From: Acidobacteriota bacterium
GTDB lineage: Bacteria > Acidobacteriota > Terriglobia > Bryobacterales > Bryobacteraceae
Length of the DNA stretch: 36,934 nucleotides
Reading direction: 5' to 3'
NCBI GenBank assembly: GCA_016871055.1
Contig: VFZW01000017.1
Coordinates: forward strand, 1-36,934
Part shown: one piece after another, positions 1-36,934 of the stretch
Layout of the letters: every line of letters begins with the position of its first letter
Position numbering within the stretch: position 1 is the stretch's first letter
Made by a program: the position numbers and the translations under genes
The notes under the pieces: model-generated
The model's database searches: none
Told to the model about the DNA's origin: nothing
Seen by the model: the letters and a program-made list of their open reading frames with translations, nothing else

Positions 1-138
1 GTAATACACAAATCGCCCGAGCGCATGCCCGCTAAGTGATTCACAATGAACCGCTTACCTCGCGCTCCCGCACGAGGTAAACGCTCTTCGCAGTAAACTC
101 CCGCTAGACGGCATGCTACGTTGGAGGATTCCCCCGCA

Positions 139-2592
139 ATGGATTTCCTCGCAGGACTCAACCCAGAACAACGTGAAGCGGTCGCTCATACAGAAGGCCC
201 GCTGCTGATACTCGCCGGCGCCGGTTCCGGCAAGACGCGCGTCATCACTCACCGCATTGGCCACTTGATCAAACAAAAAGGCGTGCCGCCGCACGCGATC
301 ATGGCGGTGACATTTACCAACAAGGCGTCGAAGGAGATGCGCGAGCGCGTCGCCAAGCTTCTTCAAGAGCCGGATCCGAACCGCCTGCCGAAACTCTCCA
401 CCTTCCACTCGTTCTGCGTGCGCTTCCTGCGACGCGACGGCGCGCGGCTCGCTGACATCCGGCAAAACTTCACGCCGACATTCAACATCTACGACGACGA
501 CGATCAGATCTCGGTCATCAAGCAGATCTACAAAGCGCTCGGCCTCGACGAGAAGTTCATGCAGTACCGTGCGGCATTGTCGCGCATTTCGCAAGCAAAG
601 TCGTCGAAGGAAACTCCGGCCGATTTCTACAAGCAAACGGTCGATCCGCGGATGTCGCGGCTAGCGGTGATCTACGAGCGTTACGAGTCGCGTCTGATCG
701 AAGCCAACGCGCTTGATTTCGATGACCTACTTCTTGAAACCGTTCGGCTGCTGTCCTACGACAAGGATCTGCGCGACCGCTACAACGACTGGCTGCGCTA
801 CATCATGATCGATGAGTATCAGGACACCAACCGCACGCAGTATGAGTTGATGCGCCTGCTCACAGCCAAGCACGGCAACGTCGGCGTGGTCGGCGATGAA
901 GACCAGTCGATCTACAGTTGGCGCGGCGCCGACATCCGCAACATCCTCGACTTCGAGAACGACTACCCCGACGCCAAGGTCATCCGCCTCGAACAGAACT
1001 ATCGCTCGACGAAGAATATTCTCGAAGCCGCCGGCGCCGTCGTCGAAAACAACTTGCAGCGCAAGGGTAAGAAGCTCTGGACCGATTCTGACAACGGAGA
1101 GAAGGTCACAGTGTTCGAAGCGCTCGATGGCGAGAACGAAGCGCTCTACATCGCCGATCAAGCAGACAAAGTGCTCGGCAACGATCCGCACACCCGCGTC
1201 GCCGTGCTCTACCGAACCAACTTTCAGTCCCGCCAGATTGAAGAAGCGCTGCGGCGTTATGGGCGGCCGTACATCGTCGTCGGGGGCTTTAGCTTCTATC
1301 AGCGCGCCGAAGTGAAGGACATTCTTTCGTACCTCAAGGCGGTGCAGGCGCCGGACGATGGCGTCTCGCTTCTGCGCATCATCAACACGCCCGCGCGAGG
1401 TATCGGCAAGACGACCTTGGAACAAGTCGAGCAATACAGCCTTGCCAATCAAATGTCGTTCCGCAAAGCGCTTGATAAAATGCTCGCGGACAAGCAACTC
1501 GGCGCGCGCGCGGAGAGTTCGCTGCGAGGCTTCGTGCAGTTGATGGACGAGTTGCGAGAGACCGCCTCCACCGAAGACGTCCACGACATCCTCAACGCGA
1601 TCGTCGAGAAATCGGGCTATCGCGCGATGTTGAAGAGCGATCCCTCGCCCGACGCCGAAACGCGCCTCGCCAACATCGACGAACTTCTCAACGCCGCGGC
1701 CGAAGCCAGCGAACGTGGCGAGACGATTACCGATTTTCTCGATCACGCCGCGCTTGTCTCCGACTCCGATCAACTCGACAGCGCCGCACGCATAAGCCTA
1801 TTGACGATGCACAACGCCAAGGGCCTCGAATTCCCGCACGTCTTCGTCGCAGGCATGGAGGAAGGTCTGTTCCCGCATCAGCGCTCGCTCATCGACAAAA
1901 ATTCGATGGAAGAAGAGCGGCGCCTCTGTTATGTCGCAATGACGCGCGCCGAGCAAAAGCTTACTTTGAGTTGGGCGCGCTTCCGCCGCAAGTTCGGCGG
2001 CGGCCCCAACGAACCGACTCTGCCCTCGCGATTCCTCAAAGAGGTGCCCGGGCGTCTGGTCGAACGCAAAGGCGTGCGCACGAATTACCGCGACGACGAT
2101 GACGACAATTTCACCGTCGAACTCGATACGGAACGCTACGAAGTCCGAGAGTCGGCGCAACGCAACACGTACACAGGCAAGACATACAATTCGGTCGAAA
2201 ACGTGCGCGGCTTCTTCAAGGAACGCGGCATCAACGTCCCCGCGCCTAGACAGTATTCGGCGCCCGCCGCGGAACCGAAGCCCTACGCGGTGCCACCGCC
2301 CAAACCGGCGCCTTATAAAGCCCCGACGTTGTTCGACGAACCGCCGAAGCCGCCCGCGGCGCCCGCGCCGAAGCTTGCCGGTTCGTTAGCCTATGGCGCC
2401 CCGCCCGCGCAGAAGTCTCCGGCAAAACGCCCGGGCACCGAGTACGTCGGCATCACCGTCAACCACTCGAAATTTGGCCGCGGCACCGTGCTGCGTCAAG
2501 AGGGTGAGGGCGAGGATGCTAAACTGACCGTTAGCTTTCCCGGTTACGGCCTGAAAAAGCTAGTAGCCAAATTCGCAGGAATCAACCGCTAA
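139..2592 (+). CDS. pcrA: ATP-dependent 3'-5' DNA helicase, UvrD/PcrA family
   Basis: Superfamily 1A helicase that unwinds DNA during repair and replication and, in PcrA relatives, contacts RNA polymerase. The 817-residue product has all the SF1A motifs: Walker A AGAGSGKT (about 26-33), motif II IDEYQD (about 224-229), motif III GDEDQSIYSWRGAD (about 255-268), motif IV LEQNYRS, motif V TMHNAKGLEF (about 556) and motif VI YVAMTRAE (about 602). A Pro/Ala-rich linker then leads to a C-terminal Tudor-like module (GITVNHSKFGRGTV onward), as in PcrA/UvrD. An upstream in-frame TTG at 121 exists, but the ATG at 139 is preferred because GGAGG lies 11 bases before it and the protein then begins at the usual NPEQREAV region. 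PcrA and UvrD cannot be separated without a tree. Confidence 0.95.
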   Translation: MDFLAGLNPEQREAVAHTEGPLLILAGAGSGKTRVITHRIGHLIKQKGVPPHAIMAVTFTNKASKEMRERVAKLLQEPDPNRLPKLSTFHSFCVRFLRRDGARLADIRQNFTPTFNIYDDDDQISVIKQIYKALGLDEKFMQYRAALSRISQAKSSKETPADFYKQTVDPRMSRLAVIYERYESRLIEANALDFDDLLLETVRLLSYDKDLRDRYNDWLRYIMIDEYQDTNRTQYELMRLLTAKHGNVGVVGDEDQSIYSWRGADIRNILDFENDYPDAKVIRLEQNYRSTKNILEAAGAVVENNLQRKGKKLWTDSDNGEKVTVFEALDGENEALYIADQADKVLGNDPHTRVAVLYRTNFQSRQIEEALRRYGRPYIVVGGFSFYQRAEVKDILSYLKAVQAPDDGVSLLRIINTPARGIGKTTLEQVEQYSLANQMSFRKALDKMLADKQLGARAESSLRGFVQLMDELRETASTEDVHDILNAIVEKSGYRAMLKSDPSPDAETRLANIDELLNAAAEASERGETITDFLDHAALVSDSDQLDSAARISLLTMHNAKGLEFPHVFVAGMEEGLFPHQRSLIDKNSMEEERRLCYVAMTRAEQKLTLSWARFRRKFGGGPNEPTLPSRFLKEVPGRLVERKGVRTNYRDDDDDNFTVELDTERYEVRESAQRNTYTGKTYNSVENVRGFFKERGINVPAPRQYSAPAAEPKPYAVPPPKPAPYKAPTLFDEPPKPPAAPAPKLAGSLAYGAPPAQKSPAKRPGTEYVGITVNHSKFGRGTVLRQEGEGEDAKLTVSFPGYGLKKLVAKFAGINR

Positions 2593-2594
2593 GA

Positions 2595-2753
2595 ATGAAC
2601 ACGACGAACATTACCGACAAAGCAGAACGCAAGGCAGTGAAGCGCAAGGCGCGCAAGGCTGCGCCGCCGAAGGCAAAACGCGCCGAAGGCGTAGCGCGCG
2701 GATCGAACAAGAAGAAGGTCAAGGTCCTCGCCAAAGGCCAGCGCAAGCGTTAA
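2595..2753 (+). CDS. Small Lys/Arg-rich protein (52 aa), unknown function
   Basis: A 52-codon reading frame begins two bases after the helicase stop codon and ends 25 bases before a strong terminator, so it sits as the last gene of the helicase transcript. The product starts MNTTNITDKAERKAVKRKAR and ends KGQRKR. Roughly 40% of residues are Lys or Arg, there are almost no hydrophobic residues, and no cysteines. This composition suggests a nucleic-acid or ribosome-binding peptide, but that is inference only. I do not recognise a family. Position and terminator support it as a gene; no clear Shine-Dalgarno is seen, which fits translational coupling to the helicase. Confidence 0.65.
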   Translation: MNTTNITDKAERKAVKRKARKAAPPKAKRAEGVARGSNKKKVKVLAKGQRKR

Positions 2754-2777
2754 CGATTTTCGTAGTCTCGAACAATT

Positions 2778-2801
2778 AGGGCGGCTTCGCGCCGCCCTTT
2801 T
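2778..2801 (+). terminator. Rho-independent terminator after the helicase/basic-protein unit
   Basis: An 8-bp perfect stem (AGGGCGGC at 2778-2785 with GCCGCCCT at 2791-2798) has a 5-base loop TTCGC and is followed by a T run. It lies between the basic-protein stop (2753) and the permease start (2825), so it separates the two transcription units. Confidence 0.9.
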
Positions 2802-2824
2802 GACATTCCCCGACGGAGGCCCGC

Positions 2825-4315
2825 ATGGGAAATTTGTTTCGCACCAAGAACATCGACCAGTTGATCGAGGAGTCGGAACAGAAAGGGCGGAGCCTCGCAC
2901 GCACGCTGGGTCCTTGGAGTCTTACCGCTCTCGGTATTGGCGCCGTCATCGGCGCGGGTATTTTCACGCTTACTGGCACGGCCGCGGCGGGACTGACGCT
3001 GAACACGCATTCGATTCTGCATGCGCCCGTGCTCGACCTGTTGTGGAACGGTCCGAACGCGGTGTCGACGATCGGCCGTCCAGGCGCCGGCCCGGGCGTC
3101 GCGCTGTCGTTCGTGATTCTCGCGCTGATCTGCGGGCTGGCCGGCCTTTGTTACGCCGAACTCGCATCGATGATTCCGGTTGCCGGTAGCGCGTATACAT
3201 ACGCCTATGCAACGCTTGGCGAAATTGTCGCCTGGATCATCGGTTGGGATCTCATCCTTGAGTACGCCGTGTCGAACATGGCTGTCGCCGTCGGCTTCTC
3301 CGCGTACTTCAACTCGATCCTCGACGCGCTTTTCGGCGTGCACCTGCCTCGTGAACTCAGCGAGCCGATGATCGTCAACGGCGAATTTTCCGGGGCATGG
3401 TTCAACGTACCGGCGCTGCTGATTATCCTCGTGCTCTCGGCAATTCTCGTGCGCGGCGTCAAGGAAAGCGCAGGCGCCAACAACGTGATGGTGATCATCA
3501 AGGTCGGCGCGATTCTCATCTTCGTCATCGGCGCGTCGCGCGCTGTCAACCCAACGAACTGGCAGCCGTTCATGCCTAACGGATTCAGTGGCGTACTGAC
3601 CGGCGCGGCCATCGTCTTCTTCACCTATATCGGTTTCGACTCGGTTTCCACCGCCGCCGAAGAGTGCAAGAATCCCAAGCGCGATCTGCCGCTCGGCATC
3701 TTCTTCACACTCGGAATCTGCGCCATTCTCTATGCATCGGTCGCGCTGGTTCTCACCGGCATCGCCGATTGGCGTTCCTTGAACAACGCCGCGCCCGTGG
3801 CCAATGCGCTCAAGGCGATCGGCTTCGAAGGGCTGCAAGGCGTCGTAAGCGTCGGCGCCGCGATCGGCATGATTAGTTCGCTCCTGGTGTTTCAGTACGG
3901 TCAGGCGCGCGTCTGGTTCGCGATGTCGCGCGATAAACTGCTGCCGGACATTTTCAGCAAGGTTCACCCCAGGCATCAAACGCCGCATATTTCGACCTGG
4001 GTCGCCGGCTTTGCGGTTGGAGTGCCCGCGGGAATCTGGGATATCGGCACGTTCGCAGACTTGTCTAACATAGGCACGCTATTTGCGTTCGCGCTCGCTT
4101 CGGCCGGCGTGATCGTGCTTCGAAAAAACCAACCGGACCGCCCGCGCGGCTTCCGCGTTCCGCTCGTTCCGCTGATTCCGATACTCTCGATCCTCATGTG
4201 CGTCATCCTCATGATGAGCCTGCCGCTTGAGACGTGGATTCGGTTTTTCGTCTGGCTGATTATCGGGCTGATCATCTACTTCCTCTACAGCCGGCCGCGT
4301 CTCGAAAACGCCTGA
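2825..4315 (+). CDS. APC-family amino acid permease (cationic amino acid transporter type)
   Basis: Integral membrane secondary transporter of 496 residues, the usual length for CAT/YfnA-like members of the amino acid-polyamine-organocation superfamily. The first membrane segment carries the substrate-binding glycine motif GIGAVIGAGIFTLTG (about 39-53), and the GFDSVSTAAEECKNPKRDLP motif typical of the CAT subfamily lies at about 267-286. About twelve or more hydrophobic segments follow one another to the C-terminus. GGAGG at 2815-2819 precedes the ATG at 2825. The stop overlaps the next small gene (ATGA). The substrate cannot be read from sequence; cationic or branched-chain amino acids are usual for this family. 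Confidence 0.9.
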   Translation: MGNLFRTKNIDQLIEESEQKGRSLARTLGPWSLTALGIGAVIGAGIFTLTGTAAAGLTLNTHSILHAPVLDLLWNGPNAVSTIGRPGAGPGVALSFVILALICGLAGLCYAELASMIPVAGSAYTYAYATLGEIVAWIIGWDLILEYAVSNMAVAVGFSAYFNSILDALFGVHLPRELSEPMIVNGEFSGAWFNVPALLIILVLSAILVRGVKESAGANNVMVIIKVGAILIFVIGASRAVNPTNWQPFMPNGFSGVLTGAAIVFFTYIGFDSVSTAAEECKNPKRDLPLGIFFTLGICAILYASVALVLTGIADWRSLNNAAPVANALKAIGFEGLQGVVSVGAAIGMISSLLVFQYGQARVWFAMSRDKLLPDIFSKVHPRHQTPHISTWVAGFAVGVPAGIWDIGTFADLSNIGTLFAFALASAGVIVLRKNQPDRPRGFRVPLVPLIPILSILMCVILMMSLPLETWIRFFVWLIIGLIIYFLYSRPRLENA

Positions 4316-4452
4316 TGAAACTTCTCGGCCTCACATTCGCCGTAGCGCTCCTCATGGCGACGACCATTCCGGCAAGCTTGGCAAGAGATCTCGGCGCGCG
4401 GCTGATCATCGCAGCCGGCATCTATTTCGCAGCCACAGCCGGGCGCGAGTAA
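4315..4452 (+). CDS. 45-residue membrane or exported peptide coupled to the permease
   Basis: A 45-codon frame whose ATG overlaps the permease TGA (ATGA), which predicts translational coupling. The product begins MKLLGLTFAVALLMATTIPA, a basic start followed by a hydrophobic core, then a second short hydrophobic stretch (LIIAAGIYFAATA). It could be a small bitopic or hairpin membrane protein accompanying the transporter, or an exported peptide with an uncleaved signal. No family is recognised. Confidence 0.55.
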   Translation: MKLLGLTFAVALLMATTIPASLARDLGARLIIAAGIYFAATAGRE

Positions 4453-4475
4453 CACTTTGCGGCCCTAAAACGCCT

Positions 4476-4481
4476 TATACT
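4476..4481 (+). promoter_or_regulatory. Candidate -10 element upstream of the class II cytochrome c
   Basis: TATACT lies 56 bases before the GTG start of the cytochrome gene, in the only intergenic space available for its promoter. No convincing -35 hexamer is found at 16-18 bp, so the assignment is tentative. An inverted repeat follows at 4489-4504. Confidence 0.4.
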
Positions 4482-4488
4482 AGACGAA

Positions 4489-4504
4489 CGCCGTCTCGAC
4501 GGCG
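4489..4504. repeat. Short perfect inverted repeat in the cytochrome 5' leader
   Basis: CGCCGTC (4489-4495) and GACGGCG (4498-4504) are separated by TC. It lies about 8-23 bases downstream of the candidate -10 at 4476-4481. It could be an operator half-site pair or a small RNA hairpin in the leader. No regulator for it can be named. Confidence 0.4.
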
Positions 4505-4537
4505 AAGATCAACCCCAAACTACAAGGAGTTCATACG

Positions 4538-4921
4538 GTGAGAATTCTCAGCCTGACCTTCGCCGGCTTGATGCTGGCGGTGGCTACGATGCCGGCCGCT
4601 GAAAAGCCCAGCGCCGAGCACGTGAAAATGATGAAGGACCTCGGTGCGCAGATGGGCGCCATTCGCAAGAGTGTCGACGTTGCAAAGAACGCCGCCGCTA
4701 TGGAAGAGACGATGAAGGCCGTCACGAAGTATTGGGCGTCGAAGTCCGACGCTGCCAAGAAGGCCTGCGCCGACAGCACAGCCGGCGCCGCCGCGGCCGC
4801 CAAGGCCGGTGACGACAAAGCCGCTCTCGGCGCCGCGATGAAGATGGTCGGCGCGGGCTGCAAGGGCTGCCACGACGCACATCGCGAAAAAGTTTCGGAC
4901 ACCGAATACCTCATCAAATAA
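4538..4921 (+). CDS. Class II (cytochrome c'/c556-like) c-type cytochrome
   Basis: Exported haem protein of 127 residues. A signal peptide spans about residues 1-21 (ends MPAAEK), a mostly helical Ala/Lys-rich body follows, and the single haem-attachment motif CKGCH is at 108-112, close to the C-terminus. That position is diagnostic of class II cytochromes (four-helix bundle) as opposed to class I. Met39 in KDLGAQMG is a possible axial ligand of the c556 type. The start is a GTG at 4538 with AAGGAG 9 bases upstream. It is monocistronic, bounded by the terminator at 4940-4968. A periplasmic electron-carrier role is inferred from the family; the redox partner is unknown. Confidence 0.85.
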   Translation: MRILSLTFAGLMLAVATMPAAEKPSAEHVKMMKDLGAQMGAIRKSVDVAKNAAAMEETMKAVTKYWASKSDAAKKACADSTAGAAAAAKAGDDKAALGAAMKMVGAGCKGCHDAHREKVSDTEYLIK

Positions 4922-4939
4922 CGATTTCAGCGTTTGTTG

Positions 4940-4968
4940 AAAAGGCCCTCGCTCGTCGAGGGCCTTTT
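4940..4968. terminator. Bidirectional terminator between convergent genes
   Basis: A 12-bp perfect stem, AAAAGGCCCTCG (4940-4951) with CGAGGGCCTTTT (4957-4968), encloses loop CTCGT. It has an A run on the left and a T run on the right, so it can stop transcription from the cytochrome gene (+) and from the alpha/beta hydrolase gene (-), which ends at 4974. Confidence 0.9.
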
Positions 4969-4973
4969 GATTA

Positions 4974-5783
4974 TTAGGCGCTCAGCACGAAGCGGATGAC
5001 ATCTTCGTAGACCTCGTCGCGATTGGTTTCCAGCAACAAGTTGTGCCGCGCTCCGGAATACAATTTCTCATCTCGCAGCGGTGACGAAGTCCATGCAAGG
5101 AACCGCCGCTCCGGCTTGGCGATTGTGTCGGCGTCGCCGTGCAGCATTAACAACGGCGCGCGAATCGCGGCCGCGTTGCGTTTCACGTTTTTCACGGTTT
5201 GAAAGAACGTCTCAAAAGCCGGCCCCGTCGCGCGCTGATGGAACAACGGGTCGCCCAGATATTGCCGCACTAACTCTTCGTCGCGCGACACCTCTTCGAC
5301 GCCGAGCCTCGGCGATAGATTCGCTCTCGGAGCAACCATCGACAGGAGCTTGCCGATGAGCAGTATCATCGGCGACAGCGAAACTTTCCCCAACGGCGCG
5401 GCCAGCGTAATCAGCGGTGTCGAAGCGCCCGTCGCCGCCGCCCAATCCAACACGACGATCGATCCGAGCGACAGCCCAAGTATCGCGTCCGGCTTCACAT
5501 GATCGACAACGGTTGACAGATCCTCGCGCATCGGAGACCAAACGCGTGGCAGCTCGCGCTCGCTGCCATGCCCCGGCAGATCGAATCCGTGCAACTCGAT
5601 CCCCGCCGCCGCCAGCGCGGATGCCAGCATCCGATACGGCAACATCTCTTTGTGCTCACCATATCCGTGCACATAGAGCAGCCGCTTCCGCAACTGCGGC
5701 GGCGCATTCCGCACGGCTGAAATCGCCCGCCGCGGCCCCGCGATCTCATAACGCAGCTCAGGAGAAAGGCCAGACACGTTCAA
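4974..5783 (-). CDS. Alpha/beta hydrolase (monoacylglycerol lipase/lysophospholipase-like)
   Basis: A 269-residue alpha/beta-hydrolase-fold enzyme with HGYGEHKEM near the N-terminus (oxyanion region), nucleophile elbow GLSLG (about 103-107, serine nucleophile), an acid-loop sequence LMLHGDADTIAKPE (about 212-225) and a catalytic-His region SGARHNLLLE (about 245). This order matches the monoacylglycerol lipase/lysophospholipase (Hydrolase_4) group. No signal peptide, so probably cytoplasmic. The ATG at 5783 makes a 26-base overlap with the upstream amidohydrolase on the same strand, which suggests a two-gene operon. The true substrate is not deducible. Confidence 0.85.
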   Translation of the reverse strand: MNVSGLSPELRYEIAGPRRAISAVRNAPPQLRKRLLYVHGYGEHKEMLPYRMLASALAAAGIELHGFDLPGHGSERELPRVWSPMREDLSTVVDHVKPDAILGLSLGSIVVLDWAAATGASTPLITLAAPLGKVSLSPMILLIGKLLSMVAPRANLSPRLGVEEVSRDEELVRQYLGDPLFHQRATGPAFETFFQTVKNVKRNAAAIRAPLLMLHGDADTIAKPERRFLAWTSSPLRDEKLYSGARHNLLLETNRDEVYEDVIRFVLSA

Positions 5784-6627
5784 TCGTCTTCGACAACATC
5801 CACGCTTTGTCGTCTTCGTTCAGAAACTTCATATCGTTTCGAACCACGCGCAGCGTTTGCTCATACGTGGCGTGCGGCAAGCACACCGGCCAATCGGTCG
5901 CCCACATCAGCCGTTGCGGGCCGAACGCCTGATGCAGCCGCTTCACGTGCTCTTGCGAATCCATCCACGGATACTGTTGCTTCGACAGCGCCCACGTGTG
6001 CGAGATCTTGACGAACAATTTCGGATGACGCTTCAGCGCAATCAACTTCTCCAACTCCGCGGGTTGCGCGACAGGCGTATCGGCCATGTGATCGACCACA
6101 ATGGTCAACTCGGGAAACTCATCAATCAGAGTGCCGATGTCCGGCATCCGCGATATTGGCGCAAGCAGCGTCATCGGCACGCCTAACTCCGAGCAGCGCT
6201 TGAACAGCGGCTTCATCAACGATCCGCGAATCCAATCGCCCGACGCGTTCGCCGCGGGCGACAAACGCACGCCGCGACAACCCGCCTCCGTCAACTCCGC
6301 CAGATGCTCGGGCGCGTCCGGGTTCTCCGGATTCACGCGGCACACACCCTGGAAATACTGCGGATACTTCTTCAGCGTGCTCAACAAGAACGAGTTGTCG
6401 AACATGTAGTGGCGGACCTGAATGATCACGGTTTTGGCCACACCGTTCTGCTTCATCAACTCGATCAACATCTCGGGAGACTTGTCGTCTTCGGGATGCG
6501 AAGAGTTCCCCTTCCAGTACGGATAGCGGGGGTCTTTCTTGTACACGTGTACGTGCGGGTCGATAATTCGATAGGGTGTGGCGGCGCTCATTGCAGCTCC
6601 AGCCGCGAGCATTTCACGGCGTGTCAT
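5758..6627 (-). CDS. Amidohydrolase (Amidohydro_2 / TIM-barrel metal-dependent hydrolase) with RR leader
   Basis: A 289-residue metal-dependent hydrolase of the amidohydrolase-2 (COG3618-like) type. The N-terminus MTRREMLAAGAAMSAAT resembles a short twin-arginine leader. The first strand carries the metal-binding HxH (DPHVHV, His25 and His27). A later IVVDHMADTP segment and MWATDWPVCLP near the C-terminus supply the remaining His/Asp ligands usual in this family. Known relatives hydrolyse lactones or decarboxylate aromatic acids; which applies here is unknown. It is divergent from the cation antiporter, with only 35 bases between the two starts, and is followed by an overlapping hydrolase gene. 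Confidence 0.85.
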   Translation of the reverse strand: MTRREMLAAGAAMSAATPYRIIDPHVHVYKKDPRYPYWKGNSSHPEDDKSPEMLIELMKQNGVAKTVIIQVRHYMFDNSFLLSTLKKYPQYFQGVCRVNPENPDAPEHLAELTEAGCRGVRLSPAANASGDWIRGSLMKPLFKRCSELGVPMTLLAPISRMPDIGTLIDEFPELTIVVDHMADTPVAQPAELEKLIALKRHPKLFVKISHTWALSKQQYPWMDSQEHVKRLHQAFGPQRLMWATDWPVCLPHATYEQTLRVVRNDMKFLNEDDKAWMLSKTIERVWPFS

Positions 6628-6650
6628 ACATAGATACTTTACGTCATCGG

Positions 6651-6656
6651 TACACT
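6651..6656 (+). promoter_or_regulatory. -10 element predicting a leaderless antiporter mRNA
   Basis: TACACT ends six bases before the GTG start at 6663, placing the expected transcription start (7 bases after the hexamer) on the start codon itself. No Shine-Dalgarno is present. The -35 region is weak. The same geometry is seen at 16374-16379/16386 and 32637-32642/32649. Confidence 0.45.
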
Positions 6657-6662
6657 AATCTG

Positions 6663-7625
6663 GTGGAAGCCTTTGCGATCTTTGCTATCTCACTCGCCGT
6701 TCTGCTTGTCTGCGCCAAATACTTCGTCGAAAGCGCGGCGCTGCTTGCCGAAGCCGCCGGCGTTTCGCCGCTCGTGGTCGGTATGACGGTCATTGCGTTC
6801 GGAACATCGGCGCCCGAACTTGTCGTTAACACGCTCGCTGCCTATCGCGGCGAGACCGGCCTCGCCTTCGGCAACGTCGCTGGGTCGTGCATTGTCAATT
6901 CCGGATTCGTCCTCGCTGTCACCGCGTTGATCCGTCCGCTACGCGTCGAAACCTCGATCATCACGCGGGAAATTCCGATGCTCATCGCGGGCGTCGCGGC
7001 TCTACTCATCTTAGCCGCCGACAACGTTCTAAGCCGTGCCGATGGACTGATCCTGCTTCTGTTATTCGGAATCTTCCTCTACTACACAGCGATCTACGCC
7101 GCCGCCAAGCGCGCTCTCGAAGGCCCCGATCCGTTCGCCGAAGAAGTCGCGGCCAACGCCGTCTCCCGTAAGCCATCGGCCAAGGACGCCATCATACTGC
7201 TGGCCAGTCTCGCCGGCGTTTCGATCAGCGCCGGCTACGCGGTCGACGGCGCTAGCGCGCTCGCCCGCGTGTTCGGATTGTCCGAGGCGTTGATCGGCCT
7301 CACCATCGTATCGCTCGGCACTACTCTTCCGGAACTGACCACCTGCATCATCGCCGCGCGCCGCGGCAACGCCGACATCGCGCTCGGCAATGTCGTCGGA
7401 TCGAATCTGTTCAACATCATGGCCATCGGCGGCAGCGCCGCAACTACGCGCGCGGTCCCCGTACCGGATGGGGGACAAGTCGACCTCGCGGCGATGGCCC
7501 TGCTCACTGTCGTCCTGCTGCCGATAGCGATCCGCTCCGGCCGTCAAGTGACGCGCGGCGAAGGCGCGTTCCTGCTGACTCTCTACCTCGCCTACCTCAG
7601 TTTCCGCCTGACGACACAATCTTAG
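6663..7625 (+). CDS. Ca2+/cation antiporter, CaCA family (YrbG-like)
   Basis: Integral membrane exchanger of 320 residues with about ten hydrophobic segments in two inverted repeats. Each repeat has the signature alpha motif: VIAFGTSAPELVVN in the first half, and SLGTTLPELTTC with ALGNVVGSNLFN in the second. The family swaps Na+ or H+ for Ca2+ across the inner membrane. The reading frame is open back to 6576, but the upstream codons are not membrane-like, so the GTG at 6663 (product begins MEAFAIFAISLAVLL) is chosen; it follows a -10-like TACACT by six bases. Its 3' end overlaps the convergent phosphoesterase gene by 29 bases. Confidence 0.88.
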   Translation: MEAFAIFAISLAVLLVCAKYFVESAALLAEAAGVSPLVVGMTVIAFGTSAPELVVNTLAAYRGETGLAFGNVAGSCIVNSGFVLAVTALIRPLRVETSIITREIPMLIAGVAALLILAADNVLSRADGLILLLLFGIFLYYTAIYAAAKRALEGPDPFAEEVAANAVSRKPSAKDAIILLASLAGVSISAGYAVDGASALARVFGLSEALIGLTIVSLGTTLPELTTCIIAARRGNADIALGNVVGSNLFNIMAIGGSAATTRAVPVPDGGQVDLAAMALLTVVLLPIAIRSGRQVTRGEGAFLLTLYLAYLSFRLTTQS

Positions 7626-8847
7626 GCGCGCCAACCGGCTTGGTTCGCGGCGTCTTCAATTCCACTTTGTCGAAGACCTTGCCTTCAATGTCGACCGCCT
7701 GTATCAGCGCGGTGCCGTCGGCGCGCAGCCGGAAGCTCCAGACGTGATTGCGGCCTTCGGCTTTCGCCAGCCACCAGCCTTCCTCCTTCGACGGAACCGT
7801 GCGCGTGTTCACCGCGTACGCGCCGTCGCCGAGGTAAAGAATGCCGTTCGCGTCGTCGCGCTTATGCCCCCGCAGCGGGTGCGTGCGCTTGTAGTTGTGA
7901 TGATCGTGCTCGAGCACCGCCGTCACGCCATACTTCTCCCAGTGCGGCATCCACTCCTTGCGAATTTCGATCGAGCGCGCCGCATCGAGCGGCCCGCCGC
8001 CTTCCTTCGGCGCCTTCGTCGTACCGTAGGCCGGATAGTGATACGTCACAAACTGAAACTGTTTGTTCGTCCTTGCGGCCAGCGCCTGTTCCAACCACGC
8101 TGCCTGCGGGCCCTTGATCGGCTCGGTGTGATCGGTGTCGAGAGCCAATATCGACAGATAGTCGGCAAAGTCGTTTGCGAAATACGACTTCCCGCCCGGC
8201 GTCTGGAACAGCGAATAATAGAACGGCGCGTCCTCCGGAATCTTGCCCTTGTAGCCGCCCCTCACTTCATGATTGCCGATGCCAACGACCATCGGAATCA
8301 AGCGCCCATCTGCGCCCACCGAGTGCTGCATCCACGACTTCAACCAATCCGCCCACCGCGCCGACGACACACCATTCGCGTAAGCCAGGTCGCCGGAAAG
8401 CACCGCGAAGTCCGGATCGAGCGATCCGACGACCGCGTTCATCTTGTCGAGCCGCGCGCGGGTGTGCATCATGTCGCCGCCCGCGACGAAATGAACCGGG
8501 CGGTTCAGGTCGCGCGGCATCGTTCGGAACCGCCAACCTTCGTCGACCCTTTCAATCTTCTTGCCGATCATGAACTCGTAATTCGAGTCGGGAGAGAGCG
8601 CAGTCAACTGCACGCGCCGCCCTTGCAGCGTCGTATCGGAGATCGCAAACTTCGTCCCCTTGGCGGCCTTCCATTCCTGCGTACCAACCCGTCGGTAATG
8701 CAGGTCGAGCGAACTCGTCGTGCGAAGGTCCACCCAATTCACGGTCATCGTCGTGGCCGGGTCGGCCGACCACGTCAAATACAACCCGACAAAGTCTTGT
8801 GCAGCGAGCGGCGTCAACAGCGCCAATAACGCAAGAAGGATTCGCAT
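7597..8847 (-). CDS. Secreted purple-acid-phosphatase-like metallophosphoesterase
   Basis: A 416-residue exported enzyme: signal peptide 1-16 (MRILLALLALLTPLAA), a fibronectin-like N-terminal domain (about 20-110) typical of purple acid phosphatases, then a calcineurin-like metallophosphoesterase domain. Metal-ligand motifs appear in order: GGDMM (123-127), GDLAY (152-156), GNHE (191-194), TYHYP (about 268) and EHDHHNY (about 309). The usual GHxH is EHDHH here. It lies nine bases downstream of the PEP-CTERM gene on the same strand, so the two may be co-transcribed. It probably releases phosphate from organic esters outside the cytoplasm; the substrate is unknown. Confidence 0.88.
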   Translation of the reverse strand: MRILLALLALLTPLAAQDFVGLYLTWSADPATTMTVNWVDLRTTSSLDLHYRRVGTQEWKAAKGTKFAISDTTLQGRRVQLTALSPDSNYEFMIGKKIERVDEGWRFRTMPRDLNRPVHFVAGGDMMHTRARLDKMNAVVGSLDPDFAVLSGDLAYANGVSSARWADWLKSWMQHSVGADGRLIPMVVGIGNHEVRGGYKGKIPEDAPFYYSLFQTPGGKSYFANDFADYLSILALDTDHTEPIKGPQAAWLEQALAARTNKQFQFVTYHYPAYGTTKAPKEGGGPLDAARSIEIRKEWMPHWEKYGVTAVLEHDHHNYKRTHPLRGHKRDDANGILYLGDGAYAVNTRTVPSKEEGWWLAKAEGRNHVWSFRLRADGTALIQAVDIEGKVFDKVELKTPRTKPVGAPKIVSSGGN

Positions 8848-8856
8848 CCCTACATA

Positions 8857-9498
8857 CTACCGAATGCGGCGCGCGGCGGCGATGACCCCGAACGCGATGG
8901 CGGTCAACACCAACGTTCCGGGTTCCGGTTGTGACTCCGTGAAGATCCGCACCTCGTCGAGAGTGAATGCATTCGTGACCGCCGTGATCGATACCGAAGA
9001 GAGCGTAAGCTGCGTAATCGAGTCACGATTCGGAAGCAGTTCCAGACCGCGCAATGCATGGTTCGCGTAGCTGCTCCCAGGATTCCCGAACACATCGGTA
9101 CCCGCCAAACACGCGCCCCCCAGCCCGCAAAGGCTACGGCCGGCATAGCCTAACACCGGCGCGCCAAAATCGATCGTCGACGTCAAACCGCTCATCGAAA
9201 AACCGCTTCTCTGCACGTGGAATAGCCAGACGTCGACCATCGTACCGGCCGCGAGCATTGTCGAACTTCCTGGCCACAAAGTGCTGTTTGTGATTCCTAT
9301 AGTCAATGTGTCCAGTCTCACCGCCTCGGGCAAGGCAAAGTGCGTACGCTCCAAAATCAGAAACGTATTCGAATTTGACGTTAGCGCGCCAGCGGACAAG
9401 TTCTGCGAGCCGCTCAGCAAGGTCACGTTCGCCGACGTGATCGGCGCTGAGTACGGCGGGAGGCTCAGGGCCGCGAACAGAACGTATAGAACTTTCAT
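8857..9498 (-). CDS. PEP-CTERM sorting-domain protein
   Basis: A 213-residue surface or secreted protein. An N-terminal signal peptide is seen (MKVLYVLFAALSLPPYSA). The C-terminus has the tripartite PEP-CTERM tail: PEPG at 191-194, a hydrophobic helix (LVLTAIAFGVIAAA) and a terminal basic cluster RRIR. Such tails are processed by exosortase, which is not encoded in this window. The middle is a beta-rich, Ser/Thr/Gly-rich domain with two cysteines around residues 120-130 (LCGLGGACLAG), probably a disulfide. No enzymatic motif is seen. It precedes the phosphoesterase gene by nine bases. Confidence 0.85.
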   Translation of the reverse strand: MKVLYVLFAALSLPPYSAPITSANVTLLSGSQNLSAGALTSNSNTFLILERTHFALPEAVRLDTLTIGITNSTLWPGSSTMLAAGTMVDVWLFHVQRSGFSMSGLTSTIDFGAPVLGYAGRSLCGLGGACLAGTDVFGNPGSSYANHALRGLELLPNRDSITQLTLSSVSITAVTNAFTLDEVRIFTESQPEPGTLVLTAIAFGVIAAARRIR

Positions 9499-9586
9499 CG
9501 CTACAGAAATAGTGGACGGCCTTTCGGAAAATTCTCAGGCCCCCGCACAAAAAGTATGCCGACATCTGCACTACAATCTCTAGAGC

Positions 9587-10834
9587 ATGCAACGCCGTCA
9601 ATTCCTCGTTTCCGCCGCCACGGCGCCTCAATCCTGGAGCCAAGCCAACGATCGAGTCCGCGTCGCCATCGTCGGTCTCGGCGGACGGGGCATGGCGCAC
9701 ATCAAGGAGATCATTCCCGCCAGCAACATGGAGATCGCCGCACTGGTCGAAGTCGATGGCGCGCGCGCCGAGGCAGCGTCGCAAGACGTCTTCAAACGCA
9801 CCGGGAAGCGGCCCATCATCGAATCCGACATGCGCCGCGTCTTCGACAACAAATCGATCGACGCCGTAACGATCGCGACCACGAATCACTGGCACGCGCT
9901 CACCGCGATTTGGGCGATGCAAGCGGGCAAAGACGTCTACGTCGAAAAGCCGGTATCGCACAACGTCTTCGAGGGCCAGCAACTTGTCGCCGCCGCGCGT
10001 AAATATAAGCGTATCGCCGCCGGCGGCACGCAGCGCCGCTGGTGGGGCCGCTGGCGAAAGGCCGTCGAACTGATGCACGCCGGTGTGATCGGCGACATCT
10101 ACCAAACGAACTTTGTGTTTCCAGGAGGCCGCGATTCGATCGGCTTCAAGCCCGTAAAAGAACCGCCGGCGAATTTGAATTGGGACCTTTGGCTCGGTCC
10201 CGCGCCGATGCAGCCGTATCATGAAAATCTAGTGCACTACAACTGGCACTGGTTCTGGGACTTCGGCAACGGCGAGCTCGGCAACAACGGCATCCACATG
10301 ATCGACATCTGCCGCTGGGCGATGAAGAAGTCGTTGCCGGTCGCAGTGTCGTCCACTGGCGGCCGGTTCGGCTACAAAGACCAGGCGCAGACGCCCAATA
10401 CGCAGAACGTCACATGGACGTTTGAAGATGGCTCGATGATCGTGGGCCAGCTTCGCGGCCTCTACACGCAGGAGCCGATGTCGTGGGATTTCTTCGGCTC
10501 GAAGGGCCACCTGGCAATGAAGGCCAACGGCGAATTTACGATTCGCCTCGGCCGATCGAAAACGAACGAACCCGCCGTCGAAAGCCCCGCGAACATTGAC
10601 CATTTCGCTAACTTTTCCGCCGCCGTCCGCGCGCGCGATCCGAAGCTGCTTCACGCCGAGATCGAAGAAACGCATCTGTCCACGGCGCTTTGCCATCTTG
10701 GTAACATCGCCTATCGGCTCAATCGCAATCTCAAGTTCGATCCACGCGCCGTTCGCTTCGTGAATGACCGCGAAGCCGACACACACCTCACCCGCAATTA
10801 CCGCAAACCCTACATCGTTCCGGAGAGAGTATGA
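9587..10834 (+). CDS. Gfo/Idh/MocA-family NAD(P)-dependent oxidoreductase
   Basis: A 415-residue sugar or polyol dehydrogenase-like protein. It begins MQRRQFLVSAATA, an abbreviated Tat-like RR leader common in this lineage. The Rossmann motif is VAIVGLGGRGMAH (about 24-36). The family catalytic motif EKPVSHN is at about 121-127 (Lys of EKP). The C-terminal alpha/beta domain includes WHWFWDFGNGELGNNGIHMIDI-like elements around 220. It overlaps the following sugar isomerase-like gene by four bases (ATGA), so the pair is one operon, probably oxidising and isomerising a sugar derivative. A TACAAT at 9572-9577 is a possible -10. The substrate is unknown. Confidence 0.88.
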   Translation: MQRRQFLVSAATAPQSWSQANDRVRVAIVGLGGRGMAHIKEIIPASNMEIAALVEVDGARAEAASQDVFKRTGKRPIIESDMRRVFDNKSIDAVTIATTNHWHALTAIWAMQAGKDVYVEKPVSHNVFEGQQLVAAARKYKRIAAGGTQRRWWGRWRKAVELMHAGVIGDIYQTNFVFPGGRDSIGFKPVKEPPANLNWDLWLGPAPMQPYHENLVHYNWHWFWDFGNGELGNNGIHMIDICRWAMKKSLPVAVSSTGGRFGYKDQAQTPNTQNVTWTFEDGSMIVGQLRGLYTQEPMSWDFFGSKGHLAMKANGEFTIRLGRSKTNEPAVESPANIDHFANFSAAVRARDPKLLHAEIEETHLSTALCHLGNIAYRLNRNLKFDPRAVRFVNDREADTHLTRNYRKPYIVPERV

Positions 10835-11859
10835 CCACCGAACGCCGCTCGTTCCTTGCCACCACCGGACTCGCACTTTCAGCGCGCCCGCTCACCGACA
10901 AGGAAAAATTTTCGTGCATCGCATCGAACTCTTGGCCCATCCGGCAGCTTTTCAAAACGCGTTCAACTCGCCCCAGCCCGCAGTCTGATGAGATGAAGAA
11001 GAAGTACGGCACGCTGACGATGCTCGACTTCCCGCAGTTCACCAAGGACACGTTTCCGGGCGTCTATCAGATGGACCTGTTCAGCGGACTGTTCGGCGAC
11101 ACCACCGATGAGTCGATGTACGCAAAGTCCGAAATGACCTTCAACGGCAACACGCGCACGGTGTTCGAGTTTGATCCGTCGCTGCCAAACGCGCGCAAAT
11201 GGCTCGAAAAGATGGCGGCAAAACAATCGGCCACCGGAACGAAATGCCATCATATCTCCAACAACGCGCCGCGCGATCTCGCCGATCCCGATCCCGCCAA
11301 GCGCCGCGCCGGAATTGAAGTCGCCAAGAAGTGGCTCGACGGCGTCGCCATTCTCGGCGCGAAGTCGATGCGCGTCAATAGCGGCGGGCCTCGCATCGCT
11401 CCCGGCGCGGTTGTCACCACGGACTATCCAAAGGCCGACGATCTCGCCAAGCTGCTCGGCTATTGCATCGAATCGCTGAAGGAACTGGCCGATCACGGCG
11501 GCCGCGTCGGCGTGAAGGTGACGCTCGAAAACCACTGGGGCCTCACGGCGAATCCGATGAACATTCGCATCATGCTCGACGAGGTGAACCATCCCTATTG
11601 CGAAGCGTCTCCGGACTTCTGCAATTGGGAACACGAGTATCACCTCTATCACGGTCTGGCCGCGCTAGCGCCCTATACACACACCACGGTCCACGCAAAA
11701 TACTGGAACCGCTGGAAAGAACAGGACGTGCGGAAGAGCGTGAAGATCATGACCGCCGCGCGCTTCCAGGGCGTCTTCGCGTTGGAATACGAAGACGGTC
11801 CGTGGGACGGCGTTGAAGGCGCGAAGTATCTTTACAAGGAAGTGCTCGCGGCGCTATGA
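10831..11859 (+). CDS. Sugar phosphate isomerase/epimerase-like TIM barrel (xylose isomerase-like)
   Basis: A 342-residue protein beginning MTTERRSFLATTGLALSA, a twin-arginine-like leader, followed by an AP-endonuclease-2/xylose-isomerase-like TIM barrel. Recognisable barrel strands include SMRVNSGG, VKVTLENHWG (a metal-binding Glu strand, about residue 230), and FALEYEDGPWDG at the C-terminus. Its ATG overlaps the preceding oxidoreductase stop, and GGAGAG lies just upstream. The pairing of Gfo/Idh and TIM-barrel isomerase is common in polyol or unusual-sugar catabolism. The 3' end overlaps the convergent membrane-protein gene by six bases. Confidence 0.82.
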   Translation: MTTERRSFLATTGLALSARPLTDKEKFSCIASNSWPIRQLFKTRSTRPSPQSDEMKKKYGTLTMLDFPQFTKDTFPGVYQMDLFSGLFGDTTDESMYAKSEMTFNGNTRTVFEFDPSLPNARKWLEKMAAKQSATGTKCHHISNNAPRDLADPDPAKRRAGIEVAKKWLDGVAILGAKSMRVNSGGPRIAPGAVVTTDYPKADDLAKLLGYCIESLKELADHGGRVGVKVTLENHWGLTANPMNIRIMLDEVNHPYCEASPDFCNWEHEYHLYHGLAALAPYTHTTVHAKYWNRWKEQDVRKSVKIMTAARFQGVFALEYEDGPWDGVEGAKYLYKEVLAAL

Positions 11860-12549
11860 GGGCTCCACCGGGGAATGCCCGCCTTCGAATCGAAGGAGGG
11901 ACCCGATCGGATCTTTCGAATCGAGCGAAAACACGACAGGCCCCGTCATCCTACAAAGCGGATGGTGGAGCGGAACTACCGGCACGGGCGCGTCATCACA
12001 TGGGACTTCCACGCCGGACTGATCGATCCACACCACGCAGCCTCGCGCTTTCCGCCACGTCAACAACGCCTTCGGCGATCCACCCGGAATATCGAACTCG
12101 GCGAAGAAACCGACGCCGCCGCCGAGATCGAAGATCCAGCCCTTTCCGCACGACCACGCGCGCAACGGCGCGATGTCGATGTGTTCCACCGGATGTAATT
12201 TCGCTTCGGCAACTCGTTGCGTCCAATCGGCGCGCGCTCGACCGGTCCTCCGCCGGGATCGCCGAACGGCCAACGTGCTCACGCCGATCGCGACCGACGC
12301 GCCGACGATCGATGGAGCGCCGCTGGCCCAAAGAACCACCACCGAGATCGCACCACCAATCAGCAGCGAAGCTGGCATTCGACCGCGCTGTTCCCGCCGC
12401 GCCGAAGCAACGGCGGCCTCGCCCTGCCGCTCCAAGTCCGCGAGCTCAAATGAATTGATCGGACGCCGCTCCGCGCGGATTAGTCCGGATGTCGCATCGG
12501 GATGCACGTGTTTCAATTCTATCGGCCGGTGCGGCCGATTCCTCCACAC
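11854..12549 (-). CDS. Hypothetical membrane protein with a central transmembrane pair
   Basis: A 231-residue protein of unknown family. An N-terminal soluble part (about 1-58) contains a short helical stretch (NSFELADLERQGEAAVASARR). Two adjacent hydrophobic segments follow (about 60-92, ASLLIGGAISVVVLWASG then GASVAIGVSTLAV), then an Arg-rich turn RRSRRRTGRAR, which by the positive-inside rule faces the cytoplasm. A C-terminal domain carries an aromatic/Gly segment (GWIFDLGGGVGFFAEFD). The start is a GTG at 12549 without a clear ribosome-binding site, so the true start may lie further in. It is convergent with the isomerase gene and divergent from the propeller gene. Confidence 0.6.
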   Translation of the reverse strand: MWRNRPHRPIELKHVHPDATSGLIRAERRPINSFELADLERQGEAAVASARREQRGRMPASLLIGGAISVVVLWASGAPSIVGASVAIGVSTLAVRRSRRRTGRARADWTQRVAEAKLHPVEHIDIAPLRAWSCGKGWIFDLGGGVGFFAEFDIPGGSPKALLTWRKARGCVVWIDQSGVEVPCDDAPVPVVPLHHPLCRMTGPVVFSLDSKDPIGSLLRFEGGHSPVEPS

Positions 12550-12575
12550 CGCGCGGTCTGATACACTCCATCGGC

Positions 12576-13673
12576 ATGAGAGTTCTCACCGCATTGCTGC
12601 TAACCGCATGCTTGGCCAACGCCTCCGGTTTGCAGCGTCTGCTCTACGTCGCCGACAAAACCGGCATTAGTGTCTACGACATCGACAACGGCCATAAGTT
12701 CGTTCGTAAGATCGACATCCCCGACTCCGCCACTTACAAAGGCATCTCCGCCAGCGTGCCGCTCGGCAAACTCTACGTCACGTCGAATCTGAAGGACGAT
12801 CTCATCTGCATCGATCTTGCAACCGACAAAGTCGTTTGGCGCAGGCACTACAAAGAGGGCTACGCCGATAGCCAGGCGATGTCGCCCGACGGCAAGACCA
12901 TCTACATTCCGATGCGCGACAGCGACATCTGGCTCGTTGTCGATGCCGCCACCGGCGATCCCAAAGGTCAGATTAAAGTCTCGCACGGGAAACCCTACGC
13001 GCCCGACGATCACCCGATCCTCGGCATCGGCCCTCACAACACCTGGATGAATAAAGACGGTTCGCGCGTCTACATGGAAGTGTTGACCGAACCTTGGGTC
13101 TACATCGGCGACACGAAGACGAATGAATTGATCGGCAAGATCGGGCCGTTCTCGAAAGGCATCCGCCCGTTCGCCGTTCGCGACAACGAAAAGTACGTCT
13201 ACGCCAATGTCGACTGGCTGCTCGGCTTCGAAGTCGGCGCGGTGAAGGACGGCGCGAAATGGGGCGGCAAGATGCTGCATCGCGTCGAAGCGAAGACGCC
13301 GCCCGAACGCATCAAGCAGATTCCGAATCCACCCGCGCGCAAGCCGCACTCCACGCCCAGCCATGGCATTAACCTCACGCCGAATCAAAAAGAAGTCTGG
13401 GTCGTCGACGGCGTCTACGGCTATGTCTACGTCTACGACGTGACGAAGCTGCCGCCGAAGCATGTCGCCGATGTTGCGCTCTTCAAGGATCCGAGCGAGC
13501 GGCCGCATCCCGGTTGGGTTTCGTTCAGCATCGACGGGAAGTACGCATATCCCGATGGCGGCGCCGTGATCGACGCCAAGACCAAAAAGGTCATCGCGCG
13601 CATTCCGACCAGCGAAAAACTCATCGAAATCGATTTCCGCGACGGCAAAGTCGCCGCCGTCGGCCGCCGGTGA
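12576..13673 (+). CDS. Exported YVTN/quinoprotein-type beta-propeller protein
   Basis: A 365-residue exported protein with signal peptide MRVLTALLLTACLANA. The repeated blades resemble YVTN or amine-dehydrogenase-like seven-bladed propellers: LYVADKTGISVYDIDNG, LYVTSNLKDDLICIDLATDK, IYIPMRDSDIWLVVDAATG, VWVVDGVYGYVYVYDVTK and a last blade YAYPDGGAVIDAKTKKVIARI. The frame is open upstream to 12489, but the signal peptide fixes the start at 12576; TACACT at 12562-12567 is a possible -10 giving a very short leader. The stop overlaps the next gene's GTG (GTGA). The propeller is probably periplasmic and may accept electrons or bind a ligand together with the cytochrome domain encoded next. Confidence 0.82.
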   Translation: MRVLTALLLTACLANASGLQRLLYVADKTGISVYDIDNGHKFVRKIDIPDSATYKGISASVPLGKLYVTSNLKDDLICIDLATDKVVWRRHYKEGYADSQAMSPDGKTIYIPMRDSDIWLVVDAATGDPKGQIKVSHGKPYAPDDHPILGIGPHNTWMNKDGSRVYMEVLTEPWVYIGDTKTNELIGKIGPFSKGIRPFAVRDNEKYVYANVDWLLGFEVGAVKDGAKWGGKMLHRVEAKTPPERIKQIPNPPARKPHSTPSHGINLTPNQKEVWVVDGVYGYVYVYDVTKLPPKHVADVALFKDPSERPHPGWVSFSIDGKYAYPDGGAVIDAKTKKVIARIPTSEKLIEIDFRDGKVAAVGRR

Positions 13674-14212
13674 GCTTCCACGAAGATGTCGCCCGGATCC
13701 TCGCCATGCACTGCAATTCATGCCACGGCGATGCCGGTGGTCTGAACACGCGATCGTACGCTGGCCTGATGAAGGGCGGCAACAAAGGGAAACTCATCGA
13801 ACCGGGCAAAGCCGAAACGAGCCTCCTCGTACACTACATCGACGGTCGCCGCGGGCGCTCGCAGACTATGCCTCTCGGCGACGACAAGCTCAGCCCCGAA
13901 CAGATCGCGACGATTCGCCGTTGGATCGACGAAGGCGCTCGCGCCGACAAGCCGCTCCCGCCCGCAACGGCCGAATCCAAGACACTGCGCGGCCAAAAGC
14001 GATTCGAAATCGCATGCCGCGCGGAGCCCGGAGCGTATTTGCTGTTAAAGATTTCAAGCGGCGCGGCCGTGTTGTTCGAACGTGTCGCCGCGCGCACAAC
14101 CGGCGGAGAAGAGCGATGGACCGCGCACACCGAACCGCGCTGGCCCGAAGAGGTCACGGTCACCATCGAATCGCACTACGCGCCGTCATCGTGTAAGATC
14201 GAGTCGCAATGA
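13670..14212 (+). CDS. Planctomycete-type c-type cytochrome domain protein, without its own signal peptide
   Basis: A 180-residue protein with a PSCyt1-like domain: SFHEDVARIL, then the haem motif CNSCH (15-19), and a C-terminal cytochrome helix MPLGDDKLSPEQIATIRRWIDEGA (about 65-88), which supplies the probable axial Met. A second small domain follows (about 100-180), beta-rich, possibly carbohydrate- or surface-associated. The first usable start is the GTG at 13670, overlapping the propeller stop by four bases, and it begins directly at the cytochrome domain. Covalent haem c attachment requires export, yet no signal peptide is present. Either the domain is made as a fusion with the upstream exported propeller through a -1 shift, or an upstream start has been lost. 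It overlaps the next gene by four bases. Confidence 0.75.
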   Translation: MSFHEDVARILAMHCNSCHGDAGGLNTRSYAGLMKGGNKGKLIEPGKAETSLLVHYIDGRRGRSQTMPLGDDKLSPEQIATIRRWIDEGARADKPLPPATAESKTLRGQKRFEIACRAEPGAYLLLKISSGAAVLFERVAARTTGGEERWTAHTEPRWPEEVTVTIESHYAPSSCKIESQ

Positions 14213-15258
14213 ACCGCCGCCATTTCCCTGCCCCCTTTCTCGCCGCGAGCCTTGCGCCAGCCGCCGCAAGGAAACTAAACTCCGCGATGCATGCCGGAGG
14301 AGACTACCACGCCGTCGCCGGCGCGAGCATGACCTCCAAGGAAAATCTCGAATACAATCTGCGTCACGGCGTTCGGCACCTTACGATTCAACTTCGCAAC
14401 CGGCCGAATGACGCCGGCTGGGATCTCGACTTGATGAAACGCATGCGCGACGACAGCGAGCGCGCCGGCGTCGAGATCGAAGCGATCCGCATGGAGCCCG
14501 ACTACATCCGGAAGCCCACCGATCAGGCACTTGATGTGATCGCGGCGAATGTCGCCAAGGCCGGTCAAATCGGCGTAAAGGTCATCACCTACCACTGGAC
14601 GATGATTCCGATTCGACGCAATCGCAAGACTCCGGGCCGCGGCGGGTCGGAGTATAACGGCTTCAAACTCGAATCGAACTGGCAGTCGCTGCCCGTTGAG
14701 GCCGCCGGCAAAGTCACACACGAGGAATATTAGCGGCGCATCGCGAGATTCTTGAAACAGATCGTGCCCGTCGCGCAACAACACAATGTGCGACTGGCCT
14801 GCCATCCTTACGATCCGCCCGGACTGCCCTTCGGCTATCAAGGCGCCGACAATTGGGATTCGCCAAACGTCTTTGACGCGATCAAGCGCTACGAAGCTAT
14901 CGTCGATAGCCCTTTCAACGGCTTTCAACTCTGCCTTGGCACGGTCGCCGAAGGCCTGAAGAATCCGGCCAAGGACGTCGTTCCAGTGGTCGAATACCTC
15001 GGCCGCAAGGGTAAGATCTATCAGGTGCACATGCGCAATATCAAGGGAGGGCTCGGCGAATTCGAGGAGGTTTACCCCGACGAGGGAGTGATGAATTTCT
15101 TTGCCGTAATGCGCATTTTGCGCGATACGAAGTTCGCGTACTCCATTTGCCCCGACCACATGCCGCATCACCGCGACGACCCGAAATCGCTGCAAGCGTT
15201 CGCATTCGGCGCCGGCTACATCAAGGCGCTAATTCAGGCCGTCAACAGCAGGCGATAA
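14209..15258 (+). pseudogene. Mannonate dehydratase (UxuA)-like TIM barrel interrupted by an in-frame amber codon
   Basis: One reading frame of 350 codons with a single TAG at 14731-14733. The first part (174 aa) begins MNRRHFPAPFLAASLAPAAA, a Tat-like leader, then barrel strands ending GKVTHEEY. Directly after the TAG the same frame continues RRIARFLKQIVPVAQQ, then HPYDPPGLP (compare HPDDPP in UxuA), YQVHMRNIKG, and CPDHMPHHRDDP near the end. The order and motifs are those of mannonate dehydratase, which converts D-mannonate to 2-keto-3-deoxygluconate. TAG probably replaces a conserved Trp TGG (EEYW). No frameshift occurs on either side, so the lesion is recent, a sequencing error, or read through. 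The ATG overlaps the cytochrome gene stop (ATGA). Confidence 0.8.
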
Positions 15259-15276
15259 GGATAATGGAGGGAATCA

Positions 15277-15477
15277 ATGTTGAAATTGCCGAAACTGAGT
15301 GACGCCGCGTTCGAGCGGATGATTGCGACTGAAAAAGGATCGACCATGAGAGCGGGCAGCCTCAAGGGCGCGTTCGTTATCAAACCAAGAACCACTTCTA
15401 AACACTCGCGAAAATCGGCGCCGGCGGCGAGTGAACCCGTAGTGCCAAAGCCCAAAGCGCTGTCGGCATCGCGTTAA
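15277..15477 (+). CDS. Small basic peptide A, paralogue of the peptide at 16157
   Basis: A 66-residue peptide with a strong ribosome-binding site (GGAGGG, 6 bases before the ATG). The conserved N-terminal part, KLSDAAFERMIATEKGSTMR followed by AGSLKGAFVIKP, aligns with the peptide encoded at 16157-16306. The shared core is KL-x-x-x-A-x-x-R-[LM]-x-A-x-E-x-G-x-x-[IM]-RAGSL-x-G-x-F. A Lys/Pro/Ser-rich tail without hydrophobic residues follows. It starts 18 bases after the UxuA-like frame and precedes the GNAT gene. No family is recognised. It could be a small DNA-binding or regulatory protein, or a substrate of the adjacent acetyltransferase; both are inference. Confidence 0.7.
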   Translation: MLKLPKLSDAAFERMIATEKGSTMRAGSLKGAFVIKPRTTSKHSRKSAPAASEPVVPKPKALSASR

Positions 15478-15483
15478 CGGCCG

Positions 15484-15501
15484 CCTCCCGTATTACGGAG
15501 G
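15484..15501 (+). repeat. Stem-loop between peptide A and the GNAT gene
   Basis: CCTCC (15484-15488) pairs with GGAGG (15497-15501) around a GC-poor loop, and the overlapping CCGTA/TACGG half-sites (15488-15498) form an alternative palindrome. There is no T run, so it is not a classical terminator. It could tune expression between the two genes. Confidence 0.35.
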
Positions 15502-15533
15502 AAGGGGCGGCGGCTGGGGTAGAGTGTTATTGA

Positions 15534-16124
15534 ATGGTCCAGTTATTGGACCGGCGCGAGGACAAAGTTGTCGAGGCGAGCCTTCGCCTCGACATGCAGC
15601 CGGTGGACTTAATTCGAGCCGAGGAGAGTTGGCGGCGATATAGAGACCGCCTATTGCGTTTGTCGGCAGAGCACTCGCATTGGGACTGGTCGATGAAGTC
15701 CTCGGACTTGGTGTTCGGGCCGTACCGATGCGTTGGCATTATTCACAAGCGGGCTGTGCAGGGCTTGATGATGGTCGGATGGAGCGGGTATAAGGGGCGG
15801 TCGTTGAAGCATCGAGACGAACCGATCCTCTATGTGAAGTATTTGGAAACGGCGCCTTGGAACCTGAGAGAGTTCGCGGGCGATCGAATCCGATACGCCG
15901 GAGTCGGCACAGCGCTGCTGCGAGAAGCGGTTCCGATGTCGATGAGATTAGGCATGCACGGGCGGCTCGGGCTTCACTCCTTGCCGCAGGCGGAGAAGTT
16001 CTATGACCGGTTCATGGATGACCTTGGCCTTGACTGGAACGTGGAGAACCTCCGGCTGTTCGAACTGACGCGAGAAAAGGCGTTGAAATATATTGCTGAT
16101 AGTTTTGTTCAAGAAGAGGGGTAG
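15534..16124 (+). CDS. GNAT-family N-acetyltransferase-like protein
   Basis: A 196-residue protein with a GNAT-like core in its second half: a strand ILYVKYLETAPWN (about 100-112), the acetyl-CoA pyrophosphate loop region RIRYAGVGTALLREAV (about 120-135; compare the Q/RxxGxG/A motif), and the strand-turn-helix GRLGLHSLPQAEKFYDRF (about 143-160), typical of GNAT motif B. The N-terminal third is helical (VDLIRAEESWRRYRDRLLRL) and not recognised. No strong ribosome-binding site is seen at the ATG, so the start is less certain. The gene lies between two paralogous small basic peptides on the same strand, which suggests a functional cassette. The acetyl acceptor is unknown. Confidence 0.7.
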   Translation: MVQLLDRREDKVVEASLRLDMQPVDLIRAEESWRRYRDRLLRLSAEHSHWDWSMKSSDLVFGPYRCVGIIHKRAVQGLMMVGWSGYKGRSLKHRDEPILYVKYLETAPWNLREFAGDRIRYAGVGTALLREAVPMSMRLGMHGRLGLHSLPQAEKFYDRFMDDLGLDWNVENLRLFELTREKALKYIADSFVQEEG

Positions 16125-16156
16125 GAGGGCGATAAGATGGTATGGAGATGGAGAAG

Positions 16157-16306
16157 ATGAAACCAGCCAAACTACCCGAATCGGCCATCCGGCGCCTCGC
16201 GGCGTTGGAAGACGGCTGTTCAATTCGCGCAGGCAGTCTGAACGGTGTCTTCGCCAAGCCGGGCAAGCGCGCTCCCAAACGCCTGACCGCCAAGTCGACC
16301 CGCTAA
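16157..16306 (+). CDS. Small basic peptide B, paralogue of the peptide at 15277
   Basis: A 49-residue peptide too short to stand out by length but clearly related to the 66-residue peptide at 15277: KLPESAIRRLAALEDGCSIR and then AGSLNGVFAKP match the same core, including the invariant RAGSL-x-G-x-F block. The tail GKRAPKRLTAKSTR is basic. Three in-frame ATGs (16142, 16148, 16157) are possible starts. 16157 gives the best length match to peptide A and has GGAG at 9-base spacing. It ends about 45 bases before the ilv promoter. Function unknown. Confidence 0.65.
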   Translation: MKPAKLPESAIRRLAALEDGCSIRAGSLNGVFAKPGKRAPKRLTAKSTR

Positions 16307-16350
16307 CCGGGTCTAATCCACCTATTTGACGATTTTATAGCGCTGCCATC

Positions 16351-16379
16351 TTGCATTTGGCCTGCTTCTAGCCTAGACT
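16351..16379 (+). promoter_or_regulatory. Promoter of the ilv attenuator and operon
   Basis: TTGCAT (16351-16356) and TAGACT (16374-16379) are separated by exactly 17 bases, fitting a housekeeping-sigma promoter. The predicted transcription start falls at about 16386, the G of the leader-peptide GTG, so the leader message would be leaderless. Confidence 0.65.
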
Positions 16380-16385
16380 CAAAGA

Positions 16386-16517
16386 GTGAGTGTTGATCGC
16401 ACCCTTAGTCTGCCCGTGGCTATCGGCCAGGGTGTTGTGCGTCCGCTCGTAGTTTCCGGCATCATTCCTCTCGTAGTAGTAGGAATTATTGGGGTAACCG
16501 TAACAGGTCCCGCCTGA
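16386..16517 (+). CDS. ilv operon leader peptide (43 aa, Val/Ile/Leu-rich)
   Basis: A 43-codon frame beginning GTG and ending TGA at 16515-16517, just before the attenuator hairpins. Beyond the initiator it contains 11 Val, 5 Ile and 4 Leu, the end products of the operon it precedes. The densest block is codons 29-39 (LVVVGIIGVTV), which includes three consecutive GTA Val codons at 16473-16481 and two consecutive ATT Ile codons at 16485-16490. Such control codons stall the ribosome when charged tRNA is scarce. It has no Shine-Dalgarno; the promoter at 16351-16379 predicts a transcript starting at the GTG. Minus-strand frames across this stretch have no comparable support. Confidence 0.85.
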   Translation: MSVDRTLSLPVAIGQGVVRPLVVSGIIPLVVVGIIGVTVTGPA

Positions 16518-16556
16518 GTGGCACCGGAAAAAAGGCATAGAAGCCACCGGCGGGAC
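16507..16556 (+). promoter_or_regulatory. Antiterminator hairpin of the ilv attenuator
   Basis: GTCCCGCC (16507-16514) pairs with GGCGGGAC (16549-16556), and GTGGC (16518-16522) pairs with GCCAC (16543-16547), with a small internal loop, giving 13 base pairs. This uses the left arm of the terminator (16541-16551), so the two structures exclude each other. The 5' arm overlaps the last leader codons and the stop codon: a ribosome that finishes the leader covers it, and one stalled at the Val/Ile codons leaves it free. A further 7-bp pairing, 16453-16459 with 16524-16530, may act as a protector hairpin. Confidence 0.75.
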
Positions 16557-16581
16557 AGAAACCCAAGCCGGTGGCTTTTTT
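16541..16581 (+). terminator. ilv attenuator terminator
   Basis: An 11-bp perfect stem (AAGCCACCGGC at 16541-16551 with GCCGGTGGCTT at 16567-16577) has a 15-base loop and is followed by six Ts (16576-16581). It lies 24 bases after the leader stop codon and 33 bases before ilvB, the expected place for a transcription attenuator. Confidence 0.9.
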
Positions 16582-16614
16582 CGTTTGTGGCCAAACACGA
16601 GGAGTGAACAACAG

Positions 16615-18339
16615 ATGTCTCAATTAATGAGCGGATCCAAAATCCTGCTGGAGTGCCTGGCGCGAGAAGGCGTCGACACGATCTTCGGCTATCCCGGCGG
16701 CGTAACGATTCCGTTCTACGACGCGATGCTCGATTCGCCGATCCAGCACGTGCTGGTTCGTCACGAACAGAACGCGGCATTCGCCGCGCAGGGCTATGTG
16801 CGCTCGACGGGCAAAGTCGGCGTGTGCTGTGCGACATCGGGCCCCGGCGCGACGAACCTCGTCACCGGCTTGGTCGACGCGATGATGGACTCGATTCCGA
16901 TCGTGGCGATCACCGGCCAGGTGCCGACCAAGCTGATCGGCTCGGACGCGTTCCAGGAAGCCGATACATTCGGCATCACGCGCTCGGCGACAAAGCACAA
17001 CTATCTCGTCAAGAACATCAACGAATTGCCGGCCGTGATCCATGAGGCGTTCTACATCGCCAACAGCGGGCGGCCCGGTCCCGTGCTGGTCGACATCACG
17101 AAGGACGTGTTTCAGGGCAACGCCCACTACGTGCCGGTGACCTCGATTCACCTGCCCGGCTACAAGGTCTACACCGAAGGTCACACGGGTCAGATCCGGC
17201 GCGCGGCGCAAATGATGCTGGAAGCCGAACGGCCGATGGTTTACGCGGGCGGCGGCGTGGTGCTGTCGAATTCGAGCGATGAACTGCGCGAGCTGGTCGA
17301 ACTTGTCGACGCGCCTTGCGTGACTACGGTCATGGGCCTCGGCGCGCTGGCGGCCGATCATCCGAACTTCATCAGCATGCCCGGCATGCACGGTAGCTAT
17401 GCAGCGAACATGGCGATGTATGGCACCGACCTGATCATCGCGCTCGGTGTGCGATTCGACGACCGCGTGACCGGTCGATTGAACTCGTTCGCGCCGCATG
17501 CGCGCGTGATTCACGTCGACATCGATCCCGCCGAAATCGGCAAGAATCGCAACGCCGATCTACCAATCGTTGGCGACCTGAAACGCGTAATGCCGAAGCT
17601 CTCGGCGGTGCTGGCGGAGTTGAAGCCGGGGATTGGCGAGCGCACCGGATTGAAGGCGTGGTGGAAGCAAGTCCGCGCGTGGATGGACGAACACCCTTTG
17701 CGCAAGCCGGTGACGTCACCGGACGAAATCAAGCCGCAGCATTTGATGGCCGAGATCGACCGTTTGACTAACGGCGAAGCCATTGTAACTTCCGACGTTG
17801 GCCAGCACCAGATGTGGTCGGCGCAGTTGATTCGCTTCAACAAGCCGCGCTTGTGGATCAACTCGGGCGGCCTCGGGTCGATGGGCTTCGGCCTGCCGGC
17901 GGCGCTGGGTGCACAATACGCCAATCCGGACAAGCTGGTGATTGCGATCTGCGGCGACGGCGGCTTCCAGATGTCGTTGCCGGAGTTGGCGACGCTGCAA
18001 AACTACGGCTTGAACGTGAAGGTCATCATCATGAACAACGGCTACCTGGGCATGGTGCGTCAGTGGCAGGAGCTGTTCTACGCGAATCGTTTGTCGCAGG
18101 TGACGCTCGATTCGTTCCCCGATGTTGAAAAGCTCGCGGGCGCGTACGGATTCAAGGGCCGCACGATCGAGCATCCTCGCGATTTGCGGGATGCACTCAA
18201 AGAAGCCTTCGACACGCCGGGTCCATACTTGCTGAACGTTCGCGTCACGCCGACCGAAAACGTCTTCCCGATGGTGCCCGCCGGCGGCGCGATCAACGAA
18301 ATGGTGCTGGCCCCGCCGCAGCCGGCGATGGCGAGGTAG
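16615..18339 (+). CDS. ilvB: Acetolactate synthase, large (catalytic) subunit
   Basis: Thiamine-diphosphate enzyme that condenses two pyruvates to 2-acetolactate (Val/Leu) or pyruvate with 2-oxobutyrate to 2-aceto-2-hydroxybutyrate (Ile). The 574-residue product has the usual length. The catalytic Glu is in VRHEQNAAFAAQGY (about residue 50), the central FAD/Rossmann-like domain includes DDRVTGRLNSFAPHA (about 283), and the ThDP/Mg motif GDGGFQMSLPELATLQNYG with the following NNGYLGMVRQWQELFY is at about 447-485. The ATG at 16615 is chosen over an in-frame upstream start at 16585 because GAGGAG lies 10 bases upstream and the frame before it runs into the terminator. First structural gene of the attenuated operon. 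Confidence 0.96.
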   Translation: MSQLMSGSKILLECLAREGVDTIFGYPGGVTIPFYDAMLDSPIQHVLVRHEQNAAFAAQGYVRSTGKVGVCCATSGPGATNLVTGLVDAMMDSIPIVAITGQVPTKLIGSDAFQEADTFGITRSATKHNYLVKNINELPAVIHEAFYIANSGRPGPVLVDITKDVFQGNAHYVPVTSIHLPGYKVYTEGHTGQIRRAAQMMLEAERPMVYAGGGVVLSNSSDELRELVELVDAPCVTTVMGLGALAADHPNFISMPGMHGSYAANMAMYGTDLIIALGVRFDDRVTGRLNSFAPHARVIHVDIDPAEIGKNRNADLPIVGDLKRVMPKLSAVLAELKPGIGERTGLKAWWKQVRAWMDEHPLRKPVTSPDEIKPQHLMAEIDRLTNGEAIVTSDVGQHQMWSAQLIRFNKPRLWINSGGLGSMGFGLPAALGAQYANPDKLVIAICGDGGFQMSLPELATLQNYGLNVKVIIMNNGYLGMVRQWQELFYANRLSQVTLDSFPDVEKLAGAYGFKGRTIEHPRDLRDALKEAFDTPGPYLLNVRVTPTENVFPMVPAGGAINEMVLAPPQPAMAR

Positions 18340-18351
18340 GAGTTACTCACG

Positions 18352-18903
18352 ATGCAACAGATCATCAGTTTGTTATTGGAAAACAAGACAGGCGCGCTGA
18401 TGCGTGTGACCGGGCTGTTGACGGCCCGCGGATACAACATCGATAGCTTGACCGTCGCGCGGACGCTCGATCCGGAGCTCTCGCGAATGACGATCGCCGT
18501 CGACGTGGAGCCGCATCAGCGGCGCCAGTTGATCAAGCACATGAACAAGTTGATCAATGTCCTGCAGGCGACCGATTTGACCGACGCGCCGTCGGTGACG
18601 CGCGAGATGTTGCTGATGCGCGTGCGGTCGGCGCAGGAGACGCGCACGGCGATTTTGAAGGAAGCCGAGATTTTCGGCGTGCGCGTGGTGGATTCGACGC
18701 TCGAAGGATTCGCGCTCGAGGCCACTGGCGATATCGAGAAGCTCGATGAGTTTATCGACATTATGCGGAGCTACGGCGAGATCGAAGTGACTCGCGGCGG
18801 CGCCGTGGCAGTCTCGTTGGAATCGAAGAAACTACGCCTCTCGCCCCCGGTGCCCCGAGGCGCCGAAGAGACGCGGCTCGAAGAAAAGAACGGAGTCATT
18901 TAA
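18352..18903 (+). CDS. ilvN: Acetolactate synthase, small (regulatory) subunit
   Basis: Regulatory subunit (often named ilvH) that stimulates the catalytic subunit and confers valine feedback inhibition. The 183-residue product begins [35 protein letters not shown], which is the ACT domain that binds valine (about 1-75), followed by the ALS_ss_C domain (about 80-160: EMLLMRVRS ... [20 protein letters not shown]). It starts 13 bases after ilvB, with GGAG just upstream of the ATG, and ends two bases before ilvC. Length and domain order are standard. Confidence 0.95.
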
Positions 18904-18905
18904 GA

Positions 18906-19925
18906 ATGTTGAATCGCTACTACGAAAAAGACGGCAACCCGGCGCTATTGAAGAACCGTGTGTTCGCCGTTATTGGCTACGGAAGCCAGGGACATGCGCA
19001 CGCTCTCAACCTGCGCGATTCGGGCGCGGACGTGATCGTCGGCCTGTATCCGGGATCGAAGAGCTGGGCCAAGGCGGAAGCCGCCGGCCTGCGCGTGATG
19101 ACGGCCGCCGACGCTACCAAGGCCGCCGACACGATCATGGTGCTGGTCAGCGACCACATCCAGCCGGACCTTTACGAAAAAGAGATCCAGCCGAATTTGA
19201 CCGCGGGCAAGACGCTCATGTTCGCGCACGGCTTCTCCATCCACTTCGGCTACGTGAAGCCGCCGGCCGATGTCGACGTTTCGATGATCGCGCCGAAGTC
19301 GCCGGGCCATCGCGTCCGCGAACTATTCACGGAAAACGTGGGCGTGCCGGGTCTGGTCGCGGTGCATCAGAATGCGTCGGGCAAAGCGCTGGAGAACGCG
19401 CTGGCGTATGCGCTGGGTATCGGTTGCTTGCGCGCGGGCGTGATTGAAACTACGTTTAAGGAAGAAGCCGAGACCGATCTGTTCGGCGAGCAGACGGTCC
19501 TTTGCGGCGGCACCAGCGAGTTGATCAAAGCTGGTTTTGAAACGCTGGTTGAAGCCGGCTACGCGCCCGAGATGGCGTATTTCGAGTGCCTGCACGAACT
19601 CAAATTGATCGTCGATTTGATCTACGAAGGCGGCCTTGAGTACATGCGCTACTCGGTGTCCGATACCGCCGAGTACGGCGACTACGTGACCGGCCCGCGC
19701 ATGATCAACGCCGACACCAAGGCGCGCATGAAGCAGGTTTTGACCGAGATCCAGGACGGCACGTTCGCGCGCACCTGGATGAACGAAAATCGCACCGGCC
19801 GGCATAACTTCCTGGCCATGCGCAAAGCCAACCAGACGCATCAGATCGAAACCGTGGGCAAAGAACTGCGGGCGATGATGCCGTTCCTCAAGAAGAAGAA
19901 AGAGGCTGGCGTACCCGAGGCATAA
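18906..19925 (+). CDS. ilvC: Ketol-acid reductoisomerase (class I)
   Basis: Mg2+- and NADPH-dependent enzyme that rearranges and reduces acetolactate or acetohydroxybutyrate to the dihydroxy acid, the second step of Val/Ile synthesis. The 339-residue product has the class I short length. The Rossmann motif [17 protein letters not shown] (about 20-36) binds the dinucleotide. The C-terminal knotted domain holds the metal-binding [17 protein letters not shown] (about 187-203) and [17 protein letters not shown]. It begins two bases after ilvN, so translation is probably coupled. Confidence 0.96.
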
Positions 19926-19950
19926 GCTTTAGCGGGTCAGCTTCGTTGAA

Positions 19951-20000
19951 CGGCTGGCAACGGAGCCTAGCGCGGGAAGCCGCGCCGCCCCTGCCAGCCG
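19951..20000 (+). repeat. Nested hairpin in the ilvC-cimA spacer
   Basis: An outer 9-bp stem (CGGCTGGCA at 19951-19959 with TGCCAGCCG at 19992-20000) encloses a 6-bp stem (GCGCGG at 19970-19975 with CCGCGC at 19980-19985, loop GAAG). There is no T run. It occupies most of the 96-base spacer and could stabilise the upstream message, attenuate cimA, or be a processing site. Confidence 0.55.
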
Positions 20001-20021
20001 CCGATCAATAAGGACAATACC

Positions 20022-21635
20022 ATGCGCATCTTTACCTTCGACACGACACTCCGCGACGGCACGCAAGGCGAAGCCGTTTCCTTCTCTGTCGAGGACAAGC
20101 TGATTATTAGTCAGAAACTGGATGAGCTCGGCATTGACTACATTGAGGGCGGCTGGCCCGGTTCCAATCCGAAGGACAAGGATTTCTTCGCACGCGCGAA
20201 AGACGAACTGCGGCTGAAGCACGCGAAGTTGACGGCGTTCGGCTCGACGCACTTTGCCAAGAACACGGTCGAAAACGACGCGAACGTGCGTGAGTTGCTC
20301 GGCGCGGAAACGCCGGTGATCAGCATCTTCGGCAAGACGTGGGACTTTCATGTGACACGGGCGTTGGGCATCGCGCTCGAAGAGAATTTGAAGATCATTC
20401 ACGACACGGTGGCCTATTTGAAGAAGCACGGGCGCGAGGTGGTCTACGACGCCGAGCACTTCTTCGATGGCTACTTCGCCAATCCGGAATACGCATTGCA
20501 GACGCTGCAAGCGGCCAGGGAGGCGGGCGCCGATGTGTTGTGTCTTTGCGATACCAACGGCGGCACGGTGCCGTCGAAGCTGGTCGAAGCCGTCGCGGTC
20601 GTTCGCGCCAAGTTTGACGGCGTGATCGGAATTCATCCGCACAACGATTCCGATGTCGCGGTGGCGAATGCATTGGCGGCGGTCGAAGCCGGCGTGACGC
20701 ACGTGCAAGGCTGCATGAACGGCTACGGCGAACGCTGCGGCAATGCGAACTTGGCGTCGATCATCGCCAACCTCGAATTGAAGCACGGGCACACGACAAT
20801 CGGCCGCGATAAGTTGACTGGACTGACCTCGGTCGCGCGCTTCATCGCCGAGCTTGCGAACTTGCAAATCCCGTACGGACAAGCCTACGTCGGCCAGAGC
20901 GCGTTCGCGCACAAGGGCGGCGTGCATGTGAGCGCGGTGATGAAGGATTCGGCGACGTACGAACACGTGCGGCCGGAGTGGGTGGGCAATCGCCAGCGCG
21001 TGCTGGTGAGCGATCTATCGGGCCGCAGCAACATTCTCTATCGCCTGAAGGAGCACGGTCTCGAAGACAAGCTCGACGAGAACTCACGCAAGACGATGCT
21101 TGAAAAAATCAAGCAGATGGAGTTCGAGGGCTACGAGTTGGAAGCCGCTGAAGGCACCTTCGAGTTGATGGTCCGCGAGGCGCTGAATCCCGGCAAGAAC
21201 TTCTTCGATGTCGTGAGTTTTGATGTCGTCACCAAGATGGGCCGCAGCGGCGGATCGCTGACAATGGCCACCGTTTCGCTGCAAGCGCAGGACGGATTGC
21301 ACACCGAAACATCGGTGGGTAACGGTCCAGTCAACGCGCTCGACCTGTGTTTGCGCCGGTGTTTGGTGGGCCAATATCCAGCCATCGCCAACGTGAAATT
21401 GACTGATTACAAAGTGCGCGTGATCGACTCGAAAAAGGGCACGGCCGCGAAGGTGCGCGTGCTGATCGAGTGGTCCGATCATAAACGCTCCTGGGCGACG
21501 GTCGGTGTTTCCGACAACGTGATCGAGGCGTCGTGGAAGGCGCTGGTCGATGCGATTCGGTTGGAGCTGATGCGGCTAGCGGATAAGAGCGACGCGATTG
21601 AGAAGGCTGTTGAAGACTACTGCTGGGGTGTCTGA
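20022..21635 (+). CDS. cimA: Citramalate synthase
   Basis: Condenses acetyl-CoA and pyruvate to (R)-citramalate, the entry to 2-oxobutyrate and isoleucine without threonine. The 537-residue product matches the long CimA/LeuA-related family: TLRDGTQGEAVSFS (about 9-22), IHPHNDSDVAVAN (about 205-217) and CMNGYGERCGNANL (about 228-241) are the metal and substrate motifs of the DRE-TIM catalytic barrel. A LeuA-type C-terminal allosteric domain follows (about 400-530), which usually binds isoleucine. The start at 20022 is preceded by AAGGA. The similar 2-isopropylmalate and homocitrate synthases are less likely, given the EGGWPGSNPKD signature and ilv context. The 3' end overlaps the convergent gene by 19 bases. 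Confidence 0.9.
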   Translation: MRIFTFDTTLRDGTQGEAVSFSVEDKLIISQKLDELGIDYIEGGWPGSNPKDKDFFARAKDELRLKHAKLTAFGSTHFAKNTVENDANVRELLGAETPVISIFGKTWDFHVTRALGIALEENLKIIHDTVAYLKKHGREVVYDAEHFFDGYFANPEYALQTLQAAREAGADVLCLCDTNGGTVPSKLVEAVAVVRAKFDGVIGIHPHNDSDVAVANALAAVEAGVTHVQGCMNGYGERCGNANLASIIANLELKHGHTTIGRDKLTGLTSVARFIAELANLQIPYGQAYVGQSAFAHKGGVHVSAVMKDSATYEHVRPEWVGNRQRVLVSDLSGRSNILYRLKEHGLEDKLDENSRKTMLEKIKQMEFEGYELEAAEGTFELMVREALNPGKNFFDVVSFDVVTKMGRSGGSLTMATVSLQAQDGLHTETSVGNGPVNALDLCLRRCLVGQYPAIANVKLTDYKVRVIDSKKGTAAKVRVLIEWSDHKRSWATVGVSDNVIEASWKALVDAIRLELMRLADKSDAIEKAVEDYCWGV

Positions 21636-22300
21636 GTTTTCCTCGCGAAGGCAAGAGCCAGAATCAGTCCGCCTCCGGCCAGCATGAACGCACCCGGTTC
21701 CGGGATTGCGTTGTACGTCTGCAGCGCGCCGTTGCCGCCTTGCACGTAAAAACCGTCCATCACGCCGTTCTCGTCCTTGGCGACACCGATAGCGCCGGCG
21801 TAAGCCTTTACGGTCGCCATCAGGTCATTGGCAAGCATCTGCAAGAAGTCCGGCCCACCACCCGCCGCGACACAACAGCCGAAGAGGGTCAGCATATTGA
21901 TCTTGCCCTTATTGGCTTGCACAAACGCCGCCTTGGACGCTGCGGCGAGAAGATCGGTACCGCCGAGTTGCAGAACACCGGGTGCGCCGTGCCCAACAAG
22001 CACGACGTTAATGGGACTGCCGGCCGTCATCGATGCGCTCATGATCATCATGGAGACGTCGTTCAAACCAGCGCCTCGCATGGAACCGGCGAGAAGCATC
22101 GCGGCATTATCGAGCGGGCCATTTGCGGCTTGGAGTTGGGCTACTTTCACCAGGTCGCCCGTGGGGTTGGTCAACTTGTTCCCGGCGGTGAATGTGCAGG
22201 CCTGGCATGCCCCTCCGCCGTTTAGTTCGTCGAGAAACAACAGCGCGCACCAGGAGGGAGCAGCCGCTGCAAAGGCGAGCAACAGAGCGAGACAGCGCAT
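21617..22300 (-). CDS. Caspase-fold-like (DUF4347-type) protein with PEP-CTERM tail
   Basis: A 227-residue exported protein: signal peptide about 1-19, a pair of Cys near 32-35 (ACQAC), then a core with VVLVGHGAPGVLQLGG (His104) and MLTLFGCCVAAGG (Cys142-Cys143). The His-Gly after one strand and the Cys after the next copy the His/Cys dyad pattern of clan CD caspase-like domains, as in DUF4347 (HGSPG ... GCNVAAG). The C-terminus is a PEP-CTERM tail: IPEPG at 199-203, a hydrophobic helix, then ARKTQ. Catalytic activity is not proven. A good promoter lies upstream (22340-22367), and GAGG precedes the ATG. It is convergent with, and overlaps, cimA. Confidence 0.75.
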   Translation of the reverse strand: MRCLALLLAFAAAAPSWCALLFLDELNGGGACQACTFTAGNKLTNPTGDLVKVAQLQAANGPLDNAAMLLAGSMRGAGLNDVSMMIMSASMTAGSPINVVLVGHGAPGVLQLGGTDLLAAASKAAFVQANKGKINMLTLFGCCVAAGGGPDFLQMLANDLMATVKAYAGAIGVAKDENGVMDGFYVQGGNGALQTYNAIPEPGAFMLAGGGLILALAFARKTQTPQQ

Positions 22301-22339
22301 GAGAATTACCTCGATTCACACTTCGGGAGAGGCGACCTT

Positions 22340-22367
22340 AGTATACAGATCTTGCATCCCAACGCAA
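22340..22367 (-). promoter_or_regulatory. Promoter of the caspase-like PEP-CTERM gene
   Basis: On the minus strand, TTGCGT (plus 22362-22367) is followed by a 16-base spacer and TATACT (plus 22340-22345). The predicted start lies about 33 bases upstream of the ATG, which has GAGG before it. Confidence 0.6.
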
Positions 22368-22374
22368 CCGCCTG

Positions 22375-24063
22375 CTAGTGGGACGATCCCGCCCCAACCA
22401 GTAGGCGCCGGATCAGCTTGATCGGAATCGCACCCTGCTTCACAAACGAAGCGTGGAATTCATTCAACTCGAACTCCGCGCCCTTCTTCTTTCGGTACTC
22501 CTCGCGCAGCTTGTACACTTCGAGCTTGCCGAGCGTGTAGTAGAGATACGTCGGGTTGTACGCGCCCCGGCGCGCTTCTTCGTAGGCATTGGTCGGCTCT
22601 TGCATTGCGCGATCGACGAACAGCTTCGCACCCTCTTCCACGGTCATGCCGCGCGTGTGCAGCTTAATGCCGACGACGTAGCGCGCGTCTCTTAAGAGCG
22701 CCTCGTGCAACTGCGCTAGCTTCAATTTCGGATCGCCCGCACCGTAGCCTTCCTCGATCATCATCTGCTCGGTGTAGTGCGCCCAACCTTCGGCGTTCGA
22801 TGAGCAGGCGTAGAGCTTGCGCGTCTTCGTCGGGAACTGCGGCGCGTAGATGAACTGCACGTAGTGGCCCGGGAACGCCTCGTGAATCGTGATCACATCC
22901 ATCACCGGCTTGTTGTAGAGCCGTAGGTGTTCTTCCTTGTGCTTGGCGTCCCAGTCCTTCTCGACGGGCGTGACGTAGTAGAACGCCTCCTTCGCTTTCG
23001 ACTCATACGCGCCCGGCGTGTCCATCGACGCGAAGCTGCCGGAACGGGCGTAGGGCGGCGTCTCCTCGACAAGCGGCAGGTTCATGGTGGGCAGATCGAT
23101 GATCTTCTTGTCGATCAAAAACTGCTGAATGCCTTTGAGTGTGCGGCGCGTGGCGGGGATGAGATCCGTCTCGGACGGATGATCGTTCGAGATGTCGTGC
23201 ATCACCTGCGCGGGCGTCTTCTTCGGGTCAATGAGTCGGGCGGTTTCGACAAAATCTTTGTAGTCCTTTTCGAGATTCGCCTCGCCGATCGCGAGGATTT
23301 TATCGAGCGGATCGTCGATCATCTCTTCGAGCGCGAGCTTCTTCGAAAACGCCGCCGCGCCGATCGCATAGCTGCCGGTCGAGCGATTCGACAGATCGTC
23401 TTTAAGCCACTTCGCTGCGTCCTGCATCGCGGCCGCGGCGGCGTTGTTGGCAGCCGTGAACTTGGCGAGCAGCGCGGCGTCGTCCTTGGCTGCGTCCTTG
23501 GCCCATGCGGCGACGGTGTTCCTGAAAAAGCCGACCGAACCGGACGCCATGCGGACGGCAAGATCGGTGAACTCTTTGGGCGGATTGGAGACGTTGGCCT
23601 TCATCGCCGCGAGCACGCCCGGAATTCTTTCGAGGCGCGCGATGACGGATCGCAGCCGCTCGGCCGGCGGCGCGAAGTTACGCTTCATCAGCACGTCGAT
23701 CGCACCGCCGGGCGCGCCGACATAACCCATCGGGTTCGTCTTCCAGCTTCGCGTTTCGGTGAGTTCCATGAGCTCGGCGTGAATGGCGGTGTCGAGAATT
23801 TCGGCGTCGATGTTTCCGTCGGCAGGCAACGCTGCGAGCCGGTCGTGCGCGGCGTTCAAGTAAGCAACGCGCTTGGCGACGGCGTCCGCGGAGAGATCTT
23901 CAAGCTGGCCGTCGTAGTCGTGAATGCCCGCGCCGGTGGCGTAGGACGGGAAGGTGCGGAACCACTCGTTCCAGTAGTCCTCTTCAAACTCGGCGAAGGT
24001 GTCGGCGGGCTTGGAAGAGCAGGCGGCGAGGGCGATCAAGCCTAGACAAAGAACGGCGCGCAT
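22375..24063 (-). CDS. DUF885-family lipoprotein, probable metallopeptidase
   Basis: A 562-residue exported lipoprotein: lipobox LAAC with Cys15 after a short hydrophobic signal, then the all-helical DUF885 fold. The putative zinc site is HEAFPGHYVQF (about 390-400; HExxxGH), with a downstream Glu in SNAEGWAHYTEQMM (about 422-435) as the likely third ligand. This arrangement resembles M3/M32-type gluzincins and is typical of DUF885 proteins. The length is normal for the family. It is probably anchored in the membrane facing the periplasm, trimming peptides; the substrate is unknown. The start lies 31 bases from the divergent tRNA gene. Confidence 0.88.
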   Translation of the reverse strand: MRAVLCLGLIALAACSSKPADTFAEFEEDYWNEWFRTFPSYATGAGIHDYDGQLEDLSADAVAKRVAYLNAAHDRLAALPADGNIDAEILDTAIHAELMELTETRSWKTNPMGYVGAPGGAIDVLMKRNFAPPAERLRSVIARLERIPGVLAAMKANVSNPPKEFTDLAVRMASGSVGFFRNTVAAWAKDAAKDDAALLAKFTAANNAAAAAMQDAAKWLKDDLSNRSTGSYAIGAAAFSKKLALEEMIDDPLDKILAIGEANLEKDYKDFVETARLIDPKKTPAQVMHDISNDHPSETDLIPATRRTLKGIQQFLIDKKIIDLPTMNLPLVEETPPYARSGSFASMDTPGAYESKAKEAFYYVTPVEKDWDAKHKEEHLRLYNKPVMDVITIHEAFPGHYVQFIYAPQFPTKTRKLYACSSNAEGWAHYTEQMMIEEGYGAGDPKLKLAQLHEALLRDARYVVGIKLHTRGMTVEEGAKLFVDRAMQEPTNAYEEARRGAYNPTYLYYTLGKLEVYKLREEYRKKKGAEFELNEFHASFVKQGAIPIKLIRRLLVGAGSSH

Positions 24064-24094
24064 AGGGACAGGATCGCATTTAGAATAGAAGTGT

Positions 24095-24171
<77 letters not shown>

Positions 24172-24184
24172 GAATTTCATTCCC

Positions 24185-24215
24185 GCCGATCGCTGTAGCG
24201 ACTACAGCGATCGGC
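24185..24215. repeat. 14-bp perfect inverted repeat after tRNA-Arg
   Basis: GCCGATCGCTGTAG (24185-24198) and CTACAGCGATCGGC (24202-24215) are separated by CGA. It lies 13 bases after the tRNA end. There is no T run, so a standard terminator is doubtful, but such a strong hairpin could still end or process the tRNA transcript. It may also be a dispersed palindromic repeat or a remnant of an insertion at the tRNA. Confidence 0.8.
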
Positions 24216-24261
24216 GATAGGTTTCGAGATTGTCGGCCAACATGTCAACAAAGAGACTCAG

Positions 24262-24723
24262 CTATCGAAATCTCGCTGACTCGCTGCATTCAGATTGACT
24301 AAATCGGTCTTCGACGAAATCGCAACACAGCGTCACGTCTAACCACTCGTATCTCAAAATTGTCGCCGCGATGCCGTGTTTCTCACAATCGCGGAGCCCA
24401 TCGAGATGAATCTCCTTCGTCGAACGTTTAAGCGCCATCTGCGCAATCTGCTTGCTGGCCTCAGCGTAATCCTTCCGCCCGATGTGATGCTTGAGAGTGC
24501 GCAACTCTCGGAGTACATTCGCGATTTGAGCGTCGATTCCGCTTCGATCCGCCGTCCGTACTTCTGGAAGTGAGGCTGGGTTCGTATTGGCAGAGCTCGT
24601 GTCGATCGTCTTCTGTATTGGCTTGTTCTTTCCGCGCTCGATCAACCATGCGCCGAACCAACGAAGAAATCCCGCGAGGACCGTGTTTTCCCATCCGTTG
24701 AAACCCAATGCGCTGAATGGCAT
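24262..24723 (-). CDS. Orphan hypothetical protein (153 aa)
   Basis: A 153-residue product of no recognised family. The N-terminus (ENTVLAGFLRWFGAWLIERG, about 12-31) is an amphipathic or weakly membrane-associated helix. A polar linker rich in Ser/Thr/Asn follows, then a helical stretch (DAQIANVLRELRTLKHHIGRKD and beyond, about 64-95) and a Cys-containing C-terminal part (TLCCDF). Base composition and codon use look less GC-biased than in neighbouring genes. Its place next to tRNA-Arg suggests acquired DNA. It may be an accessory gene, and expression is unproven. Confidence 0.5.
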   Translation of the reverse strand: MPFSALGFNGWENTVLAGFLRWFGAWLIERGKNKPIQKTIDTSSANTNPASLPEVRTADRSGIDAQIANVLRELRTLKHHIGRKDYAEASKQIAQMALKRSTKEIHLDGLRDCEKHGIAATILRYEWLDVTLCCDFVEDRFSQSECSESARFR

Positions 24724-24807
24724 CTAACCAAATTAGCAAACCGACGCAAATCCTTTAGCATCGGCCTGGCAGTACTCTAGGAGTCGGAACATCGCGGATA
24801 CCCCAAA

Positions 24808-25080
24808 CTACGACCTTACTAGCGGTGCTTCGAGCCGCTGCAGTCGGCGGTCGATACCTTGGAGGTCAGCCCGAATTTCAGCCTTCATCTCTGACATCGC
24901 CTCGAGAATTCGCTTCTCGCTCGCGTGCTGTTCAAGCCGCATCTCAAGCTTCGCCTTATCAATCTCGGCGCGCATCAGATCTTTGAAGTCATCAAGACGC
25001 TTGTTGTTATAAAACAACCCGAACATGATCGCGAGTAACATCACGATCACGGGCAGCCATTGGGCCAGTGCCGGGTTCAT
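24808..25080 (-). CDS. Small membrane-anchored coiled-coil protein (90 aa)
   Basis: A 90-residue protein: one N-terminal transmembrane helix (about 6-23, AQWLPVIVMLLAIMFGLF) followed by a long charged helix with heptad-like hydrophobic spacing (DDFKDLMRAEIDKAKLEMRL onward to LQGIDRRLQRLEAPL). The ATG at 25080 is preferred to upstream starts because it places the membrane helix at the N-terminus and avoids overlap with the divergent FHA gene. On the minus strand TATGAT lies a few bases upstream of it. Similar small TM-coiled-coil proteins occur in phages and islands as well as chromosomes; function unknown. Confidence 0.6.
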   Translation of the reverse strand: MNPALAQWLPVIVMLLAIMFGLFYNNKRLDDFKDLMRAEIDKAKLEMRLEQHASEKRILEAMSEMKAEIRADLQGIDRRLQRLEAPLVRS

Positions 25081-25140
25081 GCCTGTATCATAGCACCTGC
25101 TATACTGCCTCCAGGCAACAGTTCGGGGCCTAGATAGACC

Positions 25141-26646
25141 GTGTCCAACACCTTCCCCAACTACGGCGCACCCGCGTTGCGGTTGCGCATCGGCACCGAT
25201 CCCTCGCAAATGATCGAGTATCGTTTCAACGATACCTTCAAGATCGGCCGCATTGAAGGCTGCGAAGTCCGTTTCGAAAACCCGCACGTCAGCCGCCAGC
25301 ATTGCACCATCGCCTACGCCAACGGCCAGTGGTGGATTCAGGACAACAATAGCGCCAACGGAGTTTGGATCGACGGCCAGCGCGTACAGACCGTCGCGAT
25401 CGGCCATGCGGTGCAGATGCGCCTCGGCGCCGAAGGGCCGCTGGTACAGATCATCGTCGAAGCGATCGCGGCAATGCCATCGGCGCAGTTGCCCATCGCG
25501 CAGAAGCCCTTACCGGCGCCGGTCGTTGGCGGACAGACGCAGGTCATCCAGAGCTACGCCGAGCGCTACCTCACCAACAAAGACGACGGCTCGCCGGTCG
25601 GCGAACGCACCATGATGATCCGCAAAGCGTTCACGCAGGTGCAGAAGAAACAACGCTTCAAGTATCTGTGGGTCGTCGCGGCGCTCGTTGTCCTGCTCGC
25701 GGGCGTTGGCGGGTTCGCCTATTACCGCGATCAGCAAGTTCGCAAGCAGGCTGGCCTGGCGCAGGAGCTGTTCTATTCGATGAAATCGCTCGATGTCGAC
25801 ATCGCCAACGTCGAACGGCTGGTGGCCGAGTCGAGCGGCGCGAAGGGCGAAGAGCAGATTCGGAAATTTCGCGAGCGGCGCAAGCAGATGGAGGATCAGT
25901 ACAACAAGTACCTGGACTCCATCAAGAGCCACGACAAAGAACTCACCGACGAAGAAAAATTGATCTTCCGCGTCACTCGAATCTTTGGCGAATGCGAGTT
26001 GAACGCCCCACCGGAATTCCTCGACGAAATCAAGAAGTACATCGGCTACTGGAAGTCGTCCCCGCGCTTCAAAATCGCGCTGACCCGAGCCAAGGACAAC
26101 AACTACACGCCAACCATCGCGCGCGAGTTTCTCGACCGCGGCCTGCCGCCGCAATTTTTCTACCTCGCGATGCAGGAGAGCAACTTCGAAGAGTTCATCA
26201 GCGGCCCGCAGACGTACATGGGCTACGCCAAGGGCATGTGGCAATTCATCCCAAAGACGGGCGTGCAGTACGGCCTGACGATGGGCCCGCTAGTCGAAGA
26301 ACCGCGCCCCGACCCCGCCGACGACCGCCACAACTGGCGCAAGGCCACCGTCGCGGCGTCGCGTTATATCAAGGACATCTACTCGACCGAGGCGCAGGCG
26401 TCGGGTCTGCTCGTGATGGCCTCCTATAACTGGGGCGAGCACAAAGTGATTCCGCTGCTGAAGACGCTGCCGGCCAATCCGCGCGAACGCAACTTCTGGC
26501 AGATCCTGACGAAGTACAAAGACAAGCTGCCGAAGGAAACCTACGACTACGTCTTCTACATCACCTCGGCCGCGGTGATTGGCGAGAACCCCCGCATGTT
26601 CGGCTTCGACTTCGACAACCCGCTCGCCAACGCCGACAAGCGTTAG
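25141..26646 (+). CDS. FHA domain - transmembrane - lytic transglycosylase fusion
   Basis: A 501-residue protein with three parts. Residues about 20-100 form an FHA domain (FKIGRIEGCEVRFENPHVSRQHC with GR, S-x-x-H and a later NSANGVW), which binds phosphothreonine. After a polar linker, one membrane helix (about 179-200, KYLWVVAALVVLLAGVGGFA) is followed by a coiled coil (about 200-270). The C-terminal part (about 320-490) is an SLT-type lytic transglycosylase with LPPQFFYLAMQESNFEE (catalytic Glu about 345), GMWQFIPKTGVQYGL and ASYNWGEHKV. Topology puts FHA in the cytoplasm and the peptidoglycan-cleaving domain in the periplasm. The start is a GTG at 25141 without a clear ribosome-binding site. 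Confidence 0.88.
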   Translation: MSNTFPNYGAPALRLRIGTDPSQMIEYRFNDTFKIGRIEGCEVRFENPHVSRQHCTIAYANGQWWIQDNNSANGVWIDGQRVQTVAIGHAVQMRLGAEGPLVQIIVEAIAAMPSAQLPIAQKPLPAPVVGGQTQVIQSYAERYLTNKDDGSPVGERTMMIRKAFTQVQKKQRFKYLWVVAALVVLLAGVGGFAYYRDQQVRKQAGLAQELFYSMKSLDVDIANVERLVAESSGAKGEEQIRKFRERRKQMEDQYNKYLDSIKSHDKELTDEEKLIFRVTRIFGECELNAPPEFLDEIKKYIGYWKSSPRFKIALTRAKDNNYTPTIAREFLDRGLPPQFFYLAMQESNFEEFISGPQTYMGYAKGMWQFIPKTGVQYGLTMGPLVEEPRPDPADDRHNWRKATVAASRYIKDIYSTEAQASGLLVMASYNWGEHKVIPLLKTLPANPRERNFWQILTKYKDKLPKETYDYVFYITSAAVIGENPRMFGFDFDNPLANADKR

Positions 26647-27128
26647 CGCAGTTCCGACACCGGCCCGTCGACGTCCTTGAAACGAATCACCAAGCCCTTG
26701 CGCGATTCGATCACACCGATCGGATGTTCGAATACTGTCGCGACCATTCGCTCCACCGTCGACTTCGGCTTGACCGACTCGCGAATAGCAATCGTCGGAT
26801 TGAATTTATCGCCAAGCGCCGGCAGTACCGAAAACATTGGCTTCGCGTCGACCTCGGGGATGAAGCGGCCAGTCAAGGTTTTACCATCGGCCGCGATGAT
26901 TTCGATGTCTGCCGATTTGATCATGAAGGGATAACCGCTCGGGTTAGTCAGCTTTACATCGGCGATGACAACCGACGCGCCCGCCCGCACTTCCGACGCG
27001 CGCACGCGCTGAATCTTGCCTTCCAGAACCAAGTGCGTATCGCGGCTGACGAAGAGCCCCGTGCCCACAAGCGCGCCCATGATGATCAAGCCAAGCGCAC
27101 CGCACAGGAGCAGGGTCTTCGATGGCAT
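26643..27128 (-). CDS. Single-pass membrane protein with a periplasmic beta domain
   Basis: A 161-residue protein with an N-terminal hydrophobic segment (about 4-28) acting as signal anchor, then a beta-rich domain: LEGKIQRVRASEV, VVIADVKLTNPSGYPFMIKSADIEIIAADG and a C-terminal VFEHPIGVIESRKGLVIRF. The DVKLTNPSGYPF segment resembles the bonding-face strands of LEA14/WHy-like immunoglobulin folds, but the match is by eye only. It is directly downstream of the TIM-barrel gene with no gap (stop at 27129, start at 27128) and its stop overlaps that of the convergent FHA gene by four bases. Confidence 0.65.
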   Translation of the reverse strand: MPSKTLLLCGALGLIIMGALVGTGLFVSRDTHLVLEGKIQRVRASEVRAGASVVIADVKLTNPSGYPFMIKSADIEIIAADGKTLTGRFIPEVDAKPMFSVLPALGDKFNPTIAIRESVKPKSTVERMVATVFEHPIGVIESRKGLVIRFKDVDGPVSELR

Positions 27129-28070
27129 TTACGTCGCTTGCCGGTTCTCGGCGATGCGGATCATCTCCTGCATGCACTGGTGCGAACGTTGGATGAGCTC
27201 GGCGCCGAAGATGTGGCATTCCAGGCCAACTTGACCTTGATAGCCGTCCTTCTCCAATGCGGAGTAGATACCGGACCAATTCAAATAATCGGCGGCAAAC
27301 TCCTTCAGAATACTCTTCCCCTTCACCTGCACGTTCCAGAGCTTCTTCTTCGGCAGCAGCGCGTAGCCGTGCGGGAAAGCCTCTTCCTTCAAGTGATGAC
27401 CGTTGAGCGGATCCCAGTTGATGCCGAACGCCTTCGACGGAATCGCCTTCATCGCGGCGGCTAACTCGTCGCAGCGCGCGACGTTGCAGGCCACCTCGTT
27501 TTCGAGCAGCAGCTTGATGCCTTCTTTTTCGGCGACCTTCACCATGGGGCCGAGAATGTCGTAGACACGCGGCACAACCTTCGCGGGCTCGGGCGTGCGC
27601 AGGAACGCGAAGATGCGAACCTTGTCGCAACCGAGGATCTGCGAAGCGCGGATCGACTTGTGCAGCGTATCCATGCGCTTGGCGAACTCGTTCTGATCGC
27701 GCGCGATGCGCTTGGCTTTTTGCTCCGGCGTCTCGGGGCGCTGCCGGATGTACTCGGTGCCCGGCAGCGCGAACTTGCACTGGCCGGAGTTGAAGAAACT
27801 GACCTTCACACCGTTGTCGGCGAACTCTTTTGCGGCCGCCTTTAACTCGGCTTCGGAGAGGTCGGCGTAGTGTTTCTTGGCGCCGGGCACCTGCCGCACT
27901 TCGAGATATCGCAGGCCGTATTTCTTCGCAAACGCGAAGTTCTCGGCGGGATCCTTGCCGCTTTCATCGGTAACGGTGGAAAGGCGCGACCGGTCAATCT
28001 GATTCTTCCTGCCAAACAGGGGCAGCGCGGACAGACCCGAGCCCGCTAGTAACAACTGTCGACGGTCCAT
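27129..28070 (-). CDS. Sugar phosphate isomerase/epimerase-like TIM barrel with leader
   Basis: A 313-residue xylose-isomerase-like (AP_endonuc_2) TIM barrel. It begins MDRRQLLLAGSGLSALPLFG, a Tat-like leader. Barrel elements include RYLEVRQVPG, KVSFFNSGQCKFALPG, DKVRIFAFLRTP, IKLLLENEVACN (metal-binding Glu), AFGINWDPLNGHH and QVGLECHIFGAE at the C-terminus. The Glu/Asp/His/Glu set is in place for a metal centre. It differs from the barrels at 10831 and 14209 and is not a recent duplicate of either. The substrate is unknown. It is probably co-transcribed with the membrane protein that follows. Confidence 0.82.
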   Translation of the reverse strand: MDRRQLLLAGSGLSALPLFGRKNQIDRSRLSTVTDESGKDPAENFAFAKKYGLRYLEVRQVPGAKKHYADLSEAELKAAAKEFADNGVKVSFFNSGQCKFALPGTEYIRQRPETPEQKAKRIARDQNEFAKRMDTLHKSIRASQILGCDKVRIFAFLRTPEPAKVVPRVYDILGPMVKVAEKEGIKLLLENEVACNVARCDELAAAMKAIPSKAFGINWDPLNGHHLKEEAFPHGYALLPKKKLWNVQVKGKSILKEFAADYLNWSGIYSALEKDGYQGQVGLECHIFGAELIQRSHQCMQEMIRIAENRQAT

Positions 28071-28090
28071 TGAAGCTCAGCGTAACACAG

Positions 28091-29272
28091 CTAATCGCCC
28101 ATCAGCCGGCCGTAGGGCGCAAGCCCCGGCATATGATCGCAAATCGCTTTCAACGATGCCGTCAGCGGAATCGCGAGCACTAAACCGATGCCGCCCCACA
28201 GAAAGCCCCAGAACATAAGGCCGACAGTGACCGCAAGTGGATTCAAATGCACCCGCGAGCCGACCAGTTTCGGATAGAACAGATTCAGCGCAAGCAAGTG
28301 GAAGAAGGCGACGGTAGTCCCGATAACGAGGTACTCGGCGACGTTATCGTAAACAGTCAGCGCGGCGAGAAACGGCGGAATGATGGCCAGCGGAAGGCCG
28401 ATGTAGGGAACCAGGCTCAAGAACCCGCTGAGCGGCCCGACAATCAGCCAGTACGGCACTTTGAAGATATAGAAGAACGCCATCGAGGCACCGGCCAGTA
28501 ACACGCCGAGAATGAAGTTTCCGACGACATAGGCGCGCGCCATCCGCGCGATGCCGTCGATCGTCGCGGCCGCGATGCCCCGCGCTTCCCCATGAAACAC
28601 GCGCAAGAAATTGTGGACGAAGTGATCGCGCCAACTGAGCATGAAGTAAACGAGAAACGGCACGAACGACGCCATCAGCGCGATGTCGTAAAACTGCGTC
28701 CAGTTTTCATAGAGGTACTCGACGACGGGCGATCGCTCCGGCGCGATGCGCACCTCCTGCACGGGCGGCGGCAGCAACGGCGACATCGGCGGATCGGTTG
28801 CGCGCTTACGGCGTGTCGATTGCTTCTGCAGTTCAGCCTGCTTTTGTTGCTCCCGCGCAATGCGTTCCTGATCGCGTGCGCGCCGCGGCGTCAGCATGTC
28901 GTTGACAGCCTTCTCGACGCCCTCCACTTGCACAAGCACCTTCTCGGAGAGTTGATTGACGCGCTGGGTGTAAGCCGGCAGTTCTTCCCAAATGCCGGAG
29001 GCTTGCGAATAGCCGAGCACGGCGAACAGGTACAAAATGACGAGCGCCAGGCTGCACACCAGAAAACTCGCGAAGCCACGGGGCAGGCGAGCGCGCATGA
29101 ACAGGTTCACGACCGGTTCCAGAATGAACGCGATGAAGATCGACATCAATAGCGTGACGATGAACAGACGCCCAAAATACAACAGCGCCGTCAACACGCC
29201 GAAGGTGAAAAGGACACCTCCGGTGTTGCGGATTTTCGTGGTAACTGGAACTGTGGTTTCTTGAACGGGCAC
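28091..29272 (-). CDS. AI-2E / PerM-family membrane transporter
   Basis: A 393-residue polytopic membrane protein of the AI-2E transporter family (TqsA/PerM/YdiK relatives). About eight hydrophobic segments are visible. After the first three (from about residue 18 to 85) a large periplasmic or cytosolic insert (about 88-190, charged, with RRARDQERIAREQQKQ) interrupts the chain. The conserved C-terminal half has FMLSWRDHFVHNF, LVPYIGLPLAIIPPFLAAL and LNLFYPKLVGSRVHLNPLAV (about 332-352), the family signature. Members export autoinducer-2 or act as Na+/H+ antiporters; function here is undefined. The start is a GTG at 29272, divergent from ruvX. Confidence 0.85.
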   Translation of the reverse strand: MPVQETTVPVTTKIRNTGGVLFTFGVLTALLYFGRLFIVTLLMSIFIAFILEPVVNLFMRARLPRGFASFLVCSLALVILYLFAVLGYSQASGIWEELPAYTQRVNQLSEKVLVQVEGVEKAVNDMLTPRRARDQERIAREQQKQAELQKQSTRRKRATDPPMSPLLPPPVQEVRIAPERSPVVEYLYENWTQFYDIALMASFVPFLVYFMLSWRDHFVHNFLRVFHGEARGIAAATIDGIARMARAYVVGNFILGVLLAGASMAFFYIFKVPYWLIVGPLSGFLSLVPYIGLPLAIIPPFLAALTVYDNVAEYLVIGTTVAFFHLLALNLFYPKLVGSRVHLNPLAVTVGLMFWGFLWGGIGLVLAIPLTASLKAICDHMPGLAPYGRLMGD

Positions 29273-29323
29273 GGCGATCCCAGGTATTCGCTACTTTAGC
29301 ATGCGGGCTCGTTTCGAACCCCC

Positions 29324-29329
29324 TATAAT
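29324..29329 (+). promoter_or_regulatory. Consensus -10 hexamer for the ruvX-mltG unit
   Basis: A perfect TATAAT ends 11 bases before the ruvX ATG (29341), predicting a leader of about five bases and thus almost no room for a ribosome-binding site. The -35 region has no good match. Confidence 0.55.
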
Positions 29330-29340
29330 CGAATCATACG

Positions 29341-29745
29341 ATGCGCATTTTGGCGATCGATTATGGACGCAAGCGGATCGGCCTCGCCATGAGCGACCCG
29401 CTGGGGATGATGGCCCACAGTCTGGAAACGCTGGTCCGGGCGAGCCCGCGCAAGGACGTCGCGCACATCGCGCGTTTAATCGGCGAGCACGAAGTGTCGC
29501 TGCTCGTCGCCGGAAATCCGATCCTGTTGAATGGAGAAGCCAGCGAGATGAGCGTCGAAGCCGAAGCGTTCGCGGCGCGCGTGGCCAAACGCGCCCGCAT
29601 ACCGTACAAGATGTGGGACGAACGGATGAGCTCCGTGGAAGCGGGGCATTGGATGCGCGACGCGGGTTTGCAGCCCAAGCGCGACGGCAGCGTCGACCGC
29701 ATGGCTGCGCGCATCCTGCTCGATAGCTATTTGGCGGCACAATGA
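29341..29745 (+). CDS. ruvX: Holliday junction resolvase-like / pre-16S rRNA nuclease (YqgF)
   Basis: A 134-residue RNase H-fold nuclease that in E. coli processes the 5' end of 16S rRNA. Family marks are MRILAIDYGRKRIGLAMSDP (1-20, with the catalytic Asp7 in DYG), VAGNPILLNGEASEM (about 58-72; compare GLPLNMDG) and MWDERMSSVEA (about 96-106, catalytic Glu in DERMSS). The C-terminal DRMAARILLDSYL completes the domain. Its stop overlaps the mltG ATG by four bases, a partner order seen in many bacteria. Confidence 0.93.
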   Translation: MRILAIDYGRKRIGLAMSDPLGMMAHSLETLVRASPRKDVAHIARLIGEHEVSLLVAGNPILLNGEASEMSVEAEAFAARVAKRARIPYKMWDERMSSVEAGHWMRDAGLQPKRDGSVDRMAARILLDSYLAAQ

Positions 29746-30722
29746 AGAAGACGCTGCTTACGCTCGTTTTGTTGATCGCCGTTGCAGTCGGCGGCGTGGC
29801 GCTGACGCTATCGAAGCCTTACAAGGGCTTCGAGGGCATCAAATTCACTGAGTTCGCCAAGGGCACGGGCACGATGGAAATCGCGCGGCGGCTCGAGGAA
29901 GCCGGCGTAGTGCAATCGCGCTGGCAACTGATGGCGGCGCGCGCGCTCAAGCCGTCGGTGAAGTTTCAAGCCGGCGAGTACAAGTTCGAAAGAGCCGCCT
30001 CGGTCTGGGACGTAGTCGAGCGCCTCCGCAAGGGCGACGTCTATCTGGTCGAGCTTCGGATCCCAGAAGGCTACAACGTATACGAAATTGCGCACGCGGT
30101 GGAGAGCGCGGGGATGGTGAAAGCCCCCGCATTCGTCGCTGCCGCGCAAAACCCGTCGATGATCCGCGATCTCGCGCCGACGGCCCCGTCGCTTGAGGGC
30201 TTCCTGTTTCCATCCAACTACCACGTGCCGCGCAAGATCACCGCCGAGGCGTTGTGCCGCGTGCTGACCGATCAATTCCGCCGCGAATGGAAAGCTGTGG
30301 GCGGCGGCCCGACGGTGCTCGATACGGTTTCGCTGGCGTCGCTGGTCGAGAAGGAAACCGGCGCGCCGGAAGAGCGCGCTGTGGTCTCGGCCGTTTATCA
30401 CAACCGTCTGCGCAAAGGCATGAAGCTCGATGCCGATCCGACTACGATCTACGCGGCGATGCTTCTCGGCAAGTGGCGCGGCGCCATCTACAAGTCCGAT
30501 CTCGAACGCGAGCATCCCTACAACACCTACCGCACGGTGGGCCTTCCGCCTGGGCCGATCGCTAATCCCGGGCGCGCCGCGATCGCCGCCGCGCTGAAGC
30601 CCGCTCCCGCCGAGTTCATCTACTTCGTCGCTCGTCCGGACGGATCCGGACGCCACATTTTCTCGAAGAGTTATAGCGATCACGCCCGCGCCGTCGCCGC
30701 GTGGCGCCGCGTTAAGGGATGA
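29742..30722 (+). CDS. mltG: Endolytic murein transglycosylase MltG
   Basis: A 326-residue single-pass membrane protein that cleaves nascent glycan strands and sets their length. The N-terminal membrane helix (about 4-22) is followed by a LysM-like region (GTGTMEIARRLEEAGVVQS ... LRIPEGYNVYEIAHAVESAG) and the YceG domain. Conserved catalytic segments are LEGFLFPSNYHVP (about 151-163), ASLVEKETGAPEERAVVSAVYHNRL (about 203-227, catalytic Glu in EKETG) and PYNTYRTVGLPPGPIANPG (about 260-278). It is translationally coupled to ruvX and to the unknown gene downstream. Confidence 0.94.
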   Translation: MKKTLLTLVLLIAVAVGGVALTLSKPYKGFEGIKFTEFAKGTGTMEIARRLEEAGVVQSRWQLMAARALKPSVKFQAGEYKFERAASVWDVVERLRKGDVYLVELRIPEGYNVYEIAHAVESAGMVKAPAFVAAAQNPSMIRDLAPTAPSLEGFLFPSNYHVPRKITAEALCRVLTDQFRREWKAVGGGPTVLDTVSLASLVEKETGAPEERAVVSAVYHNRLRKGMKLDADPTTIYAAMLLGKWRGAIYKSDLEREHPYNTYRTVGLPPGPIANPGRAAIAAALKPAPAEFIYFVARPDGSGRHIFSKSYSDHARAVAAWRRVKG

Positions 30723-31153
30723 GAGAGTCGCGGAAATCGAAACTCGATGCGTGGCTGCGCGAGCGCGCGCCGGCCTGCGTCGAGGCGGATCACTTCCAAG
30801 AGCTGCTGCGATTGTTCGCACCGATCAAGGAGTCCGATCTGCGCAGGCTGTTGCGACAAAGCGGCGAGCCGCTTGCGCCATTCGTCGAGGGCGTCGACCA
30901 GAGCGATTACCCGTCGCTGCGACGGACGCTCCTGGCTCTGTGCACGGAGTACGAACGGGGCGATGTCGCCGCCAAACGAAGTATCCGCAACATCGTCATC
31001 ACCGCGAAGGATCATGCCAAACTCGCGCAGCGCAATCCGAAGTTCGCCGAAGCAAAAGCCGAGATGGTCTCGTGGATGCTGACGTGGCTCGAGAACCCCG
31101 GCGTGTTTCCCGCTTGGGTCGCGATGCGCGCGCGCCTACTGAAACTCGATTGA
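30719..31153 (+). CDS. Unknown helical protein in the mltG operon (144 aa)
   Basis: A 144-residue, mostly helical soluble protein of unrecognised family. It begins MRESRKSKLDAWLRERAPA and contains DLRRLLRQSGEPLAPFVEGV, then TLLALCTEYERGDVAAKRSI and a C-terminal WMLTWLENPGVFPAWVAMRA. The pattern of leucines and charged residues suggests a helical bundle, and there is no signal or membrane helix. The ATG overlaps the mltG stop (ATGA), so it is translated with ruvX and mltG; a supporting role in cell-wall or RNA metabolism is only contextual. Its 3' end overlaps the convergent secreted-protein gene by 18 bases. Confidence 0.75.
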   Translation: MRESRKSKLDAWLRERAPACVEADHFQELLRLFAPIKESDLRRLLRQSGEPLAPFVEGVDQSDYPSLRRTLLALCTEYERGDVAAKRSIRNIVITAKDHAKLAQRNPKFAEAKAEMVSWMLTWLENPGVFPAWVAMRARLLKLD

Positions 31154-31447
31154 TTGCACGGCGATCACTTCGCCCTTGCGCTCGCCGCTGACCTTCGCCT
31201 TCAAATCCTTCTCGCGGTCGAGCTTCTTCAACTGCGCCAGCGTGCGCGCGTTGCCGGATTCGTTGAACTTGACGAACGTGCCGTCGCCAAGAACCAGGCC
31301 GAATCCGCCCTTGGCGCATTGCAGCGCGCACTCCCGCGTGTGCGACGCCAGATCGCGGCCTTTGCACATTACGTCCACAACGGTGCCCGTCCACGTTTCG
31401 GCGGACAGCGCGCCCGCGCACATCGCCAACAGCAGAGTGCTTCGCAT
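31136..31447 (-). CDS. Small secreted three-cysteine protein
   Basis: A 103-residue exported protein. The ATG at 31447 begins a clear signal peptide (MRSTLLLAMCAGALSAE); an upstream in-frame ATG at 31465 would add six residues that do not fit a signal. The mature part starts with a beta strand WTGTVVDVMC and has three Cys spaced as DVMC ... RECALQC, followed by GFGLVLGDGTFVKFNESGN. This layout recalls small secreted acidobacterial proteins in which a strand ending in VDxxC is followed by CxxxC. The Cys cluster could bind metal or form a disulfide. Function unknown. Confidence 0.7.
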   Translation of the reverse strand: MRSTLLLAMCAGALSAETWTGTVVDVMCKGRDLASHTRECALQCAKGGFGLVLGDGTFVKFNESGNARTLAQLKKLDREKDLKAKVSGERKGEVIAVQSIEFQ

Positions 31448-31483
31448 GACGACAGGATAATACAACCTTAGGAAAAAATCCTA

Positions 31484-31512
31484 TTGCCGGATTCGGGCCG
31501 CCCGTTTATACT
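31484..31512 (+). promoter_or_regulatory. Promoter of the HTH-like/PhzF pair
   Basis: TTGCCG (31484-31489), a 17-base spacer, and TATACT (31507-31512) form a good housekeeping-type promoter. The predicted start is about 31519, leaving roughly seven bases before the GTG at 31526. Confidence 0.65.
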
Positions 31513-31525
31513 CGTGGTTTCCGGC

Positions 31526-31834
31526 GTGCAACGTCAACTTCAAATCCCGGAATTCCCGCTGATCGGCCCCAATCGCGATCTGTCGGACCCGCTCGCGCCC
31601 CGCCGCGAGGCCGCGATGTTCTACGGCCTCTTCCTGCGCGGCTACAACGTCGAGTCCCTGCGCAAGGACATCGATGTGCCGATGACGCTTCTGAAGAAAT
31701 GGCTCACCGGCCGCCAGTACAACGAGGACCACTTCCGCCAGCAGTTGAAGGACCTCTACCACTACCGCAAACAGGTACTGGCGATCTTCGATCAATTGGT
31801 TCTTAACGAGCCAATGCGCAATCGAATACAGTGA
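31526..31834 (+). CDS. Small HTH-like protein (102 aa)
   Basis: The product from the GTG at 31526 is 102 residues. The middle part, MFYGLFLRGYNVESLRKDI followed by DVPMTLLKKWLTG, has a helix-turn-helix look (helix, GYNVESL turn, recognition-like helix), similar to the homeodomain-like HTH of transposases and resolvases. The rest is helical with several aromatic residues (DLYHYRKQVLAIFDQL). The frame is open further upstream to 31484, but that start lies on the -35 element of the promoter at 31484-31512, which supports the GTG at 31526. It lies four bases before the PhzF gene, so the two are probably co-transcribed. It may be a DNA-binding regulator; no family is assigned. Confidence 0.65.
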   Translation: MQRQLQIPEFPLIGPNRDLSDPLAPRREAAMFYGLFLRGYNVESLRKDIDVPMTLLKKWLTGRQYNEDHFRQQLKDLYHYRKQVLAIFDQLVLNEPMRNRIQ

Positions 31835-31838
31835 GTAG

Positions 31839-32621
31839 ATGAGAATACCGCTGTACTGGGTCGACGCGTTCACATCGCGCCGATTCGGTGGCAATCCCGC
31901 CGCCATCTGCCCGCTGCCGCGCTGGCTGCCGGACTCGCTACTGCAAGCGATCGCCGCGGAAAACAATCTGGCGGAAACCGCCTACTTCGTGCACGAGCCC
32001 GACGGCTATCGGATTCGCTGGTTCACGCCGGGCGTCGAGGTCGACCTGTGCGGTCACGCGACGTTGGCCTCGGCGCTCGTGCTGATGGACTGCATGGGAC
32101 TCGGCGGTGAAAGCGTGGTATTCAACAGCCGCAGCGGGCCGCTGACGGTTACGCGCGACGGCGCGCGCTACACGCAGGACTTCCCTTCCCGTCCCGCCGC
32201 CCCTCTAGCCGACGACGACGCGCTCGCCGCCGCCCTCGGCGCCACGCCCTTGGCGGTGTTGAAGGCGCGCGACACGATGGCCGTGTTCGAAACGCAGGCG
32301 CAAGTCGCGTCGCTCGCACCCGACATGAAGGCGCTGGCAAAGGTCGATACGTTCGCAGTGATCGCCACCGCGCCCGGCGACGATTGCGATTTTGTCTCGC
32401 GCTTTTTCGCGCCGAGAGCCGGGATCGACGAAGATCCGGTGACGGGCTCGGCGCACTCAACGCTGACCCCGTACTGGTCCGCGCGCCTCGGCAAGAAGGA
32501 CATGTTCGCAAGGCAGATCTCTGCGCGTGGCGGCGAGTTGTGGCTCACCGATCGCGGCGAGCGCGTCTCCATCAGCGGGCAGGGCGTGCTGTACATGACG
32601 GGATTTATTGAGGTCGAGTAA
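31839..32621 (+). CDS. PhzF-family isomerase/epimerase
   Basis: A 260-residue protein of the phenazine-biosynthesis-like (PhzF/YddE) family with the diaminopimelate-epimerase-like double barrel. Signature segments are VDAFTSRRFGGNPAAICPL (8-26), AAENNLAETAYF (about 40-51, with the catalytic Glu), RWFTPGVEVDLCGHATLASA (about 61-80) and FFAPRAGIDEDPVTGSAHSTLTPYW (about 188-212). Family members catalyse isomerisation or epimerisation of diverse small molecules; the substrate is unknown, and no phenazine genes are nearby. It follows the HTH-like gene by four bases. Confidence 0.92.
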   Translation: MRIPLYWVDAFTSRRFGGNPAAICPLPRWLPDSLLQAIAAENNLAETAYFVHEPDGYRIRWFTPGVEVDLCGHATLASALVLMDCMGLGGESVVFNSRSGPLTVTRDGARYTQDFPSRPAAPLADDDALAAALGATPLAVLKARDTMAVFETQAQVASLAPDMKALAKVDTFAVIATAPGDDCDFVSRFFAPRAGIDEDPVTGSAHSTLTPYWSARLGKKDMFARQISARGGELWLTDRGERVSISGQGVLYMTGFIEVE

Positions 32622-32636
32622 CACATAGCAAATCGC

Positions 32637-32642
32637 TATACT
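32637..32642 (+). promoter_or_regulatory. -10 element of the toxin-antitoxin operon, predicting a leaderless mRNA
   Basis: TATACT ends six bases before the GTG of the toxin gene, so the expected transcription start coincides with the start codon. No ribosome-binding site is visible. Confidence 0.5.
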
Positions 32643-32648
32643 GTCCTT

Positions 32649-32945
32649 GTGAGGTTCACGAGTCATCGCAATTTGATGATTGCGGCCAACAGGCACGCGA
32701 GGTGTCTCGGCGCGGTCAGTCGCTGGTACGACTTGGTCAGCGTCCTCGAATCGCGCAACCTCGTCGAACTTCGCCGGACGTTTCCCTCGGCTGATCAAGT
32801 TGGTAATACATTGGTCTTCAATATCGCCGGAAACAACTACCGTTTGCTTTGTTGCGTTGACTGGGCAGCCCAGCGGCTGTTTTTTCGAAGCTTGCTCACA
32901 CACGCCGAGTATGACTGCACAAATGTGGAGGCAATATGCCCTTAG
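32649..32945 (+). CDS. higB: HigB-type mRNA interferase toxin
   Basis: A 98-residue RelE-superfamily toxin of the HigB type, a ribosome-associated mRNase. Family features: the central ELRRTFPSADQVGNTLVFNI region, GNNYRLLCCVDWAAQRLFFRSLLTHAEYD (about 61-89), where the NYRL strand and the final HAEYD are characteristic. The GTG at 32649 gives the right length; it lacks a Shine-Dalgarno, and its -10 lies at leaderless distance. The gene overlaps its antitoxin by ten bases, the toxin-first order typical of HigBA. The basic N-terminus (TSHRNLMIAANRHARC) is consistent with RNA binding. Confidence 0.85.
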   Translation: MRFTSHRNLMIAANRHARCLGAVSRWYDLVSVLESRNLVELRRTFPSADQVGNTLVFNIAGNNYRLLCCVDWAAQRLFFRSLLTHAEYDCTNVEAICP

Positions 32946-33349
32946 TGATGGATGAGAAGAGGTACGGCCAACTCTTGGCGGAACATCTGCCGGCGGTCAT
33001 CGAAACCGATGAGGAACAAGACCGGCTGGCCGAGGCGCTTATGAACCTGTCGATTCCGCCACGCGTTCTCACTCCCGAGGAAAAGCAGCTCGCTGCGCTT
33101 CTAGGCCACCTGATCGACGACTACGAACGGCGCACTTCGGCCAAGTCCGCCAAGCGATATTCGCCCGTCCAGAGGTTGAAGTATCTGATGTCCGAACACG
33201 GGCTGAAGCAAGTCGATCTCGCCGATATCTTCGGCGGGCAGCCGGTCGTCTCCGCGGTATTGGCCGGCAAACGCTCCATAAACCTCCAACACGCGCGGAA
33301 GCTCTCCGCGCGCTTCGGGCTATCGATCGACGCTTTTCTTTCCGCCTGA
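32936..33349 (+). CDS. higA: HigA-type antitoxin with XRE-like HTH
   Basis: A 137-residue antitoxin. The N-terminal part (about 1-75) is acidic and helical (ETDEEQDRLAEALMNL), probably the toxin-neutralising and dimerising segment; the C-terminal part (about 76-137) is an XRE-family helix-turn-helix (YLMSEHGLKQVDLADIFGG, then VLAGKRSINLQHARKLSARF) that should bind the operon promoter and repress it. It starts ten bases before the toxin stop codon, so translation is coupled. Its 3' end overlaps the convergent methyltransferase gene by 30 bases. Confidence 0.87.
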   Translation: MPLVMDEKRYGQLLAEHLPAVIETDEEQDRLAEALMNLSIPPRVLTPEEKQLAALLGHLIDDYERRTSAKSAKRYSPVQRLKYLMSEHGLKQVDLADIFGGQPVVSAVLAGKRSINLQHARKLSARFGLSIDAFLSA

Positions 33350-33976
33350 TTCAATCACAAGCGACAACCGGAACCACGGCGCGTGCGACTCCACACGCGC
33401 CTCCGGCACAAGCTGCCGCAACTCAGCCTTCGTGAACGCGGCGTCCACGCTGATCGGTCCATCGTGCAGCGTAATCGGATCCCACCTGAATAACCAGCGC
33501 GTCGCGGGTAGAAACTGCCGCGCGAGCACATGACGCTGTAAGTCGACGGCAACCACCGCCATCCGCGCCGCGCTGCGGAAATCCTCCACCGCGCGCACCA
33601 CCTCGGCCTCGCCGAGATGATGCAAAAACAACGTGCAAATCACGATATCGACGCTGCCACGCGCAATCGGCCACGCGCACGCATCCGCCAACACCCGCCG
33701 CCCGCCCGCCTGCCGCAATAACATTTCGGATCGGTCGAGCGCGATGAACCGCGCGCGCGGAAACCGCCGCGCCAGATAACGAATCGTGTCGCCGCCCGCC
33801 GCGCCCACATCGAGAATCAACGCGTCCGGCTTGCGCGCAAGAAGCGGCGCGAGCTTCCGCGCCAGAATCGCATTGCCGCCAAACCAACGATTGATGCGAT
33901 CGAGATCACGCAAGTTACCGGCGGCCTCCTCGGCGCTGGCGCCATCCAAAAGTTCGGGCTGCATGACGCGTGGCAT
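33320..33976 (-). CDS. Class I SAM-dependent methyltransferase
   Basis: A 218-residue methyltransferase. An N-terminal helical cap (about 1-45, including NLRDLDRINRWFGG) resembles class I enzymes acting on small molecules. Motif I is ALILDVGAAGGDTIRYLA (about 61-78), followed by motif II FIALDRSEMLLRQ (about 88-100) and motif IV SVDIVICTLFLHHL (about 120-133). The reading frame stays open for a further 108 codons upstream across the thymidine kinase gene, but that part is a shadow; the ATG at 33976 leaves 12 bases to tdk on the other strand. The substrate is unknown. Confidence 0.85.
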   Translation of the reverse strand: MPRVMQPELLDGASAEEAAGNLRDLDRINRWFGGNAILARKLAPLLARKPDALILDVGAAGGDTIRYLARRFPRARFIALDRSEMLLRQAGGRRVLADACAWPIARGSVDIVICTLFLHHLGEAEVVRAVEDFRSAARMAVVAVDLQRHVLARQFLPATRWLFRWDPITLHDGPISVDAAFTKAELRQLVPEARVESHAPWFRLSLVIESGGKKSVDR

Positions 33977-33988
33977 GATAGGGAGACT

Positions 33989-34603
33989 ATGGATATTGTG
34001 ACAGGCCACGTCGGCTGGATCGAGGTGGTTTGCGGCCCGATGTTCTCGGGCAAGAGTGAAGAGTTGATTCGCAGGCTGCGGCGCGCCAAAATCGCGCGGA
34101 AACGCGTGCAGGTCTTCAAGCCCACCATCGACGACCGCTACTCGAGCGATGAAATCGTCTCCCACTCCGACACGCGCATGCAATCGCAAGTCGTGCAGGA
34201 CGCGGGTGAAATCATGCGCTATCTCGACTGGCGCACGCAAGTCATCGGTCTCGACGAAGCGAATTTCCTTGGTCCCCGCGTCGTCGAAATCGCCCAACAA
34301 CTCGCCGACGCCGGCAAACAGGTCATCGTCGCCGGGCTCGATACCGACTACCTCGGCCGCCCCTTCCCGCCAATGCCGGAGTTACTCGCGCTCGCGGAAT
34401 CCATCACAAAAACGCTGGCGATTTGCATGCGCTGCGGCAACCCGGCCAAACACACGCAGCGCCTCGTCGAAAGCGAAGCGTTGATCGTCGTCGGGGCCGC
34501 CGGCATGTACGAAGCACGCTGCCGCCGTTGTTTCGAACCCGGCATTCCAAAGCAGGAACACTTCGATTTCATGCACCCGGAGCGCGAAAAGCAGCAAGTC
34601 TGA
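33989..34603 (+). CDS. tdk: Thymidine kinase (type II)
   Basis: Phosphorylates thymidine to dTMP with ATP in the salvage pathway. The 204-residue product has the P-loop GPMFSGKSEELIRR (about 16-29), the lid and Asp motif QVIGLDEANFL (about 82-92, catalytic Glu/Asp), the thymidine-binding VIVAGLDTDYLGRPF (about 112-126), and two zinc-binding pairs, CMRCGNP (about 147-153) and CRRCFEP (about 182-188). The length is normal. GGGAG precedes the ATG at short spacing. It is divergent from the methyltransferase gene. Confidence 0.95.
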   Translation: MDIVTGHVGWIEVVCGPMFSGKSEELIRRLRRAKIARKRVQVFKPTIDDRYSSDEIVSHSDTRMQSQVVQDAGEIMRYLDWRTQVIGLDEANFLGPRVVEIAQQLADAGKQVIVAGLDTDYLGRPFPPMPELLALAESITKTLAICMRCGNPAKHTQRLVESEALIVVGAAGMYEARCRRCFEPGIPKQEHFDFMHPEREKQQV

Positions 34604-34745
34604 CAACAGTTGGAACGATTTTTGTGCGAGCCGCATCTGAAGCCATGTACGCCGCCAGCCTAATGATAGACTAAGAAGAATTGACGGCGAGTCCGCAAAC
34701 GACGCGCGTTGCTTCGGCTCCAAACGCAAGAGGAGGTCTTTCGAC

Positions 34746-35636
34746 ATGAACCCGAACCAACCTGGCATGTTTCAACCACCGCCGCCGCCGGCATCGAATG
34801 GAGGTGGCTTGAAGATTCCGATCCTCTTCGGGCTGGTACTCGCGCTGCTGGCCGCCAACGTGTATCTGTTCCTGCAACTTGGCAAAACCAAGGACGACGT
34901 AAAGGAGCTCCAGGCCTCACTGAAGACGGAGATTCAGGGCGTGCATGAGGTTGCCGCCGTATCCAGCAAGGCCAGCCAGAAGTATCAGACCGAATTGAAG
35001 GATCAACTCGAAGAGGCGCGCCGTCAACAGGCGATGGCCGTTGGCCAGGCGAAGCTCGATGCGCAAAAGAAGGTCGAGGACCTGGAGAGGACCCTGAAAC
35101 AGGAAACAAGAGCGGTCGCGCAGCAGATGGAGAGCAAGATCGGCGAAGTGAAGGAGCAGACGCAGGCCGCGCAGAGCAAGATCGGTGAAGTCTCCACCGA
35201 AGTCGGCGCTGTCAAAGGCGAAGTGGCCGCGACGAAATCCGAACTCGAAAAGACCATCGGCGACTTGAAGCGAGTGAAAGGCGACCTCGGCGAGCAAAGC
35301 GGGCTGATCGCCACCAACGGAAGAGAGCTGAACGCGCTGAAAGCGCTCGGCGAACGCAACTACTTCGAGTTCCGTCTGGCCAAACAGAAAAACGCGCAGA
35401 GAGTCGGTGACGTTGCCATCCTGCTGAAGCGGGTCGATCAGAAGAGGAACAAATTCACGATCGAACTGACGGCCGACGACAAGAAGGTCGAGAAGAAGGA
35501 CAAGTCGATCAACGAGCCGCTGCAGTTCTACACCTCAAAGGCGCGCCAGCCGTACGAGATCGTCGTCAATGAAGTCGGCAAGGATCTGATCGTCGGCTAT
35601 CTGGCGACGCCGAAAGTGCAGAGCGTCCGGAACTAA
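34746..35636 (+). CDS. Membrane-anchored coiled-coil protein (296 aa)
   Basis: A 296-residue protein of unrecognised family. A Pro-rich N-terminus (NQPGMFQPPPPPASNGGG) is followed by one membrane helix (about 25-46, IPILFGLVLALLAANVYLFLQL), a long coiled coil (about 48-195) with Lys/Glu/Gln heptads and repeated segments such as SKIGEVKEQTQAAQSKIGEVSTEVGAVKGEVAATKSEL, and a C-terminal beta domain (about 205-296: YFEFRLAKQK, VGDVAILLKRVDQKRNKFTI, DLIVGYLATPKVQSV). A strong ribosome-binding site (AGAGGAGG) precedes the ATG. The membrane anchor plus rod suggests a structural or spacer role at the envelope. It is convergent with the membrane-fusion gene, with a 4-base stop overlap. Confidence 0.8.
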   Translation: MNPNQPGMFQPPPPPASNGGGLKIPILFGLVLALLAANVYLFLQLGKTKDDVKELQASLKTEIQGVHEVAAVSSKASQKYQTELKDQLEEARRQQAMAVGQAKLDAQKKVEDLERTLKQETRAVAQQMESKIGEVKEQTQAAQSKIGEVSTEVGAVKGEVAATKSELEKTIGDLKRVKGDLGEQSGLIATNGRELNALKALGERNYFEFRLAKQKNAQRVGDVAILLKRVDQKRNKFTIELTADDKKVEKKDKSINEPLQFYTSKARQPYEIVVNEVGKDLIVGYLATPKVQSVRN

Positions 35637-36859
35637 CCGCCCTTCTTGGGCGATTGCTTCGGCGCGTCGTTGTTGATGCGAACCTTGACGCCGGTATCCA
35701 GCCGCGGCAGCGCGGTGGTCGCCACCGTCTCGCCGTCCCGCACACCCTCCAGAATCTCGACATCGGTGTCGAAGCGATCACCCATCTTCACTTCGCGTGA
35801 GTCGACCACGCCGTCTTTAATGACGTAGGCCTTGTTGGCGCCCATGATGTAGTAGATTGCCCGCTGCGGCAGAACGGTCACCCTCTCGGTCCGCGAAGTT
35901 GGCACATGCGCCTTGGCATACGATCCCGGCTTCAGTTCGCCCGCGCCGTTGTTAATCAGGACCTCGGCGACAAACGTCCGCTTGGTCTGATCGACCGTCG
36001 GCGATATGCGCCAGATCTTGCCCTGGAACTTCCGATCCTTAAACGCCTCGACCTCGACATCGACCACCTGACCCTGCCTAATCCACGGCGCCATGCGTTC
36101 GGGAATCTCGACGCGCAGCCGGATCGGATCGATCTTCACCAACACAAACAGCGGCGTGTTCGGACGCAGGAACTGCCCCGCGGTCACTTGCCGCTCTTTC
36201 ACGTACGCCTTGAACGGCGCACGCACGGAGGCGTCGCGCAATTTCTTACGCTGCAAATCCAGGCTCGCCTTATTGCGCTCCACTTCCGCCATGATGTTCC
36301 GCGTCTGGTTGATCGTCGATTCATAGGCGGCTTGCATCGCCTGCTGCCGCGCGTTGGCTTGATCGAGTTCGCTCTTGGCACCAATGTTCTGATCCACCAG
36401 GCTGCGCACGCGCTTCAGCCGTTGATCGGCCTCAAGCAACTCCGCCGCCGCCCGGCGCACATCCGGCGCATCGCGCGGATCGCTCAACCGCGCCTTCTCG
36501 TCTTTCAGACCAAGCCGCTCCAGCGACTGCCGCAACTGCGCCTCTGACTGCGCGACCGAGTACCGCAACTCTTCGTCGTTGATCCGGACAAGGACCGCGC
36601 CCGCCTCAACCGCATCGCCCAAATCGGCTTTCACTTCCTCCGCCTTGCCCTCCACCTCCGCCGAGACGATCGCCTCTTCGAATGGAAAGAATGTGCCCAC
36701 CGATTCCACAACCCGCAATACATCGCGGCCCCGCGCCTCGGCCGCCCGTACCTGAATCGGGCCAGAATCTTGCTTAGCCTGAACGGGAGGGGCCTGTTTG
36801 TTGCAACCGCCAACCATGACAGCCGCGAAAAGAAGGGCTATTGCCCGAAGTGAATACAT
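35633..36859 (-). CDS. RND-type efflux membrane fusion lipoprotein (HlyD/AcrA family)
   Basis: A 408-residue periplasmic adaptor linking an inner-membrane pump to an outer-membrane channel. A lipoprotein signal with lipobox VGGC places Cys19 at the mature N-terminus. Then come the barrel-sandwich half-motif (ESVGTFFPFEEAIVSAEVEGKAEEVKADLGDAVEAG, about 52-87), a helical hairpin (about 105-215), the second lipoyl half (AYVKERQVTAGQFLRPN) and beta-barrel domains (PIRLRVEIPERMAPWIRQGQ). The usual pump and channel genes would lie upstream of the minus-strand start or elsewhere, beyond the window. Its stop overlaps that of the convergent coiled-coil gene. Confidence 0.9.
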   Translation of the reverse strand: MYSLRAIALLFAAVMVGGCNKQAPPVQAKQDSGPIQVRAAEARGRDVLRVVESVGTFFPFEEAIVSAEVEGKAEEVKADLGDAVEAGAVLVRINDEELRYSVAQSEAQLRQSLERLGLKDEKARLSDPRDAPDVRRAAAELLEADQRLKRVRSLVDQNIGAKSELDQANARQQAMQAAYESTINQTRNIMAEVERNKASLDLQRKKLRDASVRAPFKAYVKERQVTAGQFLRPNTPLFVLVKIDPIRLRVEIPERMAPWIRQGQVVDVEVEAFKDRKFQGKIWRISPTVDQTKRTFVAEVLINNGAGELKPGSYAKAHVPTSRTERVTVLPQRAIYYIMGANKAYVIKDGVVDSREVKMGDRFDTDVEILEGVRDGETVATTALPRLDTGVKVRINNDAPKQSPKKGG

Positions 36860-36934
36860 TCTGATGATTCCGTAACCAGAGGAGGCGGCATCGAACCAAG
36901 TGAGGTTCCGCTCGCCAACCAGACGTGGGACTAT

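Follow-up and report, generated by a model that had tools for sequence, protein, structure and literature searches.

A probable ribosome-mediated attenuator upstream of ilvB–ilvN–ilvC–cimA, conserved across an order of Acidobacteriota

The locus

The window (that is, the whole stretch of DNA analysed here, 36,934 nt long) comes from a 7.14-Mb genome of 713 contigs assigned to the Bryobacteraceae, order Bryobacterales, and carries ilvB, ilvN, ilvC and cimA in this order, as read in an earlier note made from the sequence alone and confirmed with NCBIfam models (Table 1). The closest named relative of IlvB is 98% identical and derives from an Acidobacteria metagenome-assembled genome (MAG; L036), followed by proteins of Bryobacterales MAGs at 76% (L037) and 73% (L038) identity. 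Further along the window lies a tRNA gene (24095–24168; Rfam RF00005).

Direct reading of the region upstream of ilvB bears out, at the positions given, the short frame that the earlier note had described, with 43 codons of which 11 encode Val, 5 Ile and 4 Leu, and likewise the two hairpins proposed to follow it: an 11-bp terminator with six T residues, the first two of which also pair in the stem, and a 13-bp antiterminator, which comprises 8 + 5 bp on either side of an internal loop with the leader stop codon in it. Folding z-scores lie between −3.6 and −3.7 for three segments of this hairpin region and at −0.05 for the leader itself (16386–16510).

Table 1 Features of the leader region and operon in the window
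Feature	Coordinates	Strand	Basis
Promoter: TTGCAT (16351–16356), 17-nt spacer, TAGACT (16374–16379)	16351–16379	+	Sequence; conservation in the family
Leader frame: GTG start, 43 codons, then TGA	16386–16517	+	Sequence; start at the expected +1
Regulatory block, codons −14 to −5: GTA GTA GTA (16473–16481) GGA ATT ATT (16485–16490) GGG GTA (from 16494) ACC GTA (from 16500)	16473–16502	+	Ile/Leu/Val fraction by position
Antiterminator 5′ arm: GTCCCGCC, stop TGA in internal loop, GTGGC	16507–16522	+	Sequence, folding, covariation, native versus swapped arms
Terminator 5′ arm	16541–16551	+	Sequence, folding, covariation
Antiterminator 3′ arm: GCCAC-C-GGCGGGAC, overlaps the terminator 5′ arm	16543–16556	+	Sequence, folding, covariation
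Terminator 3′ arm (16567–16577) and T run (16576–16581)	16567–16581	+	Sequence, folding, covariation
ilvB, acetolactate synthase large subunit	16615–18339	+	TIGR00118, 782 bits (cut-off 538)
ilvN, acetolactate synthase small subunit	18352–18903	+	TIGR00119 and PRK11895, above cut-off
ilvC, ketol-acid reductoisomerase	18906–19925	+	TIGR00465, above cut-off
cimA, citramalate synthase	20022–21635	+	TIGR00977, 695 bits (cut-off 450)

Conservation across relatives

From the relatives we collected as much as 600 nt of sequence preceding ilvB and searched the last 400 nt for an intrinsic terminator of −15 kcal/mol or lower, an upstream segment able to pair with the terminator 5′ arm at −15 kcal/mol or lower, and a frame of at least 12 codons with its stop in the pairing segment (3-nt tolerance) and at least 35% Ile, Leu or Val among its last 20 codons. 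This full anatomy is present upstream of ilvB in 72 of the 76 usable members of the family (91 genomes, the rest having no or a partial ilvB match, a contig end or no fetched sequence), in 9 of 17 members of two sister families of the order, and in 0 of 16 regions from families outside the order. The branched-chain-rich short frame, whose conservation the earlier note had proposed to examine, is therefore kept across the family and less completely across the order. In 62 of the 81 positives, 60–66 nt separate the stop from the T run.

A terminator with a competing upstream arm is common when the frame is disregarded (419 of 1,620 shuffles and 141 of 732 400-nt tiles of the window). The full test, including the frame rich in branched-chain codons, was passed by 9 of 1,620 dinucleotide shuffles, by 3 of the 732 tiles (each overlapping the attenuator site) and by a single one of the 81 reverse complements. 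Among ilvB upstream regions from other taxa, 4 of 74 pass (L063, L070, L084 and L092); these belong to Desulfobacteraceae, Thermodesulfobacteriota or Deltaproteobacteria MAGs.

A covariance model, built from 75 sequences from genomes of the same order, matches (E ≤ 0.01) 220 of the 257 genomes of that order, 149 of the 163 of good quality and 80 of its 84 genera. In the source genome of the window, it matches the attenuator site alone at E ≤ 1, plus the reverse strand of the terminator at E = 0.41. The model also recovers two of the four family members that the full test missed (L155 and L020); the other two, L034 and L122, keep the TTGCAT promoter with no leader seen and are apparent natural losses of the ilvB attenuator. 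The genome of L034 (G067) keeps a copy before cimA, and that of L122 (G086) has a weak one before ilvA.

Of 297 genomes sampled across the phylum, 29 match the model; 3 of these are family members, and 26, from outside the order, match weakly (E = 6 × 10−6 to 0.008). We fetched 12 of these 26 weakly matching genomes, and in five the match precedes pathway genes and comes with a Val/Ile-rich frame whose stop falls within the antiterminator arm: before pheA and then ilvB (L228), before pheA (L233), before ilvB (L231) and, identified by eye, before ilvN and then ilvB (L229) and before ilvN and ilvB (L235). The other seven showed no such leader (L239 having been inspected through long open reading frames only). 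In L228 and L233, both from another acidobacterial family (f56), a Val-rich leader thus precedes pheA, with ilvB following in L228. A threonine-type attenuator was considered at L236, before a probable homoserine dehydrogenase gene (by eye), and rejected; the frame there is not Thr-rich and ends out of register.

Covariation of the two stems

Compensatory changes, which the earlier note had named as a check, were found in both stems in an alignment of 75 of the 81 positives, and they argue strongly for the terminator and moderately for the antiterminator. In the terminator, 95.7% of cells are paired and 66 are double-change cells, compared with a shuffle mean of 17.6 (0 of 500 shuffles as high); 7 of 10 pairs have changed on both sides (a number attained in 24 of 500 shuffles), and the stem beats every slid register. 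In the antiterminator core, 87.5% of cells are paired, with 14 double-change cells versus 6.1 in shuffles (0 of 500 as high) and 4 of 7 pairs changed on both sides (a number attained in 20 of 500 shuffles). Sliding the 3′ partners of the antiterminator by +1 or +2 yields 6 or 5 double-change pairs and 14 or 15 cells, but only 63% or 51% of cells remain paired versus 87.5%; the double-change count is blurred because some rows are one base out of register.

An alignment-free comparison agrees in that antiterminator arms pair better with their own partners than with swapped ones (mean −26.96 versus −23.69 kcal/mol; 0 of 5,000 permutations), also with one row per genus (−26.85 versus −24.03 kcal/mol; 0 of 5,000), although these controls, like those for covariation, remove the relatedness of the sequences only in part. 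Columns 43, 92 and 121 each represent one of the three strands; 35 rows have C-G-C there, 7 have T-A-T, and the other 33 are spread over 13 further combinations.

One genus of a sister family (g75) departs from this pattern: eight of its nine loci fail the full test (L167–L173 and L175; L174 passes), and most of the nine genomes keep the leader codons and the antiterminator 5′ arm while the terminator or T run looks eroded. Some version of the system may therefore work without an intrinsic terminator, as would be expected if translation of the leader acted through Rho or polarity instead of through a choice between hairpins. Given that the intrinsic terminator is strong and covarying in the window and the other positives, we regard such a mechanism as very improbable and favour the choice between hairpins.

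Promoter and leaderless start

The promoter proposed earlier (TTGCAT and TAGACT, 17 nt apart) is present in the window, and an exact TTGCAT-17-TAnnnT recurs in 61 of the 72 attenuator-bearing family members versus 3 of 3,600 mononucleotide shuffles, with a TTGCAT-like element 16–18 nt before TAnnnT in 70 of the 72. A generic sigma-70 scan does not list this promoter among its calls; the support for it is conservation. In the ilvB leaders of this family, the −35-like element that is strongly conserved is TTGCATTT (16351–16358 in the window) and not TTGACA. The conserved TTGCAT could reflect either a sigma preference or a regulator site; an exact TTGCAT occurs in the best promoter candidate of 0 of the 22 second copies scanned (that is, copies of the element before cimA, ilvA, leuA and ilvN-like genes, see below).

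The GTG of the window leader is the 7th base after the −10 hexamer, that is, the expected +1, and with the transcription start placed from this hexamer the leader is probably leaderless. An in-frame ATG or GTG lies at offset 6 or 7 after the −10 hexamer in 36 of 70 relatives, compared with 30 of 912 in-frame positions at offsets 20–59; where leaders are in frame there, it is found at the 7th base in 24 of 39 and at the 8th in 12 of 20. As the first in-frame ATG or GTG lies at offsets 8–19 in 28 of 70 leaders (a 5′ untranslated region of approximately 2–13 nt), not all leaders are strictly leaderless. Leaderless genes have been predicted in all three Acidobacteria genomes examined in PMC3160421 (in excerpt).

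Ribosome position and hairpin choice

Folding with a ribosome footprint, another check that the earlier note had put forward, predicts that a stalled ribosome frees the antiterminator arm and that a ribosome at the stop codon covers it. For RNA of the window that does not yet include the terminator 3′ arm, the antiterminator core has P = 0.99 with the A site at codons −14, −12, −10, −9 and −7, P = 0.62 at codon −6 and P = 0.00 at codons −5 and −4 and the stop. Stalls at codons −14, −10, −9 and −7 leave half or more of the shared arm paired in a fraction of 0.98–0.99 of the 81 relatives; this fraction is 0.96 at −6, 0.59 at −5 and 0.10 at −4. The earlier claim that the whole codon block sits where stalling matters is thus retained for codons −14 to −7, at which stalls are predicted to free the arm, but not for the last GTA (codon −5), at which in the window they are not. 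This GTA (16500–16502) is kept in 60 of 75 aligned rows, though it is a predicted unproductive stall site in the window.

When the ribosome sits at the stop and the RNA behind it is excluded, half or more of the shared arm is paired in 3 of 81 relatives; once pairing of that RNA is allowed, the arm reaches this level with upstream partners in 56 of 81 (window 0.81), so that the model depends on the order in which the RNA is transcribed. Once the RNA is complete, the terminator prevails at every ribosome position (P = 0.98–1.00), and the predicted switch must therefore be kinetic. With no ribosome on the RNA, 75 of 81 relatives have an occupied terminator arm as their default state (a thermodynamic prediction only).

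No consensus stem for a protector hairpin was found by RNAalifold in alignment columns 1–52 and 1–75, a result that says little because the antiterminator, too, escaped the same method when it was applied to columns 1–116 (which lack the terminator 3′ arm). Two mutually exclusive hairpins that both covary would also suit a leader whose hairpin is selected not by the ribosome but by a metabolite, as in a riboswitch, or by a bound protein, and ppGpp riboswitches govern some bacterial ilvB genes (PMC10272879, in excerpt). We consider this highly unlikely here, given that Rfam 15, with its leader, T-box and other families, yields none above its gathering score for the window or 20 relatives, that no consensus fold emerges upstream of the antiterminator arm (a weak test, as just noted), and that the conserved upstream part is instead a reading frame with an amino acid content matched to the pathway. 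Four Rfam matches at E up to 10 (E = 0.084 to 9.1) were all below gathering scores and were rejected.

Leader codons and second copies

Comparison of the leaders places the branched-chain codons close to the stop: the fraction of Ile, Leu and Val codons is 0.46–0.91 at codons −17 to −5 and then 0.07 at −4 (n = 81 leaders). Synonymous choice is also skewed. Over the last 18 codons of 72 leaders, 57% of the Val codons are GTA (180 of 317), compared with 9% in 27 ilvB genes (114 of 1,266); for ATT among Ile codons the corresponding values are 60% (155 of 260) and 31% (298 of 950), and for CTT among Leu codons 39% and 9%. GTT and ATA are not enriched in leaders relative to ilvB genes, so the bias is not simply toward A/T endings.

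The element also occurs elsewhere in some genomes. Among genomes with more than one model match, for which part of the second matches was fetched, second copies lie before cimA (15, examined as 11 and then 4), ilvA (3), leuA (1) and ilvN-like genes (L314, L315 and L323), with gene identities from NCBIfam for L216, L217, L226, L314 and L323 (the last under the family cut-off) and from tblastn against these and the genes of the window for the remainder. In the last 16 codons, the first 11 cimA leaders average 4.1 Ile, 0.5 Val and 2.1 Leu, and all 15 have 3–6 Ile and 0–2 Val; the ilvA leaders average 2.7 Ile and no Val (n = 3), with 4 Ile and 2 Val in a further one (L274); the sole leuA leader has 7 Leu, 1 Ile and no Val; and the ilvN-like leaders L314 and L315 have 5 Ile and 2 Val. 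Where cimA has its own copy, ilvB leaders average 0.75 Ile, 4.9 Val and 2.6 Leu (n = 12; G174, G182 and G185 were assigned to this group before checking and later confirmed), compared with 3.25 Ile, 3.9 Val and 1.1 Leu in other ilvB leaders (n = 12). Leader codon identity therefore tends to track the product of the downstream pathway in these genomes, which were selected for multiple model matches and represent few independent codon changes because most split genomes fall in one genus (g50). One exception is G199, in which the ilvB leader keeps four Ile codons despite a separate cimA copy.

The reach of the element differs among these genes. For ilvA, a frame with an Ile run and its stop in the arm was seen in 4 of 30 fetched loci (L270–L272 and L274), all from the genus of the window, and the model match before ilvA in G086 has only 2 Ile in 16 codons. 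We rejected leuA as a regular member of the regulon, as 0 of 10 other long-type leuA loci of the family (L240–L249) carry the element; none of the other fetched leuA loci has a frame rich in branched-chain codons, G268 being the only exception. Two equal-scoring copies in G234 (contigs C265 and C305) may reflect a duplicated or redundantly binned contig.

The leader could alternatively encode a conserved small hydrophobic peptide with a function of its own, downstream of which a constitutive terminator only tunes basal expression; the peptides do share C-terminal residues (GPA is seen in 35 of 81), and action of a leader peptide in trans is known from peTrpL (PMC7298713, in excerpt). However, the C terminus changes with the RNA arm (peptides end in SPG or GPG in place of GPA when the arm sequence is CCCCGG), the N-terminal parts of the listed leaders look unrelated between genera, codon identity varies with the downstream gene, and synonymous choice is strongly biased toward GTA. 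We therefore judge a peptide function very improbable as the explanation.

Proposed mechanism and relation to known attenuators

Given the conserved frame, the mutually exclusive covarying stems, the intrinsic terminator, the position of the codon block, the agreement of codon identity with the downstream pathway and the predicted footprint geometry, all of which support the reading of the earlier note, we propose that a ribosome-mediated transcription attenuator very probably controls ilvB–ilvN–ilvC–cimA; from the sequence, we infer its transcription start, leaderless initiation, stalling, and readthrough with its response to amino acids. RNA polymerase would start at approximately 16386, making the GTG start the first codon of the RNA, so that the ribosome would load on a bare 5′ end. 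With charged Val- and Ile-tRNA, the ribosome would trail the polymerase to the TGA and cover the antiterminator 5′ arm, and the terminator with its T run would end transcription. With Val- or Ile-tRNA in short supply, the ribosome would stall in the GTA/ATT block (codons −14 to −7), leaving the arm free to pair with its 3′ partner, and the polymerase would read into ilvB. The operon would thus be switched off when Val and Ile are plentiful.

We further envision, with somewhat less than even confidence, a single ancestral leaderless attenuator of the Acidobacteriota that was copied before cimA, ilvA, leuA and ilvN-like genes, the codon run being rewritten to suit the amino acid of the new gene while the terminator and antiterminator body was kept. 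Departure of cimA from the ilv operon would then have led the ilvB leader to lose its Ile codons, and ribosome loading on the bare 5′ end would replace a pause or protector hairpin. Because the cimA, ilvA and leuA leaders represent natural codon swaps, both the codon-identity rule and the GTA preference are testable on natural variants.

No case of leader-peptide attenuation of amino acid operons in Acidobacteria was found among the open-licence matches listed, although Lopatovskaya et al. 2010 (cited in PMC4833913) could contain cases. Predicted attenuators in the phylum had almost no associated functions according to an excerpt of PMC2965389, and short leader genes were counted in Acidobacteria in PMC4833913 (in excerpt), in the main text of which ‘ilv’ is absent. 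The present proposal offers an attenuation mechanism for a large, poorly studied phylum, with some 220 genomes together, and what makes it notable is the order-wide conservation in a phylum with no described case found, plus the codon differences between paralogous leaders.

By architecture, the element is a ribosome-mediated attenuator of a known type that has no Rfam family match in the searches made. It resembles the Corynebacterium ilvBNC attenuator (ilvB-II motif) in having an upstream frame before ilvB with overlapping terminator and antiterminator (PMC10272879 and PMC11857589, both in excerpt), and the frame there is likewise treated as leaderless, with GUA named as the control Val codon of Corynebacterium glutamicum (PMC11857589, in excerpt). 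Compared by description in these two sources, the Corynebacterium system differs in its peptide of usually 15–17 codons, its antiantiterminator hairpin and its phylum. The ilvB-OMG motif is also a predicted upstream-frame attenuator before ilvB (41 representatives from various phyla; PMC10272879, in excerpt), from which our element is set apart by the Rfam result, provided that the Rfam copy includes that motif. The trpL leader of Sinorhizobium meliloti differs in sensing tryptophan and in its 14-residue peptide (PMC7298713, in excerpt). For the ilvB leader of Streptomyces coelicolor, changing the candidate codons had no effect, which counts against an attenuator reading (PMC1262725, in excerpt).

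The Escherichia coli leaders ivbL (of ilvBN) and ilvL (of ilvXGMEDA) are similarly rich in Val, Ile and Leu, with peptides to which that of the window bears no similarity by eye, as the earlier note had stated. Their terminator 5′ arms lie 27 and 23 nt past the stop, compared with a median of 26 nt in the Acidobacteriota leaders, and they differ from the window leader in that its start lies at the expected 5′ end of the RNA. A stop codon within the antiterminator arm is shared with known attenuators, because the best-pairing arm overlaps the stop in ivbL and thrL as well. In the absence of a ribosome, the terminator arm is predicted to be occupied in ilvL (0.86) and partly in ivbL (0.52), as in 75 of the 81 Acidobacteriota leaders, whereas the same calculation gives a default occupancy of 0.06–0.26 for trpL, leuL and thrL.
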